Shown here: one piece after another, positions 1-64,000 of the stretch | Numbering within the stretch: the first letter of the stretch is position 1 | Layout of the letters: every line of letters starts with the position of its first letter | Assembly (NCBI GenBank): GCA_026397315.1 | Contig: JAPLVC010000001.1 | Coordinates: forward strand, 1 to 64,000 | DNA from: Candidatus Aenigmatarchaeota archaeon | GTDB lineage: Archaea; Aenigmatarchaeota; Aenigmatarchaeia; QMZP01; QMZT01 | Length of the DNA: 64,000 nt | Direction: 5' to 3' | Translations under genes and position numbers: made by a program | The notes under the pieces: generated by a model | Databases searched by the model: none | The model's input: only the letters and a program-made list of their open reading frames with translations | Told to the model about the DNA's origin: nothing

Positions 1-139
1 GCAGGCTTTTGCAAACTTTATTAATACGTTAGAATCAGATTTCACTGGGGACCCCCTCCTGTTTTTTCTCAACAATTAACAGTTGGGGACCATCCCCTCT
101 TATAAAAAATAGAAAGGATTTCTACACGGGTGTTTAAAC

Positions 140-199
140 ATGAACTATGATAAAATCCAAGAAACGATGGCTATTGCCGCTATTTGTGCGGCTCTATGA
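140..199 (+). other. Short ORF with promoter, possibly a truncated gene start
   Basis: A 19-codon ORF (MNYDKIQETM...) starts about 35 bases after a TATA-like TTATAAAAAA at 100-109, so promoter and start codon look usable. The reading frame stops inside the dehydrogenase-derived segment that begins at 180. This looks like the first codons of a gene whose remainder was replaced when that segment arrived. It could equally be a chance ORF. No family can be recognised. The rest of 1-179 shows only two GGGGACC-containing stretches, one of them able to form a small GGGG/CCCC hairpin. Confidence 0.2.
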
Positions 200-245
200 T
201 AATTTTGAGCGACTCTTTGCCGCTCATGACCAGCTCAAAGCCTTT
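180..245 (-). pseudogene. 3'-terminal remnant of a zinc alcohol dehydrogenase gene
   Basis: Read on the minus strand, this 66-base segment encodes a 21-residue tail (KGFELVMSGKESL...IIEPHK) and a stop. It matches the last 21 residues of the intact dehydrogenase at 2998-4017 with four substitutions; the DNA is about 88% identical (58 of 66). It lies directly after, and in frame with, the stop codon of the beta-helix gene. No dehydrogenase sequence precedes it. Because it is not identical to the intact copy, it may come from a diverged paralog or from an old duplication. Confidence 0.8.
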
Positions 246-2963
246 TCAGAGATGCTTCAGCGTGCCTGTGAAATGCAGGACAAGCAAAACCCCGATAATG
301 GATGCAAAGGCGATAATCCCTCCCAGGAAAACGAAATTGTAAATATGTTGCCCCCGGGGTTCTTCGGTGGTGGTAATATTCGCTTCAGAAAGCTGCTCAT
401 CGGCGATTTCCTCTTCATATGCAACGCATTTGTGTCCTTCGCATTTTTGGTTTCCATGGCAGTCGCTGTCTTCGCAGCATTCATATTCAATGCAGGCGTG
501 GTTATCCAAATAACCGCAAACACATTTTATCCTCAGGCATTCGCCATCTGAGCAGTATTCGTTGTCGCTGCAATTGGAATCGTGGCTGCACCCTTCATCA
601 GCCGGGGCTGGCGGGTAATATGTCCTAGAATGTGAAGCCCCTCCCGGGCAGGAACCGCAGTCCTGAGAGCATGCGTTGCAGGTCTCGCCTGTGTCGCAGT
701 AGCTGTCGCCGCAGTAGGTCGAAGTCGAGCGGCAGAAGCTGTGGACGCAATAATCGACTGAGCACTCGATAGCAACGGTGCACGGAAGGCCTTCTGCCTT
801 TATGTCTCCCATCTTAACAGTGTGCTCCGAGCCCAGGTTAACGCTTATGTTTACCTCGGTTCCGTTCATTGTATAATTGCAATCGGGAGAGAGGCTGCAG
901 TTTGCACCGTCGAAGGTGACGAAGTAGCTGGTGGAATTCAGCTGGCCCGGCATTATAATCGTGAGGTTGGTTGCCCCCTCCCCATCGAGCACTATCTCGG
1001 TCTCGTTTCTCCCGTCAGCCGGCATGGTCGCCGAGAGTATGTCGATGTCCTCGTTGGATATGTTCTTTATCGCGGGCGTTGCTGAATAGGAGTAGGTGAT
1101 GTTGGCGTAAGATATGTCGGTGGAATTGGTGTATATGTATGGGTTGGCCGAACTCCCATTAAGTTTTATTGACATCTCGTACCACATCCAGCTGTAATCG
1201 GCGGGCCAGTCAACGCTAAAATTGAAGTTCCTCCTCGATTCAACGCCCCCTGTCTGTAAAGCAAATGTATTTACATCCGTGTCTCTGCCATAGGTGACAT
1301 ACCTTTCCGTTCCCGTTGTCCCGTTTACGCTCAACCTGTATCTTATGGAATAATTGACCTGCTCGTATATGCCGAAAATATAGTCAGGGAGTATATCGAC
1401 AGAAAACTGAATCCAGTCACCGCAATACCTGTATTCATCGGATGTCGGGGCTTCTCTCAGCAGGGATCCTGCATCAATGAATTTTTCTGACACCGGCTGG
1501 TAATGCGTCGGGAGCTGGGACCTGAAATAGTAAGTAACCGAACTTTCGGTGCCGTTGATTAAATAGATGTGTTTCCTTGCCTCGGAATTGCCCTGTGGGT
1601 CGGTTACGGTTAATAACAACGAATAGATGCCCTTTCTTGCCGGGGTAAAGCTTCCTGACACAAACGATCCCGCAGGTGAGCTCTGAAGGGAAGATTCTGA
1701 TGGGTTTAATTCCAGCTGATAGGAGCATGCGGGGCATTCGCTTCCATTCACGTAAACCATGGTGAAGTTGAAGTTAACAGCTGACCCGACAACGCCCTTC
1801 TGGGAAGATGTTGAAAAGTTGAAGAACGTTTTCATGTTCTTTGAGAGCGTGTTTGATGTGAAGGAGTTCAAATAACCGCTCGAATAAACTGCTTTCAAAT
1901 TCTTTTCAAGTGTGTTTGATACGACGGTATTATTCTCGCTTAAACCCAGTCCGTATGCGTTTGAGATTGCAGTGTTGTTGATAAGTGTATTGTTACTCGA
2001 TCCTATAGAAAATCCATCCCCAGCATTGGAGATGGCCGTGTTGTTCACTATCGTATTGTTTGATGAAATGATCCAAAAACCGTTACCTAAATTCGAATTG
2101 ATTGTGTTGTTGATTATTGTGGTGTTATCTGAGGCAGAAGTAAGCAATCCTGCTCTGCGATTCGAGCTAATTGTATTGCCCGCAATTATGATGTTGTCCG
2201 ATGAATCAATATACATGCCATCGGCTGTTGAGGCTCCGCAGCCACTGCCACTGCCAATGCATGAAGCATTGTTCAGGCTTGCAGTGTTGCTAAGAATGTT
2301 GTTATTCGGAGAAGACATCAAATATATACCGTAACTTCTGGTCATACAGCTAACTGTACACCTGGAATTGCTGTGGCTGGCATTATTGTTAACAAGCGTG
2401 TTGTTGGATGATGATTCCAGATATATCCCGTAGGAGTAGGCACCACAAAAGTTGACGCTTCCATAACTGTTGGATTGCAGGGTGTTGTTTGAGAGGAGAG
2501 AATAGGAAGATGAACTGAGATAGATTCCATAGGTTTTGGTGGGATCTCCGAAAGCCACATTGCAAACAGGCCCATACGAATTTATCGTGTTGTTTGCAAT
2601 GGTCGTGTTGTCTGATGAATTCACAGACACTCCCCGGCTGAAGTTCAGCAAAATGCAGTTGTTTATCGTGTTGTTGTCCTTTCCATCAAGATATATACCA
2701 TAGCCGCTCGTGTTGCCCGTCATGCTGTATGACTGGCAGTCAAATATCTTACTGGTGAAGTTCTCGGGGTTATTGATGCAAGTATCATTTACGGGCGTTG
2801 ATGCGTTGAGATAAACCGTATTGTAAGTGTTGTTGTTCAAAGCATTGGTGCAGTCGGTGCAGTTTGCGCAATAGAAAGCATTGCCTGATTCTGTGTAAGC
2901 ATCAACGGGATGGAAAAACAAGAGGAATATACATGCAACTAAAGCCCAATGCAAGCCCCTCAT
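246..2963 (-). CDS. Secreted right-handed parallel beta-helix (NosD-like) surface protein
   Basis: A 905-residue predicted cell-surface protein. Residues 1-22 form a signal peptide ending near VDAYT. Residues about 85-370 are short repeats built on NNTI/NNTA steps, the signature of NosD/pectate-lyase-type right-handed beta helices. About 380-475 resembles an Ig/PKD-like sandwich, followed by another beta-rich domain. Residues about 745-855 are Cys-rich and include CGDSYCDTGETCNACSQDCG, a module common in archaeal surface proteins. A C-terminal membrane helix (about 873-897) should anchor it outside the cell. No catalytic residues can be named, so a carbohydrate-binding or adhesive role is inference. 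The gene is flanked by two copies of a dehydrogenase 3' end, which suggests it is an insertion. The ATG at 2963 opens directly into the signal peptide. Confidence 0.85.
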   Translation of the reverse strand: MRGLHWALVACIFLLFFHPVDAYTESGNAFYCANCTDCTNALNNNTYNTVYLNASTPVNDTCINNPENFTSKIFDCQSYSMTGNTSGYGIYLDGKDNNTINNCILLNFSRGVSVNSSDNTTIANNTINSYGPVCNVAFGDPTKTYGIYLSSSSYSLLSNNTLQSNSYGSVNFCGAYSYGIYLESSSNNTLVNNNASHSNSRCTVSCMTRSYGIYLMSSPNNNILSNTASLNNASCIGSGSGCGASTADGMYIDSSDNIIIAGNTISSNRRAGLLTSASDNTTIINNTINSNLGNGFWIISSNNTIVNNTAISNAGDGFSIGSSNNTLINNTAISNAYGLGLSENNTVVSNTLEKNLKAVYSSGYLNSFTSNTLSKNMKTFFNFSTSSQKGVVGSAVNFNFTMVYVNGSECPACSYQLELNPSESSLQSSPAGSFVSGSFTPARKGIYSLLLTVTDPQGNSEARKHIYLINGTESSVTYYFRSQLPTHYQPVSEKFIDAGSLLREAPTSDEYRYCGDWIQFSVDILPDYIFGIYEQVNYSIRYRLSVNGTTGTERYVTYGRDTDVNTFALQTGGVESRRNFNFSVDWPADYSWMWYEMSIKLNGSSANPYIYTNSTDISYANITYSYSATPAIKNISNEDIDILSATMPADGRNETEIVLDGEGATNLTIIMPGQLNSTSYFVTFDGANCSLSPDCNYTMNGTEVNISVNLGSEHTVKMGDIKAEGLPCTVAIECSVDYCVHSFCRSTSTYCGDSYCDTGETCNACSQDCGSCPGGASHSRTYYPPAPADEGCSHDSNCSDNEYCSDGECLRIKCVCGYLDNHACIEYECCEDSDCHGNQKCEGHKCVAYEEEIADEQLSEANITTTEEPRGQHIYNFVFLGGIIAFASIIGVLLVLHFTGTLKHL

Positions 2964-2997
2964 ATAAAATCATTTGGTTTCCAGAATAAATATATAA

Positions 2998-4017
2998 CTA
3001 TTTGTGCGGCTCTATGATAACCTTTACCGACGCCGCGCCGCTCATGACCAGCTCAAAGCCTTTCTGCGTTTGAGCGAGCGGGAGTCGATGAGTGACCATC
3101 GGCTTCACCTTGATCTTCTTCGTCTTTATCAGCTTTATCGCTTCTGTCAGGTCGCAGCGCGCCGCTGCGTATGTAGTGACGATGCTCGCCGACTTGAACC
3201 AGATGTCGTTGAACGGCAGCGGCACATCGGCTCCGGGGTCTGTGGGCGCGAAGAATAGAATCGTTCCTCCCGCATCGAGACAAGAGAACGCCTGCTTTAT
3301 CGCAGGCATGGCACCTGTCGAAACTATGACTCTGTCCGCGAGCTTGCCTGCAAGCTCCTTTATCTTGGATGGGACGTCTTCGCGCGCGTCTATGACGTAA
3401 TCCGCGCCCATCTTCTTGGCCATTTTCAGGCGGTATTCGCTCACATCGGTCGCGACGACTGTTGCGCCTTTCGCCTTCGCCAGCTGTATGTGGAGCAGGC
3501 CGGTCATGCCCGAGCCGAGGACCGCGACGACGTGGCCTTTACGCACGTTCGCGACGCGCTGGCCGCGGACAACGCAAGCGACGGGCTCGACGAACGTTCC
3601 TTCGTCGAAAGTCATTCCCTTGGGTAGTCGGAGCGTGCCTTTCTTCACGTTTATTTCGGGGACGCGTATGTACTGGGAGAAGCCGCCTGGATGGAAGTTG
3701 GTCGTCTTTAACGTGTGGCACGCGGTCTCGTTGCCGTCCCTGCAGTATGAGCAGCTGTCGCAGGGCACGTGATGAGTGACGAATATGCGGTCGCCTTTCT
3801 TGAAGCTTTTGACCTTTTTGCCTGTCTTGTGCACGACACCAGCAACCTCATGGCCGAGGACTAGCGGCGCCTTCTTTATGCGGTACCATTCCATGATGTC
3901 TGAGCCGCAGATGCCGGAAGACATGACTTTCAGAAGTATTTCCTTGTCGCCTATGTCCGGCACCGGCATTTCCTGAAGACGGATGTCATGGTTGTTGTAA
4001 TACATGGCGACTTTCAT
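2998..4017 (-). CDS. Zinc-dependent medium-chain alcohol/polyol dehydrogenase
   Basis: A 339-residue MDR-family oxidoreductase that should interconvert an alcohol and a carbonyl with NAD(P). Visible features are the catalytic zinc region GICGSD, the GHEVAGVV motif, the structural-zinc cysteines CDSCSYCRDGNETAC, and the Rossmann motif VLGSGMTGLLHIQLA. It most resembles the sorbitol/threonine dehydrogenase branch; the substrate cannot be told. The ORF track begins at a GTG at 4068 that overlaps the upstream stop, but the conserved domain starts at the ATG at 4017, which follows a GTGAT Shine-Dalgarno motif, so that start is preferred. The last 22 codons are duplicated at 180-245. The small membrane-protein gene lies just upstream, so co-transcription is likely. 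Confidence 0.88.
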   Translation of the reverse strand: MKVAMYYNNHDIRLQEMPVPDIGDKEILLKVMSSGICGSDIMEWYRIKKAPLVLGHEVAGVVHKTGKKVKSFKKGDRIFVTHHVPCDSCSYCRDGNETACHTLKTTNFHPGGFSQYIRVPEINVKKGTLRLPKGMTFDEGTFVEPVACVVRGQRVANVRKGHVVAVLGSGMTGLLHIQLAKAKGATVVATDVSEYRLKMAKKMGADYVIDAREDVPSKIKELAGKLADRVIVSTGAMPAIKQAFSCLDAGGTILFFAPTDPGADVPLPFNDIWFKSASIVTTYAAARCDLTEAIKLIKTKKIKVKPMVTHRLPLAQTQKGFELVMSGAASVKVIIEPHK

Positions 4018-4064
4018 AGTATCACGTTTTCGGTTTTCTTTCGGCTTTCGATTTTCAACAGCTT

Positions 4065-4379
4065 TCACTTCAGAATTCCCGTTATCCTGCTGAGCGGCCT
4101 GAGCGCCTCGAATATCCTGTCTTTATGCGTTACGGTGCCCCAGCTCACGAACACTGCCGCGGTTATGGCCGTGCCGAGCGCGAGATCCGAAACGAGGTTC
4201 GGGCCGATCATCATTAGTTCGCCGTTCCACGCGTGGTCGACGACTCCGAAGACTGACGCGCCCGCGAACATGAGGCTGAGCCAGACGCCCTCTTTATCCT
4301 TCTTGTGCATGACCTTTCGCCTCGCGGCTGTTATAATGCCAGTCGCCAGCGGAATTATATAACACACCATACCCATCAC
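4065..4379 (-). CDS. Small membrane protein, three predicted helices
   Basis: A 104-residue protein with hydrophobic segments near residues 3-18, 30-46 and 62-82 and a basic loop [13 protein letters not shown] do not recognise a family. It starts with ATG ATG GGT ATG, so the exact start may be one to three codons later. It lies 12 bases downstream of the aldolase gene and runs into the dehydrogenase gene, which suggests one transcript for all three. Length, spacing and hydrophobicity support a real gene. A membrane role is all that can be inferred. Confidence 0.6.
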
Positions 4380-4391
4380 CCAACCTTTCGA

Positions 4392-5180
4392 TTATTTCTT
4401 CTTTCTGGAATTCGCTTTCAGAATATTATACGCTTCCCTAGGGGTTGCCTTCTCGTGGACTATCGCCCTGACGGCTTTTATCATCGCTACCGGGTTGTCC
4501 GCCTGGAAGATGTTGCGGCCCATGTCGACGCCTGCTGCGCCTGCTTCTATCGCCTTGTATGCCATCTCCAGCGCTTCCATTTCCGGCAGCTTCTTGCCTC
4601 CGGCGATCACGACGGGCACCGTGCACGTATCGACGACTCGCTCGAAGCGGTCACAATAATAAGTCTTGACTATGCTCGCGCCGTGTTCGGCAGCGATGCG
4701 CGACGCCAGCGCAAAATACCTGTCGTCGCGAGCCATGTCCTTCCCGACGGCTGTCACAGCGACGACCGGGATTCCATACTCCTCGGCCTGATCCACGACC
4801 TGCGAAAGCCCTAGTATCGTGTCTCGCTCGTATTCCGAGCCGACCATTATCGAGAAAGCGACGCCGGCGACGTTGAGCCTGACTGCGTCCTTCATCGAGA
4901 CGGTTATGCCTTCGTGCAGAATCTCTTTGCCAATCACGCTGGTCCCGCCCGAGACCCGAAGTACGACGGGAATGTCGATGTTAGTGTCCACGCAGTTGCG
5001 CAGCACTCCCCTCGTCGGCATCAGGCAGTCCGCGTAAGGCGCTAGCTGCATTATCATCTTCCTCGGCTTCTCGAGGCCGCTCGTCGGTCCTAGGAAATAG
5101 CCGTGGTCGACGGCGAGCATAAGCGTGTGGCCGTCGGGCCTTATGATCCTGTCCATGCGATTTTTCTTGCCCCAATCCAT
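4392..5180 (-). CDS. LsrF/DhnA-type class I aldolase (DeoC-like TIM barrel)
   Basis: A 262-residue protein that closely matches the pattern of bacterial LsrF (3-hydroxy-5-phosphonooxypentane-2,4-dione thiolase). It has DWG near the N terminus, [13 protein letters not shown], the Schiff-base lysine in [16 protein letters not shown], and [10 protein letters not shown] for phosphate binding. The same superfamily includes archaeal class I fructose-bisphosphate aldolase and ADTH synthase. With no autoinducer-2 genes nearby, a sugar-phosphate aldolase role is more likely than AI-2 breakdown; this is inference. The ORF track starts at a TTG at 5198, but GGGGTGAT lies 4 bases before the ATG at 5180, which fixes the start there. 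Confidence 0.85.
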
Positions 5181-5243
5181 AACATCACCCCAAACCAAAA
5201 TATGATGATATAAAAGACATTTTTGGAAATATAAAAGTTATTT

Positions 5244-6275
5244 TCATTTTCTGAAAGCGCGGACTATCGCACGTGGCTTTATGATGCCCAGCGGCGTGAT
5301 GAAGCCTGTGACGTACTTCGCTGGTGTGACATCGAACGCAGGATTCCTCGCCTTCGCGCCTTTTGGCGTGACCCTGCACTGGCCCACGAAATGAATTTCG
5401 CCTTCGTCCCGCTCCTCGATTACTATCTGGCTGCCGGACTTGCAGCCGAGGTCGAAAGTGCTCCTGGGCGCGGCGACGTAGAACGGAATTTTGTTTTCCT
5501 TTGCGAGGACGGCTTTCTCATACGTGCCTATCTTGTTCGCGAAGTCTCCGTTCGCAGCGATCCTGTCCGCGCCGACTATCATCATGTCGACTTCTCCGCG
5601 TCGCATATAGTGGCCGAGCGCGTTGTCCGCTATGACCGCATGAGCGACTCCTTCGTTGAGCAGCTCCCATGACGTGAGTTTCGCTCCCTGTAAACGGGGG
5701 CGTGTCTCATCGACCCATACGAATATGTTCTTGTTTTGCCGCTTGGCGAAATATATGGGCGACAGAGCGGTGCCCCAGTCCACGCAGGCTATCCAGCCGG
5801 CGTTGCAGTGCGTTGCTATCCTGTAGTTGTTTTTTATCAGTTTCGAGCCGTGTTCCCCGATTTTCTCGCACGCCTTTGCTGATGCGTTCGCATACGCCTC
5901 CGCGGCTTTGATTGCCAGCCGTTTTTTCTGCTCCGGAGTTTTCGCGCTTTTGATTGAGTCAAGAATGAAGTCCACTCCGTGGAATAAGTCGTAAGCCGTA
6001 GGCCGCGCAGCCTTGATTTTTTTGGCCGTCTGCGCTATCTGGGCATCGAAGTTCTTTTTGGACGCGCTAGCGACGCCGAGCGCCATACCATACGCAGCCG
6101 TAGCTCCGATTGCCGGCGCGCCGCGCACGACCATTGTTTTAATCGCTTTCACTATCTCGTCCGTCGTCCTCAGGCTGACGATTTCGAACGCGTGCGGTAG
6201 AAGCAACTGGTTTATCATTTTCATTTTGTTTTTTTCCAGCCAGACCGTGCGGTAATGCCTGCCATTGACTAACAT
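5244..6275 (-). CDS. mtnA: MtnA-type aldose-1-phosphate isomerase (eIF2B-like family)
   Basis: A 343-residue member of the eIF-2B/MtnA/ribose-1,5-bisphosphate isomerase family. The motifs fit S-methyl-5-thioribose-1-phosphate isomerase: VVRGAPAIGATAAYG, the catalytic cysteine in THCNAG, ETRPRLQGAKLTSWE, and the catalytic aspartate in VGADRIAANGD followed by NKIGTY. MtnA converts an aldose 1-phosphate to a ketose 1-phosphate in methionine salvage. The window also holds RuBisCO and AMP phosphorylase, whose route needs the related ribose-1,5-bisphosphate isomerase. This protein could serve one or both jobs, but its motifs favour MtnA. A TTTTTAA box sits roughly 22-28 bases upstream of the ATG and no Shine-Dalgarno is seen, so the mRNA is probably leaderless. 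Confidence 0.85.
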   Translation of the reverse strand: MLVNGRHYRTVWLEKNKMKMINQLLLPHAFEIVSLRTTDEIVKAIKTMVVRGAPAIGATAAYGMALGVASASKKNFDAQIAQTAKKIKAARPTAYDLFHGVDFILDSIKSAKTPEQKKRLAIKAAEAYANASAKACEKIGEHGSKLIKNNYRIATHCNAGWIACVDWGTALSPIYFAKRQNKNIFVWVDETRPRLQGAKLTSWELLNEGVAHAVIADNALGHYMRRGEVDMMIVGADRIAANGDFANKIGTYEKAVLAKENKIPFYVAAPRSTFDLGCKSGSQIVIEERDEGEIHFVGQCRVTPKGAKARNPAFDVTPAKYVTGFITPLGIIKPRAIVRAFRK

Positions 6276-6307
6276 AGAATAAAATTAAGGGAAAGGGGTT
6301 AAAAAGT

Positions 6308-8272
6308 TTAGAAGAGCAGCGGAGCGAATAAGAGCGCGACTATGCTCATCAGCTTTATCAGGATGTTCATGCTAGGACCGGCCGTGTCTTTGAATGGGTC
6401 GCCGACAGTATCGCCGACGACCGCGGCTTTATGAGTGTCGCTGCCCTTGCCACCGAAGTTGCCGTCCTCTATGAACTTCTTCGCGTTGTCCCACGCGCCT
6501 CCCGCGTTGGCCATCATGACAGCCAGCAGGAAGCCTGTCGCCGTCGCACCCGCCAGCAGCCCGCCCAGCGCAGCGGGGCCGAGCAGCAATCCCGTCGCAA
6601 GCGGAGCGATTATCGCCAACGAACCGGGAACTATCATTTCGCGCAGCGAAGCCTGCGTCGATATCTCGATGCAGCGCGTGTAGTCCGGCTTCTTCTTGCC
6701 GCTCATTATGCCGTTGTCCTTGAACTGCCTGCGGACTTCGTTCACAATCTTGTAAGCGGTTTTGCCTACGGACGCCATTGCGAACGAGGAGAACAGGAAC
6801 GGCAGCAGAGCGCCTAAGAAAAGGCCTGTGACGACGAATGGGTTTGTCAGAGACATGTTCTCAAGGCCAAACGTTTGAGCGTACGTGACGAAAAGCGCCA
6901 GCGCCGTGAGCGCGGCCGAAGCGATGGCGAAGCCCTTGCCCATCGCGGCCGTCGTGTTGCCGACTGCATCGAGATTCTCTGCTCGTTCACGCACTTCGCC
7001 GTGAAGCCCCGCCATTTCTGCGATGCCTGCGGAGTTGTCCGCGACCGGGCCGTACGTATCAGTCGCCAGCGTAATGCCCAGAGTGGAAAGCATGCCCACC
7101 GCGGCAATCGCTATCCCGTACATGCCCGCGAACTGGTATGCAATCAATATGGAAGCGCCTACTGCAAGAACCGGAATGAGTGTGCTTTTCATGCCGACAG
7201 CGAGGCCGATTATTATGGTCGTGCCCGCGCCCGTCTGCGACGCCTCAGCGATGCTCTGCGCGGGTCTCTTGTCTTTCGAAGTATAATATTCGGTAGCGAG
7301 GCCTATCACCACGCCCGCGACGAGGCCGGCGACTGTCGCGTACCAGACTCCTATCTGCGCGCCGGCATAGATTATGATGAAATACGAGAACACGAACATT
7401 ATTGCTGAAGACGCGTAGATGCCGCGGTTGAAAGCGGATATTGCGCCTTTGACCTGAGTCTTCTCGTTAGTGCGCACGAGGAACGTGCCTATGACCGAAG
7501 CGACGATGCCCAAGCCGGCCAGCGCGAGCGGCAGGATTGCTCCCTGAAAGGACGAGAATATCACGCCCAGCGCCATGGCGGCGATTATCGAGTTGACGTA
7601 GCTTTCGAAGAGGTCGGCTCCCATGCCGGCTATGTCGCCGACGTTGTCACCGACGTTGTCCGCGATGACGGCCGGGTTTCTCGGGTCGTCCTCCGGGATG
7701 CCTTTCTCGACCTTGCCCACTAAATCAGCTCCGACGTCCGCGGCTTTGGTGAATATGCCTCCGCCGACCCTGGCGAAAAGAGCGATGGATGACGCACCGA
7801 AACCGAAGCCGTAGATTATCTGCGGGTCGCCGAAAACAATGTAAAGGAACGCCACTCCGAGCAGGCCGAGTCCGACCACCGACATGCCCATGACCGTGCC
7901 GGAAGAGAATGCGATGCGCAGCCCTTCGTTAAGGCTTTTCCTGCAGCCTTCCGTCGTTTTTGCGTTCGACCTCGTGGCGATGCGCATGCCGATGTTGCCT
8001 GTGAGGGCGGAGAACACCGCGCCGAGCACGAACGATGCAGCAGTCTCCTTGTTGATGAGGACGAGTAGAATTATCGCCATCACGACAACGAAGACTGACA
8101 GGATTTTGTATTGCTTGTTCAGGTAGGTAAGCGCGCCCTTGTGGATGATGCCGCTTATCTCTCTCATCTTCTCGTTGCCTTCCGGTTTTTTCTTCAGCGT
8201 CCAGGCAAGATAGCCCGCGAAAACAAGAGCTATTACGACCGATATCCAGACGAAAAACTCAAGGAACATCAT
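6308..8272 (-). CDS. hppA: Membrane-bound ion-translocating pyrophosphatase, K+-dependent signature
   Basis: About 654 residues and roughly 16 membrane helices; it hydrolyses pyrophosphate and pumps H+ or Na+ across the membrane. Hallmarks are the acidic substrate-binding segments [30 protein letters not shown] and [15 protein letters not shown]. The segment [17 protein letters not shown] has alanine where K+-independent enzymes have lysine, the established mark of the K+-dependent class, which includes both Na+ and H+ pumps. The tracked ORF begins at an upstream TTG; the ATG codons at MMFLEFFVW, preceded by a GGAGGGG motif, are the better start. It lies next to a second pyrophosphatase on the same strand. 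Confidence 0.93.
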
Positions 8273-8352
8273 GCCTACCCCTCCCCGAATAACCCTCAAT
8301 ATAAATAATTAGGTTGGCTGCTCCCTTTATACTTTGTTGTCTGATTGTGCGT

Positions 8353-10317
8353 CTATATGAACAGCGTCGCGAATATCAGTGCGAGCGTGCTGAGCAGCTT
8401 TATCAGCACGTGCAGGCTGGGACCGGCCGTGTCCTTGAACGGGTCGCCCAGCGTGTCGCCGACCACCGATGCTTTATGCGCGTCCGTGCCGTGACGGCCT
8501 TCGGATTCAATGCGCTTCTTCGCGTTGTCCCACGCGCCTCCGCCCGTGTTCATCATCATCGCGAGCAGTATGCCTGAGATGGTCGCGCCTATGAGAAACG
8601 CGCCAGCAGCTTCGGCCCTGAGCAATATGCCCACCGCTATCGGAGCGATGATAACGAGCATGCCCGGCAGTATCATCTGGCGCAGCGACGCCTTAACGCT
8701 TATGTCCACGCACTTAGCGTAGTCCGGCTTGGCCGTGCCTTTCATGATGCCAGGCGTCGCCTTGAACTGCCTGCGGACTTCGTTTATCATATCCTGCGCA
8801 GCTTTGCCGACGGCCCTTATGGCGAAAGAAGAGAACAAAAACGGCAACAACGCCCCGAGGAACGCGCCCACGAAAACGACGGGTTTCGCCACGTCTATGC
8901 TTGTAAGACCGGCGACCTTGAAGTATGCAGAGAACAAAAGGAACGCGGACAGAGCAGCGACTCCCATCGCATACCCTTTGGTCAGCGCTTTGGTAGTGTT
9001 GCCTACGGAGTCTAGGCTGTCCGTCCTGTAGCGCGTCTTCTTGTCGAGCTTCGACATTTCCGCAATGCCGCCTGCGTTGTCGGTGATCGGTCCGAAGACG
9101 TCCATCGCGAGTATCATGCCAGTCGTAGCGAGCATGCCCATCGTAGCGACCGCCGTCCCGTAAAGCCCGCCGAGCGTGAACGACGCGAGCAGCGCGACGC
9201 AGATGACGACGACCGGAAGCGCAGCCGCTTCGAGAGCGATGGCGAAACCGGTTATTATGTTGGTCGCCGCTCCTGTATGCGAAGACCTGGATATGTTCCT
9301 GACTGGCCTGTAATGCTTGGACGTGTAGTACTCGGTTATTATGGCTATCAGCAGGCTCGAAACAATGCCTATCAGAGATATATAATAATAGTTTATGCTG
9401 CCGAGAGTGTTCATGACGAGCGGATAGAACGCTATGCCCGCGACTACCGCCGTGACTGCCAATCCCTTCCACAATGCGCGCATCGGGTTGTTGCCCTCTT
9501 TCGTGGAGACGAAGAATGATCCGATCATGGTGGCGTAAATTCCGACTGTCCTTGCAAGCAGCGGGAAGATGATGCCGTAGATGCCGAACACCGGCATGAA
9601 CGCGACGCCCAAAATCATGGCGCCGATGTTCTCCGCGGTTATCGATTCGAACAGGTCTGCTCCGCGCCCTGCGCAGTCGCCGACGTTGTCGCCGACAAGG
9701 TCAGCTATCACCGCAGGGTTCCTGGCGTCGTCCTCGGGGATGCCTTTTTCAATCTTGCCCACGAGGTCAGCGCCTATGTCCGCGGCTTTCGTGTAGATGC
9801 CGCCGCCGAGCTGCGCGAACAGCGCGGCAAGCGAAGCGCCGAAAGCGAAACCCGTTATCATTTGCGGGTCGCCGAAAAGCATGTATAACGAAGTGACGCC
9901 TATAAGGCTAAGGCCCATGACGGCAAGGCCCATGACAAGGCCGCCCCTGAAAGAGACTCTTATCGCCCTGTTGATGCCGGTCCGAGCCGCGTTGGCCGTG
10001 CGTATGTTGGCGCGCGTCGCGACGTCCATGCCCAGGAAGCCCGCGAACAGCGATGCGGCGACGCCGAGTATGAATGAGAAGCCGGTCTGCCATGAGAAAA
10101 AAATCCCTAGCAGAACAGCGACTACGACTCCTATTATGGCGATGGTCTTGTACTGGCGCCTGAGGAAGGCGTAGGCGCCGGTCCTTATGTAATCGGCGAT
10201 CTCGTTCATCTTGTCTGTGCCTTTGTCCTGCTTGTTGACCCACCATGCTATGAGCAGTGCGACAAGAATCGAGAATACTCCGCTTCCCAAGGCGAAATAC
10301 AAAAGTTCGTTGACCAT
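8353..10317 (-). CDS. hppA: Membrane-bound proton-translocating pyrophosphatase, K+-independent signature
   Basis: About 654 residues, homologous along its length to the neighbouring pyrophosphatase. It has the same catalytic segments ([45 protein letters not shown]). Here the diagnostic segment reads GNTTKALTKGYAMGVAA. The lysine takes the place of bound K+, as in K+-independent enzymes, which are H+ pumps in characterised cases. Two ATGs are possible: 10332, about 25-30 bases after a CTTTAAAAG TATA-like box (leaderless), and 10317, preceded by AGGTGTG. The second is given here. The presence of both subclasses side by side suggests distinct ion or K+ conditions for each pump. Confidence 0.92.
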   Translation of the reverse strand: MVNELLYFALGSGVFSILVALLIAWWVNKQDKGTDKMNEIADYIRTGAYAFLRRQYKTIAIIGVVVAVLLGIFFSWQTGFSFILGVAASLFAGFLGMDVATRANIRTANAARTGINRAIRVSFRGGLVMGLAVMGLSLIGVTSLYMLFGDPQMITGFAFGASLAALFAQLGGGIYTKAADIGADLVGKIEKGIPEDDARNPAVIADLVGDNVGDCAGRGADLFESITAENIGAMILGVAFMPVFGIYGIIFPLLARTVGIYATMIGSFFVSTKEGNNPMRALWKGLAVTAVVAGIAFYPLVMNTLGSINYYYISLIGIVSSLLIAIITEYYTSKHYRPVRNISRSSHTGAATNIITGFAIALEAAALPVVVICVALLASFTLGGLYGTAVATMGMLATTGMILAMDVFGPITDNAGGIAEMSKLDKKTRYRTDSLDSVGNTTKALTKGYAMGVAALSAFLLFSAYFKVAGLTSIDVAKPVVFVGAFLGALLPFLFSSFAIRAVGKAAQDMINEVRRQFKATPGIMKGTAKPDYAKCVDISVKASLRQMILPGMLVIIAPIAVGILLRAEAAGAFLIGATISGILLAMMMNTGGGAWDNAKKRIESEGRHGTDAHKASVVGDTLGDPFKDTAGPSLHVLIKLLSTLALIFATLFI

Positions 10318-10379
10318 CAGCACACCTATCATGATAAATTTCTTAATATTGCCGCGGTAGCTTTTAAAGTTTTCCTATT

Positions 10380-10427
10380 CCACGGACAATCACGAACAAT
10401 ATATGATATTATTTAATTTGTCTGTGG
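10380..10427. other. Stem-loop between the pyrophosphatase and HAD phosphatase genes
   Basis: CCACGGACAA (10380-10389) pairs with TTGTCTGTGG (10418-10427) over ten positions with one G-T pair, closing an AT-rich loop of 28 bases. It lies after the stop of no gene on the plus strand and upstream of the second pyrophosphatase on the minus strand. It could be a leader structure or a protein-binding site. No known riboswitch is recognised. Confidence 0.4.
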
Positions 10428-10458
10428 CTTGCTAAAAATGCGATTCAAACCATGCAAG

Positions 10459-11130
10459 TCAGATGTGCTTCAGAATCTCGCGCATGTCCTTCTTCTCTAT
10501 GACCACGTCCGCTACCGCCTTCAGCTTGTCGGACTTGGGATCGAAGGCTATCGCCAGGCCGGCGATTTTCGAGGCGCTCACGTCGTTGCTGTGGTCGCCG
10601 ACGAACACACATTCTTCCAGCGGGATGCGCTCGGCCGCACAGATTTCGCGGAGGGCGATGTCCTTGTTCCACGCGTCGTGGCAGGTATCAATCCCTTTTA
10701 CGCTGCCTTTGCCGTCGAAAAATATTTTCAGTATGTACACGTAATCGAAAAGTTTTTTGTAATCAGGTATGATCTTTTCAAGGACCACGTCCATGCTTCC
10801 CGAGACGATAGCGAGCTTCATGCCCTTCGCCTTAAGCGCATCCAGCGTCTCGCGCGCGCCTTTCATCAGCTTTACGCGGTCTAACGCCTTCAGCACCTTG
10901 TCCCTGTTGACGCCGTATTCCACCATGAGCTTCATGTCGCCCTCCGCCCACTCCCGGTAGCCTATCTCGCCGGTCCTGAACTTGTCGCGCAGTTCTATCC
11001 TTCTCGGATGCTCGTTTATGCCCAGCGATTCGAGTATGGTCCTCCATATCGACGCTGTGCCGTCGGCGAGCGTGCCGTCTAAGTCAAAGACGACTATCTT
11101 GTATTTTGGACGGGTCTGCTTTGTTGACAT
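10459..11130 (-). CDS. HAD-superfamily phosphatase, phosphoserine phosphatase-like
   Basis: A 223-residue HAD hydrolase. Motif I is FDLDGTLADG, with the nucleophilic and general-acid aspartates. Motif II is IVSGS, and motif III is FVGDHSNDVSASK with the Mg2+-binding acid. The helical cap between residues about 25 and 80 fits the C1-cap class that includes phosphoserine phosphatase (SerB) and phosphoglycolate phosphatase. Since RuBisCO is encoded nearby, a phosphoglycolate substrate is possible, but the sequence cannot decide between the two. It is a single gene downstream of the pyrophosphatases on the same strand. Confidence 0.82.
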   Translation of the reverse strand: MSTKQTRPKYKIVVFDLDGTLADGTASIWRTILESLGINEHPRRIELRDKFRTGEIGYREWAEGDMKLMVEYGVNRDKVLKALDRVKLMKGARETLDALKAKGMKLAIVSGSMDVVLEKIIPDYKKLFDYVYILKIFFDGKGSVKGIDTCHDAWNKDIALREICAAERIPLEECVFVGDHSNDVSASKIAGLAIAFDPKSDKLKAVADVVIEKKDMREILKHI

Positions 11131-11192
11131 AGAAACAGAATTGTTTTCATTTCTTAAATAAAGTTTTAAATAAAATTTGCGCGCGGCCTGCG

Positions 11193-11579
11193 CTAGTAAT
11201 CGCCTGTTTCCACCAGGTATCTTTTCTGGTGGAGCGTGATGCAGCGGATGCCCGCGGCCTTCGCGCTGTTAAGGAGTGCCTGGTCCTGGGTGCAGACGGC
11301 ATAGTTCTTCGTCTTGGCGAGGCGCAGTATCTCGTCGTCCACTCGTTTCAAATCGCCTTTCGTCTGGAGAACCGTGACGCCGGAATTCCTGACTATCTGG
11401 AGCGCGACGCGCGAGGCTTTCGCTATCTTCCCGCCTTTAGTCGAAAATTTCTCCAGCTCCGCGACGACGAGATCGAGCGTGAATATCTCGATGTAGCCGA
11501 GGCTCATCAGCCCTGAAATGATGTCGACCTTGAATTCGACCGGTATCATGAGAAAGTTCGTGTCGAGAAGCGCTTTCAT
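11193..11579 (-). CDS. PIN-domain ribonuclease, Fcf1/UPF0129-like
   Basis: A 128-residue protein that is a single PIN domain. It shows LLDTNFL with the first metal-binding aspartate, the conserved acidic position in VVAELEKF, and the C-terminal acidic pair in KRVDDEILRLA and VCTQDQAL. Stand-alone archaeal proteins of this type resemble the PIN domain of Fcf1/Utp24, the eukaryotic 18S rRNA processing nuclease. They are not usually paired with antitoxins, and none is seen here. The ORF track starts upstream at 11621. The ATG at 11579 opens the domain directly, with a T/A-rich box about 30 bases before it, so it is preferred. Confidence 0.78.
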   Translation of the reverse strand: MKALLDTNFLMIPVEFKVDIISGLMSLGYIEIFTLDLVVAELEKFSTKGGKIAKASRVALQIVRNSGVTVLQTKGDLKRVDDEILRLAKTKNYAVCTQDQALLNSAKAAGIRCITLHQKRYLVETGDY

Positions 11580-11715
11580 GACGAGATGATGGGATTTAGA
11601 AATAAATAAGTTGCGCCACAATTATTATATTAATTGGTATTATAATTACAGCAACAATCTCCAGCGACTACAACGGCCAATAGCGGATTGTGGGTTTTGA
11701 GCGGTTGGTAAGGCT

Positions 11716-14250
11716 ATGATAAGGCTCGAAAAGATAGTTGTCCAGGGCTTCAAGTCGTTCAAGCGCCCGGTGACGATGCAGTTCCCCATGAACTTCGTCG
11801 TCGTGACGGGACCGAACGGCTGCGGAAAATCGAATGTAGGCGATTCCATAGCCTTCGTGCTCGGCCGCTCGTCCTCAAGGCATTTGCGCGCGAAGAAGGC
11901 GCAGGACCTGATTTTCCACGGCAGCAAGGGCAGGACGGCCGCGGATTTCGCAAAAGTCAACCTCGTTTTCTCCAACGAAAAGAAAGTGCTCCCGGTCGAG
12001 GAAGGGAATGTCACAGTCACGAGGACTCTGAACAAGGAAGGCGTGTCGTCGTATCGCATGAACGGCAAGGTCACGACGCGCCAGCAGATAATAGACATCT
12101 TCATGCAGGCCAGGCTCAATCCTGGCGGCCACAACCTGATAAAGCAGGGCGACGTGTCGAAGATTATAGACATGAACCCGCTCGAGCGAAGGGAAATAAT
12201 AGACGAGATATCCGGCATAAGCGAATACGACGAGAAGCGCGACCGTGCCATGAAAGAACTCGATAAAGTCGACGCGAAGGTCAAGGAAGCCGAAATCATT
12301 CTGCAGCAGAAGGAGCAGATCGTGGACAAGCTGAAGCGCGACCATGACTCCGCCCTGGAATACCAGAAGCTCAACAACGAACTGGAGCTTGTCAAGTCCA
12401 CCATAATCTGGAAAGAGTTCACTTCCGCCGAGAAGAACATGGGCAGCATCGGCGACGAGATAGGCAGTCGCGAGAAAGCGCTCGTCGTTCTGGACGCTGA
12501 AGTGAAGAAGATAGACGTCCAGATGGACGCGAAGGAAAAGGAAATGGAAAACCTCATGAAAGAGGTCATGAGGAAGGACCAGATAGACGCCGTCTCGAAG
12601 GTCTCGAGGCTCGAGGCGTCTATCGAGAGTAAAGAGAACCTCATCGATTCGAACGGCCGTGAAATCGGCCGCCTGAACGAGATGATAAAAAGTCTCACCA
12701 TGCTTAACCGCGACGTTTCGCCGAACCTCAAGCCCGTCCTGCAGATGGGCGGCGTGCGAGGTTTCGTGCGCGACCTCGTGGTCGTGCCTGATCAGTATCG
12801 CGTGGCGGCCGACGTCGCAGCTGGCGCGCACATGAACGACATAGTCGTCGATAACGTGAATACTGCGATTAACTGCGTGCGCTACCTGAAGGAGAATCGC
12901 GTCGGTCGCGCGAGGTTCCTGCCGCTCGACAAGATTCACGCGTCGTCGAAGACGCAACTCCCCGACGGCACGCTGGGCTGGCTTTCGGACCTGGTGCACC
13001 ATGAGAGGGAATATACTAATGTTGTAGAGTATGTCTTCGGCAGCACGGCCTGCGTCAACGATTTGGACAAGGCGAAGAAGATCACGGAAAAATCGCGCTC
13101 GCGAATGGTCACGCTGGACGGCGATCTCTTCGAGACGTCCGGAGCGGTTTTTGGCGGCTTCTACTCGAAACAGGGAAAATCGTCATCGCTGCCCGAGACG
13201 AAGAAATACGCTTCAGACATCACCAAGCTCGAGGAGGAGAACCGGATCCTTAAGCTGGAGATAGAAGAGATCGAGAAACAGCTCGGCCAGTTCAGGAAGC
13301 AGTTAAAGGACACGAAGAGCTTCGATTACGAAACGCGCATGAACAAGATAAAAGGCGAGATAGCCGGCCTCAGCGGGAGGCGCAGGGAAGCGTATGACAG
13401 AAAAGCGACGACACAGGAAGAGATAAACAGGCTCAGGATAAACATGGCGAGATACGAGGCGAACTTCGAGAACCTCAACGTCCAATGGGAAGGCAGCAAG
13501 AAGAAATGGGATGCGCTTTCCGAAAAGGAGGAATACCAGAAAAAGGGCCTGCAAACGCTGAAGGACGCGGAAAGGGAGGCGCTTTCTAAAATCGCTTCCC
13601 TCGGCCCGGTAAACATGAAGGCGATAGACGAGTTCGACGTGCTCTTCGAGGAGTTCGGGGAGTTCAAGGGCAAGGTAGACCAGATAGTCAGGGAGAAAAA
13701 CAGCATCATGTCCACGCTGGAGGAGATAGACAACAGGAAACGCGAGGTCTTCACCATCACGATGACGGAGATGTCAAGGCTCTTCAAGGAGATTTACATG
13801 GAGCTGACCAGCGGCGAAGCCGATTTAACGCTAGAAACGCCGAACGACATAAACTCGGGCCTGCTCATACTGGCGCAGCCGCCCGGCAAGAAGCTGCTCT
13901 ACATAGACTCGATGTCCGGAGGCGAGAAGGCGCTGACAGCGCTGGCGTTCCTGTTCACGATACAGAAGTTCAAGCCGTCGCCGTTCTACATATTAGACGA
14001 AGTGGATGCGCCGCTCGACAAGATAAACACCAAGCGCGTCATAGACATGGTCAAGAAGCAGTCGAAGAAAGTCCAGTTCATAATCATCTCGCACAACACG
14101 GAGATGGTGAAGGCCGCGGATATCGTGTACGGCGTCTCGATGGAGGACGGCGAGTCGAAGCTCATCGGCATAAAGATGCCGGACGACAGCAAAAAAGCGG
14201 GGGAGAACATCGAGGGGCTTGAAGACGTCCCGGACGCGGGCAACAATTAG
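11716..14250 (+). CDS. smc: SMC chromosome-structure ATPase with short coiled-coil arms
   Basis: An 844-residue SMC, the ATPase core of archaeal condensin-like complexes. The N-terminal head has FKSF and Walker A GPNGCGKSN. The first coiled coil spans about 166-322, the hinge about 325-470, the second coil about 475-640, and the C-terminal head carries the ABC signature MSGGEKALTALAF and Walker B FYILDEVDAPLD. Every functional part is present and the frame is open, so this is not a fragment. SMCs are usually about 1150-1200 residues; here each arm is roughly half the common length. No ScpA or ScpB kleisin partners are in the window. The gene is the only plus-strand gene in this stretch and is monocistronic. 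Confidence 0.95.
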   Translation: MIRLEKIVVQGFKSFKRPVTMQFPMNFVVVTGPNGCGKSNVGDSIAFVLGRSSSRHLRAKKAQDLIFHGSKGRTAADFAKVNLVFSNEKKVLPVEEGNVTVTRTLNKEGVSSYRMNGKVTTRQQIIDIFMQARLNPGGHNLIKQGDVSKIIDMNPLERREIIDEISGISEYDEKRDRAMKELDKVDAKVKEAEIILQQKEQIVDKLKRDHDSALEYQKLNNELELVKSTIIWKEFTSAEKNMGSIGDEIGSREKALVVLDAEVKKIDVQMDAKEKEMENLMKEVMRKDQIDAVSKVSRLEASIESKENLIDSNGREIGRLNEMIKSLTMLNRDVSPNLKPVLQMGGVRGFVRDLVVVPDQYRVAADVAAGAHMNDIVVDNVNTAINCVRYLKENRVGRARFLPLDKIHASSKTQLPDGTLGWLSDLVHHEREYTNVVEYVFGSTACVNDLDKAKKITEKSRSRMVTLDGDLFETSGAVFGGFYSKQGKSSSLPETKKYASDITKLEEENRILKLEIEEIEKQLGQFRKQLKDTKSFDYETRMNKIKGEIAGLSGRRREAYDRKATTQEEINRLRINMARYEANFENLNVQWEGSKKKWDALSEKEEYQKKGLQTLKDAEREALSKIASLGPVNMKAIDEFDVLFEEFGEFKGKVDQIVREKNSIMSTLEEIDNRKREVFTITMTEMSRLFKEIYMELTSGEADLTLETPNDINSGLLILAQPPGKKLLYIDSMSGGEKALTALAFLFTIQKFKPSPFYILDEVDAPLDKINTKRVIDMVKKQSKKVQFIIISHNTEMVKAADIVYGVSMEDGESKLIGIKMPDDSKKAGENIEGLEDVPDAGNN

Positions 14251-14256
14251 AAAACA

Positions 14257-14628
14257 TCAGAACCTGAGTTCATCGCCGATTTTTGTTTTAGTTTCCCTTG
14301 CGCGGCCGGCGCTTACCTCGATGACCCATTTGCATTTCGCTTTCGGCACGTAGATTCTCCACGTTTTCGGATGTCTCGAAATGGGAAGCACTTTTTCCTT
14401 CATGTCCACGACCTTCTTTTCTGCCGATATGAAAATTATGTCAATGGGGAAGCGCATGAAAGGCATCCATATGCCGGGCTTCGTCTCGCCGGGGAATTTC
14501 ATGAGCAAACCAGCGTTTTTTGCGAGCGAGTCGCGGAACATCAGGCCCTTTGTTTTCTGCCACTCCGATTTGGCCACTTCTGTTCTTTCAGCCACGACGG
14601 TCTTTTTAGTGGCGTTGATAATTTTCAT
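14257..14628 (-). CDS. DUF192 family protein
   Basis: A 123-residue protein with the DUF192 hallmarks: WQKTKGLMFRDSL near residue 25, GIWMPFMRFPIDIIFI in the middle, and a C-terminal VIEVSAGRA. The family forms a small beta-barrel of unknown biochemical function and is widespread in archaea and bacteria, often exported in bacteria. No signal peptide is seen here, so this copy is probably cytoplasmic. It converges with smc, with only 6 bases between the two stops. Confidence 0.85.
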   Translation of the reverse strand: MKIINATKKTVVAERTEVAKSEWQKTKGLMFRDSLAKNAGLLMKFPGETKPGIWMPFMRFPIDIIFISAEKKVVDMKEKVLPISRHPKTWRIYVPKAKCKWVIEVSAGRARETKTKIGDELRF

Positions 14629-14653
14629 AAGAAGAATATGGTTCCGGTTATAA

Positions 14654-15142
14654 TTATTTCTTCCTGAAGGGCACGAGCTCGATTTTCGTATGTTTCAGTA
14701 TCTCGATGCCTTCATCATCGGGGTAAATCTCGACGTATACGATCTTCGCTATCCCTGAGTTGGCTATCATCTTGGCGCATATCTTGCACGGCTTCGCGTT
14801 GACATACATGGTAGCTCCGTCCATCCTGAGCGGGTCGCCGCGGATTATCGCGTTCTGCTCGGCATGGACGCCCCTGCATACTTCATGGCGCGTCCCGGAC
14901 GGGATTTTCAATTCGTCACGTAAGCAGCCGATCTCAAGGCAGTGCGGCAGGCCGCGTGGCGCGCCGTTGAAGCCGGTCGAGACTATTATGTTGTCTTTGA
15001 CTATGACCGCGCCGATGTTCCTGCGGAGGCATGTGGAACGCTTGCCCACCTGCTCGACGATGTTCATCCAGTATTCGTCCCAAGTCGGGCGGCTCGTTCG
15101 CGCCTCATGTTTTTTTGCTTCCATGGAATTCGCCTGAGTCAT
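14654..15142 (-). CDS. dCMP deaminase (ComEB-type cytidine/deoxycytidylate deaminase)
   Basis: A 162-residue zinc deaminase. The zinc site is HAEQNAI plus PCKICAKMI, and the substrate region VSTGFNGAPRGLPHC is typical of deoxycytidylate deaminase. It would turn dCMP into dUMP for thymidylate synthesis. An N-terminal extension of about 18 residues precedes the domain. The ATG at 15142 follows a CTTAATATATT box by about 25 bases with no Shine-Dalgarno, which supports this start and a leaderless mRNA. Confidence 0.88.
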   Translation of the reverse strand: MTQANSMEAKKHEARTSRPTWDEYWMNIVEQVGKRSTCLRRNIGAVIVKDNIIVSTGFNGAPRGLPHCLEIGCLRDELKIPSGTRHEVCRGVHAEQNAIIRGDPLRMDGATMYVNAKPCKICAKMIANSGIAKIVYVEIYPDDEGIEILKHTKIELVPFRKK

Positions 15143-15166
15143 ATTATATATTGAAATATATTAAGT

Positions 15167-15796
15167 TTAGGCCACGGGCAGGCCCGGCTCCGTGGGCGTC
15201 TTTTCGTGCGCGTATTTGTAGTCGGTCTTTTTCACGATCTTCGCGCCCTTTGTCTCGAGCTGGAAAAGGATGAAACAGCTCGCGAGCGCCATGACACCGA
15301 CGAACAGGAACGTATATTTGAAGCCGATGAATTCTGCTATGGCCGCGCCTATGGCAGCCGTCGCTGCCGTGCCGACTCCAGTGAGCGTCGAATAAAGGCT
15401 CCACTCGTAGCTCTCGTGGCCTTTGTCGAGGTTCGTGCTCCACAGGCCGAGCCATGTCGGGAAAGAGAATCCCGCTCCTATGCCTGCTACGATTTCAGCA
15501 ACGTAAACGTAAATTATGTTGTCGGCGAAGATGTATATGAACGGAACAGTCGAAGCCACGACGGTCCCAATTACGAGCAGCCTCACTTTGTCGTCGCTCT
15601 TGTCCACGTACTTTGAGAACGGCAGCTGTATGGCGCTTTTCGTGACCAGGAACAACGCGCTGGCGAGCCCGGCGGTGAAAATCGTCCCGCCTGCTAGATT
15701 GTCCTTTATGTAAATCGCCAGTATCGGGCTGATGAGGCCGAAGCCTGTCAGGAAAAATATGTCGGCAATCATCAGGAGCTTTATAGTGCGGTTCAT
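15167..15796 (-). CDS. Half-length MFS-type transporter (six helices)
   Basis: A 209-residue membrane protein with about six helices. It begins with an MFS-like first helix (FFLTGFGLISPILAIYI) and has the loop motif FSKYVDKSDDKVR between helices 2 and 3, a typical motif A position. Full MFS proteins have about 12 helices and 400 residues, so the second half is missing. The protein ends in a hydrophilic tail and an ordinary stop codon, and no second half is found downstream. It may work as a dimer of halves or be a truncated, decaying gene. The transported substrate is unknown. Confidence 0.65.
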   Translation of the reverse strand: MNRTIKLLMIADIFFLTGFGLISPILAIYIKDNLAGGTIFTAGLASALFLVTKSAIQLPFSKYVDKSDDKVRLLVIGTVVASTVPFIYIFADNIIYVYVAEIVAGIGAGFSFPTWLGLWSTNLDKGHESYEWSLYSTLTGVGTAATAAIGAAIAEFIGFKYTFLFVGVMALASCFILFQLETKGAKIVKKTDYKYAHEKTPTEPGLPVA

Positions 15797-15852
15797 ACCC
15801 TTTCTTCACTTCAGTCTATAAAAATTTTTATCTAAAGCATGCGCACACACAT

Positions 15853-18060
15853 CTACAGAATCGTCTGGTCGTCTTTTAACTGGTTCAGCTGGTCCTTTAT
15901 GTCTTTCGCGACTTTCGGGCCGATAATCCTTGAAAGGCTTTCCAGCGGCACTTTTCTCAGGTCCGCTAGCGAACGCAGATTCGAGTTGAACAGCATTCTC
16001 GCCCTCGCGCGTCCCACGCCCTTCAGCATGACCAACGCTAGCAACTCTTCGCGAATGCCGTATTTCACGCGGATGCGCGCCTTCTTTATGTGTTTTAACA
16101 AGTCTTTCTTGCCCGACAGTTGCGCGAGCTCGTGCGTCGAATAGAGGAGCCAGTCCGCGTTCGACAGGCGGACGTGAAGCTCCCCCGGCGCGACGCCGAA
16201 GTTCTCGAATATCATGTCCTCTCCGAGCTCGTCCGTCCACTCGAGGAAGAACCACGCCGTCTTTACCGAGCGCACGTAGTCCTCGTATTCGACGTCCCAC
16301 GGATTCGGCGGCTTCTCGACGAGCGTTTTCTCGTTCTGGACCAGTATGTCGTTTATCTTTTCCATGTCCCTCTTGCGTATCGATAACGCTGGTCTCATTT
16401 CCATAGTGCGCGAAATGAGCTGGAAGAGCGCGAACGGATGTATGTAATCCCCGGCTTTTGCGAGATTCTTTATCAGGTAGTTGGCAGTGAGCGGGTCTAT
16501 GTATAATTCGGAGACGCGCTTGCCTATTGCAGTCGCCTCGAGCTTGCCGCTGCCCTTTGTCATTTCCAGCGCGGAGCGGAAAGGGTTGGGACCAGCGGCT
16601 TTGCTGCCATCGCCTTTCACGAAGCCGAAGTCCTTCAGCATTTCCAGGACCGCATCGAGCTTGCTGTTGAGCTGCGACATGTCGCCGTACTGTTTTGCGT
16701 AGAAAGTCTTCGAGAAGAATTCGGATAGCCGTTGTTTTGAGAAAGCGAGTCCGCTCGCAATCAGAGCGAGCGAATGCATGCGGAGGACGGGTTCGACGCC
16801 GAGCTTCGACTGTATCTTCTCCGGCTCGCCGTTTATGTAGTTGTCGAAAACGTATTCTGCCTCGCCCTCGCTTTTCGCGATGAGTATCGCTTCGCCCTCC
16901 TGGTCGTATTTCGGGCGGCCTGCGCGGCCCATCATCTGCTGGACTTCGAGAGCGGGAATGTAATCGCTGCCATACCCGGATGAGAAGCGCTTGAGATCGC
17001 GTATCACGACTCGATACGCCGGGAGGTTAACGCCCCACGCGAGCGTCGGAGTCGCTGTGATGAATTTTATCGCGCCTTCCTTGAAGCCGTCCTCTATCGC
17101 CTTCCTCTGCTCGTTGGTAAGGCCTGCGTGGTGGAAGGCGACGCCGTTGAGAACCTGGTTGGCGAGTTTCTCGCACTGCATGGTCGGGCGCTCGATTGCA
17201 CCGCGCACTTTCTGCGAAATGCGCTTCAGCTTCTCTTTGTCCGCGGCGCTTATCGACTCGCCGATGACCTTGCCGAGATTTCCGGAAAGCGCTTCGGTGC
17301 TGCTGCGCGTCGATACGAATATGAGCGCCTGCTTGTTCAGACGCAGTGTGTCTTTAGCGATTTCGAAGTCGGGCGGCAGCTCATTCGCTAGCGACGTCTC
17401 CTGCTTCTTCGGCTCGTAATGAATCTTGCTGTCGAAGCACACGCCCTTGTAGAGTTTCACGGGCCTGTATTCTGAATATACGGGAACGGCGTCCAGCCAT
17501 TCGGCGATTTCCTCGTAATTTTTTATCGTCGCCGAGAGCGCGAGTATCTGAGGATGCGCGAGCTGCCGGAGCTTGGTTATCGTCACTTCGAGTGTAGGCC
17601 CCCTGGACGGGTCGTTGAGGAGGTGAATCTCGTCGACGACGACAAGGCCGATCTGCCCTATCCACGGGATTCCGTGCCGTAACAGCGAATCGAACTTTTC
17701 CGACGTTACGATTATGATGTCCGAACGGGAGAGCCACGGGTCATTCGAATCCAGATCGCCCATGCTGAGCGAAATCTTTATGCCAAGTTTCTCATACTTG
17801 CTGACGAAATCATGATACTTCTCGCTTGCCAGCGCGCGCAGCGGGACTATGTAAACGACTTTCATGCCTTTCTTTATGACGTTTAGCGCGGCGAATTCCG
17901 CAACCAGCGTTTTTCCGCTCGCAGTCGGCGCTGCTACGACCATGTTCTTCCCGTCGAGCAGCCCGGCCTTGAGAGCTGCCTCCTGGACGGGATTCAGCTG
18001 CGTGATGCCTGACTTCTCGAGAACCAGCTTCACTGACGGATTCGCTTCCGAAAGGCTCAT
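15853..18060 (-). CDS. hel308: Hel308/Hjm superfamily 2 DNA helicase
   Basis: A 735-residue ATP-dependent 3'-5' DNA helicase that acts at stalled replication forks. Visible motifs are the Q-motif region near residue 20, Walker A APTASGKT (residues about 44-51), PLRALASEK, motif II DEIH, motif III LSATI, motif IV IFVSTR, and motif VI QMMGRAGR. The C-terminal part carries the winged helix, the ratchet domain and a helix-hairpin-helix (LLALVMLKGVGRARARMLF). Length and domain order match archaeal Hel308. The gene is divergent from the acylphosphatase, with 30 bases between the two starts. Confidence 0.94.
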   Translation of the reverse strand: MSLSEANPSVKLVLEKSGITQLNPVQEAALKAGLLDGKNMVVAAPTASGKTLVAEFAALNVIKKGMKVVYIVPLRALASEKYHDFVSKYEKLGIKISLSMGDLDSNDPWLSRSDIIIVTSEKFDSLLRHGIPWIGQIGLVVVDEIHLLNDPSRGPTLEVTITKLRQLAHPQILALSATIKNYEEIAEWLDAVPVYSEYRPVKLYKGVCFDSKIHYEPKKQETSLANELPPDFEIAKDTLRLNKQALIFVSTRSSTEALSGNLGKVIGESISAADKEKLKRISQKVRGAIERPTMQCEKLANQVLNGVAFHHAGLTNEQRKAIEDGFKEGAIKFITATPTLAWGVNLPAYRVVIRDLKRFSSGYGSDYIPALEVQQMMGRAGRPKYDQEGEAILIAKSEGEAEYVFDNYINGEPEKIQSKLGVEPVLRMHSLALIASGLAFSKQRLSEFFSKTFYAKQYGDMSQLNSKLDAVLEMLKDFGFVKGDGSKAAGPNPFRSALEMTKGSGKLEATAIGKRVSELYIDPLTANYLIKNLAKAGDYIHPFALFQLISRTMEMRPALSIRKRDMEKINDILVQNEKTLVEKPPNPWDVEYEDYVRSVKTAWFFLEWTDELGEDMIFENFGVAPGELHVRLSNADWLLYSTHELAQLSGKKDLLKHIKKARIRVKYGIREELLALVMLKGVGRARARMLFNSNLRSLADLRKVPLESLSRIIGPKVAKDIKDQLNQLKDDQTIL

Positions 18061-18090
18061 AGATATAAGATATCCCCATTAAAATTAAAT

Positions 18091-18384
18091 ATGGTTATGG
18101 CTGAGCGCATGAACGCGCGCGTGCATCTGCTGATATCCGGCGAGGTTCAGGGCGTCTTTTTCAGGGCGAGCACGCGGAAGTTCGCCAGCGACCTCGGCGT
18201 GACGGGATGGATCAGGAATCTTTCGTCTGGCATGGTCGAGGTCGTCGCTGAAGGACGAAAGCCGCTGCTTGACAGGCTCATCGAATACTGCAAACAGGGC
18301 CCGCAGGGAGCGAAAGTGGACGAGATGGAAATAGATTGGGAGAAGTTCAAAGGGGATTTGCAGGGCTTCGCGGTCAAGTCTTAG
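18091..18384 (+). CDS. acyP: Acylphosphatase
   Basis: A 97-residue protein of the ferredoxin-like acylphosphatase fold, which hydrolyses carboxyl-phosphate bonds such as in 1,3-bisphosphoglycerate or carbamoyl phosphate. The catalytic arginine lies in GEVQGVFFRAS and the catalytic asparagine in GWIRNLSSG. The beginning MVMAERMNARVH offers several starts; the domain itself starts at ARVHLL. The 3' end overlaps the convergent frameshifted gene by 11 bases. Confidence 0.9.
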   Translation: MVMAERMNARVHLLISGEVQGVFFRASTRKFASDLGVTGWIRNLSSGMVEVVAEGRKPLLDRLIEYCKQGPQGAKVDEMEIDWEKFKGDLQGFAVKS

Positions 18385-18977
18385 ACTTTATAGCGTGACC
18401 CGAGCTGTCGGTGAGCCGTTCCATCGCGTGGCCGCCGTGAAGTATTTGTCCTATGTCATCACCGATGTGGATAAGATTGTTGAACCTGTTCCTCAGTTCC
18501 TGGGCCTTTGATTTTTTATTTTTCGGGCTTATTTTCACGTATTCTCCCAGGCTTGAACGGCGGATTGCTGAAACCGTCTCGAATATGCTTCCGTATATTA
18601 TGTCGTGCGCCAGTTCCGGTATTTCTGCGGGCTTCAGATGCTTGTTGCGGTATGAAACGTCGCGAAGTTCGTTATGAAGCTCGAAGGCGGATCTGAGCAT
18701 GTGCAATATTTTTTTGTCGTTTTCGTAAAGGATTGGCTCGTTTTCCCTTAAGGTCGTTATTCTTACGCCGCTACTCCTGAAAAGCTCGCGGGCGTATGAC
18801 GTGTCGCCGGTGGCCCAGCGCGTTTATCGCGGCCCCGGAAATCACGTATTTGGCTTTTGTGGATGCATCGTGATATTTCTCTTTAACAAGATCGATCAAC
18901 TCTGCGGCGCTGTAATCCTCCCTGAAAAGGTTGTATCCGAACTGCAGCTTTTCACCGAGAGGAATCCTGTGAGGCAT
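18374..18977 (-). pseudogene. Frameshifted gene of unknown function (two ORF pieces)
   Basis: Two minus-strand ORFs (68 and 110 residues) are parts of one gene. The upstream piece reads ...SGAAINALG and then runs into a stop. Shifting by one base at about 18806-18815, where the minus strand reads CTGGGCCACC, restores an open frame (ATGDTSYARELFRSSG...) through to the second ORF, which otherwise has no natural start. One extra G explains it. The rejoined protein would have about 200 residues and is mostly helical. I recognise no family. It could be a true pseudogene, an assembly indel or, less likely, programmed +1 frameshifting. Confidence 0.75.
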
Positions 18978-19070
18978 GCCGTCACCAAAATACAGAAGTT
19001 TATTTTGAATCTTGATTCTAACACATTTAAAAGGCTCGTGTTCAGAAAAAGAGAGGCCGGAGAATTTGCT

Positions 19071-21041
19071 TTATTGCGAAAGCTGGCCCTTCGCTGCTGG
19101 AATGAACTTCTGGAACTCGTCCAGCGGGATTTTCTCCAGAGTCTCCCTTGCGTCTGGAGCGGCTTTTATGAGAATCGCATTTCTTATTCTTCTCGCGAGC
19201 TGCTTTGCTTCTTCGTCGCCGGGCCTTATGACGGCGAAGGCCTGCGTTTGCTTGCTGACGGTTGCGACCGGACCTGCGACGATCTCTGGCGGCGTGTCCT
19301 TTTCCAGCTTAACGCCTATCGCCATCTTCAGCTCCGTGCCCCGGAACCATTCGCGCTCGCCGTAAATCATGAAACTTCCCTTGGGCAGATATTCGCCGGG
19401 CTGCGCCTGCTTCGAGACCTGCTCGGGCTTTATGCAGTAAACATCGATGGTCCCGACGCCCGCCTGCCATGCCTTCGAATAAGATGCCGTGAATTCTGCG
19501 GCTTCTTTTTTCGCAACGTCTGTGATGGCCTTGCCTTCAGAACGAATGACGACGAAAGGCGAGCCCTGTATGTCCGAGTGCAGGACCAGGTCGCTCTTGC
19601 CAGCGTATTTTTTCACCAGAACTTCGTTCGACGTCGCGTCCTTGCCGCCGACTATGAGAAATCCGTCGCTAGAAACGAACCACCTGAACTTCTCGAACCA
19701 TTTCTTGTCTTTCTTTTCGACTTTCGCTAGCCTGCCTTTCGTTTCGATTTCCGGAACCTCTTCCATTTTTTTCTTCGTTTTTTTCATCGCCTCGCTCACG
19801 CCCGCGATTTTCTTCTTCGCGAACTTGGAGCGCTCGTAATAGGCCTGCGCGTTCTCCATGACTGTCCTGCGGAAATCGATTTCCAGCCTGCTGCCTTCTA
19901 TCTCTAGTATGACGAGCGCCTTGCTCTCCTTTATTTCCTTGACCATCTTGCCGTCCGGCAGCTCTTTGATGACCGCCTTGATCTCGTCCCAGGAAAGGCC
20001 GGAAGCCTTCATCTTGTTTATCCAGTCGATGATGCCCTCGACCTGAGCGTAATTGTTGTAAATAAGGTCTGCCATCGACTTCTTCTCTTCTCGGGCGACT
20101 TCCCATTTCTGCAGAGACGACGATTGCTCGTTAAGCATGCGGCCGTATTTATCGCGATGCGTTGCGACTACGTCTTTCCCGTAGTTCTCGGCCTGCACTA
20201 TCTGCTGCTCCATGTAGAACTCGTCCAGCGCGGAGTAGAACGTTTCCGTCTGTTTTAGCGCGCTGCCTGCATCGGGATTCTGCAGCTCGAACGGCGCTAC
20301 AGCATTCTCGTATATGGTGGGCTTTACCGTGAAATTGTCAATCTCCCTTATGGTGTTGAAAAGCGATACGCAAAGGCCAGGACTCATGCGCTCCGCCGGC
20401 GTGTCTGCATCTATCTTCGCTAGTAAGCATATCTCTTTCGCGTAAAGCGGGCCGAAGCCCATGCCTGCGGCGATGACTGCGATTATCTTCTTGTTTATTT
20501 GAGAAAGGTATTCGCGCATGTATTCGAAGCTCACCGCGAAAGGGTTTATGCGCGTCGGCGGATAAGCGTAAGCGACTTTTGGCCTGAGGATGCGGTCCTT
20601 CCAGTCCTGCGTGTAGAGCGGCATTAATATTTTGCGCTCGGTGTCGCAGAGGATGAGGTTGCCATCTGCGAAAAGCTCGATCACCAGCACGTTGTTAGCA
20701 GTCTCTATCTCGACTATCCTGTCGAAGCCGTGCTGGCGGACGTCGAGTATTTTCGTCGCTTCCATTCGCTTTCGTAACAGCTGGCAGAAGCCCGGCGGCT
20801 CGGACGGCGATGGCTTCCTGTAAGTGGTTATGAAAATCCTGTTCTTGTCCGCGTAGAGCCAGAGCTGACCCTTCCCGGGCGCGAATACCTCGAAGAGGAA
20901 CTGGTGCGTCTTCTCGTTCGGTTTGCCCGGAACCGGGATTTCATACTGGTAGATTTTCCTGATATACCCGTTCGCTAACGATGACTTCAGCTCTTTAGCC
21001 AGAAAGCGCAGGTCGAGCGACGACATCTCGTAGTTTTCCAT
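19071..21041 (-). CDS. NFACT/NEMF (Rqc2, RqcH-like) ribosome quality-control protein
   Basis: A 656-residue protein with the NEMF/FbpA domain order. The NFACT-N domain begins at SSLDLRFLAKEL (residues 7-18), then come a helix-hairpin-helix region, a long coiled coil (about 285-450) and the NFACT-R domain from about 465, with LVLHSDIQGSPFVVIR and the following ITDVAKKEAAEFTASYSKAW. Eukaryotic and bacterial relatives bind stalled 50S/60S subunits carrying peptidyl-tRNA and recruit tRNA for C-terminal tailing. An equivalent archaeal role is accepted by homology. The start could also be MSSLDL five codons later. It lies 35 bases downstream of apgM. Confidence 0.92.
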   Translation of the reverse strand: MENYEMSSLDLRFLAKELKSSLANGYIRKIYQYEIPVPGKPNEKTHQFLFEVFAPGKGQLWLYADKNRIFITTYRKPSPSEPPGFCQLLRKRMEATKILDVRQHGFDRIVEIETANNVLVIELFADGNLILCDTERKILMPLYTQDWKDRILRPKVAYAYPPTRINPFAVSFEYMREYLSQINKKIIAVIAAGMGFGPLYAKEICLLAKIDADTPAERMSPGLCVSLFNTIREIDNFTVKPTIYENAVAPFELQNPDAGSALKQTETFYSALDEFYMEQQIVQAENYGKDVVATHRDKYGRMLNEQSSSLQKWEVAREEKKSMADLIYNNYAQVEGIIDWINKMKASGLSWDEIKAVIKELPDGKMVKEIKESKALVILEIEGSRLEIDFRRTVMENAQAYYERSKFAKKKIAGVSEAMKKTKKKMEEVPEIETKGRLAKVEKKDKKWFEKFRWFVSSDGFLIVGGKDATSNEVLVKKYAGKSDLVLHSDIQGSPFVVIRSEGKAITDVAKKEAAEFTASYSKAWQAGVGTIDVYCIKPEQVSKQAQPGEYLPKGSFMIYGEREWFRGTELKMAIGVKLEKDTPPEIVAGPVATVSKQTQAFAVIRPGDEEAKQLARRIRNAILIKAAPDARETLEKIPLDEFQKFIPAAKGQLSQ

Positions 21042-21076
21042 GATAATTAATTCGCCGGCGGGTTATTTAATCTGTC

Positions 21077-22270
21077 TCATTTGGATTGCCTGAGAACAAA
21101 AGGTATGAGGTCGTTGCCCTTTATCATGAAGCCGCACTCGCACGACTTTTCGTCGAACTTCCTGGCGATGCCGGGTTTTATGCCGTCACCTGCGACGAGA
21201 ACCGGGACCGGGTCACCGGTGTGCCTGTAAAGCTTGTAAGCCGGGTCGCTCGCCGTCCGGTGGTCGGACGTTATGACAATCGCAGTGTTTTTCATGTCCA
21301 CCGCTTTCATCAGCCCGCCAAGCTGCCCGTCTATTTTCTCTATGAATCCCGTCTTTTCGTCACGCTTCGCGTCGTGGGAAAGTATGTCGGTGCCGTTGAT
21401 GTGCAAAAGGACGAAATCATACGCTTTCATCGCTTCCGCGGCTTTTTCGAACTTGCCTTTCAGGTTCGTGTCGGGATAGCCTGTCGCTCCGGGGACTGTG
21501 ATGATGTCCATGCCCAGGAACGCAGCGACGCCTTTGATTATGGGGATGCCGCCTATGCAGCAGGAGCGCATGCCATACTTTTTTTTGAATGGCTCAACTG
21601 CCGTCTTCCTCGAGAAGCCGCGCATCAGGATAACGTTGGCCGGGAATTTCCTCTCTTTGTTTACGCTTTCCGTGGAAAGCATTTTGCCTGTCTTGAATAC
21701 GAATTTGTTCAATACGCTGGACGTGAATTTCGCTTCCGCGTTTTTCGCCTTGAACTGGAGCACGGGCACGCCTTCCTCTTCCGGGTCGTTGGATTCGACG
21801 TTTTCGGAAAGCTTGACATTCTCATCAAGCGGCCTCATGACTATTACCACCCTGTGACCAGCGGACTTTTTCAGGAAGAAATGGACGCCGTCTATCTCGA
21901 TGCCGTCGAGCCTTTCAGTGAGCTCTTCGAGCCCGGTTTCGTCGCGTCCCGCGCGGCGGTCGAGGATGTTGCCGTTAGCCCCGAGCGTCGCAAAGTTGCC
22001 GCGGATGCAGACATCGCTTTCTCGTATGTCTTCCATGCCGAGGCCCAGCGCCTCGAGGTAGCCGCGGCCCGGGTATGTTTCTTTGGAGTAGAAACCCAGA
22101 AGGCTGAGATACCCGAAATCCGACTGCGGCGTTCCTTTATAGCATATGTCGAGAAGCCCGCACGCCCCTTTCGCTGCCAGCGCCGACATGTTGGGTTTCC
22201 TGGCAATTTCATAGGGAGTCTTCTTGCCTACGTCGCCACCGCCGTCGAGCACCAGCATCAGAATTTTCAT
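21077..22270 (-). CDS. apgM: Cofactor-independent phosphoglycerate mutase, archaeal ApgM type
   Basis: A 397-residue alkaline-phosphatase-superfamily enzyme that interconverts 3- and 2-phosphoglycerate using two metal ions. Seen are LVLDGGGD at the N terminus (metal ligand), the probable nucleophilic serine in TPQSDFG, HINGTDILSHDAKRDEK, ITSDHRTASDP and the late histidine in RHTGDPVPVLVAG. These match the ApgM rather than the GpmI family. A CTTTTATAG TATA-like box and a GGTGA motif precede the start, so it has its own promoter 170 bases after AMP phosphorylase. In context it takes the 3-phosphoglycerate made by RuBisCO into lower glycolysis. Confidence 0.9.
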   Translation of the reverse strand: MKILMLVLDGGGDVGKKTPYEIARKPNMSALAAKGACGLLDICYKGTPQSDFGYLSLLGFYSKETYPGRGYLEALGLGMEDIRESDVCIRGNFATLGANGNILDRRAGRDETGLEELTERLDGIEIDGVHFFLKKSAGHRVVIVMRPLDENVKLSENVESNDPEEEGVPVLQFKAKNAEAKFTSSVLNKFVFKTGKMLSTESVNKERKFPANVILMRGFSRKTAVEPFKKKYGMRSCCIGGIPIIKGVAAFLGMDIITVPGATGYPDTNLKGKFEKAAEAMKAYDFVLLHINGTDILSHDAKRDEKTGFIEKIDGQLGGLMKAVDMKNTAIVITSDHRTASDPAYKLYRHTGDPVPVLVAGDGIKPGIARKFDEKSCECGFMIKGNDLIPFVLRQSK

Positions 22271-22440
22271 GGTTTTTTCACCATTAATTCTTATACAAAA
22301 CTACTATAAAAGCCGTTCCCAGCGTAGCCCACCCCCCATTCCGGAACATTAACCGTTTGTTATGCCGGGAAAAAATTCTCTAAAAAATTTATACTAATAT
22401 ACTATTACAGAAAAGAGGAATGAAAGAAGAGGAAAGCTGC

Positions 22441-23979
22441 TCATCTCTCGAGGATGAAATACCTGTCTTCCTCGGCGTGCGGGACTTCGTCCAGCAGCAT
22501 GCCGCGCTCTTTCCCGACGCCTATCACGTCGAGCTTGCGGACATTCTCTATGGCACGGCTGAGCTTATTGTTTTTCTCGGCGTATATCTCGAAAAGCACT
22601 TCGCCTTTCCTGACCTTGTCGCCGAGCTTTTTCTTGAAATATATTCCAGCCCCCTTGTCCCTTGGGGCGCCGGCGTCCCTTGCGATTATGTCTATACCCT
22701 TATTGCTTATCCACAGCACCTTGCCTGACTTGCTGGATTTGAACTCGGCAACATATTTGCCGGAATGAAGGTCCTCGGGCTTTATGTCCGGGTTGCCTCC
22801 CTGCGCCTCGATTATTTCCCTGAGTTTCTTGTATGCCTTACCGGATTTCAGGATTTCAAGTGCGGCCTGCTTGCCGTCTTTCGCCCCTGCGAATCCGAGC
22901 AGCACGCCCGCGAGCGTCGTGGCCTTGTCGACCAGGTCGGGCGGGCCGTGGCCGTGCATGACGGTGCTGAGAGCCTCTCTCGCTTCCATCATCGGCCCGA
23001 CGGCGTGGCCGATCGGTTGGTCGGCGAAAGTCGAGATGCAATCTACCTTTATGCCTAATTTTTTTCCCAGCTGTATGAATTCGCATGCAAGATTTTCGAA
23101 TTCTTCCTTGGTTCTGATTTTCGTTTCCCTCCCGGTCGGAATATCGATGACAAGATACTTCGCGTTGACGCATTTCTTCTTGGACATGACGGACGGCAGC
23201 AAGAACGGGTCTATCGAAAGCGGGTATTCTATCTTTATGAAAATATCATCCGCCGGCGCTAAATCGACCGCTCCGCCCCATACCATGCAGGCATTGGTCT
23301 TGTTGACCACCCTGCGCACTTCATCCAGCGAGAGATTGACAGGCATGATGCATTCGACCCTGTCCGCGCTGCCCGCAGGCGACGTGATGGCTCGCGAAGA
23401 AGTCTTGGGAATTGTGAGGCCCGCTGCCGCGACAATCGGGACGACCACGATGGTCGTCTTGTCCCCGGGACAGCCGCCGATGGAGTGCTTGTCGTAAACC
23501 GCCTTGGTCCTGAGGTTGAGCGAGCGGCCCGTCTTGGTCATGGATTCCGAGAGGCTGGCGATCTCGCCCATGGTCATGCCCTTGTTGTAAAGCGACGTGA
23601 CGAACGCCGTCAGCTCTATGTCGGAAAGCCTGTGGTGCACGGTATCGACTATTATGGCATGTATTTCCTTGGGTGTGAGCGTGTGGCCGAGAAGTTTTCT
23701 TTTTATGAACGCCATCGACTTGGGCGGCGGCGCGGTCTGGACGTGCACTTTCTCGTCCGGCTTGACGTCGAGATGCTCCTGTATCTCCTCGTAAAGGCCT
23801 ATCTCGCCCTCGCGCACTATCTTCTTCGCGATGTTCACTATGGCGACTACCTTGTCCTTGCCAAAAGAAAGCTCCACCCTGTCGAGCGGCTTTATGCCCA
23901 GCTCGGCCGCGTCCTCGATGTTGAAAATGGCGACCGGCTTATCAGCTTCAAGCTGCAGGAACTTCGCGCGCAAAAACAT
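22441..23979 (-). CDS. deoA: AMP phosphorylase (archaeal DeoA-type)
   Basis: A 512-residue thymidine-phosphorylase-family enzyme with the extra N-terminal domain of about 85 residues that marks archaeal AMP phosphorylases. It splits AMP (and other NMPs) with phosphate into base and ribose 1,5-bisphosphate. Motifs seen are KHSIGGCPGDKTT (phosphate site), SSRAITSPAGSADRVE and ADQPIGHAVGPMMEA. The gene starts 42 bases after the RuBisCO stop, on the same strand. This pairing is the known archaeal nucleotide-salvage route, so function is well supported. The genomic symbol deoA is used for the family. Confidence 0.95.
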   Translation of the reverse strand: MFLRAKFLQLEADKPVAIFNIEDAAELGIKPLDRVELSFGKDKVVAIVNIAKKIVREGEIGLYEEIQEHLDVKPDEKVHVQTAPPPKSMAFIKRKLLGHTLTPKEIHAIIVDTVHHRLSDIELTAFVTSLYNKGMTMGEIASLSESMTKTGRSLNLRTKAVYDKHSIGGCPGDKTTIVVVPIVAAAGLTIPKTSSRAITSPAGSADRVECIMPVNLSLDEVRRVVNKTNACMVWGGAVDLAPADDIFIKIEYPLSIDPFLLPSVMSKKKCVNAKYLVIDIPTGRETKIRTKEEFENLACEFIQLGKKLGIKVDCISTFADQPIGHAVGPMMEAREALSTVMHGHGPPDLVDKATTLAGVLLGFAGAKDGKQAALEILKSGKAYKKLREIIEAQGGNPDIKPEDLHSGKYVAEFKSSKSGKVLWISNKGIDIIARDAGAPRDKGAGIYFKKKLGDKVRKGEVLFEIYAEKNNKLSRAIENVRKLDVIGVGKERGMLLDEVPHAEEDRYFILER

Positions 23980-24021
23980 ATTGCAAACCCCAACATCAAC
24001 CCAATTTCAAATATAGTATTA

Positions 24022-25302
24022 TTATCTTTTGACGCCCCACTTTTTTATTGCTATTGCCAGTTCCTCGTTTTTCAGGGAGTATTCATCCAGCGAGACGCCT
24101 TTCATGTAAGCCTCGAGGGCCTGGCGCATCGCTTTCGCTCCAGCCTCGCTGCCCCACGGGTGGCCGTGCACGCCTCCGCCGGCCTGGATTATGACATTGT
24201 TGCCCATTATCTTCAGCAGTTTGGGCAGGCTGCCCGGGTAAAGGCCGCCCGATGCGACGGCGAAGACCGGCTTGACGTTGTACCAGAACTGCTCCAGCGA
24301 ATGGCCACTTCTCAGCTCAGTGACGAACTTGCTCTCAATCTCGTCCTCTATCTCGCTCGTCTCGTCACCGGACATTTTTCCGACGTTCGCGGTCCCGACG
24401 TGTATCTGGTCGACGCCGATCAGCCTCGCCAGTTTCGCTATGACCAGCATCGAAATGCCGTGCTTATTGCTCTTGGTGAAGGCCGCATGCCCTGCGCGGT
24501 GCGCGTGCAGTATCAGGTTCATCTCGTTATTGTAATTGCGCACAGTTTGCAAGCCCGACCAGCCTATCGACACGATATCGACCATCGCGTACTCGCAGCC
24601 GTGGTCCTTGACAAACTTCATCCTGCGCAGCATTTCGCTCGTCTCGGCCGTGATGTTGGGCATGTAGAATTTTCCTTCGCCCGTTTCTTCCTCGGCGCGG
24701 TCGCGCATCTTGAGCGTTTCGACGACGCGCTTTTCGAAGCGGTTGAAGCCCATGCTCGTGAGGTTCTCGTCGTCCTTCACTATGTCCAGGCCGCCGACCC
24801 ATGATTCGAAGGCGGATTTCGCATGCTCGCTTTCGCTGAGGCCGAGCTTCGGCTTCACTATCGTCCCTAGCAACGGACGTCTTTTGACGCGCAACTTCTG
24901 GCGTATGCCGGGAATGCCGAACTTCGGCCCTGAGAAGGACTTTATGTATCTTTCCGGCAGGCGGATGTCGAGAAGACGCAGGTTCTCTAATGTCTTCATG
25001 CCGAAAACGTTTCCGGCGATAGAGCTCATGAGCTGCGGCACGTTGCCCGGCTCGAACAGAGCTAGCGGATAAGAGATGCGGGCTATCTTTTCCTTCTTGT
25101 TGATAGAAAATACGGTCGGCCTGAGGTCGCGCCATATGCGCGCCTTCATCGTGCTCACTTCTGTCCACGTGCCTATGGAGCTCTCGCCTGTCAGATCGTT
25201 GCACGCCTTCTCGAATGACGTCTTGTTCGGCTCGAGATAGAATTCGGCGATAACGTCGTCCCTTGAAGGGACGTGATCAAGATCGATATACTCGTTTCTC
25301 AT
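24022..25302 (-). CDS. rbcL: RuBisCO large subunit, form III type
   Basis: A 426-residue RuBisCO that carboxylates ribulose 1,5-bisphosphate to two 3-phosphoglycerates. Active-site positions are intact: GTIVKPKLGLS with the catalytic lysine, GGLDIVKDDEN with the carbamylated lysine and Mg2+ ligands, the histidine in HAHRAGHAAF, IHVGTANVGKM with the loop-6 lysine, SGGLYPG, and GGGVHGHPWG for phosphate binding. This rules out a RuBisCO-like form IV protein. Being archaeal and next to AMP phosphorylase, it belongs to form III or a form III-like branch; the sub-branch needs a tree. No small subunit is present. Confidence 0.95.
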   Translation of the reverse strand: MRNEYIDLDHVPSRDDVIAEFYLEPNKTSFEKACNDLTGESSIGTWTEVSTMKARIWRDLRPTVFSINKKEKIARISYPLALFEPGNVPQLMSSIAGNVFGMKTLENLRLLDIRLPERYIKSFSGPKFGIPGIRQKLRVKRRPLLGTIVKPKLGLSESEHAKSAFESWVGGLDIVKDDENLTSMGFNRFEKRVVETLKMRDRAEEETGEGKFYMPNITAETSEMLRRMKFVKDHGCEYAMVDIVSIGWSGLQTVRNYNNEMNLILHAHRAGHAAFTKSNKHGISMLVIAKLARLIGVDQIHVGTANVGKMSGDETSEIEDEIESKFVTELRSGHSLEQFWYNVKPVFAVASGGLYPGSLPKLLKIMGNNVIIQAGGGVHGHPWGSEAGAKAMRQALEAYMKGVSLDEYSLKNEELAIAIKKWGVKR

Positions 25303-25325
25303 GGCAACGCACCCGCATGACCCGC

Positions 25326-25339
25326 AATATATATAATTT
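25326..25339 (-). promoter_or_regulatory. TATA box of the RuBisCO-AMP phosphorylase unit
   Basis: On the minus strand the sequence AAATTATATATATT lies about 24-37 bases before the rbcL ATG at 25302, the right place for a TATA box with a short leader. A GGGTG motif sits close to the start codon. It probably drives rbcL and the closely following AMP phosphorylase. Confidence 0.6.
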
Positions 25340-25385
25340 GAATTCCAGCATAAAAGTATTTTAGCTTCAAAGACAAGCTAGAAGC

Positions 25386-25463
25386 ATGGCATCAAAAATA
25401 AGCGTTAGCAGGAAAGGCAAAATTAAAACGACCAAAAAAGCTAGCCAACATGGTACTATATAA
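25386..25463 (+). CDS. Possible 25-residue basic peptide
   Basis: A 26-codon ORF (MASKISVSRKGKIKTTKK...) in the 200-base gap between rbcL and the M50 gene, transcribed away from rbcL. A CATAAAAGTATTTT box is about 25-37 bases upstream and a T-rich run (TTTTTTATTTTTCTTT) follows from about 25479, so it has promoter-like and terminator-like flanks. The peptide is strongly basic with no hydrophobic stretch. No family is recognised, and no Shine-Dalgarno is seen. It could be chance; its place beside a PqqD-domain protease makes it worth testing. Confidence 0.3.
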   Translation: MASKISVSRKGKIKTTKKASQHGTI

Positions 25464-25502
25464 TTTTTTGTAAGCGTTTTTTATTTTTCTTTCTGAGTTG
25501 TT

Positions 25503-26723
25503 TTAGCTTCTGCTATGCTTTGGCTTTCTTATTTTTCTTCTGAAATGGCCCCTCATGACAGCGTAGCCGAGCAGCCCGTATTCAGCGCCGAAGATGAGGA
25601 GAAAAGCCATGCTGTCAAGAATCTTCTGCGGATCGGAAGACACGAACAGGTTCGTCATGGAAGTCGTGAAGACTTGGTAGATGATGGGTATGTCAAAAAC
25701 AAGGAAGCTCACGACGGCTATCGACGTCCCCGCGAGGAAGAAAACGGAGAATATTTCGGTTACAGTGTACTCCCTCCCGCCGGCCCGGGGTCTGCCGCCC
25801 TTGCCAAGCATTCCCATGAACTCCGCCCTGATGAACTTAAGCGACTTTTCGTACAGGCCTTCAGTCTTCAGGAGCGTCTCGAAGATGAGATAGACATCCG
25901 TCTTCATGAAAAACATGAACTGCCAGACTAGCCCGAGTATTTCCATCATGACAAGATAACGCAGCACGAGATAGACGTGATAAGGCAGGGGCAGCGCGCC
26001 CGTGTCGGAAAGAAACATGGCGAAAATGAAGAGCGAGATGAAAAGGACGTCGCTCGCCATGCCGGCGAAATATATCCTGAGCCTCTTTATTCTCGGCAGC
26101 CTCCACACGTTAGTGACGTCGGTGACGGCGACCAGGTAATACAGCCTGTAGTCTATGCCGAAATCCGCCTTTATCCCGCAGGATATCGCGGCTAGGAAAT
26201 GGGAGAACTCGTGCCTCGTGACCATGATTATGCTGAGCAGGAAAGAAACCGCCGCTATGAACGTGTAGCTTTGACTGAAAAAGAAATCCTCGTATCTCGG
26301 CACGTAGTCGGGGTTTGCGATGACGAGGAAGAGGGCGAAAGTGACGAACATGACATAAGCGAAGTAGGCAGGCTTGGAGAAAATCCAGGACACGTGCCCT
26401 GGCTTCAGCCACGGGAAAAGATAATGCGCCTTCTTCCTCTTCTTCAGCTTCCTGCCGCCTATGCTCCTGACGAAGCCGTCCTGGGCGAGCTCGCGGACGA
26501 AGCCTTTAACATCGAAATCTTTGCCGTATTTTTTACGGGCTTCCTTCCCGGCCTGCTCCACGGTCCTGCCGGACTTGAGGAGCCGGATTATATCGAGGCC
26601 CGCGTCAGGTATGCCGATATAGTCCTCCGTCTCCTGCCTTCCTATTATGTATTCATTGCCTTCTTTCCTGGAGGAAATCCTGAAGAAATGAATCTCGTCC
26701 GTGTCGCTTATCCTCAGCACCAT
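25503..26723 (-). CDS. Membrane M50-type metalloprotease with N-terminal PqqD-like domain
   Basis: A 406-residue protein. Residues about 1-95 resemble a PqqD-like winged domain (YIGIPDAGLDIIRLLKSGRT...), as used to bind ribosomally made peptides. The rest has about eight membrane helices with a zinc site HEFSH (residues about 172-176) and a later MKTDVYL, which fits the conserved aspartate of this M50 subfamily. Similar PqqD-M50 proteins are known as YydH-like 'peptide zinc metalloproteases' near peptide-modification genes. The substrate is unknown. The next upstream gene on the same strand is the PQQ-type propeller, 64 bases away, suggesting co-transcription. Confidence 0.8.
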   Translation of the reverse strand: MVLRISDTDEIHFFRISSRKEGNEYIIGRQETEDYIGIPDAGLDIIRLLKSGRTVEQAGKEARKKYGKDFDVKGFVRELAQDGFVRSIGGRKLKKRKKAHYLFPWLKPGHVSWIFSKPAYFAYVMFVTFALFLVIANPDYVPRYEDFFFSQSYTFIAAVSFLLSIIMVTRHEFSHFLAAISCGIKADFGIDYRLYYLVAVTDVTNVWRLPRIKRLRIYFAGMASDVLFISLFIFAMFLSDTGALPLPYHVYLVLRYLVMMEILGLVWQFMFFMKTDVYLIFETLLKTEGLYEKSLKFIRAEFMGMLGKGGRPRAGGREYTVTEIFSVFFLAGTSIAVVSFLVFDIPIIYQVFTTSMTNLFVSSDPQKILDSMAFLLIFGAEYGLLGYAVMRGHFRRKIRKPKHSRS

Positions 26724-26787
26724 GTTAATACTTTCGGCGAGGATATTGAAAAATCAGTAATTCATATCCTGCTGGTATTTTTATTTT

Positions 26788-28053
26788 TCACTGGCCGTAG
26801 TCCTTCTTGCTGGAATACGTCGACTCGCCCATGTACTCGCTCTTCACCGTGTAAAACCTGTCCTCGCTTTTAGCGCCCAAGTTTATCTCGTATTTGTCAT
26901 CTTTCTCGTGCGTCTCCTCGAACGACTTTTTCACGACCATCTCAAAGATCTTGTATGGCGGGTCGATCTTCGAAATGCCTCGGTCGCTGGAGGCGAAGCG
27001 CCAGATCTCTTTGCCGTCGAGGTCGATGCAATATAAATGGCAATCCCAAGAGCCATCGTAAAGCCTGTCCTTCCATACGGCAGGCGGGCTCCATACCGGG
27101 CCGCCCGTCTTGAATCTCCAGATTTCCTTGCCCTCATTATTCAGGCAGTAAATGTTGCCGTTTTCGCTGCCGAAGTAAACCCTGTCTTTGTGGCAGGTTA
27201 TGCCGACGGCCACAAGCGCGCCGGCGTTGAAGCGCCACAGCTCCTTGCCTTTCATTGAAATGGCATAGAGTATTCCGTCCCTGGAATTGATGTATATGAC
27301 ATTGTCTTGGACGGAAGGCACGCAGCAAATGCCATACTTGCCGGTCCTGAACCTCCAGAGCTCCTTCCCGCTTCCAGCGTCGAGCGCATAGAGGTTGTTG
27401 TCCATGCAGCCGAAATACACAACGCCTTTGTAAAGCAACACGGGCAACTCGTTTATGATCTCATCGCCTGCCCTGAAGCGCCAGACTTCCTTGCCATCCG
27501 GAGTGATGCAGTAAAAGTTGCAGTCGCCCGAGCCAAAATAGATTTTTCCGTCATATGCGCTCGGGCCGCAATAGACGTAATCGCCTGTTTTGAATCTCCA
27601 CATCTCCCTGCCTTCCGCGTTAAGGCAGTAAAGGTTGCCGTCCAGCGAACTGAAATAAACCCGTCCGTCATGAAACAGCGGCTTTGTAGTCACGCCGCCG
27701 CCTGCCTTGAACCTCCAAACCAGTTTTCCCGTCTTGGCTTCCAGCGCGTATAGTGAGCCTGACATCGCCCCGATGTAGATTGTCTTGCCGTCGGACTCGG
27801 CCGAGTTGCAAGCCAGCTGGCCTTCGGCCTTGTATTTCCACACGAGCTTTCCGGTTTCGCATTCCACAGCGTAAACGTAACGGTCCATTGACCCGAAATA
27901 AACCGCACTGTCGACTATTTTCGGCAGGCAGAATATGCTGCCTCCGGGACCCACGCTGGTGGCGCGCGTCAGAAGGGATTCCCTTTTCTTGACCTCGAAG
28001 TCCTCGAGCTCCAGCTCGAAGCCGGAAAAACCGTCGTTCAGATTCGCATTCAT
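26788..28053 (-). CDS. Cytoplasmic PQQ-repeat (quinoprotein-like) beta-propeller
   Basis: A 421-residue protein with about eight repeats of roughly 40 residues, each ending in a strand such as KEVWRFRAG or KEIWRFKTG and containing VYFGSxDxxLYCL. This is the PQQ-type eight-bladed propeller, as in BamB and quinoprotein dehydrogenases. There is no signal peptide and no catalytic dehydrogenase residue set is evident, so it is probably a cytoplasmic binding scaffold. A polar tail of about 60 residues follows the last blade. It lies upstream of the PqqD-M50 gene and is divergent from the secretion ATPase gene. Confidence 0.85.
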   Translation of the reverse strand: MNANLNDGFSGFELELEDFEVKKRESLLTRATSVGPGGSIFCLPKIVDSAVYFGSMDRYVYAVECETGKLVWKYKAEGQLACNSAESDGKTIYIGAMSGSLYALEAKTGKLVWRFKAGGGVTTKPLFHDGRVYFSSLDGNLYCLNAEGREMWRFKTGDYVYCGPSAYDGKIYFGSGDCNFYCITPDGKEVWRFRAGDEIINELPVLLYKGVVYFGCMDNNLYALDAGSGKELWRFRTGKYGICCVPSVQDNVIYINSRDGILYAISMKGKELWRFNAGALVAVGITCHKDRVYFGSENGNIYCLNNEGKEIWRFKTGGPVWSPPAVWKDRLYDGSWDCHLYCIDLDGKEIWRFASSDRGISKIDPPYKIFEMVVKKSFEETHEKDDKYEINLGAKSEDRFYTVKSEYMGESTYSSKKDYGQ

Positions 28054-28113
28054 GTCTATATGTATAAATTAGGAATTTAACAATATTATTATAGGTTGGG
28101 TTTGTGATTTGGC

Positions 28114-30369
28114 ATGGCTGTTTGTGAATACACGTATGACGAGGATTCGAGACGACTGAAAATCGACTGCCTCGGCTGCGTATACGGCGCGTCCGTTGAA
28201 GACTACGACTCGTGCATGTCCCTCGTCATAGACAAGCTGCTATCGAACAAGAATGTCGGCTCCATCGTCCTCGCAAAAGAGAGGGAATACGAATACAGCG
28301 GCGAGCAGGTAAAAATGCTTCTCGAGATAGCCAGGATAATCGAGGACATAGTAAGGGAGAAGACAATATCGTATTCAACTCTCAAGCCGGAGACCTGCGG
28401 GCGCTGCTATCCCGACTTCTCGCAGCGCATGCAATACATAGCCATCAATCTGCTCCGCCGCGACCCGGTCGGGGCTTATGTCGAGCTGATACGCGAGGCA
28501 CGAGAACTTTTGGTGAAAAGCGAGAGACGCGACGGCTGCAGCAAGTGCTACAGGTATTACAAGGAAGAGATAATAGACATGCTCAAGAAGAAGCTCGAGG
28601 CGACGAAGATGATACAGCTCGCCAAGCCGCATCTGTCAGGGTATCACGTCGGCTCGCGCGAAATTTACAGGCAGATATTCACGCCGAGTGTCAGGCCGAA
28701 CTTCATGCTCACGCGCTATATGATTACGCCGCCGGAAGGGGGCACGTCAGTCGACCGTTATTCTGTCGGCGATATACAAGTCGAGATATACAAGGTACCG
28801 CAGCACGCTCATTACGTCTACCACGTCGTGCCGCCGGAATTCAACCTGTCCGAGGAGAAATACGCGGTCATGGACGCGGCGAGGCGCTACATGGCGTCGC
28901 ACAGGCCTAAGACCGCGGAGTTCGTCCGTTCCGAAAAGGTTCGAGAAATCTTCTACAACATCGGCCGCGACATGCTGCGCGAGGTCGCCGACAAGATGGG
29001 CGTATACCTCACCGCTAAGGACGTCGACCAGCTCGCCAACATACTCACAAGATACACGGCCGGCCTGGGTGTGCTGGAAGTCCTGCTCGCGGACGAGAAG
29101 ATACAGGACATTTACATAAACTCGCCGGTTGAGAGCCAGCCTGTCATGATATTCCATCAGACATATCAGGAATGCCTGACCAACCTCATTCCCACGCGCG
29201 AGGATGCGGAATCCTGGGCCACTCGCCTTAGAATCCAGTCAGGCAGGCCGCTCGACGAGGCCAACCCTGTTTTAGACACGGACATCGCAGTCCCGGGAGG
29301 GAAAGCCAGGTTCGCAGTCATAACAAAGGGGTTGTCACCAGAAGGGTTCGGCTTCGCCATAAGAAGGCACAGGGACAAGCCATGGACACTGCCGTTATTC
29401 ATAAAGTCCGGCATGATGAGCCCGCTCTCGGCCGGGTTGCTGTCATTTCTTGTGGACGGCTCCGTCTCGCTCCTGGTCGCAGGAGGCAGAGGCGCCGGAA
29501 AGACAAGCGTTCTGGGAGCGCTGATGTTAGAACTGCTGCCGAAAGTCAGAATAGTCACGATAGAGGATACGCTCGAGCTTCCCATTGACCAGCTGAGGGA
29601 CTTGGGATACAACATCGAGTCGCTCAAGTCGCGCTCTGTCATAACCCACGTCGAGTCAGAAATGCCGGCAGAAGAGGCGCTGAGAACCGCGCTGAGGCTT
29701 GGTGATTCGGCGCTGATTATAGGCGAGATACGTTCGAAAGAAGCGTCAGCCCTCTACGAAGCCATGAGAGTCGGGGCGCTCTCGAACGTCGTGGCTGGTA
29801 CGATACACGGCGAGTCGCCTTACGGCGTATACGACAGGGTCGTCAACGATTTAGGCGTCCCTCCGACGAGTTTCAAGGCGACAGACATTATCATGATATG
29901 CAAATCGCTGCGCACCGCAGATGGTCTGAAGCGCTTCAGGCGCATGACCGAAGTCACGGAAGTGCGCAAGCACTGGGAGACGAACCCGCAGAAGGAAGGC
30001 GGCTTCGTCAACCTCCTGGAATATTCGGGCAAGGAAGACATGCTCAAGCCGACGGACACGCTGACGAACGGTGAATCAGAAGTTCTGAACAGAGTGGCGT
30101 CATACGTCAAGGAATGGCACGGCAACTGGGAAACCGTCTGGAGCAACATACAGCTGCGCGCCAAGATGAAAGAGTCGCTAGTTAAATACTCCGACAAGCT
30201 CAACATGCCCGAGCTCATGGAAGCTGAATGGATAACGAGTTCCAACTCGCAATACCACATACTGGCCGAAAAGTCCAGGGAAGAAACAGGCACTACGGCT
30301 CCCAAGATGATTTACGACGAGTGGGAGAAGTGGCTCAGGCTGAAAATAAAGTCAGGAAGCAAAGTCTGA
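28114..30369 (+). CDS. Type II/IV secretion (archaeal pilus/Tad-type) ATPase
   Basis: A 751-residue ATPase of the GspE/TadA/FlaI superfamily that powers assembly of type IV pilus-like fibres. The C-terminal half has Walker A AGGRGAGKTS (about 454-463), the Asp box TIEDTLELP, Walker B ALIIGEIR and the His box GTIHGES. The N-terminal part (about 1-270) is lineage-specific and contains CxxC pairs (CLGC, CGRC, CSKC) that may bind metal. A GTGATT motif precedes the ATG. It opens a plus-strand unit with the giant surface protein and the TadC/FlaJ-like membrane protein. Confidence 0.9.
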   Translation: MAVCEYTYDEDSRRLKIDCLGCVYGASVEDYDSCMSLVIDKLLSNKNVGSIVLAKEREYEYSGEQVKMLLEIARIIEDIVREKTISYSTLKPETCGRCYPDFSQRMQYIAINLLRRDPVGAYVELIREARELLVKSERRDGCSKCYRYYKEEIIDMLKKKLEATKMIQLAKPHLSGYHVGSREIYRQIFTPSVRPNFMLTRYMITPPEGGTSVDRYSVGDIQVEIYKVPQHAHYVYHVVPPEFNLSEEKYAVMDAARRYMASHRPKTAEFVRSEKVREIFYNIGRDMLREVADKMGVYLTAKDVDQLANILTRYTAGLGVLEVLLADEKIQDIYINSPVESQPVMIFHQTYQECLTNLIPTREDAESWATRLRIQSGRPLDEANPVLDTDIAVPGGKARFAVITKGLSPEGFGFAIRRHRDKPWTLPLFIKSGMMSPLSAGLLSFLVDGSVSLLVAGGRGAGKTSVLGALMLELLPKVRIVTIEDTLELPIDQLRDLGYNIESLKSRSVITHVESEMPAEEALRTALRLGDSALIIGEIRSKEASALYEAMRVGALSNVVAGTIHGESPYGVYDRVVNDLGVPPTSFKATDIIMICKSLRTADGLKRFRRMTEVTEVRKHWETNPQKEGGFVNLLEYSGKEDMLKPTDTLTNGESEVLNRVASYVKEWHGNWETVWSNIQLRAKMKESLVKYSDKLNMPELMEAEWITSSNSQYHILAEKSREETGTTAPKMIYDEWEKWLRLKIKSGSKV

Positions 30370-30437
30370 TTTTGCGCGGTTTGGTTTTTATGAATTTCGC
30401 GGCGTTTATTAATAAATGAAATATATTAAACACGAGT

Positions 30438-33400
30438 ATGTTGCCGTGGAGAAAGTTGTTTTTTGCATTGCTTCTGCTCTGTTTATTGCTGGCAACAGCC
30501 ACTTATGCGGATGCTAGTATCGAGTGCGACACATGCGCCCCGTGCATTAGCAGCTGCGATAATAAGTGTTATGTGGAAGGATGCTACGGTACTGCGAATA
30601 ATTGCGCGGCTTGTTATGACTGGGGGGAATACCGTTGTGACACGAGTTACTGCGGCGCGACCTGCGACGTTGTCAGCGGCTGCCCGGATACGTGCGTAAG
30701 CAGCACGCTTTACACGGGCAGGACGTGCAACACGGCATGTTCCAGCTGCTCATGCACCACTGGCTCGGCAACCGACTGCCTGACGCAGTGCGGTGGCCCC
30801 TGCACAGCGCGCACCGGATGCACTTCAGGTGCCTGCAGCGGCTTATCAGACTGTGGAGACAACACTTGCGCAGACGGGATAGGATGCACGTCAACGTGCA
30901 GTCATGCTTGCGGAGCCGAGTGCGACGTGGATGGTGAATGCACTACTGACTATTGCGCAGGCACGTGCGGCACCGGGGCGGACAGCTGCGCGTGGAGGGA
31001 TTATTATTGTACGTCTGGCTGCGCATGCACGTATGACGCATATGACGCCGACACGACTTCGGGAAGGTGCACGGGATGCAGCCAGAACTGGAACACCGGC
31101 GGCAGCGGCGACTGCACGGGCGAGTCGGGATGCACGACGGCCTGCTGCGGCGACGACTCGGGCGAGAATTACAGGACTTTCGTGGAATATGCAGGGAATG
31201 CTCACGGAGTCATGGACTGGGGAGCCAGCCAGAAAACGTGCTGCGATGCAGCCGACCAGATAAATTATAATTCACAGTGTGTTACGTCAGGCTCAGGCGG
31301 CAACGCTGTTGACACGGGATATACAGGTCATGACAAATACGGCTATCCTTACACAACAGGCTGGCTTGACCTTGACGGCCATTCCACATGGCCGGCTGTT
31401 TATGGAGCAAATGTCTGCGGTGGTGGCTGGATATACATGCTTTACGGTGATTCTACTGGAGAAAGATGCGGAACAGCCGGCGGGGACGCATGCGATGAAG
31501 ACGAAAACTATGGCTGCTGCGGCGATGATGCCGGCGAATACTATCTCTATAGACAAAATTATAATTATCCTGGCGGTGATCAAGTTGGAGGAATTACAGC
31601 AACTGCTACAGGCGATTATGCGTGTTGCGATACATCAACCGACTGCGTGTACAATAATGTTTGTTATGCTCTTTCAAGTGATTTTACTACCACTGCTTAT
31701 GATTTAGATGGCAATGGTGTTAAAGATTCATACTGCTATAATAATGGCGGTACAGGACAATGGCTAAACGTTGATAGACACCAAAGCTATTGTGATGCTT
31801 CTCCTCTTGGAAGTGGGCATTGGAATATTGGCGGAGATGCAGATGCGGAAACTAGTTACTACCAAGCCGGTGGAGGCGGCGTCTATTGCGATATAGGTTT
31901 AGCTGGTTATCCATCAAGGCAATGCTGCTGCGGCGATGATGCCGGCGAGTATTATAATACTTGTACCGACAGTTCCGCGAACGGCGACTGCGGAGCAGAT
32001 ACAACAGCGTGCTGCAGTGCAAACACAAAATGCATAGACCACACTGGCGCATGCCAATCAACAGACTCGTGTTATACATTCGGGTCAGGCGGCTTAATGT
32101 CATGGTGCAACTCCGGAACATGGGAAGACCCTGACGAAGCATCTGGCTATTGCACGGCAACTGGCTGTGCTTATAGCTGGATGTCCAATGTTCCTACCTC
32201 GGGAACTCGCTGCTGCGGTGACGACACGGGCAGCGACAACTCTTATTATTATTCGGCTAATCCTACGACTGCAACATCGCTTTCCTGCGAGCGCTGCAAC
32301 GCGGGCACTTATGCTTCCGCGAATACGTATTACGGCAACGGGTACATGCCGGGAAGCTCGACGACGAGGACTTGTTATTATGGTGACATAACGTGCAGCG
32401 CCGCGTCCGGGGCGAACGGCACTTCTATCAGTGTATATGGGTGGGGGTGGTATAATTCAAGTCTAACGACAACGCCTGCTGTAATATGCCTGAGCGGAGC
32501 GGCGACTTGTTCTGACGGCAGCGCTGCTAACGACAGCGCGAGCACTCTGTATGGCAATGGCCGTTGGTCAGGCACGGACAAGACAACCGATACGAGCGGC
32601 ACATGTTATTACGGCGACATAACATGTTCTGACGGTTCCGAAGGCAACGGCGCGTCGGCGAGCCTCATAGGCAACGGCAACTCGAACGGCTGTTCGCTTA
32701 CGACGGCGACTGGCTGCACATGCTATTATGGCGATCTAACATGCGCCGACAATAGCGCGGCCAACGGCACTTCGACAGGTATCATCGGAAACGGTAATTT
32801 GCAGGGCTCGGGAACTTCAAGGACATGCTACTATGGCGACATGGGATGCTCAGACAACTCGGCGACCAACGGGACCACGCAAACAGTTTTTGGTTGGGGC
32901 TGGTATAACGCAAGCCTGACAACTACACCGGCCGTGCTGTGTATGAGCGATGCGGCAACATGCACCAATGGCAATGCGGCAAACGATACTATAAGCATAT
33001 TGTTCGGCAACGGTTACCTTTACGGCAGCGGGACTTCCAGGGTGTGCTTTTACAACGACATAACATGTGCATCGGGCAGCGAAAACAACGGAACGTCAGC
33101 AACCGTTTACGGCTGGGGGTGGTACAACAGCTCGCTCACGACGACGCCTGCGGTAATATGCAGAAGTAACGCCGGATCATGTTCGGACGGGAGCTATGCC
33201 AACGATTCCGCCACGACGCTATGCGGCAACGGCTACTTCTCCAGTTCGGCCGCGTCGTGCAGCTCGGCCGACGCTACGTCCGCGACAAGCGGCTATTGCT
33301 ATTACGGTGACATAACTTGCTCATCCGGGAGCGAGGCGAACGGCGCGGTGAGCAGCCTCCTTTTAGGTAACGGCTACACCACCGACACTCCGGCAAGCGA

Positions 33401-36290
33401 CGCTTCAGGCACATGTTTCTACGACGACATCACCTGCGCCAACGGCAACAGCGCGAACGGGACACAGGCGACCGTTTACGGCAACGGATACGATTTCGGC
33501 GCCACATGCTATCATGGCGACTGGTCCTGCGGCGACGGGACGTATGCTAACGGCAGCAGCTGTACGATGGCGTGCAGCGGAGCTAGCGAATGTTGCACAA
33601 GCCAGAACATCTACACCGACGCTGTCGGTTGCTCCGACACTGGATGCGCGCAAACCAATCATGAAAGAGACAGCGGCTCGAGCTATTGCACGGCCACCGC
33701 TAGCGGATGCACGGCATACGACTGGAATATAGGCGGCGAGATTAACGCTAGCGTATGCTGCGGCGACGATGCTGGTGAGAACATCCTGGTAAGGTTCTGC
33801 GGTTCGTGGTGCACTTCGAACTCGAGCGACGACGCATGCTGCGACGCGGGCAGCAAGTGTGTTTATGAAAATTCATGCTACGATTCTGCTTCATGTTATT
33901 CGAACGACGCTTACTGCGACGCTGGCACCTGGCGCGACTCGGACGGAGGGCAGACATACTGCGAGGCCTGCGCCGGCGCGGGCAGGTGGAACGCGGGCGG
34001 TGAAATCTCGCCTACGACATGCTGCAGCGACGACACTGGCGAGAATTATGCGTACAGGCTTGCGGACGGAGGGATGGACAACAGCTGGGCCACGAATTCC
34101 AGCGATAACGCATGCTGCAACGCCGCGGACAAATGCGTCGCGGAAAGCGTATGCTATGCGAGCGGCTCGCGCAACGATACGGACAGCGACGGGGACGACG
34201 ACTACTGCAACGCTGGCACGTGGTATGACTGCAACACCCAGTCTGACTGTCCTGCCGGTTACGACTGCTACGGCGGCGACTGCGTCGACGTGATAGACCT
34301 TTCATATGTTTTGCCCACGCCATCGCACGACTCGGTCAACACTGACAACTCGGTCACCATAAACGTCACGGCCAACGATACTCAGGGCAACGGCATAGAC
34401 ACGTGCACGCTTGAATGGAACGGCGTGAACGAAACGATGACCAAGCACGGCAGCGGGACGTATGTCACCTGCCATTCGGACAAAGCCACGATGGCTGGCC
34501 AGAGCTACACTTTCCGCGTCTACGCGAACGACAGCGCGGGCGTGATAGAACTCGAGAACGAGAGGACGTTCGCTGAGAACACCGTACCGTCGATGATGTC
34601 GGTTTACATGAATGTCAGCTACGCCAAGAACGGCGACACCGTGATCATCGCCAGCTCAGGCGCGTCGGACGGTGATGGCGATACTTATTGCATGCGCTGC
34701 GGCAATACCAGCGGCGATGAAAACGTCTGCAATTCGACGCTCGGCTCCGGCGAAATGAACTGCACGTTCGCCAGTGCATGGAGCGGCAATTCACAGCATC
34801 CTGTTTACTGCCGCCTTTACGACGGTTATGAATATTCTTCCGAAAGCAACGCTAGTCTGACAGCGGACAACACGCCTCCGACGCCGGAACCTGCGCAGGT
34901 TTCGTCGCTAGCTCTGGGCTCGACGACAGCATCAGTGACTTCCGTTGTGGCTAGCGACAGCGGTTCCGGACTGCATGCGACTGCATACAGGTTTTATGAT
35001 GCAGGCGTATGGAGCGATTGGCAGGCTTCAAATGTTTACGTTAACTCGTCGCTAGCGCCGAACACGCAATACTGTTTCCGCGCGCAATGCAGGGACAACG
35101 TGAGCAACGTGGGAACGCAGAGCAATGAAACATGCAATTACACCCTTGCGGACCAACCGTCGATAACAAGGGTCGCATGCTATTACGGCGGCACGCACAT
35201 CTGTGTCGTAAATTTCTCCATGGCGTTGAATCCGACGGGAGTTGATTATTACATAGAAGAGACCAGCGGCAACGCCGGAGGCAGCGACGAGAACTGGACC
35301 ACGTGGTCCGGCGAGCCGTCGTATAGCGACGTGGTCTCGATGCCGCACACCCAGTATTGTTACAGGATAAAGGCGAGGAACCAGAACGATGAGGAAACCT
35401 CTTACTCCTCCGCAGTTTGCAATACCACGTATAACAACCTGCCTTCCGCTTCGAACGTGAAGACTTACGATTCCACGATGACGCAGAAGAGCTTGCTCCG
35501 CGCGGGAAGGATGATATACATAAGAGCCGACGCGACCGACGGCGACGGAGCGGGTGATATAGAAAGCGTGAAGATAAGGATACGCAACAACAACAGCGAC
35601 ATAATGGTCAACAATGCCGACATGACAGCTATTGCATCGATAACGGACGGCTACACGTACCAGTATCAATACACAATCCCGTCGAACGCCGACGGGGTAT
35701 GGCAGATCGAAATCACCGCCACGGACCTGGGCGCGGCTGAGAACGTGACTTACGCGTCTTTCACCGTAGTCTCGCTGAAGCTCAACATAAAACTCGTGCT
35801 TAACGAGACGCAAGCCAGCACCTATGTCCCGGGAGCAGGCGAAAAGAGCTTCGCTGACTTGGCTTACGCGTATTACGCCATACCGCAGAACTATTACATA
35901 ACATCGTATTATGCGGGCGCGCTTTACGGTCTCGTGTTCCAGAACCAGCAGCCGCTGGGCGTCCTGGTCGACAAAGGCGTCGATAGCGTGACGCTGGGCC
36001 TGGACCTGAAATACCCGAATTCGATAGCGTTCGTCGTGAGCTCGAAAGGCGACTGGAAGAACATGCAGAACAGGATTGGCCTGATAAACAGCGGCTCTTT
36101 CCTGCAGTTTTCGGAACCGACGTTCTCGTTCGGCCTCGGAGACAAATATCCCATGGCGATAGTGCTTAATTACGATAACATGGACATACTCGGCAGGAGA
36201 ATGGACGTCGGCAAGGGAAGCAACAATATTGCCATAAGACACGAGGGCCTTTTCGACGAGGACATAGGCCTCAACATATCGAGAAAGTGA
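30438..36290 (+). CDS. Giant Cys-rich modular secreted protein in the secretion locus
   Basis: A 1950-residue protein. Residues 1-26 are a signal peptide (WRKLFFALLLLCLLLATATYA). About 27-215 is dense in cysteine pairs. Modules based on a CCGDDAGEYY-like core appear six times (near residues 238, 357, 498, 593, 1113 and 1198). Between about 645 and 1045 there are eleven copies of a motif like YYGDITCSDGSxxNG, some grouped into a longer GWGWYNSSLTTTPAV unit seen three times. Residues about 1290-1770 look like three to four Ig/FN3-type sandwiches, then a unique C-terminal domain. No C-terminal membrane anchor is visible. Sitting between ATPase and platform genes, it may be exported by, or form the surface part of, that machine. 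The family is unknown to me. Confidence 0.85.
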   Translation: MLPWRKLFFALLLLCLLLATATYADASIECDTCAPCISSCDNKCYVEGCYGTANNCAACYDWGEYRCDTSYCGATCDVVSGCPDTCVSSTLYTGRTCNTACSSCSCTTGSATDCLTQCGGPCTARTGCTSGACSGLSDCGDNTCADGIGCTSTCSHACGAECDVDGECTTDYCAGTCGTGADSCAWRDYYCTSGCACTYDAYDADTTSGRCTGCSQNWNTGGSGDCTGESGCTTACCGDDSGENYRTFVEYAGNAHGVMDWGASQKTCCDAADQINYNSQCVTSGSGGNAVDTGYTGHDKYGYPYTTGWLDLDGHSTWPAVYGANVCGGGWIYMLYGDSTGERCGTAGGDACDEDENYGCCGDDAGEYYLYRQNYNYPGGDQVGGITATATGDYACCDTSTDCVYNNVCYALSSDFTTTAYDLDGNGVKDSYCYNNGGTGQWLNVDRHQSYCDASPLGSGHWNIGGDADAETSYYQAGGGGVYCDIGLAGYPSRQCCCGDDAGEYYNTCTDSSANGDCGADTTACCSANTKCIDHTGACQSTDSCYTFGSGGLMSWCNSGTWEDPDEASGYCTATGCAYSWMSNVPTSGTRCCGDDTGSDNSYYYSANPTTATSLSCERCNAGTYASANTYYGNGYMPGSSTTRTCYYGDITCSAASGANGTSISVYGWGWYNSSLTTTPAVICLSGAATCSDGSAANDSASTLYGNGRWSGTDKTTDTSGTCYYGDITCSDGSEGNGASASLIGNGNSNGCSLTTATGCTCYYGDLTCADNSAANGTSTGIIGNGNLQGSGTSRTCYYGDMGCSDNSATNGTTQTVFGWGWYNASLTTTPAVLCMSDAATCTNGNAANDTISILFGNGYLYGSGTSRVCFYNDITCASGSENNGTSATVYGWGWYNSSLTTTPAVICRSNAGSCSDGSYANDSATTLCGNGYFSSSAASCSSADATSATSGYCYYGDITCSSGSEANGAVSSLLLGNGYTTDTPASDASGTCFYDDITCANGNSANGTQATVYGNGYDFGATCYHGDWSCGDGTYANGSSCTMACSGASECCTSQNIYTDAVGCSDTGCAQTNHERDSGSSYCTATASGCTAYDWNIGGEINASVCCGDDAGENILVRFCGSWCTSNSSDDACCDAGSKCVYENSCYDSASCYSNDAYCDAGTWRDSDGGQTYCEACAGAGRWNAGGEISPTTCCSDDTGENYAYRLADGGMDNSWATNSSDNACCNAADKCVAESVCYASGSRNDTDSDGDDDYCNAGTWYDCNTQSDCPAGYDCYGGDCVDVIDLSYVLPTPSHDSVNTDNSVTINVTANDTQGNGIDTCTLEWNGVNETMTKHGSGTYVTCHSDKATMAGQSYTFRVYANDSAGVIELENERTFAENTVPSMMSVYMNVSYAKNGDTVIIASSGASDGDGDTYCMRCGNTSGDENVCNSTLGSGEMNCTFASAWSGNSQHPVYCRLYDGYEYSSESNASLTADNTPPTPEPAQVSSLALGSTTASVTSVVASDSGSGLHATAYRFYDAGVWSDWQASNVYVNSSLAPNTQYCFRAQCRDNVSNVGTQSNETCNYTLADQPSITRVACYYGGTHICVVNFSMALNPTGVDYYIEETSGNAGGSDENWTTWSGEPSYSDVVSMPHTQYCYRIKARNQNDEETSYSSAVCNTTYNNLPSASNVKTYDSTMTQKSLLRAGRMIYIRADATDGDGAGDIESVKIRIRNNNSDIMVNNADMTAIASITDGYTYQYQYTIPSNADGVWQIEITATDLGAAENVTYASFTVVSLKLNIKLVLNETQASTYVPGAGEKSFADLAYAYYAIPQNYYITSYYAGALYGLVFQNQQPLGVLVDKGVDSVTLGLDLKYPNSIAFVVSSKGDWKNMQNRIGLINSGSFLQFSEPTFSFGLGDKYPMAIVLNYDNMDILGRRMDVGKGSNNIAIRHEGLFDEDIGLNISRK
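31513..31948 (+). repeat. In-frame direct repeat bounding an AT-richer module in the giant gene
   Basis: The same 25 bases (starting GCTGCTGCGGCG) occur at 31513-31537 and 31924-31948, exactly 411 bases (137 codons) apart and in the same frame, encoding part of the CCGDDAGE core. The DNA between them uses many A/T-ending codons (for example AATTATAATTAT) unlike the GC-ending codons before and after. This fits a module inserted or exchanged by recombination at the conserved core sequence. Confidence 0.75.
32330..33570 (+). repeat. Tandem coding repeats (eleven YYGDITC-type modules)
   Basis: Eleven imperfect units with the pattern aromatic-aromatic-G-D-x-x-C-x-x-G-S-x-x-N-G follow one another at intervals of about 25-45 residues. 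Three contain the longer GWGWYNSSLTTTPAV block. The DNA of these three blocks differs at many third positions while the protein is nearly constant, so the repetition is old and kept by selection on the protein. Confidence 0.8.
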
Positions 36291-36345
36291 ATCGTTTCTG
36301 CGTCAAGAGTCTTGAAATATAAGCGGACTAGGACAATTAATAAAC

Positions 36346-38460
36346 ATGGTCAGCCTCTTCAAAAAAAAGAAGAACGACAGGGCAAAGGAAGAAGCATCTG
36401 AAGGCGTCCCGGACAGCATAATAAAAAGCTACCAGACGCTGCGCTTCCCGGAAGACAGGAAAGTAACGGTCACGTCGAGGGAATTCCAGCTGTTCAAGAA
36501 AAAGGAAGACATCCCGCTCACGTGGTTCGAAAGGCTCGCCGGCATTGCGGGAAAGATAATTTCCGTTAACCCGCCGGACGCGAAGACGAAAGCGGACATC
36601 GACAGCGCCATAAACTTCACCGGCATGCGCATCACGTCCAAGGACGTCACGGCGCTCGTTTATCTGACGATAATGTTTTTCGTGATTTCATCCATCATAC
36701 TCGTGGCGCTGGCTCTCATTCCTTTAATGGGCATACTGTTCATATCAGCCGCCGGAGTCGCCTTGGCGTTCTATTTCCTGAAATATCCGATCAACCAGAT
36801 GAAGATGTACAGGATCGAAGCCTCGTCGCAAGTCGTGCTGGCCATCCTTTACATGGTCGTGTCGATGCGCGTCACTCCCAATCTCGAGCAGGCGCTGCGC
36901 TTCTCAGCGGCGAACGTCACTGGTCCGCTCGCATGGGACATGCGCAAGCTGCTGTGGGACATAGAGATGGGCAAGTATTATTCCGCGTCACAAGCCATGA
37001 CAGATTACATTGCCAAATGGAAATCCGAGAACGAGGAGTTTTCTGAAGCGCTGCGGCTTATCCGCGACTCGCGCACGCACAGTTCCGAGAAGGCGGAGAT
37101 AATCCTCGACGAGGCGCTCGACGTCATACTCAGCGGCACCAAGACGCGCATGAAGCACTACGCCCAGGATCTCACGCTGCCTGTCAGCATAATACACATG
37201 ATGGGCATCGTGCTTCCGATACTCGGCAGCATCATGGCGCCGCTAGCGGCCGTCTTCCTTTCCGACATCGCGAAGCCGGAATATTTCTTCGCGCTTTACG
37301 ACGTCATCCTGCCGATATTCATCATATGGTTCATCAACTCCATCCTGAAGAAGCGCCCGACTACATTCTCGCAGGTCGACACTTCCATGCATCCCGACCT
37401 CCCGCCGCAGGGCAGCTTCAGCGTGAGGATTGGCAAGAAGAAAGTAAATCTTCCAGCCATGCCGTTCGCCTTAATCGTGGGCCTCGCCTTCATCCTGCCG
37501 GCGCTGCTTTTCTTCGCGGCGAACCCGGAATCCATAATCTCGGCGAAAGGGACGCACGACATAGTGTCCATGGTCATGTCCATGATGCTGATATTGGGAG
37601 GGGCCTTCGGCATCGCGACTTATTGCATACTTTCCAATTTCCAGCGCATAAGCATACAGGACGACGTGCTGAAGACGGAGAGCGAGTTCGAGATGGCGCT
37701 GTTCCAGCTGGGCAACAGGATTTCCGGCGGCATACCGCCCGAGCTGGCCATAGAGAAATCCGCCGACGACGTGAAAGACCTGAGCATTTCCGGCCTCTTC
37801 ACGATAACGATAAGGAACATGAGAAACCTCGGCATGACATTCAGGGAGGCGCTGCTCGACGAGAAATACGGCGCGATACGCTACTACCCGAGCAACCTGA
37901 TAAGGAACATCATGTTCATGGTCGTGGACATAGCCAGAAAAGGCGTCAAATACGCCGCCGAGGGCATGCTCACCGTCTCGAAATACCTGCGCAACATCCG
38001 CGAGACGCAGGAATACATCCGCGACCTGTTACAAGAATCGGTGTCGTCGATGAAGTTCCAGGCCTACATGCTCACCCCGATGGTAACGGGGCTCATAGTC
38101 TCGATGGCCCAGATAATCATAAAGGTGCTTGCCATCCTCAGCTCCAAGCTGAGCAGCCTGAGCGCGGGCACCGACATGCCCATAAACATCAGCGGCGGCC
38201 TGATGGGAGGCGGCGACATGTCCAGCACAGTCTCGCCGGAGATATTCCAGATAATCATAGGCATCTACCTGATAGAAATAATAATAATCCTCGCCATGTT
38301 CATGACCAAGATATCACAGGGAGAGAACAAGGTCTACATGTGGTACACTGCTGGCAAGATGTTAATCGTAGCGGTGGTCATGTACTTCCTGGTCGCGCTC
38401 GGAGCTTCGACGATGTTCGGCGAGCTCATAGCCAGCGCGGTCGAGGGCATAACAGGATGA
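36346..38460 (+). CDS. TadC/FlaJ/GspF-like secretion platform membrane protein, double-length
   Basis: A 704-residue inner-membrane protein that would form the platform to which the ATPase docks. It has two T2SF-type cytoplasmic helical domains. The first lies around residues 160-270 (VVSMRVTPNLEQALRFSAANV), the second around 445-570 (FQLGNRISGGIPPELAIEKS, IRNMRNLGMTFREALLDEKYG). Membrane helices lie near 100-150, 275-335, 370-430, 585-610 and 640-695. The duplicated arrangement is seen in several archaeal pilus systems. The ATG at 36346 starts a soluble, basic N-terminal segment of about 95 residues. It lies downstream of the giant surface protein on the same strand. Confidence 0.9.
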   Translation: MVSLFKKKKNDRAKEEASEGVPDSIIKSYQTLRFPEDRKVTVTSREFQLFKKKEDIPLTWFERLAGIAGKIISVNPPDAKTKADIDSAINFTGMRITSKDVTALVYLTIMFFVISSIILVALALIPLMGILFISAAGVALAFYFLKYPINQMKMYRIEASSQVVLAILYMVVSMRVTPNLEQALRFSAANVTGPLAWDMRKLLWDIEMGKYYSASQAMTDYIAKWKSENEEFSEALRLIRDSRTHSSEKAEIILDEALDVILSGTKTRMKHYAQDLTLPVSIIHMMGIVLPILGSIMAPLAAVFLSDIAKPEYFFALYDVILPIFIIWFINSILKKRPTTFSQVDTSMHPDLPPQGSFSVRIGKKKVNLPAMPFALIVGLAFILPALLFFAANPESIISAKGTHDIVSMVMSMMLILGGAFGIATYCILSNFQRISIQDDVLKTESEFEMALFQLGNRISGGIPPELAIEKSADDVKDLSISGLFTITIRNMRNLGMTFREALLDEKYGAIRYYPSNLIRNIMFMVVDIARKGVKYAAEGMLTVSKYLRNIRETQEYIRDLLQESVSSMKFQAYMLTPMVTGLIVSMAQIIIKVLAILSSKLSSLSAGTDMPINISGGLMGGGDMSSTVSPEIFQIIIGIYLIEIIIILAMFMTKISQGENKVYMWYTAGKMLIVAVVMYFLVALGASTMFGELIASAVEGITG

Positions 38461-38529
38461 CGATTTCGAATGACGACCTGAACTATAAATCCAAGTCGTC
38501 TATCGCTTTCTTTTTCTGAAAGAAAAAGG

Positions 38530-38604
38530 GGCCACGGCCGAGATTTGAACTCGGGCTAAGAGATCCACAGTCTCTTGTGCTGACCAGGCTACACCACCGC
38601 GGCC
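38530..38604 (-). tRNA. tRNA-His (GTG)
   Basis: A cloverleaf on the minus strand: acceptor GCCGCGG pairs with CCGTGGC, the anticodon arm is AGAGA-CTGTGGA-TCTCT with anticodon GTG, and the T arm has GTTCAAAT. An extra 5' G (position -1) opposite C73 is encoded, as expected for tRNA-His. CCA is not encoded and there is no intron. Confidence 0.95.
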
Positions 38605-38657
38605 ATAGTAATATAATGAATCATCGATGCTTTAAAAATTTAAAAGCGGCGGGCCGT

Positions 38658-40250
38658 TTATTTTTCTTCCTTTTTTTCGTGGTGTTTTTCCTGCGGCTTG
38701 TCCTGCGGTTTCGCTTCCATCTCCGGCCTCATGAACGGGAACAGAATCACGTCGCGGATCGAGACCGAGTCTGTGAGCAGCATGGTCAGGCGGTCAATCC
38801 CGACTCCAAGACCCGACGTGGGCGGCATCCCGTATTCGAGCGCCTCGATGAAGTCCTCGTCCATGCGCTGGCTCTCGTCGTCGCCGCGCTTGAACTCTTT
38901 TTCGGCCTCCTGCCAGTACTCTCGAAGGCGGTTTGGGTCGTTCTCCTCGCAGTATGAAAGCCCCATTTCCCAGCCATTTATTATTATCTCGAATGCCTCG
39001 TTGAGCCTCGGGTCGTCCTTATTTATTTTCGCAAGTCCCGCCGCCTCGAACGGATAATCGTGAACCAGCGTGGGCTGGATGAGCTTCGGCTGGGCCAGCT
39101 CCTCGAACGTCGCTAACACTATCTGGCCCCACGTCTCGCATTTCTCCAGCTTGACTGCATCGACTCCAGCTTTGTGCGCCGCCTTTTTCGCTTCGCTAAA
39201 ATCGAGACTGTCGTAGTCGACGTGCGCGTGCTCCTTTATCGCGTCGAGCAAACGCACGCGCCTCCACGGCGTTTTCATGTCGAGCTCAGTGCCCTGGTAA
39301 TTCATCTTCGCGTGACCATGAACTTTCTTGGCGATGAAGCTGAACATCTCCTCGGCGAAAGTCATGTTGTCCTTGTAGTCGGCGTAGGCCCACATGGTCT
39401 CGACCTGCGTGAACTCGGGATTGTGCAGCTTGTCTATCCCTTCGTTGCGGAAGTCGCGCGAGAACTCGAATATCTTCTCGTAACCGCCCACGATGAGCCG
39501 CTTGAGATAGAGTTCATTAGAGATTCGCATGTAGACTTTCATGTCGAGCGCGTGCAGCTTCGACTCGAAAGGCCTTGCGGCCGCGCCGCCGTATATCGGC
39601 TGGAGTATCGGCGTTTCGACTTCGGTAAATCCTCGTTCAGTCATGAAGTCGCGGATGGCCTGCATGATTTTTGAGCGGTTGTCAAACGTCTTGCGCACGT
39701 CCGGGTTCAGTATTAGGTCGACGTATCGTTTTCGATAGCGCAACTCCTTGTCCTTGAGGCCGTACCAGTCCTTTGGAAGGGGGAGCAGTGATTTTGTCAG
39801 CAGTTCAAAGTCGTCCACGTGCACGCTCAGCTCTCCTCGTTGTGTGCGCAGCACGCTTCCATGCGCGCCGACAATGTCGTTGGTATTTATCATCGCATCG
39901 AAGAACGCGAACTTCTCGGGTCCCACACCTTTCTCGTCTATGAAAAGCTGTATTTTGCCAGTCCCGTCCTGCAAATCGGCGAATATGAGCTTGCCGTGCT
40001 TTCTTATCGACTTGAGGCGGCCGGCTATCGACGTTTTCGCTCCATGAAGATGCTCGCCGTTCTTGAGCTCTTTCGCTTTTTCTGCGATCGCTTCTATCAT
40101 GTGCGTCTTCTCGAAGCGCCTCTTGTATGGATCATTCGCTTTTCGCAGCTCTGCCAGCTTCGCTTTCCTCTCCTCGATTTCAGAAGCGGAAGCATCCTGC
40201 CCAGGCTGATCTGGGATTTTATGCTGGGAACTTTCATCTTTACTACTCAT
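38658..40250 (-). CDS. lysS: Class II lysyl-tRNA synthetase
   Basis: A 530-residue class II synthetase that charges tRNA-Lys. The OB-fold anticodon-binding domain covers about 60-170 and the catalytic domain about 190-505. Motif 2 is FEFSRDFRNEGIDKLHNPEFT and motif 3 is GLGVGIDRLTMLL, followed by DVILFPFMRPE. Many archaea use the unrelated class I LysRS instead, so a class II enzyme points to a lineage that has acquired or kept the bacterial/eukaryotic type. The C terminus is a short Lys/Glu/His-rich tail. Its start overlaps the end of the PLD-like gene by 8 bases, suggesting translational coupling. Confidence 0.93.
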   Translation of the reverse strand: MSSKDESSQHKIPDQPGQDASASEIEERKAKLAELRKANDPYKRRFEKTHMIEAIAEKAKELKNGEHLHGAKTSIAGRLKSIRKHGKLIFADLQDGTGKIQLFIDEKGVGPEKFAFFDAMINTNDIVGAHGSVLRTQRGELSVHVDDFELLTKSLLPLPKDWYGLKDKELRYRKRYVDLILNPDVRKTFDNRSKIMQAIRDFMTERGFTEVETPILQPIYGGAAARPFESKLHALDMKVYMRISNELYLKRLIVGGYEKIFEFSRDFRNEGIDKLHNPEFTQVETMWAYADYKDNMTFAEEMFSFIAKKVHGHAKMNYQGTELDMKTPWRRVRLLDAIKEHAHVDYDSLDFSEAKKAAHKAGVDAVKLEKCETWGQIVLATFEELAQPKLIQPTLVHDYPFEAAGLAKINKDDPRLNEAFEIIINGWEMGLSYCEENDPNRLREYWQEAEKEFKRGDDESQRMDEDFIEALEYGMPPTSGLGVGIDRLTMLLTDSVSIRDVILFPFMRPEMEAKPQDKPQEKHHEKKEEK

Positions 40251-40839
40251 ATTCCACCCATGCTTTTTCGAAATACGTCTCCATCTGGCGCGCCAGCGCC
40301 TCGGAGTATATTATGACGTTGGCCTCGCGGTTCGCTTCGAATGAATAATGTTCCAGATGCGACGAGCCTATTATAACAATTTTCGAGTCTATTATTATAA
40401 AGTTAGCGCCGGATGTTGTGTTGGTCGAATCGTATCGTATGCTCATGTTCCTCGCGTCTATCGTCACCAGGACGTCCCTGGACGTGGCCTTTCTCGAAGT
40501 TATTATCTTAACATCAACGCCTCTTCCGAGCGCGCCTTCCATGCTTTCGACGACGCGGTTGACGCTGCTCTTCGGGTAGGAAAAGTAGAATCTCATGTCG
40601 TACATCATCATGCGAACGCTGGTATTGGCCGAGTTTATCAGGCCCGTCACCGCCGGGAAATAATCCCTGTCAGTGACCAGACGGACCTGGTTCCCGCCGA
40701 TGTCAAAAGGGCCGTGCGATGACAGCGTGAAAGCGAAATACGCGTAAGTCAGAAGCGAGCCGAGCAGCGCAGCGGCCGCCAGCCATATACAAAAAGCCCT
40801 GAAATCGATTTTCCCGCAAGGCATATGCTTCGCGCACAT
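40243..40839 (-). CDS. Membrane-anchored phospholipase D-like protein lacking the HKD histidine
   Basis: A 198-residue protein with one N-terminal membrane helix (about 13-36) and a single PLD-fold domain facing outside. The region that should hold HxKxxxxD reads GANFIIIDSK, so the aspartate is kept but the histidine and lysine positions are Gly and Asn. The following GSSHLEHYSFEANREANV corresponds to the usual GSxN segment. Without the histidine it should not hydrolyse phosphodiesters, so a binding role is more likely. It precedes lysS with overlapping ends. The start may be the second Met (MPCGK). Confidence 0.72.
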   Translation of the reverse strand: MCAKHMPCGKIDFRAFCIWLAAAALLGSLLTYAYFAFTLSSHGPFDIGGNQVRLVTDRDYFPAVTGLINSANTSVRMMMYDMRFYFSYPKSSVNRVVESMEGALGRGVDVKIITSRKATSRDVLVTIDARNMSIRYDSTNTTSGANFIIIDSKIVIIGSSHLEHYSFEANREANVIIYSEALARQMETYFEKAWVEYE

Positions 40840-40904
40840 AGCTATACTATATAAGTTAATTATAATAATAAATAGAAATAGAGGCAGCCATAATTTTGGT
40901 GGGT

Positions 40905-43900
40905 ATGATGCGTAATTTGAGAAATCTATTGTTCGCTTCAGCGTTAGTTTTGTTTGTTTTTTTGTTTTCGTTATACCAGGGCTCTGCTGTGAACAGCAGT
41001 CTCGGCAATTTCACGGTAACGCCGGACACACTGTATGTCAACTGGACCAGCGGCGTGATAAACATAACATCCATAGCCGCTAACGATACTTTCTACCACA
41101 TTCAGAACACGACAGAAGCGCTCTCATCCCAATACTTCAGCAGCAGCATATATCCGCAAAATTCTTACACTGGATATAATGGAACTAACACTTCCTATTG
41201 TTTTACCAGCGGTGCCAGCGGCATGAAATTCTATGTCCAGAACGCCAGCTCAGGCGCTTACACAAATTTAACCGACTTTATTAACATCAGCATTCCGACT
41301 CTTTATAATATAATTGCATATCAGTTCTGTCCGCCGGGCCTTTACAACGGCACGTTCAATGTCACAAGAAACAGCACGTTTATCGATTACGCAATCATCA
41401 ATGCCTCAATAATAATACCCGTCAGCACGTCGAACACTTTTTCCGAGGCCAGCAGTTACGGCTTCGTGAGAGGCACGGTGACGACCGGCTCCAACCTCAT
41501 TCATAAATTCTACTTCAACACGAGTATCGCGCAGAACCTGACCGGCGTGTTCATCAATCTGACCGACACGACCGACCAGACTGAAGACATAGACGCTTAC
41601 CTTTTCGATTCTTCCGGAACGCTTCTTGTGCGCTCCGCCGAGAACGGCACGACCATGGATAATATTTACAGGGAACTGCCATCTACGAGCGACATGTGGC
41701 AGCTGTGGGTGCTCGGCAACGTCTCGTCTTCGCATAGCTATCATGTCAACATATCTTTCTCGACGCTGAACGCCACCAACGCTAACGACGGGCTCCAGCA
41801 AATCACGTCGCTGGATTTCGGCGAGTTCACACCAGTGAACAACCAGTCATCTCAGATAAACGTGACGCTCAGGAACATCGACACGACTGAATGGAGCAGC
41901 GTGATGCAGAGGAGCGAGATTTACCGCACCGAGACATGGACCATGAAAAACACGACCGGCGACTATTACTTCATCGTTCCGTCATTCGCAACCAAGGTCA
42001 AAATCAAAATAGAATGGAAAGGCCAGACGCGCTGGACAGTCGCGCTTAACAAGACCGACACTTTTGTGGGCAACAGCTCAAGGAAATACCAGACGGGCAA
42101 CCTGACCAGCACGACTCAGGAGGAAAACGTCATTTACACTGGTGCAATAAGCGAGAGCAACGACGGCCTGTGGAAAATAAGCGTCGGTAACATATCTGCC
42201 ATAGGCGACGACAAATACAACGTGACTGCGCAGGTCTGGTATAACTCATCATACTGGCTCAGTTCCGACTACCCTGCTTCGGGGTTCAATTTCAACTCGT
42301 CACTTGGCTTGGACAACTCGACCAAGAACGTTTCATTGAGGATCACGCTTCCGCCGGCAAACATAAACAATGGCAACTACAGCGGTTTCGTGGAATACTA
42401 CAGAGACGGCAGTTGGGCCAAGAGAATCCCGCTGTCATTCTCTGTCAGAGCCGGAACACTTATAATCAACAACACGCTGAGCACCGTGACCGAAACAAGG
42501 CACGACAACATCGGCTTCAACAGAGCAGGGGACGGCGCGCTTTGGGTGAACCTCACGCTCAACAACACGGGCGGCTCGGACATATACTTTGTTAACACCA
42601 CGTCGAACTACACGCTCTTGAACTCTGGCTACAACATAAGTTTCGACGTGCAGTGGCCTTCCAGTCCGATAGCCGCAGGCACACAGAAGACCATGAACAT
42701 AAGCATAACCATAAACACAAACAACACACAAAACACACAGGGCCTTTATTACGGCGAGATAATCCTGAACACTACCAATTCGACAAATTCATCTTCAGTC
42801 TCGTACCCGTTCAACGTATACTATGTGTACCTTTACGTCAACCTCACGGATGTCGTGATTGTTAACGTCACTGACGTGAGCCCGACTTTCATCGCGCTGC
42901 CGAACATCAGCAATAACATGACGTTCAATGTGACGGCGATGCTGGCAAACGGAAGCGTAATCTCACAGATGGATTTGATAAACGAAAACCATTTCACAAA
43001 CATAAGACTCATTGAAGGTAACTTATCGGCAAACAACATCACAACGCTCGGTAGTTACGGCAAATCGAACATAAGTGCTCCGTGGGATAAAGTTTGCCCG
43101 ACATCCGGAGGGTATACATATTGCAGAATAAATGCAACTCAGCCAAACGGGGCGCCGCCGGGCGGAACTTACTATGGTTATGTCACCGTCAATTTCAACA
43201 CATTACAACTCGGCGGAACCGGAGAACGCAACATAAGCGGCACAGGAAGGACTGCCGTGCCCGTGACAATAAACGACTCCGGCCTCAAGTTGCATCCAGA
43301 CATATTCAACGACGACAACGGGTTCTACGAAAACAAAATCGCTTATTTCTCGGCAAACATTTCAAATTACGGCCCGCTGGGCGTGACCAACGCATTCGTG
43401 ATTTTCAAGAAGAGTTCATCTACTGATTGCACAAATGCCATATACAGTGTCATAAGAACTAATGCCACATGCAGCGTCGGGACAGTGGTTGCAGGATCGG
43501 GCAACGATATATGGAACGTGACACTTCCCGGATTCATGATCGGTGCCACAAACTGCACGCTGAGATGGAGAGTGACTGCCAATGCAGTCAACGCCAATAC
43601 TGACTGCAATATGATATTGGGCATAGCCAACAATTATTCAAATTTCGGCAACTACACGCAACTCTACATAACAGTGCTGGACAATACGACGACAACGACC
43701 GATGAGGATGAAGGCGGGGGCGGCCAGACGACGACTTGTTCGTCCAACATAACATGCGGCGACACGCAATACTGCAAGAGCGGAACATGCACGAATCTCG
43801 TGTGCCAGTCCGGGTACGTCGCGTCAGCCCACAAGTGCGTGCAGAAAGCCGGCAAGCTCGAGGTGACCGATTACACTTCAAAGGTTTACGTGGTGCAGGG

Positions 43901-44825
43901 AGCGACGAACGCGACCAAAGTCACGGTCAAGAACACGGGCGGATATTTGTACACGACGAAGATGACCGCGACGTCACCCATAAGCGAACTCACTGCGACC
44001 GTCACACCAGCCAGTTATTCATTAGGCATCAGCAACTCGGGCATATTCACCGTGACTTTCACCACTACCGAAGCGACCGAAGTGGGCTATCATACCGTGA
44101 CGGTGAAGGCTTACGCCTCGGAGAACGGGAGCGTTTACGTCACCAAGGACATAATAGTCGGGGTCCAGCCCGCGGAGGGAGGAAAGACCGTGATAAACAC
44201 GACCCGCGACGATTTGAAAGCGTTGTTCGCGTCGGTGACGACGCTGTTCAACCAGCTGCCGCCAAGCGCGGAACAGAATTACACGCTGGCGAACAGGACC
44301 TACACGCGCATCCTCAACATGTTCCAGGAAGTGGAGAGCAACATACAGGCGGGCAATTATCTCGAAGCGAACAGCCTTCTCACGGAGCTTAACGCTTCCA
44401 TCGCGGAGTTCAGGAGCCAGGTGAGCGGTGTAGGAGCCGCCGGCATAGGCTCGCTTTTCGGCGGCGACATGAGCGGCACGCTCATGCTGGTCGCGATACT
44501 CGTGGTGATAGTCGTCATAGGCGCGTTCCTGGCGTACCTGCTCATGCCATCGAAGAAAGGGTATCATCCGGTCCTTGGCTACCTGCCGAAAGAGAAGACT
44601 TCGATAATGGGCAAGATAACGCACGCCTTCTCGAAGCTGAAGTTCGGCGGCAGGCAGAAGAGCCTCGGCGATTTCGGGGCAAGATCCGCCGCTCCGTCGG
44701 TTCAGCCCACGCCCGTCCAGCAGGCCAGACCGGACAACAAAACGTATGCGGATGGTTACCACAGGCTCGACCAGTTCGGCCTGACCTACGACAAGACGAA
44801 ATTCAAGGACAGGGAAAAGAAGTAG
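40905..44825 (+). CDS. Large membrane-anchored surface protein with beta-sandwich domains
   Basis: A roughly 1306-residue protein with an N-terminal signal helix (LLFASALVLFVFLFSLY), a long Asn/Thr/Ser-rich ectodomain of repeated beta-sandwich domains with many N-x-S/T sites, and a small Cys-rich module near residue 950 (CSSNITCGDTQYCKSGTC). A CARDB-like domain follows, then a coiled region, and a membrane helix near 1195-1220 (LMLVAILVVIVVIGAFLAYLLM). It ends in a basic cytoplasmic tail of about 85 residues. The topology fits an S-layer or adhesin-type glycoprotein. The tracked TTG start is less likely than the ATG at 40905, preceded by GGTGGG. It is divergent from the PLD-like gene. Confidence 0.85.
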   Translation: MMRNLRNLLFASALVLFVFLFSLYQGSAVNSSLGNFTVTPDTLYVNWTSGVINITSIAANDTFYHIQNTTEALSSQYFSSSIYPQNSYTGYNGTNTSYCFTSGASGMKFYVQNASSGAYTNLTDFINISIPTLYNIIAYQFCPPGLYNGTFNVTRNSTFIDYAIINASIIIPVSTSNTFSEASSYGFVRGTVTTGSNLIHKFYFNTSIAQNLTGVFINLTDTTDQTEDIDAYLFDSSGTLLVRSAENGTTMDNIYRELPSTSDMWQLWVLGNVSSSHSYHVNISFSTLNATNANDGLQQITSLDFGEFTPVNNQSSQINVTLRNIDTTEWSSVMQRSEIYRTETWTMKNTTGDYYFIVPSFATKVKIKIEWKGQTRWTVALNKTDTFVGNSSRKYQTGNLTSTTQEENVIYTGAISESNDGLWKISVGNISAIGDDKYNVTAQVWYNSSYWLSSDYPASGFNFNSSLGLDNSTKNVSLRITLPPANINNGNYSGFVEYYRDGSWAKRIPLSFSVRAGTLIINNTLSTVTETRHDNIGFNRAGDGALWVNLTLNNTGGSDIYFVNTTSNYTLLNSGYNISFDVQWPSSPIAAGTQKTMNISITINTNNTQNTQGLYYGEIILNTTNSTNSSSVSYPFNVYYVYLYVNLTDVVIVNVTDVSPTFIALPNISNNMTFNVTAMLANGSVISQMDLINENHFTNIRLIEGNLSANNITTLGSYGKSNISAPWDKVCPTSGGYTYCRINATQPNGAPPGGTYYGYVTVNFNTLQLGGTGERNISGTGRTAVPVTINDSGLKLHPDIFNDDNGFYENKIAYFSANISNYGPLGVTNAFVIFKKSSSTDCTNAIYSVIRTNATCSVGTVVAGSGNDIWNVTLPGFMIGATNCTLRWRVTANAVNANTDCNMILGIANNYSNFGNYTQLYITVLDNTTTTTDEDEGGGGQTTTCSSNITCGDTQYCKSGTCTNLVCQSGYVASAHKCVQKAGKLEVTDYTSKVYVVQGATNATKVTVKNTGGYLYTTKMTATSPISELTATVTPASYSLGISNSGIFTVTFTTTEATEVGYHTVTVKAYASENGSVYVTKDIIVGVQPAEGGKTVINTTRDDLKALFASVTTLFNQLPPSAEQNYTLANRTYTRILNMFQEVESNIQAGNYLEANSLLTELNASIAEFRSQVSGVGAAGIGSLFGGDMSGTLMLVAILVVIVVIGAFLAYLLMPSKKGYHPVLGYLPKEKTSIMGKITHAFSKLKFGGRQKSLGDFGARSAAPSVQPTPVQQARPDNKTYADGYHRLDQFGLTYDKTKFKDREKK

Positions 44826-44895
44826 CGCTTCCGTGCTTTTTATTTTTAACGCCATAATACCATAATAGTTTCATATATCAGCGGAAGGTGTTGAC

Positions 44896-45711
44896 GTGCT
44901 CAGGGTAATCGGAGTATCTTTGTTTTTCATCGCGCTGTTCACTCTCACTGGCTTTGTAATCGGCGCGGCCGGCGTCTTCTTCGGCTTGTGGAGCATGCGG
45001 ATTCTGACCATCGTCTCCATGATATTCGCCATGGTTTCGATTCTGCTCATAGCCGCGGCATATCATTACGCTCCTTCCGTCATACTGAAAAAATACAAGG
45101 CAAAAACAAGTGATAAAAAAGAGATTAACGCGATAGTGGACAAGATGGCCATAAACGCCAAGATCCCGACGCCGAAAGTCTGCGTCCTTCCAATCGACGT
45201 GCCGAATTCGTTCATCGTGGGCAGAAACAGGAATGACACAACCATATGCGTCACGGAAGGCGTGCTGAGCATGAACAAGGGCGAAATAGAGAACATAGTC
45301 GCCCACGAGATGTGGCACGTATACAACGGCGACTACAAGATACAGCAGTTCGTCTCGGTCGTCGCGGCCGTGCTGAGGAAGACGGGCATTTTCATACCGC
45401 TCGCCATGCTGACCGTGAGGCTCGGCCTTTCGGAGCGCGTGGAATACAGGGCGGATTATTACGCCACGAGGTTCTCCGGCAAGCCGCGCGACCTTGCGTC
45501 GGCGCTGAACAAGATGAGCGAGACGGCGAGGCAGAATCCCATGCACGGCTCTCCCACTTACGAGAGCATATGGATAGTCAATCCATTCAAGCGCGAAGGC
45601 CATCGGCGATGGTACTACACTCATCCTCCCACTGTCAGGAGGGCCAAGAGAGTCGAAGAGATGACGCACGAGGGCATGTCTGAGATACCCGAGGCGACGG
45701 AGGTGGACTAA
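44896..45711 (+). CDS. M48 (HtpX-like) membrane zinc metalloprotease
   Basis: A 271-residue protease with two N-terminal membrane helices (about 5-28 and 36-56) and a catalytic domain bearing HEMWH (HExxH, residues about 135-139) and the downstream glutamate in VEYRAD. The family degrades membrane proteins. HtpX usually has HELSH, and this copy is somewhat shorter and more divergent. The start is GTG at 44896, supported by a strong GGAAGGTG 5 bases upstream. It is 70 bases after the surface protein gene and overlaps the next small gene by one base. Confidence 0.88.
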   Translation: MLRVIGVSLFFIALFTLTGFVIGAAGVFFGLWSMRILTIVSMIFAMVSILLIAAAYHYAPSVILKKYKAKTSDKKEINAIVDKMAINAKIPTPKVCVLPIDVPNSFIVGRNRNDTTICVTEGVLSMNKGEIENIVAHEMWHVYNGDYKIQQFVSVVAAVLRKTGIFIPLAMLTVRLGLSERVEYRADYYATRFSGKPRDLASALNKMSETARQNPMHGSPTYESIWIVNPFKREGHRRWYYTHPPTVRRAKRVEEMTHEGMSEIPEATEVD

Positions 45712-45959
45712 TGGCAAAGAAAATCACGGACAGCATAGACAAGGAGCTGAAGCTGCTGCATACAAGGATTGAATCAGGCGGCTCCGGCATGGACGCCTTA
45801 TGCGCTACGCTGGAGAAAGTCATGCGCGACCTTAAAGTCTACGACCAGAGGCGCCACCACCACGAGCAGATGGAAGACGATTTGAACAGGCGCTTTGAAG
45901 CGCTGGTCCTCTCGCTCGAGAAGATAACGAAAACTCTCAGGGAAAACGGCATGCTCTGA
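45711..45959 (+). CDS. Small coiled-coil protein, unknown function
   Basis: An 82-residue, highly charged, mostly helical protein with heptad-like spacing (IDKELKLLHTRI, LVLSLEKITKTL) and a His-rich stretch RRHHHEQ. No membrane helix. The ATG overlaps the TAA of the M48 protease gene (TAATG), which strongly suggests co-translation and a related role. I recognise no family. Confidence 0.6.
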   Translation: MAKKITDSIDKELKLLHTRIESGGSGMDALCATLEKVMRDLKVYDQRRHHHEQMEDDLNRRFEALVLSLEKITKTLRENGML

Positions 45960-45971
45960 GCGACTAAAGAA

Positions 45972-46460
45972 TTAAGACGGTTTCTGTTCCTTTTTCTTCT
46001 TTACAGGGGCGGCTGCAGGCTTCTGTGCCGGCTTTACTTCAGGCTTTACAAACGTCTCGTATTCCTTCTTGAAGACCACGAGCCTGTTGTCAAGCTCCTT
46101 CCTTTCCTTGTTGTACATGTTCTTGTCTATGAGGTTGTCCTTGGAGACGATCTTCAGCGCGCCCATGTCCCTGTATATCTTCATCATGTCGGCCTTCACG
46201 TCTTTGGACGTGCGCGGGTGGGGCTTGGCTACTCCAGGCTTTACGCCTGCATCTATCTCCTTCTTGAGCTCCATGAACCTGAAAAGCATGATGGCAATCG
46301 TTATGAGAATCGCTATGAAGACACCGGTCAGGATGGTCTTTTCGAGTATGACCGTCACGCTTGGCGCGTTGAGGACTGACACTATGTAATATATGGAGAT
46401 TATCACGCCCAGAAGGAATATCGTCACGACGGTGTATTCGTTGTCTTTCATCGCGCACAT
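45972..46460 (-). CDS. Small membrane protein with cytoplasmic helical tail
   Basis: About 162 residues: two membrane helices (YTVVTIFLLGVIISIYYIV and ILTGVFIAILITIAIMLF), a charged helical domain, and a Lys/Pro/Ala-rich C terminus (AQKPAAAPVKKKKEQK). No family recognised. The ORF track extends the N terminus by 48 residues into the neighbouring gene. The ATG at 46460 (or 46451) fits the hydrophobic start and lies about 30 bases after a TTAATAA box, suggesting a leaderless message. The gene converges with the coiled-coil protein gene. Confidence 0.6.
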   Translation of the reverse strand: MCAMKDNEYTVVTIFLLGVIISIYYIVSVLNAPSVTVILEKTILTGVFIAILITIAIMLFRFMELKKEIDAGVKPGVAKPHPRTSKDVKADMMKIYRDMGALKIVSKDNLIDKNMYNKERKELDNRLVVFKKEYETFVKPEVKPAQKPAAAPVKKKKEQKPS

Positions 46461-46507
46461 AATATATTTTTTACGCAGCTTGCTTATTAAGTTGGAATCG
46501 AGACGGC

Positions 46508-47059
46508 TTACGGCACCAGCTTTCTGTTCTCGGACGCGCGTTTCACGAGCTCTGCTATTCGTCTCCGCCGGGTCTCCGGCCTCCTGGAGCTTATTACCCA
46601 CCATAAGAAGTGCTTCCTGTGGCTCGGGGGGAAATTGCGGAAATTCTCCCAGGCCTTCTTGTCCGCCTTTAGCGCTTTCTCAACGTCGTTTGGCATTCCC
46701 ACCAAAGACGGGACTCTCGTTTTCTCGTGGCAGGCGAATTTCTCCAGTCCCGCAGGCGTCATTTTGCCGAGCTTTATCATCTTCTTCACACGGTTTATGT
46801 TGCTCTCGGCCCACACGCTGCGCTTCCTCCGCGGGCAGAAGCGCTGCATGAACCTCTCAGTATCGAGTCTCTTGATCTGTCCGTCTATCCAGCCGAAGCA
46901 TAGGGCTTCCTCGACCGCGTCATCGTAAGGGATTCTGGCCTTTCCCGTGCCCTTCTTGTAATAAATCAGCCATACCTCCTTCCTTCGCGCATGGTTCGCC
47001 TCCAGCCACTTCCTCCACGCGCGCCTGTCGCTGGCGTAGAACGTGCCTTTCGTCTCCAT
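46508..47059 (-). CDS. YdeI/OmdA-family protein
   Basis: A 183-residue protein matching the YdeI/OmpD-associated family: FYASDRRAWRKWLEANH at the start, EVWLIYYKKGTG, and ALCFGWIDGQIKRLD followed by FCPRRKRSVWAESN. The family has been linked to bacteriocin resistance in bacteria, but its biochemical activity is not known. The C terminus has a second helical segment (HFLWWVISSRRPETRRRRI). It is common in bacteria and scattered in archaea, so horizontal transfer is plausible. Not obviously part of an operon. Confidence 0.85.
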   Translation of the reverse strand: METKGTFYASDRRAWRKWLEANHARRKEVWLIYYKKGTGKARIPYDDAVEEALCFGWIDGQIKRLDTERFMQRFCPRRKRSVWAESNINRVKKMIKLGKMTPAGLEKFACHEKTRVPSLVGMPNDVEKALKADKKAWENFRNFPPSHRKHFLWWVISSRRPETRRRRIAELVKRASENRKLVP

Positions 47060-47142
47060 ATGAATCCTATGCCTCCGCGAATAATATTGACGTGGCAGGG
47101 CTTCGCCCGCGCACGCTTACCTCGCTTGCCTGGCCTGAAAAG

Positions 47143-47194
47143 CTTTATATATATATAATATAGTATAAGGATACAAAACCCAATACGGAGGGAT
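47143..47194 (+). promoter_or_regulatory. Strong promoter and ribosome-binding site of the 77-residue protein gene
   Basis: CTTTATATATATA at 47143-47155 is a good archaeal TATA box. The expected transcription start is near 47180, followed by GGAGGGAT (47187-47194) 4 bases before the ATG. The combination is the clearest strong promoter plus Shine-Dalgarno pair in the window. Confidence 0.65.
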
Positions 47195-47198
47195 AAAT

Positions 47199-47432
47199 AT
47201 GGCAAACGTAACATTCGAAACTGTGAAAGCAGAGGAAATAAAATTCGGTAGGAACAACTTCCTGGAAGTTGCCCGCAAAAAGGCGACCACAGAACAGGGA
47301 GAGAACGAGTTCATAGCAATTTCTCGTGGATTCTTCCTTCCAGACGGAACGAAGAAGTTCAAGAGATCCATTGCAATACCGGACGAGCAGGAAATAAAGG
47401 ACTTCATAGCCAAGAACATAGCGGAGTTCTAA
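47199..47432 (+). CDS. Small conserved-looking protein, possibly PC4-like
   Basis: A 77-residue soluble protein (KFGRNNFLEVARKKA..., FIAISRGFFLPDGTKKFKRS). The pattern of two basic strands followed by a hydrophobic helix (IKDFIAKNIAEF) recalls the PC4/p15 single-stranded-DNA-binding fold, but this is a weak resemblance, not a firm match. Strong promoter and Shine-Dalgarno sequences suggest high expression. A T-rich run after the stop (47470-47487) is a likely terminator. It is divergent from the YdeI-family gene. Confidence 0.7.
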   Translation: MANVTFETVKAEEIKFGRNNFLEVARKKATTEQGENEFIAISRGFFLPDGTKKFKRSIAIPDEQEIKDFIAKNIAEF

Positions 47433-47547
47433 TCGGGAGCTCGTGCGATTAAAAACGCAAAACAAACTGTTTATTTTTAATTTTTCTTTCTTATCATCTA
47501 GCGACTTAGACCCGAGTCTGGGGCTTTAAAATAAAATACGAAGAGAA

Positions 47548-47892
47548 TCAGCCTATGTAGCCTTCTTCCTTGCCCGAGATTATCTCAGTGTCGGCTTTCA
47601 CTACCTTTTTCTGAATCTTGGGCAGCTTTATCACGCCGTGCTTCTTCTCGTAACCATCGACGGATTTCTTGAGCGTCTCAAGGAATATCTTTGCGAATTT
47701 TATGTCGAGGATTATGACGTTGTGCTTCACGGCGATGGTCTGCTGCTGCTTGTCCTGTATCTGGTCGATCCTCGGCGTGCTCTGCTTGAAGTCAAGTATG
47801 AATTTCGATGGATTGTAGATTATGCTTATGGAATCCGAGTAGAAACCCGCATCCCTGTGGTCTATCTGGACGTTAATGCTTTTCTCTTCCAT
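47548..47892 (-). CDS. DUF3467 family protein
   Basis: A 114-residue protein with the DUF3467 pattern: FYSDSISIIYNPSKFILDF, TPRIDQIQ, VKHNVIILDIKFAKIFLETL and YEKKHGVIKLP. The family is small and of unknown function, found in archaea and bacteria. The ORF track starts 12 codons earlier; the ATG at 47892 is preceded by a near-perfect GGAGGTG, which decides the start. Confidence 0.8.
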   Translation of the reverse strand: MEEKSINVQIDHRDAGFYSDSISIIYNPSKFILDFKQSTPRIDQIQDKQQQTIAVKHNVIILDIKFAKIFLETLKKSVDGYEKKHGVIKLPKIQKKVVKADTEIISGKEEGYIG

Positions 47893-47985
47893 AATGACAC
47901 CTCCGGTCGTGCTCACATGAGAATGCAAACATGCGACAATTGTCTGATTATTGGCGCGCTTCTTAATAACTTTTCGTGACCAGCG

Positions 47986-49536
47986 TTACCTGAAGAAGTT
48001 GAGCAGTAGCGGCGAGGCGTTGAGCAGGATGAGAACGAGTATTATGGCTATCATTATTTTTATTATGAGCTCCTTGTGGCGCTTCCTTATGCGGAACTCC
48101 GCCATCACTTCCTCGAACATCTTGCCGCCGTCGAAAGGCGAGATGGGCAGCAGATTGACCAGTGCGATGTTGAAGCTCAGGAAGAATATCCAGAACAGCG
48201 TCGGCCCCAGAAAGAATACCGCCTCCGTCTGCAGCGCGTATTTGGTGCGGAATTCCTCGCGTATGTCGTACGCTTGCTGCAAGTCGATGCCTATGTAGCC
48301 GCGGCTCGCGTTGTCGGGTCTCGGGGAGAGCGTCAGGTTGAACGTGCCGTTCGACGTGGCGAATGCGACGGTCTGGTTGGGCTTAAGGCCGACAACATAA
48401 TTGTTGAAATCATCTGTCGTGTTTATTTTCTTGCCGTTTATCTCCTTTATTATCATGCCTTTCTGCAGGACGCCGTAGGAAGGCGTGCCGTTAAGGGCGG
48501 CCGTTATCTGCATGCCCGTAGGCTCTGTTATCGCATCCAGCATGGGCGACAGGACGGTCACTATCAGCAAAATGGAAAGCAGCGCCACTATCAGGTTCGT
48601 GAACGAGCCGACCGCGTATATCCTCATCTTCTCCCTGCTTCTGCGCAATCGCAGTATGCGTTCGTCAGGCTCGACAAAAGCGCCTATGGGAATGACGCTC
48701 GCCGTCAGCACGCCCGCCGATTTCAGGCGTATCCTGTGCGCGCGCGTCAGTATGCCGTGCGCCAGTTCGTGCGGCACGAGCAGGCATATCATGGCTATGA
48801 GCGCCTGCCAGAACGGGATGAATATGCCGGTTCCGGGGAAGAAGAAGCCCGGTCCCTCGTCACTCACGGTAGGCAGCAGCGGCGAAACGCCTGGGACGTT
48901 GGACTGGCCAAGCGTTATTTTCGCGGCCTGAGAGAACATCAGGCTGACCAGCAAAGCGGGTATGCCCAAAACGCCGACCAGCAGCGCGACAAAGGACCGC
49001 ATTATGGCCACGTCGGAAAATCCGGGGAAGATGGCGAACATTATAGTTCCCAGGACCGCGACGCCCGCGCAGAAATGGAAAATGGGTTTCGGGTATTTCT
49101 TCAGCAGAATCGCGCCTGCGGTCAGCATCACTAACCCGGCAGCAGCGGCTTCAAGGCCGACTGTGGTGTAAACCAGCGCGAGCGCGAATGTCCCTAGAAG
49201 CGCGTTTATGAGCCACGTGTTGCGGTATCTCGAAACATAGTATGAGCCTAAGCCGCCGAACGAGACGACAATCGCCATGTCACCGAAAAACTTCCAGAAT
49301 TCAGGAGCGAGCCTTGCAATTTTGTCCACGAAGTTAAGGCCGTGCCTCGTCTGTATGAGGAAGAATATGTAGTAGCGCTTGACTCCGAGCCTGTAAAGCA
49401 GCAGGAATCCAGCTATGAAAACGACCAGCCCGGCAATCAGATAGTTGCCAGCGACTATCGCTAGAACTGTGATTGGTCCTCCTACGGCAAGCAGCAGGAT
49501 TGTCAGAAGGACTGGAGAAATATCATTGAATTCCAT
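47986..49536 (-). CDS. Site-2 protease (M50) family intramembrane metalloprotease with PDZ domain
   Basis: A 516-residue multi-spanning protease. The zinc motif is HELAH (PHELAHGIL, residues about 256-264), a PDZ-like domain covers about 345-405 (GVLQKGMIIKEINGKK), and the second metal site is NLLPISPFDGG near residue 470. It should cleave membrane-embedded substrates such as anti-sigma-like regulators or leftover signal peptides. The N terminus has about eight membrane helices. It appears monocistronic. Confidence 0.9.
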   Translation of the reverse strand: MEFNDISPVLLTILLLAVGGPITVLAIVAGNYLIAGLVVFIAGFLLLYRLGVKRYYIFFLIQTRHGLNFVDKIARLAPEFWKFFGDMAIVVSFGGLGSYYVSRYRNTWLINALLGTFALALVYTTVGLEAAAAGLVMLTAGAILLKKYPKPIFHFCAGVAVLGTIMFAIFPGFSDVAIMRSFVALLVGVLGIPALLVSLMFSQAAKITLGQSNVPGVSPLLPTVSDEGPGFFFPGTGIFIPFWQALIAMICLLVPHELAHGILTRAHRIRLKSAGVLTASVIPIGAFVEPDERILRLRRSREKMRIYAVGSFTNLIVALLSILLIVTVLSPMLDAITEPTGMQITAALNGTPSYGVLQKGMIIKEINGKKINTTDDFNNYVVGLKPNQTVAFATSNGTFNLTLSPRPDNASRGYIGIDLQQAYDIREEFRTKYALQTEAVFFLGPTLFWIFFLSFNIALVNLLPISPFDGGKMFEEVMAEFRIRKRHKELIIKIMIAIILVLILLNASPLLLNFFR

Positions 49537-49559
49537 AGTGTTATTTTGGTAGCATACGG

Positions 49560-50141
49560 TTAAATAGCATCCCGGTTTTTTTCGGAAATATGCTTAAAAT
49601 CGGCGCGGACCTTCGAGAAAGCCGCCCTTATTTCCGGCGTCGCGATGTTCTGCTCCCCGTCCTCGAAAAACTCGGCGAATTTCTTTTTGTTTTTATCCTT
49701 CCTGGCATATTCCAAAGCCTGCATGCACATCTCCAGCTTGTCCAGGTCCTTGACTAGCTGCGCTTCTTTCGTTTTGCGTGCCACGAATTCCTTCCAGAGG
49801 CCGCGCATTTCCTTCGCTTGCGCTAGCGGCAGGCGAGAAAGCGTCTTGCGCATGCCCGCTGCTTCGCGTTTTCTTTTTTCCTCACGCGGCATCGTCCTGT
49901 CGCGGTCGTTTATCCTGTCCGGTATGTCGCCAGAGAACGCCTCGCCAAGGTCATGCACCAGCGCCATTTTGACGCACCTGTCCGCATTGAGGTTCAGCTT
50001 TTTCGCATATAAGTAAGACATGACGGCCAGCATGAAAGAATGGTCGGCAACGCTCTCAGGCGCCGCGACGTTTTTGAGAACCCACCCCGTCCGCTTGAGG
50101 CGCTTGAGCTCCCGCGCCTTATTCAAAAAAGAAAAAAACAT
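49560..50141 (-). CDS. HD-domain phosphohydrolase (YfbR/HDDC2-like 5'-nucleotidase)
   Basis: A 193-residue HD hydrolase with AAPESVADHSFMLAV, the metal pair in LVHDLGEAFSGDIPDR, and a late aspartate in LVKDLDKLEMCMQA, typical of HDDC2/YfbR deoxynucleoside 5'-monophosphatases. It would dephosphorylate dNMPs and so affect nucleotide pools together with dCMP deaminase. The ORF ends in a charged helix. It lies next to tRNA-Leu on the same strand. Confidence 0.85.
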   Translation of the reverse strand: MFFSFLNKARELKRLKRTGWVLKNVAAPESVADHSFMLAVMSYLYAKKLNLNADRCVKMALVHDLGEAFSGDIPDRINDRDRTMPREEKRKREAAGMRKTLSRLPLAQAKEMRGLWKEFVARKTKEAQLVKDLDKLEMCMQALEYARKDKNKKKFAEFFEDGEQNIATPEIRAAFSKVRADFKHISEKNRDAI

Positions 50142-50142
50142 A

Positions 50143-50282
50143 TGCGGGAGCAGGGATTCGAACCCTGGAAGGCACTAAGCCACTGGGTATCTAATCATAG
50201 AGGCCAAGCCTCTCTTCGGGCTAGATTTCGGACAAAGCCGTGAACCTTAGCCCAGCCCCGTTGACCGCTTGGGTACCCCCGC
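50143..50282 (-). tRNA. tRNA-Leu with 56-base intron, apparent anticodon AAG
   Basis: Minus-strand class II tRNA: acceptor GCGGGGG/CTCCCGC with A73, a long variable arm (GGC-TTAGT-GCC) and T arm CAGGG-TTCGAAT-CCCTG. The anticodon stem is CTGGG/CCCAG. A canonical bulge-helix-bulge is visible: the central helix CTAA/TTAG is flanked by the bulges GGT and ATA and an inner TCA/TGA helix. This places the intron (50189-50244) between positions 37 and 38. Splicing gives the loop CTAAGGA, hence anticodon AAG. The intron contains the hairpin AGAGGC-TTG-GCCTCT. CCA is not encoded. Confidence 0.88.
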
Positions 50283-50381
50283 GTGCTTTGATTTTTTACT
50301 CTTTGCTAAAGTTTATAAGCTTTAAAGTTTTTATATCCTTAATTGCTTTAATTATAGTTATTATTTAATAAAGGTGATATT

Positions 50382-51161
50382 TTGAAGATAAAAATCCTCA
50401 GCAAGAAAGGTGAAAACCTGAAGTTCGTCCTTGAAGGGGCGACTCCCGCATTCGCGAATTCGATGCGCAGGATAATGATAGCTGAAGTCCCTAACCTCAC
50501 GATAGACACGGTCGAGTTCCACGACAACACGTCCGCGCTGTTCGACGAGATAGTCGCGCACAGGCTCGGCATGATTCCCCTCGAGTTTGACCCGGAAAAG
50601 TTCAACATGCAGAACGACTGCAAGTGTGACGGCAAAGGCTGTCCGTCCTGCCAGGTGTTCTTCGCGCTTGAAAAGACCGGACCGGCGATGGCATACTCTT
50701 CTGACCTGAAATCTTCCAACAAGAGTGTCAAGCCCACATCACCGGATTTCCCGATAGTCAAGCTGCTCAAGGAACAGCACATCAAGGTCGAGGCGACCGC
50801 GAGGCTCGGCACGGGCAGGGAGCACTCGAAGTTCCAGACCTCCAACGCGACCTACACTTATGTTATTTCCGTGGAATGCTCAAAGACAGACGACGCGAAG
50901 AGGATAGTCAACGCATGCCCCAAGAACATTCTCGAAGTCAAGGGCACGAAAGTCGTCCTGGCAGACCCATACGAGTGCAACGAGTGCAAGGCCTGCGAAG
51001 AGGCGAGCGGCGGGGACGTGAAGGTCGTAGGCGACCCGAGCAAGTTCGTCTTCACCGTCGAGAGCATTTCCGGCCTCGACCCCGAATACATAGTCGGGAA
51101 GGCCGCAGAGATACTTGAAGGGAAAGCCAAGGAATTCAAGGATTTGCTGAAGGATGTTTAA
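50382..51161 (+). CDS. rpoD: DNA-directed RNA polymerase subunit D
   Basis: A 259-residue archaeal Rpo3/RpoD, the alpha/Rpb3-like subunit that starts polymerase assembly with subunit L. The N terminus (FVLEGATPAFANSMRRIM) is the alpha-motif dimerisation region. An inserted ferredoxin-like domain (about 165-215) has CP followed by CNECKAC, enough cysteines for an Fe-S cluster; a further CKCDGKGCPSC lies near residue 85. The start codon is TTG at 50382, supported by AAGGTGAT 3 bases upstream. It overlaps the next small gene by 8 bases. Confidence 0.94.
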   Translation: MKIKILSKKGENLKFVLEGATPAFANSMRRIMIAEVPNLTIDTVEFHDNTSALFDEIVAHRLGMIPLEFDPEKFNMQNDCKCDGKGCPSCQVFFALEKTGPAMAYSSDLKSSNKSVKPTSPDFPIVKLLKEQHIKVEATARLGTGREHSKFQTSNATYTYVISVECSKTDDAKRIVNACPKNILEVKGTKVVLADPYECNECKACEEASGGDVKVVGDPSKFVFTVESISGLDPEYIVGKAAEILEGKAKEFKDLLKDV

Positions 51162-51369
51162 AGGGAACGGCATGACTACCAAGCTCATAGCCTCCTGGAT
51201 TTTTGGCGGCATTCTTTTATCCATAGGAGCATGGATAATGGGCCACGTCGAAGTGAATGTCGGGGTTTCTGATATCGCCTACGCCATGGCGATTATAGGC
51301 GCTTTCATACTGATTCTGCTGGGCGGGCTGGTCTGGATAAGCGTCGCTACCGCAACTTCGAAGAACTGA
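51154..51369 (+). CDS. Small two-helix membrane protein
   Basis: Up to 71 residues with two membrane helices (LIASWIFGGILLSIGAWIMG and AYAMAIIGAFILILLGGLVWI). The start given overlaps rpoD; MTTKL at 51172 is an alternative that removes the overlap. Length, overlap with rpoD and clear helices support a real gene. No family recognised. Confidence 0.55.
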   Translation: MFKGNGMTTKLIASWIFGGILLSIGAWIMGHVEVNVGVSDIAYAMAIIGAFILILLGGLVWISVATATSKN

Positions 51370-51415
51370 TTTTCAGCAGAAACGAATAAAAGGGAAACCC
51401 GACCAATAATAAAAC

Positions 51416-51634
51416 ATGTTAAGCGAAAGCGAAAAACAAGTTCTTGGGGTCTTCGGCAAGTTTCAGCTCATCAGAAAAGACGAGCTCAGGCGAGTGCTCA
51501 CCGAGAGCGGAGTCGACGAAGGCATCGTCACCGTCAACAAGCTCAGCGGCATGGGTTACCTGAAGTTCATAGAGGCTGTAGGCTCGCCGTGCTACACCAT
51601 AACGCAAGAGGGTATCAGGGTCCTTAAGACATAA
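51416..51634 (+). CDS. Small winged-helix-like protein
   Basis: A 72-residue protein with three helices and a terminal beta hairpin: KQVLGVFGKFQLIRKDELRRVL, DEGIVTVNKLSGMGYLKFIE, then CYTITQEGIRVLKT. The pattern is that of a winged helix-turn-helix like MarR or archaeal regulators, so it probably binds DNA. It is too short for an effector domain. A hairpin with a T-rich tail follows before tRNA-Gln. Confidence 0.65.
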   Translation: MLSESEKQVLGVFGKFQLIRKDELRRVLTESGVDEGIVTVNKLSGMGYLKFIEAVGSPCYTITQEGIRVLKT

Positions 51635-51680
51635 AAACCCTCGCGCTTCTTTTTTATTAAAACCATAACAACAGTTAATA

Positions 51681-51694
51681 GACGGCAGACCGTC
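51681..51694 (+). terminator. Hairpin before tRNA-Gln
   Basis: GACGG-CAGA-CCGTC forms a perfect 5-base-pair stem and is followed by TTGCATTTT, directly upstream of the tRNA. It may end the winged-helix transcript or mark the tRNA 5' leader. Confidence 0.4.
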
Positions 51695-51703
51695 TTGCAT
51701 TTT

Positions 51704-51827
51704 AGCCCCGTAGTCTAGTGGCCAAGGATCCCAGGCTTTGGATTCACGAAGTCCAAAACTTCGAGCAGGTTTCGCCTGCGGTGAGAGAAGAAACCTGGTG
51801 ACGGCGGTTCGAATCCGCCCGGGGCTA
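51704..51827 (+). tRNA. tRNA-Gln (TTG) with 51-base intron
   Basis: Acceptor AGCCCCG/CGGGGCT with A73, T arm GGCGG-TTCGAAT-CCGCC and anticodon stem CCAGG/CCTGG. The intron (51742-51792) lies between positions 37 and 38. The exon bases CTTT can pair with GAAG (one G-T pair), flanked by the bulges GGA and AAA, a relaxed bulge-helix-bulge. Splicing gives CTTTGGA, anticodon TTG. CCA is not encoded. Confidence 0.9.
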
Positions 51828-51835
51828 TTCGCTTT

Positions 51836-52390
51836 TCAGCAAAAATAATCATAAAAAAATTCGTCATCAGCGACCAGTTCTTTCAGCCTTTTCTCGGTGG
51901 ATTCAACTTCTCCCGGGGCAATGGGTTCCCAATGCTCGAGGTCGAACCAGTAGCCCATGCCCCTTTTCGTGTCGAACATGAAACCATCCCCGCTGCGTTG
52001 CAGAATAGGCTTTATGCCACCTTCGGTGAAGATTTGGTGCATTTCTTTCATGAACGCGGCGATAGCTCTGTCAGCATCGGCGCCTTTCAGACAGCGGACT
52101 TTTTTGGCCAGGTCGCCGATATCCATCATAACCACAAAATAACCGGTTTCGTTTCCGGTATCCGCTGGTAGGACGCCAGGTCTTGTTATGACGGGCGTTT
52201 GCTTGCCGATTTCCTTAAGCTTTAGAGAATAAAAGACCTCGTTGCGGGCATTGTCAATCTGGCCTTCGCTGAACTCTTTGGCTATATAACCGTTGCCCAG
52301 GTCATAAATGACGTGCCTGCCACCGCTATAGCTCCTGTTGTTTCGCCTGACGGAAGACTCTATTGAACGGATAATCTGCCCTGTATCCAT
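51836..52390 (-). CDS. Possible protein-kinase-fold protein, reduced
   Basis: A 184-residue protein. The N-terminal half resembles a kinase/aminoglycoside-phosphotransferase N-lobe: VIYDLGNGYIAKEF with a candidate ATP-binding lysine, then a glutamate in NARNEVFYSL, and a hinge-like FVVMMDIGDLAKK. In the second half, RSGDGFMFDTKRG and YWFDLEHWEP could correspond to a shortened catalytic loop and the metal-binding aspartate. No HRD is present, so activity is uncertain. It is a single gene after tRNA-Gln. The assignment is tentative. Confidence 0.5.
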   Translation of the reverse strand: MDTGQIIRSIESSVRRNNRSYSGGRHVIYDLGNGYIAKEFSEGQIDNARNEVFYSLKLKEIGKQTPVITRPGVLPADTGNETGYFVVMMDIGDLAKKVRCLKGADADRAIAAFMKEMHQIFTEGGIKPILQRSGDGFMFDTKRGMGYWFDLEHWEPIAPGEVESTEKRLKELVADDEFFYDYFC

Positions 52391-52454
52391 GGAGAATTAT
52401 TGGTTTTCATATTTAAAAATTTATCACTCAAACGTTGTAATAATTTTTTGCTTT

Positions 52455-52862
52455 TCAAGCCGCATGATACAAGTTGAACGTGCCCCTCGTGTTGCGTCCC
52501 TGGGACGTGAGGCTCACGCTCAGCCAGAGCGGCGCTGGCGGCGACGTCGCGAGCCAGCGCGTGCAGTTGAGGTTGTAGTTAATTTCGATGGAGTACTCCC
52601 TGCCGTGCTCCTCAAGGAACGATGTCTTAATGTCTTCCATACGCATGCCGAAGCTGTCCTTGGTCTCGTTGCAGTAATACGTCTCCGCAATCGTCCTGTT
52701 GACCACGCCGACTATGTTGCCGAAAAGTTCGGCGTCCTTGTTAGCGAAGGGCTTCGACATCTCTATGGTCGAATACTGGAAAAGCGATTGCTGGACTATG
52801 AAAATCATGCCTATCAGGAAAACGATGGATACCAAAAAAAGCTGGCCCTTTCTCGCGCTCAT
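52455..52862 (-). CDS. Pilin-like small secreted/membrane protein
   Basis: A 135-residue protein whose N terminus (SARKGQLFLVSIVFLIGMIFIVQQSL) is a short basic stretch followed directly by one hydrophobic helix, as in archaeal type IV pilin-like proteins processed by a prepilin peptidase. The ectodomain is small, with two cysteines and several N-x-S/T sites. It could be a subunit for the ATPase/platform machine at 28-38 kb, but there is no direct link. It lies upstream of the ftsZ 3' end on the same strand. Confidence 0.6.
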   Translation of the reverse strand: MSARKGQLFLVSIVFLIGMIFIVQQSLFQYSTIEMSKPFANKDAELFGNIVGVVNRTIAETYYCNETKDSFGMRMEDIKTSFLEEHGREYSIEINYNLNCTRWLATSPPAPLWLSVSLTSQGRNTRGTFNLYHAA

Positions 52863-53003
52863 GAAAATACTTTGAAAGGATTAAATAAAAAGCAAGAGGC
52901 AGGCTAATTGAAGGAGGGGTGAGTCTCAATCGTCATAGCCTACTCTCTTTTGATTCTGAATACTGGACTCTGGCGTATCGCAACCGCCTTTACGCGAGCG
53001 CCT

Positions 53004-54167
53004 TTATGCTAGCAGCGGTATGCCCAGTTCCCTGTGGACAAGCGCGTGCACGTCCGGAATGTCTTTCATGTGGGAATGCGCGTCCAGCTTGCCCAGGATG
53101 TAAGGCGACTTGACTCCAGTGACGATTGTTATGACCTTTATCTTGTTCTTGAACGAGGGATCGATTCTCGCGCCCCAGATGACCTGAGCATCAGGATCCA
53201 GCTGTTTCGAAACGTATTCTCCTATCCTGCTCACTTCGTCGAGCCTCATGTCAGGTCCGCCGGTTATGTGGATTAACGCCCCGCTTCCGCCGTGGTAATC
53301 GACGTCTAACAACGGGTTGGACATGGCCCTTATGATGCATTCCTCGGCGCGCTCGTTCGAGCAGGCCTCGCCGAACCCTACGGTAGCTACGCCTCCCGAG
53401 TGCATTATAGCCTTCACGTCTGCGTAGTCCAGATTCACCAGCGACGGGGTCGATATCGTCTCGGTTATGCCCTTTATCATGCTGGCCACCAGGTCATCCG
53501 CCACTGAAAACGCTTGCTTCAGCGGCAGGTTGCCCGCTATCTTGAGCAGGCGGTCGTTCTCTATGGCTATGACCGTGTCGCAATACTGGCGCAGGTCGAA
53601 AAGGCCGTCTTCCGCCTTCCCCATGCGCGCGCCCTCGACCTTGAAAGGCATGGTCACGTTCGCTATAACAATAGCTCCGGCTTCCTTGGCTATCCTCGCC
53701 ACTACAGGTGCGGCTCCCGTTCCCGTTCCGCCGCCCATGCCGGCCACCAAAAACAACATGTCTATGCCTTCAAGCATCTTCTTGAGCTCGCGCTCGCTCT
53801 CTTCAGCGGCCTTCTTGCCCGTTGCCGGGTAACCGCCCGCACCAAGCCCACGAGTGACGTCTTTGCCTATGAGGAACTTCTCGTGTGCCCTCGAAGCCGT
53901 CAGATGCCTCGCGTCCGTGTTTACCGCTACCGTCTTCGCTCCAGTTATGCCTATGTCCGTCAATCTGCTTATCGTATTGCTGCCGCCGCCTCCGATGCCC
54001 ATGACCATTATCTTGGCTCCCATGAGCTCGAAGCCCAGCTCGTCTTTCACCCTTTGCTCATAGGAGGTGTCGGCCACGCCCTGGCCCGGTATCTTTACGG
54101 CTGCCTGGACTGGCGCCACGCTAGCGAGCGCGTCCGCTCCTACCTCCACATTCACTATCTCTCCCAT
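53004..54167 (-). CDS. ftsZ: Cell-division GTPase FtsZ
   Basis: A 387-residue tubulin-superfamily GTPase that forms the division ring. The G-box GGGTGTGAAP, the N-terminal GIGGGGSNTI and the T7-loop region NLDYADVKAIM are intact, with a C-terminal domain ending in DPSFKNKIKVITIVTGVKSPYIL. An N-terminal extension of about 45 residues precedes the GTPase core, and the C-terminal tail is short. The ORF track uses a GTG at 54176; the ATG at 54167 follows AGGGGTGAGG and is preferred. A long leader precedes it, with a CTTAAATAC box about 105 bases upstream. Confidence 0.95.
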   Translation of the reverse strand: MGEIVNVEVGADALASVAPVQAAVKIPGQGVADTSYEQRVKDELGFELMGAKIMVMGIGGGGSNTISRLTDIGITGAKTVAVNTDARHLTASRAHEKFLIGKDVTRGLGAGGYPATGKKAAEESERELKKMLEGIDMLFLVAGMGGGTGTGAAPVVARIAKEAGAIVIANVTMPFKVEGARMGKAEDGLFDLRQYCDTVIAIENDRLLKIAGNLPLKQAFSVADDLVASMIKGITETISTPSLVNLDYADVKAIMHSGGVATVGFGEACSNERAEECIIRAMSNPLLDVDYHGGSGALIHITGGPDMRLDEVSRIGEYVSKQLDPDAQVIWGARIDPSFKNKIKVITIVTGVKSPYILGKLDAHSHMKDIPDVHALVHRELGIPLLA

Positions 54168-54377
54168 ATGCCTCACCCCTTAATTCAAAGCATCCCGCCG
54201 CGAGACAACGATGCATTCACTGCATCATATATTTCCGGTTTGTTGTTTTCGAGCAGCGAAATGTATTTAAGTTCTTTTCTCAATTATTCTCAGAAAACTA
54301 GCTTATACTCAAGGGTGACACAAAAGAACCAGATTCAACGAATCCTCTTCGTCGCCAAACGAATTGGATCCGCATCG

Positions 54378-54401
54378 AGGCAACTTCGCCAAAAGTTGCC
54401 T
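54378..54401. other. Perfect 9-bp inverted repeat upstream of ftsZ
   Basis: AGGCAACTT (54378-54386) and AAGTTGCCT (54393-54401) are exact reverse complements around the 6-base loop CGCCAA. It lies in the 483-base gap between ftsZ and the next gene, which holds no ORF with coding character. It may be an operator, a terminator or part of a small RNA. Confidence 0.55.
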
Positions 54402-54468
54402 GTTAATCCCCTATTTCTGATGTCGTTTCTAACAGTTTGAATAATTTACAGTAAATAGTTCCTTTTTT

Positions 54469-54479
54469 GCTATATAAGC
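54469..54479 (+). promoter_or_regulatory. TATA-like box, possible small RNA promoter
   Basis: GCTATATAAGC follows a T-rich run. About 25 bases later the sequence becomes GC-rich, with a GCCTT-CCGG-GAGGC hairpin at 54530-54543 followed by TTTCTCTC. A short transcript from about 54505 to 54550 is possible; it would not encode a protein. Confidence 0.35.
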
Positions 54480-54593
54480 TTTTCCCGCCCGTTTTGGACG
54501 AAAGGGGGATTTTTAGGCCCTTTTTACCGCCTTCCGGGAGGCTTTCTCTCATTAAGAATAGAGGCGACGTATATCGAATTTCGCCATAAGTAA

Positions 54594-54646
54594 GCTTTAT
54601 AAGTCTTCGAATTAATTACTTAGCAGAGATAACACATATGGAGGGT
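54594..54646 (+). promoter_or_regulatory. Promoter and ribosome-binding site of the zincin-like gene
   Basis: GCTTTATAAG (54594-54603) is a good TATA box, with GGAGGGT (54640-54646) 4 bases before the GTG start at 54651. The sequence resembles the box before the 58218 gene (ACTTATAAAG). Confidence 0.55.
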
Positions 54647-54650
54647 AAAT

Positions 54651-55163
54651 GTGATATCTCGGATTTATACAAAAACACAAAACAAAACAGACGAAAAGAA
54701 AAGGGTGCTTGAGATGAAAAAGAATCCGTTCAAAAACTACACGGGAAAAGAAGGCGGACTTGGCCAGACGGAGTCGCAGTTCAAGGAGTACCTTAGACTG
54801 GGTCTTAGTGGTCTGGGCACGGCTTACGATTTGTTAGTCAACGGTACGAATTTTGCAAAACCCAAGCGTGAAGTTTACGGCAAAACCGTGATAGACGGCG
54901 AGCCGGTCACACTTGCGGACAGCGACTACATAGGCTGGGTCCTGGACACGAACGGCGGCAGGAGTGACAAAGTCAACCTTGGTGCTTGCGTTTCCGACAC
55001 GGGCGAGATTTTCGTGAACCCTGATTCCATAAGATGGGGTTATCATCCTCTTGAAATATTCGGCCACGAACTTGCTCACAAAAATGGTATTCTTGATGAG
55101 GGGCAGGCTGACGCGGCAGGGGCAATATTTTACAAGGGCAAAGTGAGCAAGCTTAGTAACTAA
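54651..55163 (+). CDS. Small zincin-like protein with HExxH motif
   Basis: A 170-residue protein whose C-terminal part has GHELAHKNGILDEGQADAAG: a HExxH zinc motif followed 8 residues later by DE, the spacing expected of a minimal metalloprotease. The first 75 residues are polar and mostly helical. No signal peptide or membrane helix. The family is not one I recognise. The start is GTG at 54651 by the Shine-Dalgarno position, although MKKNPF at 54714 is possible. It is 13 bases upstream of the next gene, so both are probably one operon. Confidence 0.65.
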   Translation: MISRIYTKTQNKTDEKKRVLEMKKNPFKNYTGKEGGLGQTESQFKEYLRLGLSGLGTAYDLLVNGTNFAKPKREVYGKTVIDGEPVTLADSDYIGWVLDTNGGRSDKVNLGACVSDTGEIFVNPDSIRWGYHPLEIFGHELAHKNGILDEGQADAAGAIFYKGKVSKLSN

Positions 55164-55176
55164 TCTGGTGAAATAA

Positions 55177-56217
55177 ATGGCAGGAAAAGCGTCTCTGGGA
55201 AGAATGACAAATGGTCTTTATCCAGATGAAGCTGCGCTTGCGCAAGTTCTCAAATCGGCCGCGCACGGCAACGGAGGTAATAATGCAGCAACTGAACCCC
55301 CAAAAGACTCTTTTGATGCTATCGACGAAAGATTCGGGGCAATGTTCTGGGAATTACCAAAAGCGGCTATTATTGAGAAAATTTTTGGTCAACTCCCCAT
55401 ACCTAAAAGTGAAGGTTTGTTAGCTACATTTTACACAAACATTGTTAATGGTATAAAAAACAGATATAACACACAGAAGCACATCAAAGGTCAAATAGCT
55501 TTTGAAAATCCCTTTAAAATACCGTTTTTAAGACAATTTCCATTCCAGAATGGATGGTCGGCTTATAAATTTTCACAAGGCTGCACCACAATCAATGAAA
55601 TTTATACAGTAGTTGACAGTCAAGGCGCAGAAACTATATTTTATATTGGTTTAAAAGGCGGAAAAACACCTGGCAATGCAGAAATAGAAAATGCTGCCAG
55701 AGATTTGATGGCAAAGGATACAAAAGAGATAGCTATGCTTTCACAAAACATGTTACAAACAGTATTACAACGCGCGGAAAACGGTGAATTTACCTACGGA
55801 GGGTGTTATGACGAATTAACAGACAGAGAACTTGGCGTACTGAAAGGTAAATACGCCGATCCGTCAAGAATAAAACCAATTTTCATGCAGAATGAAATTT
55901 CACTTTACATGAGCGGTCCTAAACAAGTTGTTTCGAACAAACAAGGCGTTAAAATCATAAAATACTCGGATCCTGGGTCAATCAAAAAATTAGCATATTA
56001 CACATTAGCTAGCAACATTTTTACTCTGATGGACATAGTTTACGAACCTGCAGAAAAAATGCTTAGCGGAAGCGGCTTTGAACTCCAGAGAATGAGGGCT
56101 TACGATAAGGAAATAAAGGGTACGTTTAATGTAGCTAATTCGGCTTTCAATGTACAAAACAGGTTTGGTTACGTAAATAACAATAACGGACAAGGTGGCA
56201 GCCATGGCGGCCATTAA
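55177..56217 (+). CDS. AT-rich orphan protein
   Basis: A 346-residue soluble protein with no family I can recognise. It has a polar N terminus, a mixed alpha/beta middle (YTVVDSQGAETIFYIGLKGG) and a Gly/Asn/His-rich C terminus (NNNNGQGGSHGGH). The codons are much more A/T-ended (for example AAATTTTCACAAGG) than the genes on either side, a sign of recent acquisition or relaxed selection. Its position 13 bases after the zincin gene suggests co-transcription; it may be the protease's partner or substrate. Confidence 0.65.
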   Translation: MAGKASLGRMTNGLYPDEAALAQVLKSAAHGNGGNNAATEPPKDSFDAIDERFGAMFWELPKAAIIEKIFGQLPIPKSEGLLATFYTNIVNGIKNRYNTQKHIKGQIAFENPFKIPFLRQFPFQNGWSAYKFSQGCTTINEIYTVVDSQGAETIFYIGLKGGKTPGNAEIENAARDLMAKDTKEIAMLSQNMLQTVLQRAENGEFTYGGCYDELTDRELGVLKGKYADPSRIKPIFMQNEISLYMSGPKQVVSNKQGVKIIKYSDPGSIKKLAYYTLASNIFTLMDIVYEPAEKMLSGSGFELQRMRAYDKEIKGTFNVANSAFNVQNRFGYVNNNNGQGGSHGGH

Positions 56218-56265
56218 CTGTCTCGAATGCCGTCTTATTTAAATTTGGCCGCTCAATAGATTAAC

Positions 56266-56940
56266 ATGGCAGTCGACATATTCGAGATGCTGATTGACAT
56301 ACTCAAGATAAACCAGAACCAGGTCGCTGAATACGCGGCGCAGGGGCCGCTTTACCAGCTTTTCTACCTGATTTTCTTCCCCACGATTTTCATCGTCATT
56401 TTTGTATGGATATTAACACACGCGATAATAGGCAGGGAAGGCCAGCATAAGGCCATGAGACTACTGCTAGCGATTGCTGTTTATGCTTTCATAGTGTTGC
56501 AGGGCTTATACAACTGGTTCGTCATGCTCAGCAAGTTCTGGCTTTTCGGCCTGATGTTCCTGGGCTTCATCTACTTCATCACGTATCGCGGCGGCCGCGG
56601 AGGCGGCGGAGGTGGGGCGCACGGCAAGACGATTGGAGGAGTAGGAAGCGGCGGAGGGGTTGTAGGCTATATCGAAGGTATCACCGGAAAGAAGCTGAAC
56701 CCGCTGAAGTCCGTCGAATACGGCCAGAAAATAAAAAGGGACATAGTCATATTAGAAAATAACAAGCGAGCGCTCCAGAGAGAGGCAGACAAGCTAAAGA
56801 AAGACCCGAAAGCGGCAGAACAGATATTCGATCAGATAGCGCACGTGGATGTGGCCTTAACAACACTGCAGAGTTTCCTGCAGACCGGCGATTTCGCCGA
56901 TTATGAGAAATGGAGAAACGGCAGCCGATTGTTCAAGTGA
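56266..56940 (+). CDS. Membrane protein with Gly-rich linker and coiled tail
   Basis: A 224-residue protein: three membrane helices (about 25-50, 64-84 and 90-108), a Gly-rich linker (GGRGGGGGGAHGK, then GGVGSGGG) and a charged helical domain of about 80 residues (IVILENNKRALQREADKL). No known family. The gene stops 4 bases before the start of the next membrane protein, so the two are almost certainly one operon. Confidence 0.7.
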   Translation: MAVDIFEMLIDILKINQNQVAEYAAQGPLYQLFYLIFFPTIFIVIFVWILTHAIIGREGQHKAMRLLLAIAVYAFIVLQGLYNWFVMLSKFWLFGLMFLGFIYFITYRGGRGGGGGGAHGKTIGGVGSGGGVVGYIEGITGKKLNPLKSVEYGQKIKRDIVILENNKRALQREADKLKKDPKAAEQIFDQIAHVDVALTTLQSFLQTGDFADYEKWRNGSRLFK

Positions 56941-56944
56941 TATC

Positions 56945-57436
56945 ATGGCGGACATATTCAGTTCTTTTGGAGGCGGCATGTTCTCGATGGAGATACTGCT
57001 GCCCTTCTTCCTCGTGCTGGCAATTGTCTATGGCGCGCTCGAGGTCTCGAAAGTCTTTTCCAACAAGGGCGTCAAGGCGATAATAGCGGTCGTCTTCGCC
57101 TTCTTCGCGATAATGAACTCGCAGGTTGTCACGTTCATAAACTCGATCCTGCCCTACGCCGCGATGATATTTGTCGTGATATTCATAGCGTGGATACTGC
57201 TAAAGCCTTTGAGGGGCGAAAATAAAGACGGCAAGAAAAAAGATCCTGTCCTGATAATAGTCATCCTCGTTCTGGTTATGGTCCTGCTGGCAAGGATGCA
57301 GGCTACCGATTATCTGCCGGAAAACAGCATATTGTCGAACACGAATCTCATATGGGTAGTGGGCATCCTGGTGATAGGCGTTATTCTCTGGAAAATATAC
57401 AAAATGTCTCAAAACGAAGGCGGCGGGCATCCCTGA
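56945..57436 (+). CDS. Four-helix membrane protein, paralog A
   Basis: A 163-residue integral membrane protein. Its beginning (LLPFFLVLAIVYGALEVSKVF) closely resembles that of the protein at 58218 (FLFPFLLALAIVYGLLTWAL), and both have four helices with a short charged loop after the third (GENKDGKKKDP here). The ORF track begins 42 bases earlier; the ATG at 56945 follows GTGAT and matches the paralog's MAxIF start. It lies 4 bases after the preceding gene. Function unknown. Confidence 0.72.
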   Translation: MADIFSSFGGGMFSMEILLPFFLVLAIVYGALEVSKVFSNKGVKAIIAVVFAFFAIMNSQVVTFINSILPYAAMIFVVIFIAWILLKPLRGENKDGKKKDPVLIIVILVLVMVLLARMQATDYLPENSILSNTNLIWVVGILVIGVILWKIYKMSQNEGGGHP

Positions 57437-57475
57437 CAATTATTGGAATACAATGCTCATTGATAAAATAAAGCG

Positions 57476-58006
57476 TCAAGCTGCCAGAGGCATTTCCGAC
57501 CCTTGCGCGGATGCCGCCTCTCCTTTGATTTTAGCTATCATTTCGTCGCCAAGAAAGTAATCTTTCAGTATTTTGCAGCCTTTCGTGAAAATACTACTGG
57601 GTACACCGCCTTTGATAGCATAAATTTTGACAATATCCTGCGTTATCTGAGGATCAATAAGACTATAAAATTGGGCTGAACTGTTGATTATTGTTCCGTA
57701 TGTTTTCTGAAGTTCCCTATTGACGCCTTCCACGTCTTTTATCTTGCCGGATTTCGCTTGCTCAACTAACTGGTCTATATAGCCGAGTGACTGCCCCATC
57801 TGGCCGGATAGTTTTGAAAGAGCTGATTTGTAACTATCATTATATTTTTTTATCTTACCGAAGTCAGCGTTTTCTCCTGCAACTACGGATAATCTGTCCA
57901 TGTGAAGGTCCAGCTCGTAAAAAAGTTCTTTCTCGTATTCCTGCAGAGCGCCCATCCCTTCATGCATTGCACTAATAGTTTTGGCACCATCAACCTGTTT
58001 TGTCAT
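57476..58006 (-). CDS. Helical soluble protein, unknown function
   Basis: A 176-residue, largely alpha-helical protein with alternating charged and hydrophobic residues (ALQEYEKELFYELDLHM, YNDSYKSALSKLSGQMGQSL). No membrane helix and no motif recognised. It is AT-richer than its neighbours and is the only minus-strand gene in this block. The ATG at 58006 is supported by GGTGTGATT directly upstream. A CTTTATAAG box further upstream may be its promoter. Confidence 0.6.
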   Translation of the reverse strand: MTKQVDGAKTISAMHEGMGALQEYEKELFYELDLHMDRLSVVAGENADFGKIKKYNDSYKSALSKLSGQMGQSLGYIDQLVEQAKSGKIKDVEGVNRELQKTYGTIINSSAQFYSLIDPQITQDIVKIYAIKGGVPSSIFTKGCKILKDYFLGDEMIAKIKGEAASAQGSEMPLAA

Positions 58007-58186
58007 AATCACACCATCAATCACGAAGCTCGGAAAAGTTAAACATTCTGTTGTTACTTATTAGTAGTTTTTATTACTTATAAAGCTTTTTGAGGCTATC
58101 ATTTAGCACTGGAACGGCGTGGGAGCGGGCCCGGACGGCATGGCAAAGGCCGGTGATAAAAAGCGATATCTGCCGTTGAAGATAAT

Positions 58187-58197
58187 ACTTATAAAGG
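58187..58197 (+). promoter_or_regulatory. TATA box of the 58218 membrane protein gene
   Basis: ACTTATAAAGG lies about 25 bases before the ATG at 58218, with no Shine-Dalgarno between them, so the message is probably leaderless. Confidence 0.55.
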
Positions 58198-58217
58198 TTG
58201 TATTCTAATACTTTAAC

Positions 58218-58766
58218 ATGGCAGGAATATTCGACCAACTGGTCCAAAACATGTCGAGAATGGGTTTCTTCCAGTTCTTATTTCCGTTCCTGCTCGCTTT
58301 GGCGATAGTCTACGGACTCCTGACATGGGCACTTGAAAAACAGATACCCAAGTCTGCTAGGGCGTTGGTTTCACTGATAGCGGCATTCTTCGTGATGCTG
58401 TACTCCAGCTGGAACGTCATGGTTGTGCAGTTCTTTGCCAACCTTTTCGGTCCATTCTTGGCGGTGGCCACGGGCATACTAGTGATAGTAATGCTGTTCG
58501 CTCTGGTCGGCTTCAAGGTTGAAACGCTCACCCAGGGGAAGTACAGCAAATGGGTACTAGTCTTGCTGATGGTATTCATTGGCATCGTGCTTTTCTTCGG
58601 AGCAGGCGCATCATACCTTATAGACGTGCCAGGATTTGCCATGAACTCTGACTTCTTTACAGTGATATTCTTCATCATAATACTCGCTGTAGTGATGTTC
58701 TGGCTATCGAAAGAAGGCGAGGGTGGCGGAAGCGCAGCGACGCCTACGACTGGAGGAAAGTCGTAA
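58218..58766 (+). CDS. Four-helix membrane protein, paralog B
   Basis: A 182-residue membrane protein with four helices and a Gly/Ser/Thr-rich tail (GEGGGSAATPTTGGKS). Its first 60 residues align with the 56945 protein by eye (MAxIF, LPF/FPF, LAIVYG, then a second helix with AFF). Proteins of this general shape are frequent in uncultivated archaea, without assigned function. A T-rich run after the stop may be its terminator. The duplication inside one locus suggests two related subunits of one membrane assembly. Confidence 0.72.
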   Translation: MAGIFDQLVQNMSRMGFFQFLFPFLLALAIVYGLLTWALEKQIPKSARALVSLIAAFFVMLYSSWNVMVVQFFANLFGPFLAVATGILVIVMLFALVGFKVETLTQGKYSKWVLVLLMVFIGIVLFFGAGASYLIDVPGFAMNSDFFTVIFFIIILAVVMFWLSKEGEGGGSAATPTTGGKS

Positions 58767-58851
58767 AGTTTTTTCTTTTTTGCTTTTGCTTTATTTTGCA
58801 TGCTCAGCGGCAGCAATATTTATTGCGGCCCGCCAAGACATTCATGAGAAC

Positions 58852-59190
58852 ATGAACAGGAAAAAGCCCGAGGCCTGGACCAAGCTCGCCAGAGAGCGCA
58901 TGCAGATATTGCTAGCGCTGGCTGAGGTCGAGGCTGGAGCGCATCCTAAACGCTCGAAGCGATACATAGAGCTTGCGAAAAAGATAGGCATGCGCTACAA
59001 CGTGCGGCTGAAAGCTACGAAGCGTTTCTGCCGCAAATGTTCATCGCCGCTGGTTCCGGGCGTGACATGCAGGATCCGCTCGAGAAAGGACAGGCAAGCC
59101 ATGGTAACGACATGCCTCAAATGCGGCGCTATATCGCGACACCCTTATATACGCGAGAAGAAAATTATTAAGCAAAGGAGAACTGCATGA
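58852..59190 (+). CDS. rnp4: RNase P protein component 4 (Rpp21/Rpr2)
   Basis: A 112-residue protein with N-terminal helices (WTKLARERMQILLALAEVEA) and a four-cysteine zinc site (CRKCSSPLVPG, then CLKCG), as in archaeal Rpp21. It pairs with Rpp29 in RNase P and helps 5' maturation of tRNAs. The ORF track extends 43 residues upstream into the neighbouring membrane gene's end; the ATG at 58852 gives the family's normal length. It overlaps the next gene by 4 bases (ATGA). Confidence 0.9.
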   Translation: MNRKKPEAWTKLARERMQILLALAEVEAGAHPKRSKRYIELAKKIGMRYNVRLKATKRFCRKCSSPLVPGVTCRIRSRKDRQAMVTTCLKCGAISRHPYIREKKIIKQRRTA

Positions 59191-59450
59191 AACTCGTCAT
59201 TTTCCTCAGCACGCTCGTCATTTTCATCTCGTGCTTTTTCATATTCTTCACTTTCGACTCCATGATAAAGACGAAGATGGTCTGCGACTACAAGGAAACG
59301 TTCAAGTGCAACGTCGTCGAGCTCAACTCGACCATCATATTCGGCATCCTGATAGTGGGCATGTTCCTTTTCGTGGACTGCATCGTGATGTACATAATGG
59401 TAAAGACATGGGTGCCGAACCTGTTCATGTACAGCTTTAGCCGAAGATAA
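59187..59450 (+). CDS. Small two-helix membrane protein
   Basis: An 87-residue membrane protein with two helices (VIFLSTLVIFISCFFIFF and FGILIVGMFLFVDCIVMYIMV) and a short external loop with two cysteines (VCDYKETFKCN). Its ATGA overlap with rnp4 shows translational coupling. It converges with the DUF106 gene. No family recognised. Confidence 0.6.
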   Translation: MKLVIFLSTLVIFISCFFIFFTFDSMIKTKMVCDYKETFKCNVVELNSTIIFGILIVGMFLFVDCIVMYIMVKTWVPNLFMYSFSRR

Positions 59451-59454
59451 CGCC

Positions 59455-60126
59455 TTATTCTACGCCCAGCAGCTTCCTGAACAACAGCGACGCTCCCATC
59501 AGGAAAATCAGTATATACCACGCCAGCCAGTTCAGGTAAGTCCATCCGACCAGCGGTACAGTGAACGGCAGCTTTACGGCGGTCTCCATCTTCGTCGAAT
59601 TGAGGTCGAGCGGGTTCACATCCCAGACGACGCTGCCGAACCTCACGAGCTCGCCCTTCGCATACGTCTTGTCGTCCGAGAAATCCCCGTTGTCGTTGGC
59701 GTCTATCGTCACCTTGTATTCCAGATCGCTTATCTTATCCGTCCTTATGGTGTGGTTAAAGTCCGCGAAAACGAAATGGCCCGTCGCCGAATTTTCGCTA
59801 GCGGACGCAGTCTGGACGATCACGCTGCCGTACGTCTGGCTCAGGAAGCCGAACGCCAGCAGGACTATGCCAAGGCTTATGAACATGGGCAGCATGTTCA
59901 TGCGCATCTGCTTCTGGCTCAGCTTCATCATCTCGCTGACGTATTCATTCGCTTTTTTGACGTCCTTTTCCTTCTGCGCTTCCTTGGACTTCTCCCTGTA
60001 GAACTTCATGTCTTCTTTTATCTTGCGCATCTCTGCCGGTTTGTTGAAGATTCGATAGACTAAGCTGGATACGAATGAGAGCAAGAGCGTCCACAGGAGG
60101 ATATCCTGGTAAGGAAGGAATATCAT
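59455..60126 (-). CDS. DUF106 protein (EMC3/TMCO1/Oxa1 superfamily)
   Basis: A 223-residue membrane protein insertase-like protein. A first helix, a charged coiled coil (PAEMRKIKEDMKFYREKSKEAQ), two further helices around 80-100 and 190-215, and an external beta-rich insertion (about 105-185) are visible. The coiled coil between helices 1 and 2 is the DUF106/EMC3 hallmark. The insertion of about 80 residues between the later helices looks larger than in common archaeal members. It lies 10 bases after adkA; adkA next to DUF106 is a conserved archaeal order, usually with secY. Confidence 0.85.
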   Translation of the reverse strand: MIFLPYQDILLWTLLLSFVSSLVYRIFNKPAEMRKIKEDMKFYREKSKEAQKEKDVKKANEYVSEMMKLSQKQMRMNMLPMFISLGIVLLAFGFLSQTYGSVIVQTASASENSATGHFVFADFNHTIRTDKISDLEYKVTIDANDNGDFSDDKTYAKGELVRFGSVVWDVNPLDLNSTKMETAVKLPFTVPLVGWTYLNWLAWYILIFLMGASLLFRKLLGVE

Positions 60127-60135
60127 AAAAACCGC

Positions 60136-60654
60136 CTACTGTTTGAGCATCTCCCCGAGCTCTTTCATCGAGTCCATCATCTTCTTCTCGTGGAACTTTA
60201 TTATCTTGAGCGCGGAGCCGGAAGCGGAAGAATAGATCGAAGCGTAATAGCGGTTTATGCGCTGGTGCTCGTTCGTCTTGTCGTCGCCTGGCGTGTCTCC
60301 CGCTTTTTCAAAAACGACTATAGAGTCCGGTCTGAACGAGCGGAAAAATTCATCAGGTATGGCCCTCACGTAGCCGTATCTGGTGAGGAACGTGAGATAA
60401 CCGCTGACTATTATGTTGCCTTTCTGATCCTTCAGTTTGGTGATCATTATCTTCTGCAACTTGTCGTAGAACTTGGCGGCGACCTTCCTGATCGCGTCTA
60501 TGTCCGGGATTTCCCCGATCTCCTCGGCCAAGTTCTCTATCTTGTCGAAGTCGACGACCGTGAAATCGTTCTTTCTCCCCGCGTGCTGGAGCGCCAAGTC
60601 TACGAGAGTCGCCTTGTCTATGCCGTAAACGCCTGAGATGAAAATCAGCTTCAT
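60136..60654 (-). CDS. adkA: Archaeal-type adenylate kinase with atypical P-loop
   Basis: A 172-residue P-loop kinase of the archaeal AdkA type, expected to convert AMP and ATP into two ADP. The N terminus reads FISGVYGIDKATL, which keeps the lysine and threonine of Walker A but has ID where GxGK/GVGG is usual. The LID-like region and the EHQRINRYYASIYSSASG segment match the AdkA pattern. Order adkA-DUF106 supports the call. The changed P-loop leaves some doubt over full activity. AMP is also the substrate of the AMP phosphorylase in this window. Confidence 0.75.
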   Translation of the reverse strand: MKLIFISGVYGIDKATLVDLALQHAGRKNDFTVVDFDKIENLAEEIGEIPDIDAIRKVAAKFYDKLQKIMITKLKDQKGNIIVSGYLTFLTRYGYVRAIPDEFFRSFRPDSIVVFEKAGDTPGDDKTNEHQRINRYYASIYSSASGSALKIIKFHEKKMMDSMKELGEMLKQ

Positions 60655-60683
60655 AACACACCCTCCCGGATTGTATATTATTG

Positions 60684-61724
60684 CTATTGCTCTTTTAAAA
60701 TAGTTTTCAGCTTGGATATCAGGCTGTCGTCGCCCGGGTCCTTGCCGCGCAGCATGCCCAGGTATATGCTCACGAAGTCGAGCACGTACATGGTCGACAG
60801 CGCGCGAGAAAGCTCGTACGGGTAGACGGACCAGACCTCTATGACCGAGCGCGCCGACCTCTTTAGTAGTTCCTTGGTGAAGTTTATCCTCCTGCGCATG
60901 CGCTCATTCTCGCTGTTGTCGCGTATGATTATGACTGAAAAATTTCTCGAAAGCGCCGTGTCCTCCCACCCGAGGATCGAGTTGTGGTTGAGCTCGGGAT
61001 ACGTCTCGCACATGGCCACGACCTTCGAGTTCTCGTTGAACTGCGTTCTAGCGCGGTAGACGACGGGCTCGTATATGCCGAAACCATGGATGACAGGAAC
61101 CGAGTTGATCAGCTTGTAGGCGATGCGCTTCGCTGGATTGTCCTTCATGAGCTTCGATGACTTTATTTCGTCCCTCGTTTCCTTGAGATTCTTGATGACG
61201 AGGTCAAGGTTCTGCTTCTCCAGAAACTTCGCTTTTTCCAGAATCGCTATGATGGGGAAAAGCATGTGGCCTATCGCGAAGCGCGGCTTGAGCCCCTTCG
61301 GGACGCGCATGCACGCCAGGCCGCGCCTGCAGCACTCGCGTTCGAGCTCGCCTCCCGAGGTTATGGCGAATATCTCACACTTCCTTTTGACGGCTTCTCT
61401 GAAGGCGGAAAGCGTCTCTTCAGTATCGCCGGAATAGCTGACGAAGAAAACCATGTCGCCGTTCTTCACGTATGCGGGCAGGCCATACCCTTTGAGAACG
61501 CGTATTTCATTGTTGGGGAAAACGCCCGCGAGCATGTCGCCCACTATACCCGAGCCGCCCATGCCGCACACGAAGACGCGCTCAGGCTTCTTCAGCTTAA
61601 GGTCTCCCGCGAATTTCTTCCCTGACGCAATCGCCTCCTCGCACTGCTCGGGGAATTTCTCGAGAGAAGCGACCACTTTGGAAAGGTCAAGCTTTTCCAT
61701 TTCCTTCTGGTCGTCAAGAATCAT
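60684..61724 (-). CDS. Bifunctional phosphoglucose/phosphomannose isomerase
   Basis: A 346-residue SIS-domain isomerase of the archaeal PGI/PMI family that interconverts glucose/mannose 6-phosphate and fructose 6-phosphate. Seen are CGMGGSGIVGDML, the SIS motif FVSYSGDTEETLS, an active-site glutamate region FNENSKVVAMCETYPELNHN and a C-terminal YLGMLRGKDPGD. The length matches the family. It is 17 bases downstream of serS and 29 bases upstream of adkA, so it is likely to be co-transcribed. Confidence 0.9.
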   Translation of the reverse strand: MILDDQKEMEKLDLSKVVASLEKFPEQCEEAIASGKKFAGDLKLKKPERVFVCGMGGSGIVGDMLAGVFPNNEIRVLKGYGLPAYVKNGDMVFFVSYSGDTEETLSAFREAVKRKCEIFAITSGGELERECCRRGLACMRVPKGLKPRFAIGHMLFPIIAILEKAKFLEKQNLDLVIKNLKETRDEIKSSKLMKDNPAKRIAYKLINSVPVIHGFGIYEPVVYRARTQFNENSKVVAMCETYPELNHNSILGWEDTALSRNFSVIIIRDNSENERMRRRINFTKELLKRSARSVIEVWSVYPYELSRALSTMYVLDFVSIYLGMLRGKDPGDDSLISKLKTILKEQ

Positions 61725-61741
61725 GTTTTCCTCAAATCCAA

Positions 61742-63115
61742 TTATTTGTGTTTTTTTGTGTGTTTTTCCTCTTTTGCCACAGGTTTTTTCGGGGCTATCT
61801 CGCTGAAGCCCGTATATTTTACCAGCGCCTTGGGAATTTTTATCGTACCATCTCTCGTCTGGCAGTTCTCGAGTATCGCCGTTATCGCGCGCTCAGTCGC
61901 GATGGCAGTCGAGTTTAGAGTATGGACAACTTCTGTTTCTCCGTGTTTGTTCATGAACCTTATACCCAGCTTCCTGGGCTGGTAGTCCGTGCAGTTGGAG
62001 CACGACACCATCTCGCGGAAAGCGCCCTGCGCGGGCATCCACGCCTCGAGGTCGTATTTTATCGCTGCGTTGTCGTTCATCTCGCCAGAGCAGACGGATA
62101 TCACCCTGTAAGGGATGCCCAGCTTCTGGTAAATCGCTTCGGCATTGCCTATGAGCTTCTCGAACCATTTCTCCGATTCGCATGGCTTGCAGAAGACGAA
62201 CTGCTCGACCTTGTCGAACTGATGGACGCGGAATATGCCTTTCGTGTCCTTGCCGTGCGACCCTGCCTCGCGCCTGAAGTTCGTGGAGAAACCGGCGTAT
62301 GTTTTAGGCAGGTCTTTCTCCTGGAATATTTCTCCCATGTGATACGCGGCCAGCGTCTGTTCGGCGGTTGCTATCAGGTAAAGGTCCTCGCCTTCGATCT
62401 TGTAGAGCTGGCTCTCGAAGTCCGCCAGCTCGGCCGCGGCGGAAATCGCCGCCTTCTGCAGCATGAAAGGGGTCCACATCGGAGTGAATCCTTGTTCTAT
62501 AAGGAAGTCAAAAGCGAATCTTATGAGAGCGAGGTTGAGAATGACCAGCTCGTTTTTCAGGTAGTAAAACCTCGCTCCAGCGAGCTTCGCCGCCTTGTCC
62601 GTGTCGGCCAGGTCGAGGCTCTGCAGAAGTTCCGTATGGCCTTTCGGCTCGAAATGCATCGGCTCGAATTCCAGCTTGCCGCGCGTGTCGCGCTTGAAGC
62701 TTTCCATGTCCTTGAGAAGCACGAGAGGCTTGCCCCACGCGCGTATGAACTTGTTCTCCTGGTCGCCATTGCCAACATTGACGTCCTTGTGCAGGATGTT
62801 GCCTATCTTATACCTGTAAATGTCGCGCTCGGCGAGAAGCGCTTCGGCCTTCTTGTCGCTGTGTTCTATCTCCTCGTTTATCTTCCTCATCTCGTGGATT
62901 TTTTCATCCGCTTTCTTGCCCGCCTTCTTCATCTCGGCAATCTCGCGGGAAACAGTGTTCCTCTTGCATTTCAGCGCCTCGACGTGCTTCAGTACGTCAC
63001 GCCATTCCTTGTCAAGCTCCACGACCTTCTCGACGACGGCCGGGTTCTTGTACCTTTTCTTTTCCGAGTCTATGACTGCCTCCGGATTTGTCCTGAAAAT
63101 CTGTATGTCAAGCAT
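61742..63115 (-). CDS. serS: Seryl-tRNA synthetase
   Basis: A 457-residue class II synthetase of the common (not the methanogen-type) form. The N-terminal antiparallel coiled coil spans about 25-110 and binds the tRNA-Ser long arm. Motif 2 is TNFRREAGSHGKDTKGIFRVHQF and motif 3 is LNSTAIATERAITAILEN. The zinc-binding pattern of methanogen SerRS is absent. A Lys-rich tail (KKPVAKEEKHTKKHK) ends the protein. The gene lies 8 bases after apt on the same strand. Confidence 0.94.
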   Translation of the reverse strand: MLDIQIFRTNPEAVIDSEKKRYKNPAVVEKVVELDKEWRDVLKHVEALKCKRNTVSREIAEMKKAGKKADEKIHEMRKINEEIEHSDKKAEALLAERDIYRYKIGNILHKDVNVGNGDQENKFIRAWGKPLVLLKDMESFKRDTRGKLEFEPMHFEPKGHTELLQSLDLADTDKAAKLAGARFYYLKNELVILNLALIRFAFDFLIEQGFTPMWTPFMLQKAAISAAAELADFESQLYKIEGEDLYLIATAEQTLAAYHMGEIFQEKDLPKTYAGFSTNFRREAGSHGKDTKGIFRVHQFDKVEQFVFCKPCESEKWFEKLIGNAEAIYQKLGIPYRVISVCSGEMNDNAAIKYDLEAWMPAQGAFREMVSCSNCTDYQPRKLGIRFMNKHGETEVVHTLNSTAIATERAITAILENCQTRDGTIKIPKALVKYTGFSEIAPKKPVAKEEKHTKKHK

Positions 63116-63123
63116 GTTAGCAC

Positions 63124-63660
63124 CTACTCTTCGGCGTCGTAATTGACTACGCTGAAAACATCATAACCCTTAAGCTTCTCCCGCCCCTTGAGGAAGCTCA
63201 GCTCTATCAGTATCGATATGCCTACAACGTTGCCACCGAGCCTTTCGACGAGTTTCGTCGCCGCTTCCAGCGTCCCTCCGGTCGCCAGCAAATCGTCGAC
63301 TATGAGAACCGTTTCGCCTTTCTTTATCGCGTCCTCGTGTATTTCGAACGCGTCTTTCGAATATTCCGTATCGAACTCCTCGCGCAGCTTTTTCCACGGC
63401 AGTTTGCCCGGCTTGCGCAAAGGCACGAAGCCCGCGCCAAGCTCGTAAGCTATCGCTGAACCCAGGATGAAGCCGCGGCTCTCGGCGGAAACGACTTTAT
63501 CTATGCGTCTGCCATCGAAATGCGACATCATCTGCTTCACGGAACTGCGGAAAGCATTCGCGTCCTGCAGGAGCGTGGTGATGTCCTTGAACATTATGCC
63601 TTTCTTCGGAAAATCAGGCACGGTGCGTATCTTTGACCTCAAATCAACCTTGTTCTCCAT
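63124..63660 (-). CDS. apt: Adenine phosphoribosyltransferase
   Basis: A 178-residue type I phosphoribosyltransferase. The PRPP motif is VLIVDDLLATGGT (residues about 118-130), and the N terminus DLRSKIRTVPDFPKKGIMFKD followed by ESRGFILGSAIAYELG is typical of Apt. It makes AMP from adenine and PRPP. With AMP phosphorylase and RuBisCO in the same window, it could return the adenine released from AMP. It heads the apt-serS-PGI/PMI-adkA-DUF106 group, whose genes are separated by 8-29 bases. Confidence 0.93.
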   Translation of the reverse strand: MENKVDLRSKIRTVPDFPKKGIMFKDITTLLQDANAFRSSVKQMMSHFDGRRIDKVVSAESRGFILGSAIAYELGAGFVPLRKPGKLPWKKLREEFDTEYSKDAFEIHEDAIKKGETVLIVDDLLATGGTLEAATKLVERLGGNVVGISILIELSFLKGREKLKGYDVFSVVNYDAEE

Positions 63661-63769
63661 GTTATCAATATTGTTTCAGCGGTTTTAAATAAAATATAGC
63701 GTCCTTGGGTTAAACTTTTTTTAGACCTATTTACTTACAACGCTACCTTATAGAAACGAGAGTGGTGGT

Positions 63770-64000
63770 ATGAAAGAGGGAGACGAAATTTGGGCTAGAA
63801 TGGAAAAAATAAAAAATATGGACGTAAACGCAGAAAACATAAAGACTGTGGTTGAGTTCGACAAGTTGAATGAAATAAACGGACTAACGCCGGGAACAAG
63901 AGTCGGTCACCTAACAATGCTGAGGCATCTTCTGACATATTGTGGCGGCAAACCATTTACCGAGTTGACTGGCTCAGACATAAGGGAGTTCATGGGATTG
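63770..64000 (+). CDS. Tyrosine recombinase/integrase, N-terminal part (runs off the window)
   Basis: The first 77 codons only. The sequence (VVEFDKLNEINGLTPGTRVG, then LTMLRHLLTYCGGKPFTELT and SDIREFMG) matches the SAM-like core-binding domain of phage integrase/Xer-type tyrosine recombinases. The ATG follows GGTGGT. The catalytic domain with its R-H-R-Y residues lies beyond the window, so XerA-like chromosome resolution cannot be told from a mobile-element integrase. Confidence 0.7.
   Translation, partial: MKEGDEIWARMEKIKNMDVNAENIKTVVEFDKLNEINGLTPGTRVGHLTMLRHLLTYCGGKPFTELTGSDIREFMGL

Follow-up and report, generated by a model that had tools for sequence, protein, structure and literature searches.

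A conserved tRNA-Leu gene with an AAG anticodon in an order of Aenigmatarchaeota, and its likely role in reading CUU and CUC

Introduction

Archaeal tRNAs are described as doing without adenosine at the first anticodon position. A review of more than 50 species, from phyla that do not include Aenigmatarchaeota, finds all ANN anticodons missing in archaea and records no known archaeal ADAT specific for A34 (PMC8007984), and a 2024 paper likewise reports A34 tRNA genes to be absent in archaea (PMC11066159). The tRNAscan-SE 2.0 work lists one odd tRNA-Arg(ACG) in Methanobrevibacter ruminantium (PMC8450103). In bacteria, the tRNA-Leu(IAG) of Lactobacillales reads CUU and CUC equally in vitro (PMC13249217). 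We found no description of A34 tRNA-Leu in Aenigmatarchaeota in the open-licence literature; other papers or the tRNA databases may already mention it.

Here we describe a tRNA-Leu gene in the first 64,000 nucleotides (the window) of contig JAPLVC010000001.1 from a Candidatus Aenigmatarchaeota archaeon. A sequence-only reading had proposed an AAG anticodon formed by splicing of an intron, and had remarked that archaea almost never have A34. That remark is true of the literature (PMC8007984, PMC11066159) and false for the present lineage.

Results

The tRNA-Leu(AAG) gene occupies 50143..50282 on the minus strand, with its 5' end at 50282 and the discriminator A73 given by the complement of T at 50143, as placed by ARAGORN in intron mode, a covariance model and the sequence itself; CCA is not encoded. 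The 5' exon (tRNA positions 1–37) lies at 50245..50282, followed by a 56-nt intron at the canonical 37/38 position (50189..50244) and a 3' exon (positions 38–73; 50143..50188), all on the minus strand. The anticodon A34 A35 G36 is at 50246..50248, with A34 at 50248. The earlier reading had thus delimited the gene exactly and misplaced the anticodon, at 50247–50249 instead of 50248–50246 on the minus strand. Predicted splicing converts the 140-nt transcript into an 84-nt class II tRNA. A TATA-like box, CTTATAAA, lies at 50312..50319 (minus strand), its centre some 33 nt upstream of where the mature tRNA begins; judged by archaeal promoter spacing, it is likely to be the promoter.

All stems of the cloverleaf are present, namely an acceptor stem (GCGGGGG/CTCCCGC), a D stem (CCC/GGG), a fully paired anticodon stem (CTGGG/CCCAG, 5/5) carrying the spliced loop CTAAGGA, and a T stem (CAGGG/CCCTG), together with a long class II variable arm (GGC-TTAGT-GCC); we saw no broken stems or lost conserved bases of the kind that mark pseudogenes. 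The tip of the variable arm is TTAGT, in which T-A is invariant and G nearly so among 14 aligned genes. In Pyrococcus horikoshii the archaeal LeuRS uses A-G of the variable-arm tip, and these two bases are present here.

The splice sites are fixed by a full bulge-helix-bulge (BHB) motif of the archaeal type, with a 4-bp central helix flanked by two 3-nt bulges that contain the cuts. CTAA (50250–50247) pairs with TTAG (50194–50191) at all four positions, the bulges are GG^T and AT^A, and an inner helix, TCA (50243–50241) with TGA (50197–50195), extends the central helix by three of three pairs; the CTAA/TTAG helix, both bulges and the loop were as the sequence-only reading had described them. 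In G001, a genome of the same family, the gene lacks an intron and shares the D arm, the anticodon stem and the loop (CTGGG-CTAAGGA-CCCAG), which confirms the predicted splice sites. Alternative splice sites with another base at position 34 were sought, and every choice that yields a 7-base loop retains A34. ARAGORN run without introns misses the gene because of the intron; run with an intron model, it reports tRNA-Leu(aag) at c[50143,50282] with a 56-nt intron. A whole-genome scan with a leucine covariance model, built including this same sequence, recovers the gene at E = 5.7e-22.

A splicing endonuclease is encoded in the same genome, as a 398-aa frame with two PF01974 matches (G000:C1:34631-35107; L264, L265). 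The frame is of the fused or two-unit type, which might suit a broad intron repertoire. Many loci in this genome and its relatives (e.g. L036, L058, L141, L195, L205) have non-canonical tRNA introns, which lie in the D arm, at 30/31, in the variable arm or in the T loop. A single gene often has two or three of them, and standard tRNA finders therefore miss or misname such genes. A tRNA-Stop(tta) that ARAGORN called at 51703–51828 on the plus strand is a splice-site artefact; read from its BHB (CTTT/GAAG), the gene is tRNA-Gln(TTG) and its intron is 51 nt long. Further Stop and Pyl calls in the genome (L002, L012) may be similar artefacts.

We searched for the gene in other genomes with a 5'-half pattern carrying AAG, run on 245 genomes, which matched close relatives and gave nothing in most other sampled archaea. 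Introns at 30/31 break an uninterrupted pattern, which alone therefore undercounted A34, and we added a 3' pattern and read single genes. Within the order, which belongs to Aenigmatarchaeota (DPANN), A34 tRNA-Leu was found in 23 of 41 genomes, including eight of nine in the archaeon's own family and all six of family f5. Outside the order it occurs in four genomes of family f10 in the same class and in Huberarchaeum, making 28 genomes overall. By name, the carriers in the scan of named genomes are mostly Candidatus Aenigmatarchaeota; the other labels are one MAG each of Pacearchaeota, Micrarchaeota and Nanohalarchaeota, one "archaeon", and Huberarchaeum crystalense. Matches in Planococcus and Rhodobacterales contigs (L129, L131) have no tRNA fold and were set aside as chance. 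GAG genes were detected in four of the 41 genomes (G017, G021, G028, G032), never alongside AAG, and neither gene was detected in 14. As the MAGs are incomplete, a GAG tRNA concealed by several introns may have escaped detection in any one genome. An apparent GAG gene in the A34 genome G033 is a chance match inside coding sequence.

The divergent neighbour of the tRNA gene is a 259-codon frame starting with TTG (50382..51161, plus strand), which we take to be rpoD, for RNA polymerase subunit D. This gene adjoins tRNA-Leu(AAG) in 13 genomes (G000, G001, G003, G004, G005, G007, G009, G012, G014, G016, G018, G020 and G022); the stretches read from G006, G027 and G034 did not show it, and it is absent from the surroundings of all 12 GAG loci examined. 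The pairing recurs in a Pacearchaeota-labelled MAG (L126, JAFCGA010000009.1), where tRNA-Leu(AAG) contains a 13-nt intron and the adjoining rpoD is 43% identical to that of the window; either transfer, shared ancestry or mis-binning would account for this.

Most AAG loops have C32...A38, as do most UAG genes (CTTAGGA), and the GAG loop in G017 and G032 is TTGAGGG. The body of the AAG gene in the window's genome is 0.83–0.92 identical to UAG bodies and 0.78 to GAG. Because both loop and body are nearer to UAG than to GAG, the AAG gene probably derives from a copy of UAG in which U34 became A34, and not from GAG altered in place, and it would then have replaced GAG; given the shortness of tRNAs and their homogenisation within genomes, such an origin is no more than probable.

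Besides AAG, the leucine tRNAs of the genome, listed as the sequence-only reading had advised, are UAA (C6:49.5 kb), CAA (C7:151.8 kb) and a combined UAG/CAG gene (C5:48.6 kb). No GAG tRNA-Leu was found in the genome, and AAG is the sole dedicated CUU/CUC reader detected. In about 31,000 codons CUC is used 742 times and CUU 483 times; with CUC this abundant and AAG the only CUY tRNA found, the AAG tRNA must read C, and so common a CUC would fit inosine better than plain adenosine. Measured against other four-fold boxes, CUC has a mean log-odds of -0.54 in A34 genomes and -0.22 in GAG genomes (one-sided p=0.04, 8 A34 versus 6 GAG genomes, kinship ignored), a modest depletion and a weak sign that C may be read less well by A34 than by G34.

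The combined UAG/CAG gene (G000:C5:48565-48757; L003, L065) has two tandem alternative anticodon exons. A donor, CTAG^AATACC, is followed by the acceptors GGTATGGCCAA^G-TTTAGG (UAG) and GGTATGGCTAA^G-TTCAGG (CAG), and ATACC and GGCT can each pair with both of these duplicated 3' acceptors. At the shared 37/38 acceptor, TGAA pairs fully with TTCA, and with TTTA through one G-U. This layout is conserved in seven genomes of the family (G000, G001, G003, G005, G006, G007, G008; the tandem-exon loci are L003, L065, L148, L154, L201, L202, L203 and L207). Base changes within it mostly keep pairing, as in G005, where ATGCC faces GGCAT and GGTGT, and there are some mismatches in G003, G006 and G008. 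G002, G019, G032 and G034 (L034, L037, L049/L209, L183) have a different layout, in which the duplicated exon is longer. In the genomes of either layout we saw neither a UAG nor a CAG gene standing alone; such genes are present in G012, G014, G017, G018, G020, G022 and G028. The arrangement suggests that a single pre-tRNA yields both isoacceptors by alternative splicing in cis. Among the cases covered by the review consulted (PMC4033280), the closest is Caldivirga, where pieces of split tRNAs are swapped, but in trans. The tandem-exon gene may be as striking as the A34 gene itself.

We considered whether A34 is converted to inosine by a TadA-like enzyme, a bacterial and eukaryotic IAG strategy that an archaeon could have acquired, and made the TadA search suggested by the earlier reading. 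The genome encodes two PF00383 proteins. That at 14654–15142 in the window is dCMP-deaminase-like and was rejected as TadA, its best matches being ComEB and an anti-phage dCTP deaminase model. The other, a TadA/guanine-deaminase-like protein of 163 aa at a contig end (G000:C5:771-1262; L031), has HAE and PCPMC motifs and matches the PDB TadA 1wwr at E=1.3e-20, but guanine deaminase matches it just as closely, and its 72.9 bits against the NCBIfam TadA model fall below the cut-off of 150; it is sporadic in the order and likely to be a nucleobase deaminase. Three other genomes of the order, G024, G032 and G035, have relatives of this protein, but in none of the three was an A34 gene detected (G032 has GAG), and no relative was found in the other A34 genomes. 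Moreover, 12 of the 23 A34 genomes contain no PF00383 protein (E<=0.01), among them G003, G005, G007 and G013, each 89–92% complete, and the matches in the remainder are mostly dCMP- or cytidine-deaminase-like. Since the TadA-like protein does not co-occur with A34 and 12 of the order's 23 carriers have no PF00383 protein, formation of inosine by a TadA-type enzyme is not a general explanation and appears improbable, being left open for the window's own genome only; base modification of this type, one of the options raised from the sequence, thus went unsupported. Inosine, or another modification at position 34, made by an archaeal enzyme of a different kind, possibly related to the m1I57 deaminase, is a considerably stronger contender, although we rate it below even chances. 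The heavy use of CUC with AAG as the only CUY tRNA found speaks for it, as do the missing TadA-type genes in carriers and the precedent that archaea deaminate A57, by an enzyme that to our knowledge is not yet identified. Set against this are the lack of a candidate gene and the modest CUC depletion, which suggests that C is read worse than it would be by G34.

Two further explanations would remove the A34 tRNA altogether. The anticodon hangs on one base in a draft genome, which speaks for a sequencing or assembly error in a GAG or UAG gene; but A34 recurs in 28 genomes that were assembled independently in many cases, with several intronless genes among them, which excludes such an error as its source and leaves it next to no probability, and at the level of the gene supports the option of a real A34 tRNA. 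The gene could otherwise be a decaying or non-coding tRNA-like sequence, with CUY codons read by another, undetected tRNA. Multi-intron tRNAs are hard to find in this group and a GAG gene could hide, but the stems are intact, A73 and the variable-arm tip are kept, the rpoD locus is conserved and GAG was found in no A34 carrier; we regard decay as very unlikely.

Discussion

The conserved A34 leucine gene is very probably genuine and vertically inherited, and would have replaced tRNA-Leu(GAG) in much of the order. The tRNA splicing endonuclease would remove the intron at the BHB, and LeuRS would charge the tRNA through the variable arm and A73, so that the change of anticodon would leave its identity unaffected. 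The tRNA would then be the main reader of CUU and CUC. With TadA absent, position 34 is somewhat likelier to be read as adenosine, which would pair more weakly with C and perhaps be helped by the UAG tRNA, than to be deaminated by an unrecognised enzyme. On the genomes compared, we think it probable that CUU and CUC are read only by an A34-encoded tRNA without TadA, with either unmodified adenosine reading a C-ending codon that is in common use or inosine made by a new archaeal deaminase unrelated to TadA.

The archaeal rule of no ANN anticodons is then not universal, since families of one order share a conserved exception. These archaea offer a setting in nature in which A34 would decode a C-ending codon without TadA, the A34 carriers point to a possible new tRNA deaminase, and the lineage provides a clear case of anticodon replacement, GAG by AAG.

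The closest functional counterpart is the tRNA-Leu(IAG) of Lactobacillales (PMC13249217), which is also encoded with AAG and reads CUU and CUC in place of GAG; there, however, TadA makes the inosine, whereas most carriers described here have no TadA-like protein, and the present tRNA has an archaeal body and a BHB intron. It shares its codons, class II body and leucine identity features with archaeal tRNA-Leu(GAG), but differs in having A34 and CTAAGGA instead of G34 and the TTGAGGG of the order's examples, and in its genomic neighbourhood. Mollicutes use unmodified A34 tRNAs without TadA (PMC3711424), albeit in the arginine CGN box of bacteria with reduced genomes rather than for leucine in archaea. 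The tRNA-Arg(ACG) of M. ruminantium (PMC8450103) is likewise an archaeal gene with an A34 anticodon, yet it is a lone, odd gene that scores best as tRNA-Trp and is absent from the closest relatives, whereas tRNA-Leu(AAG) is conserved and an otherwise normal tRNA.
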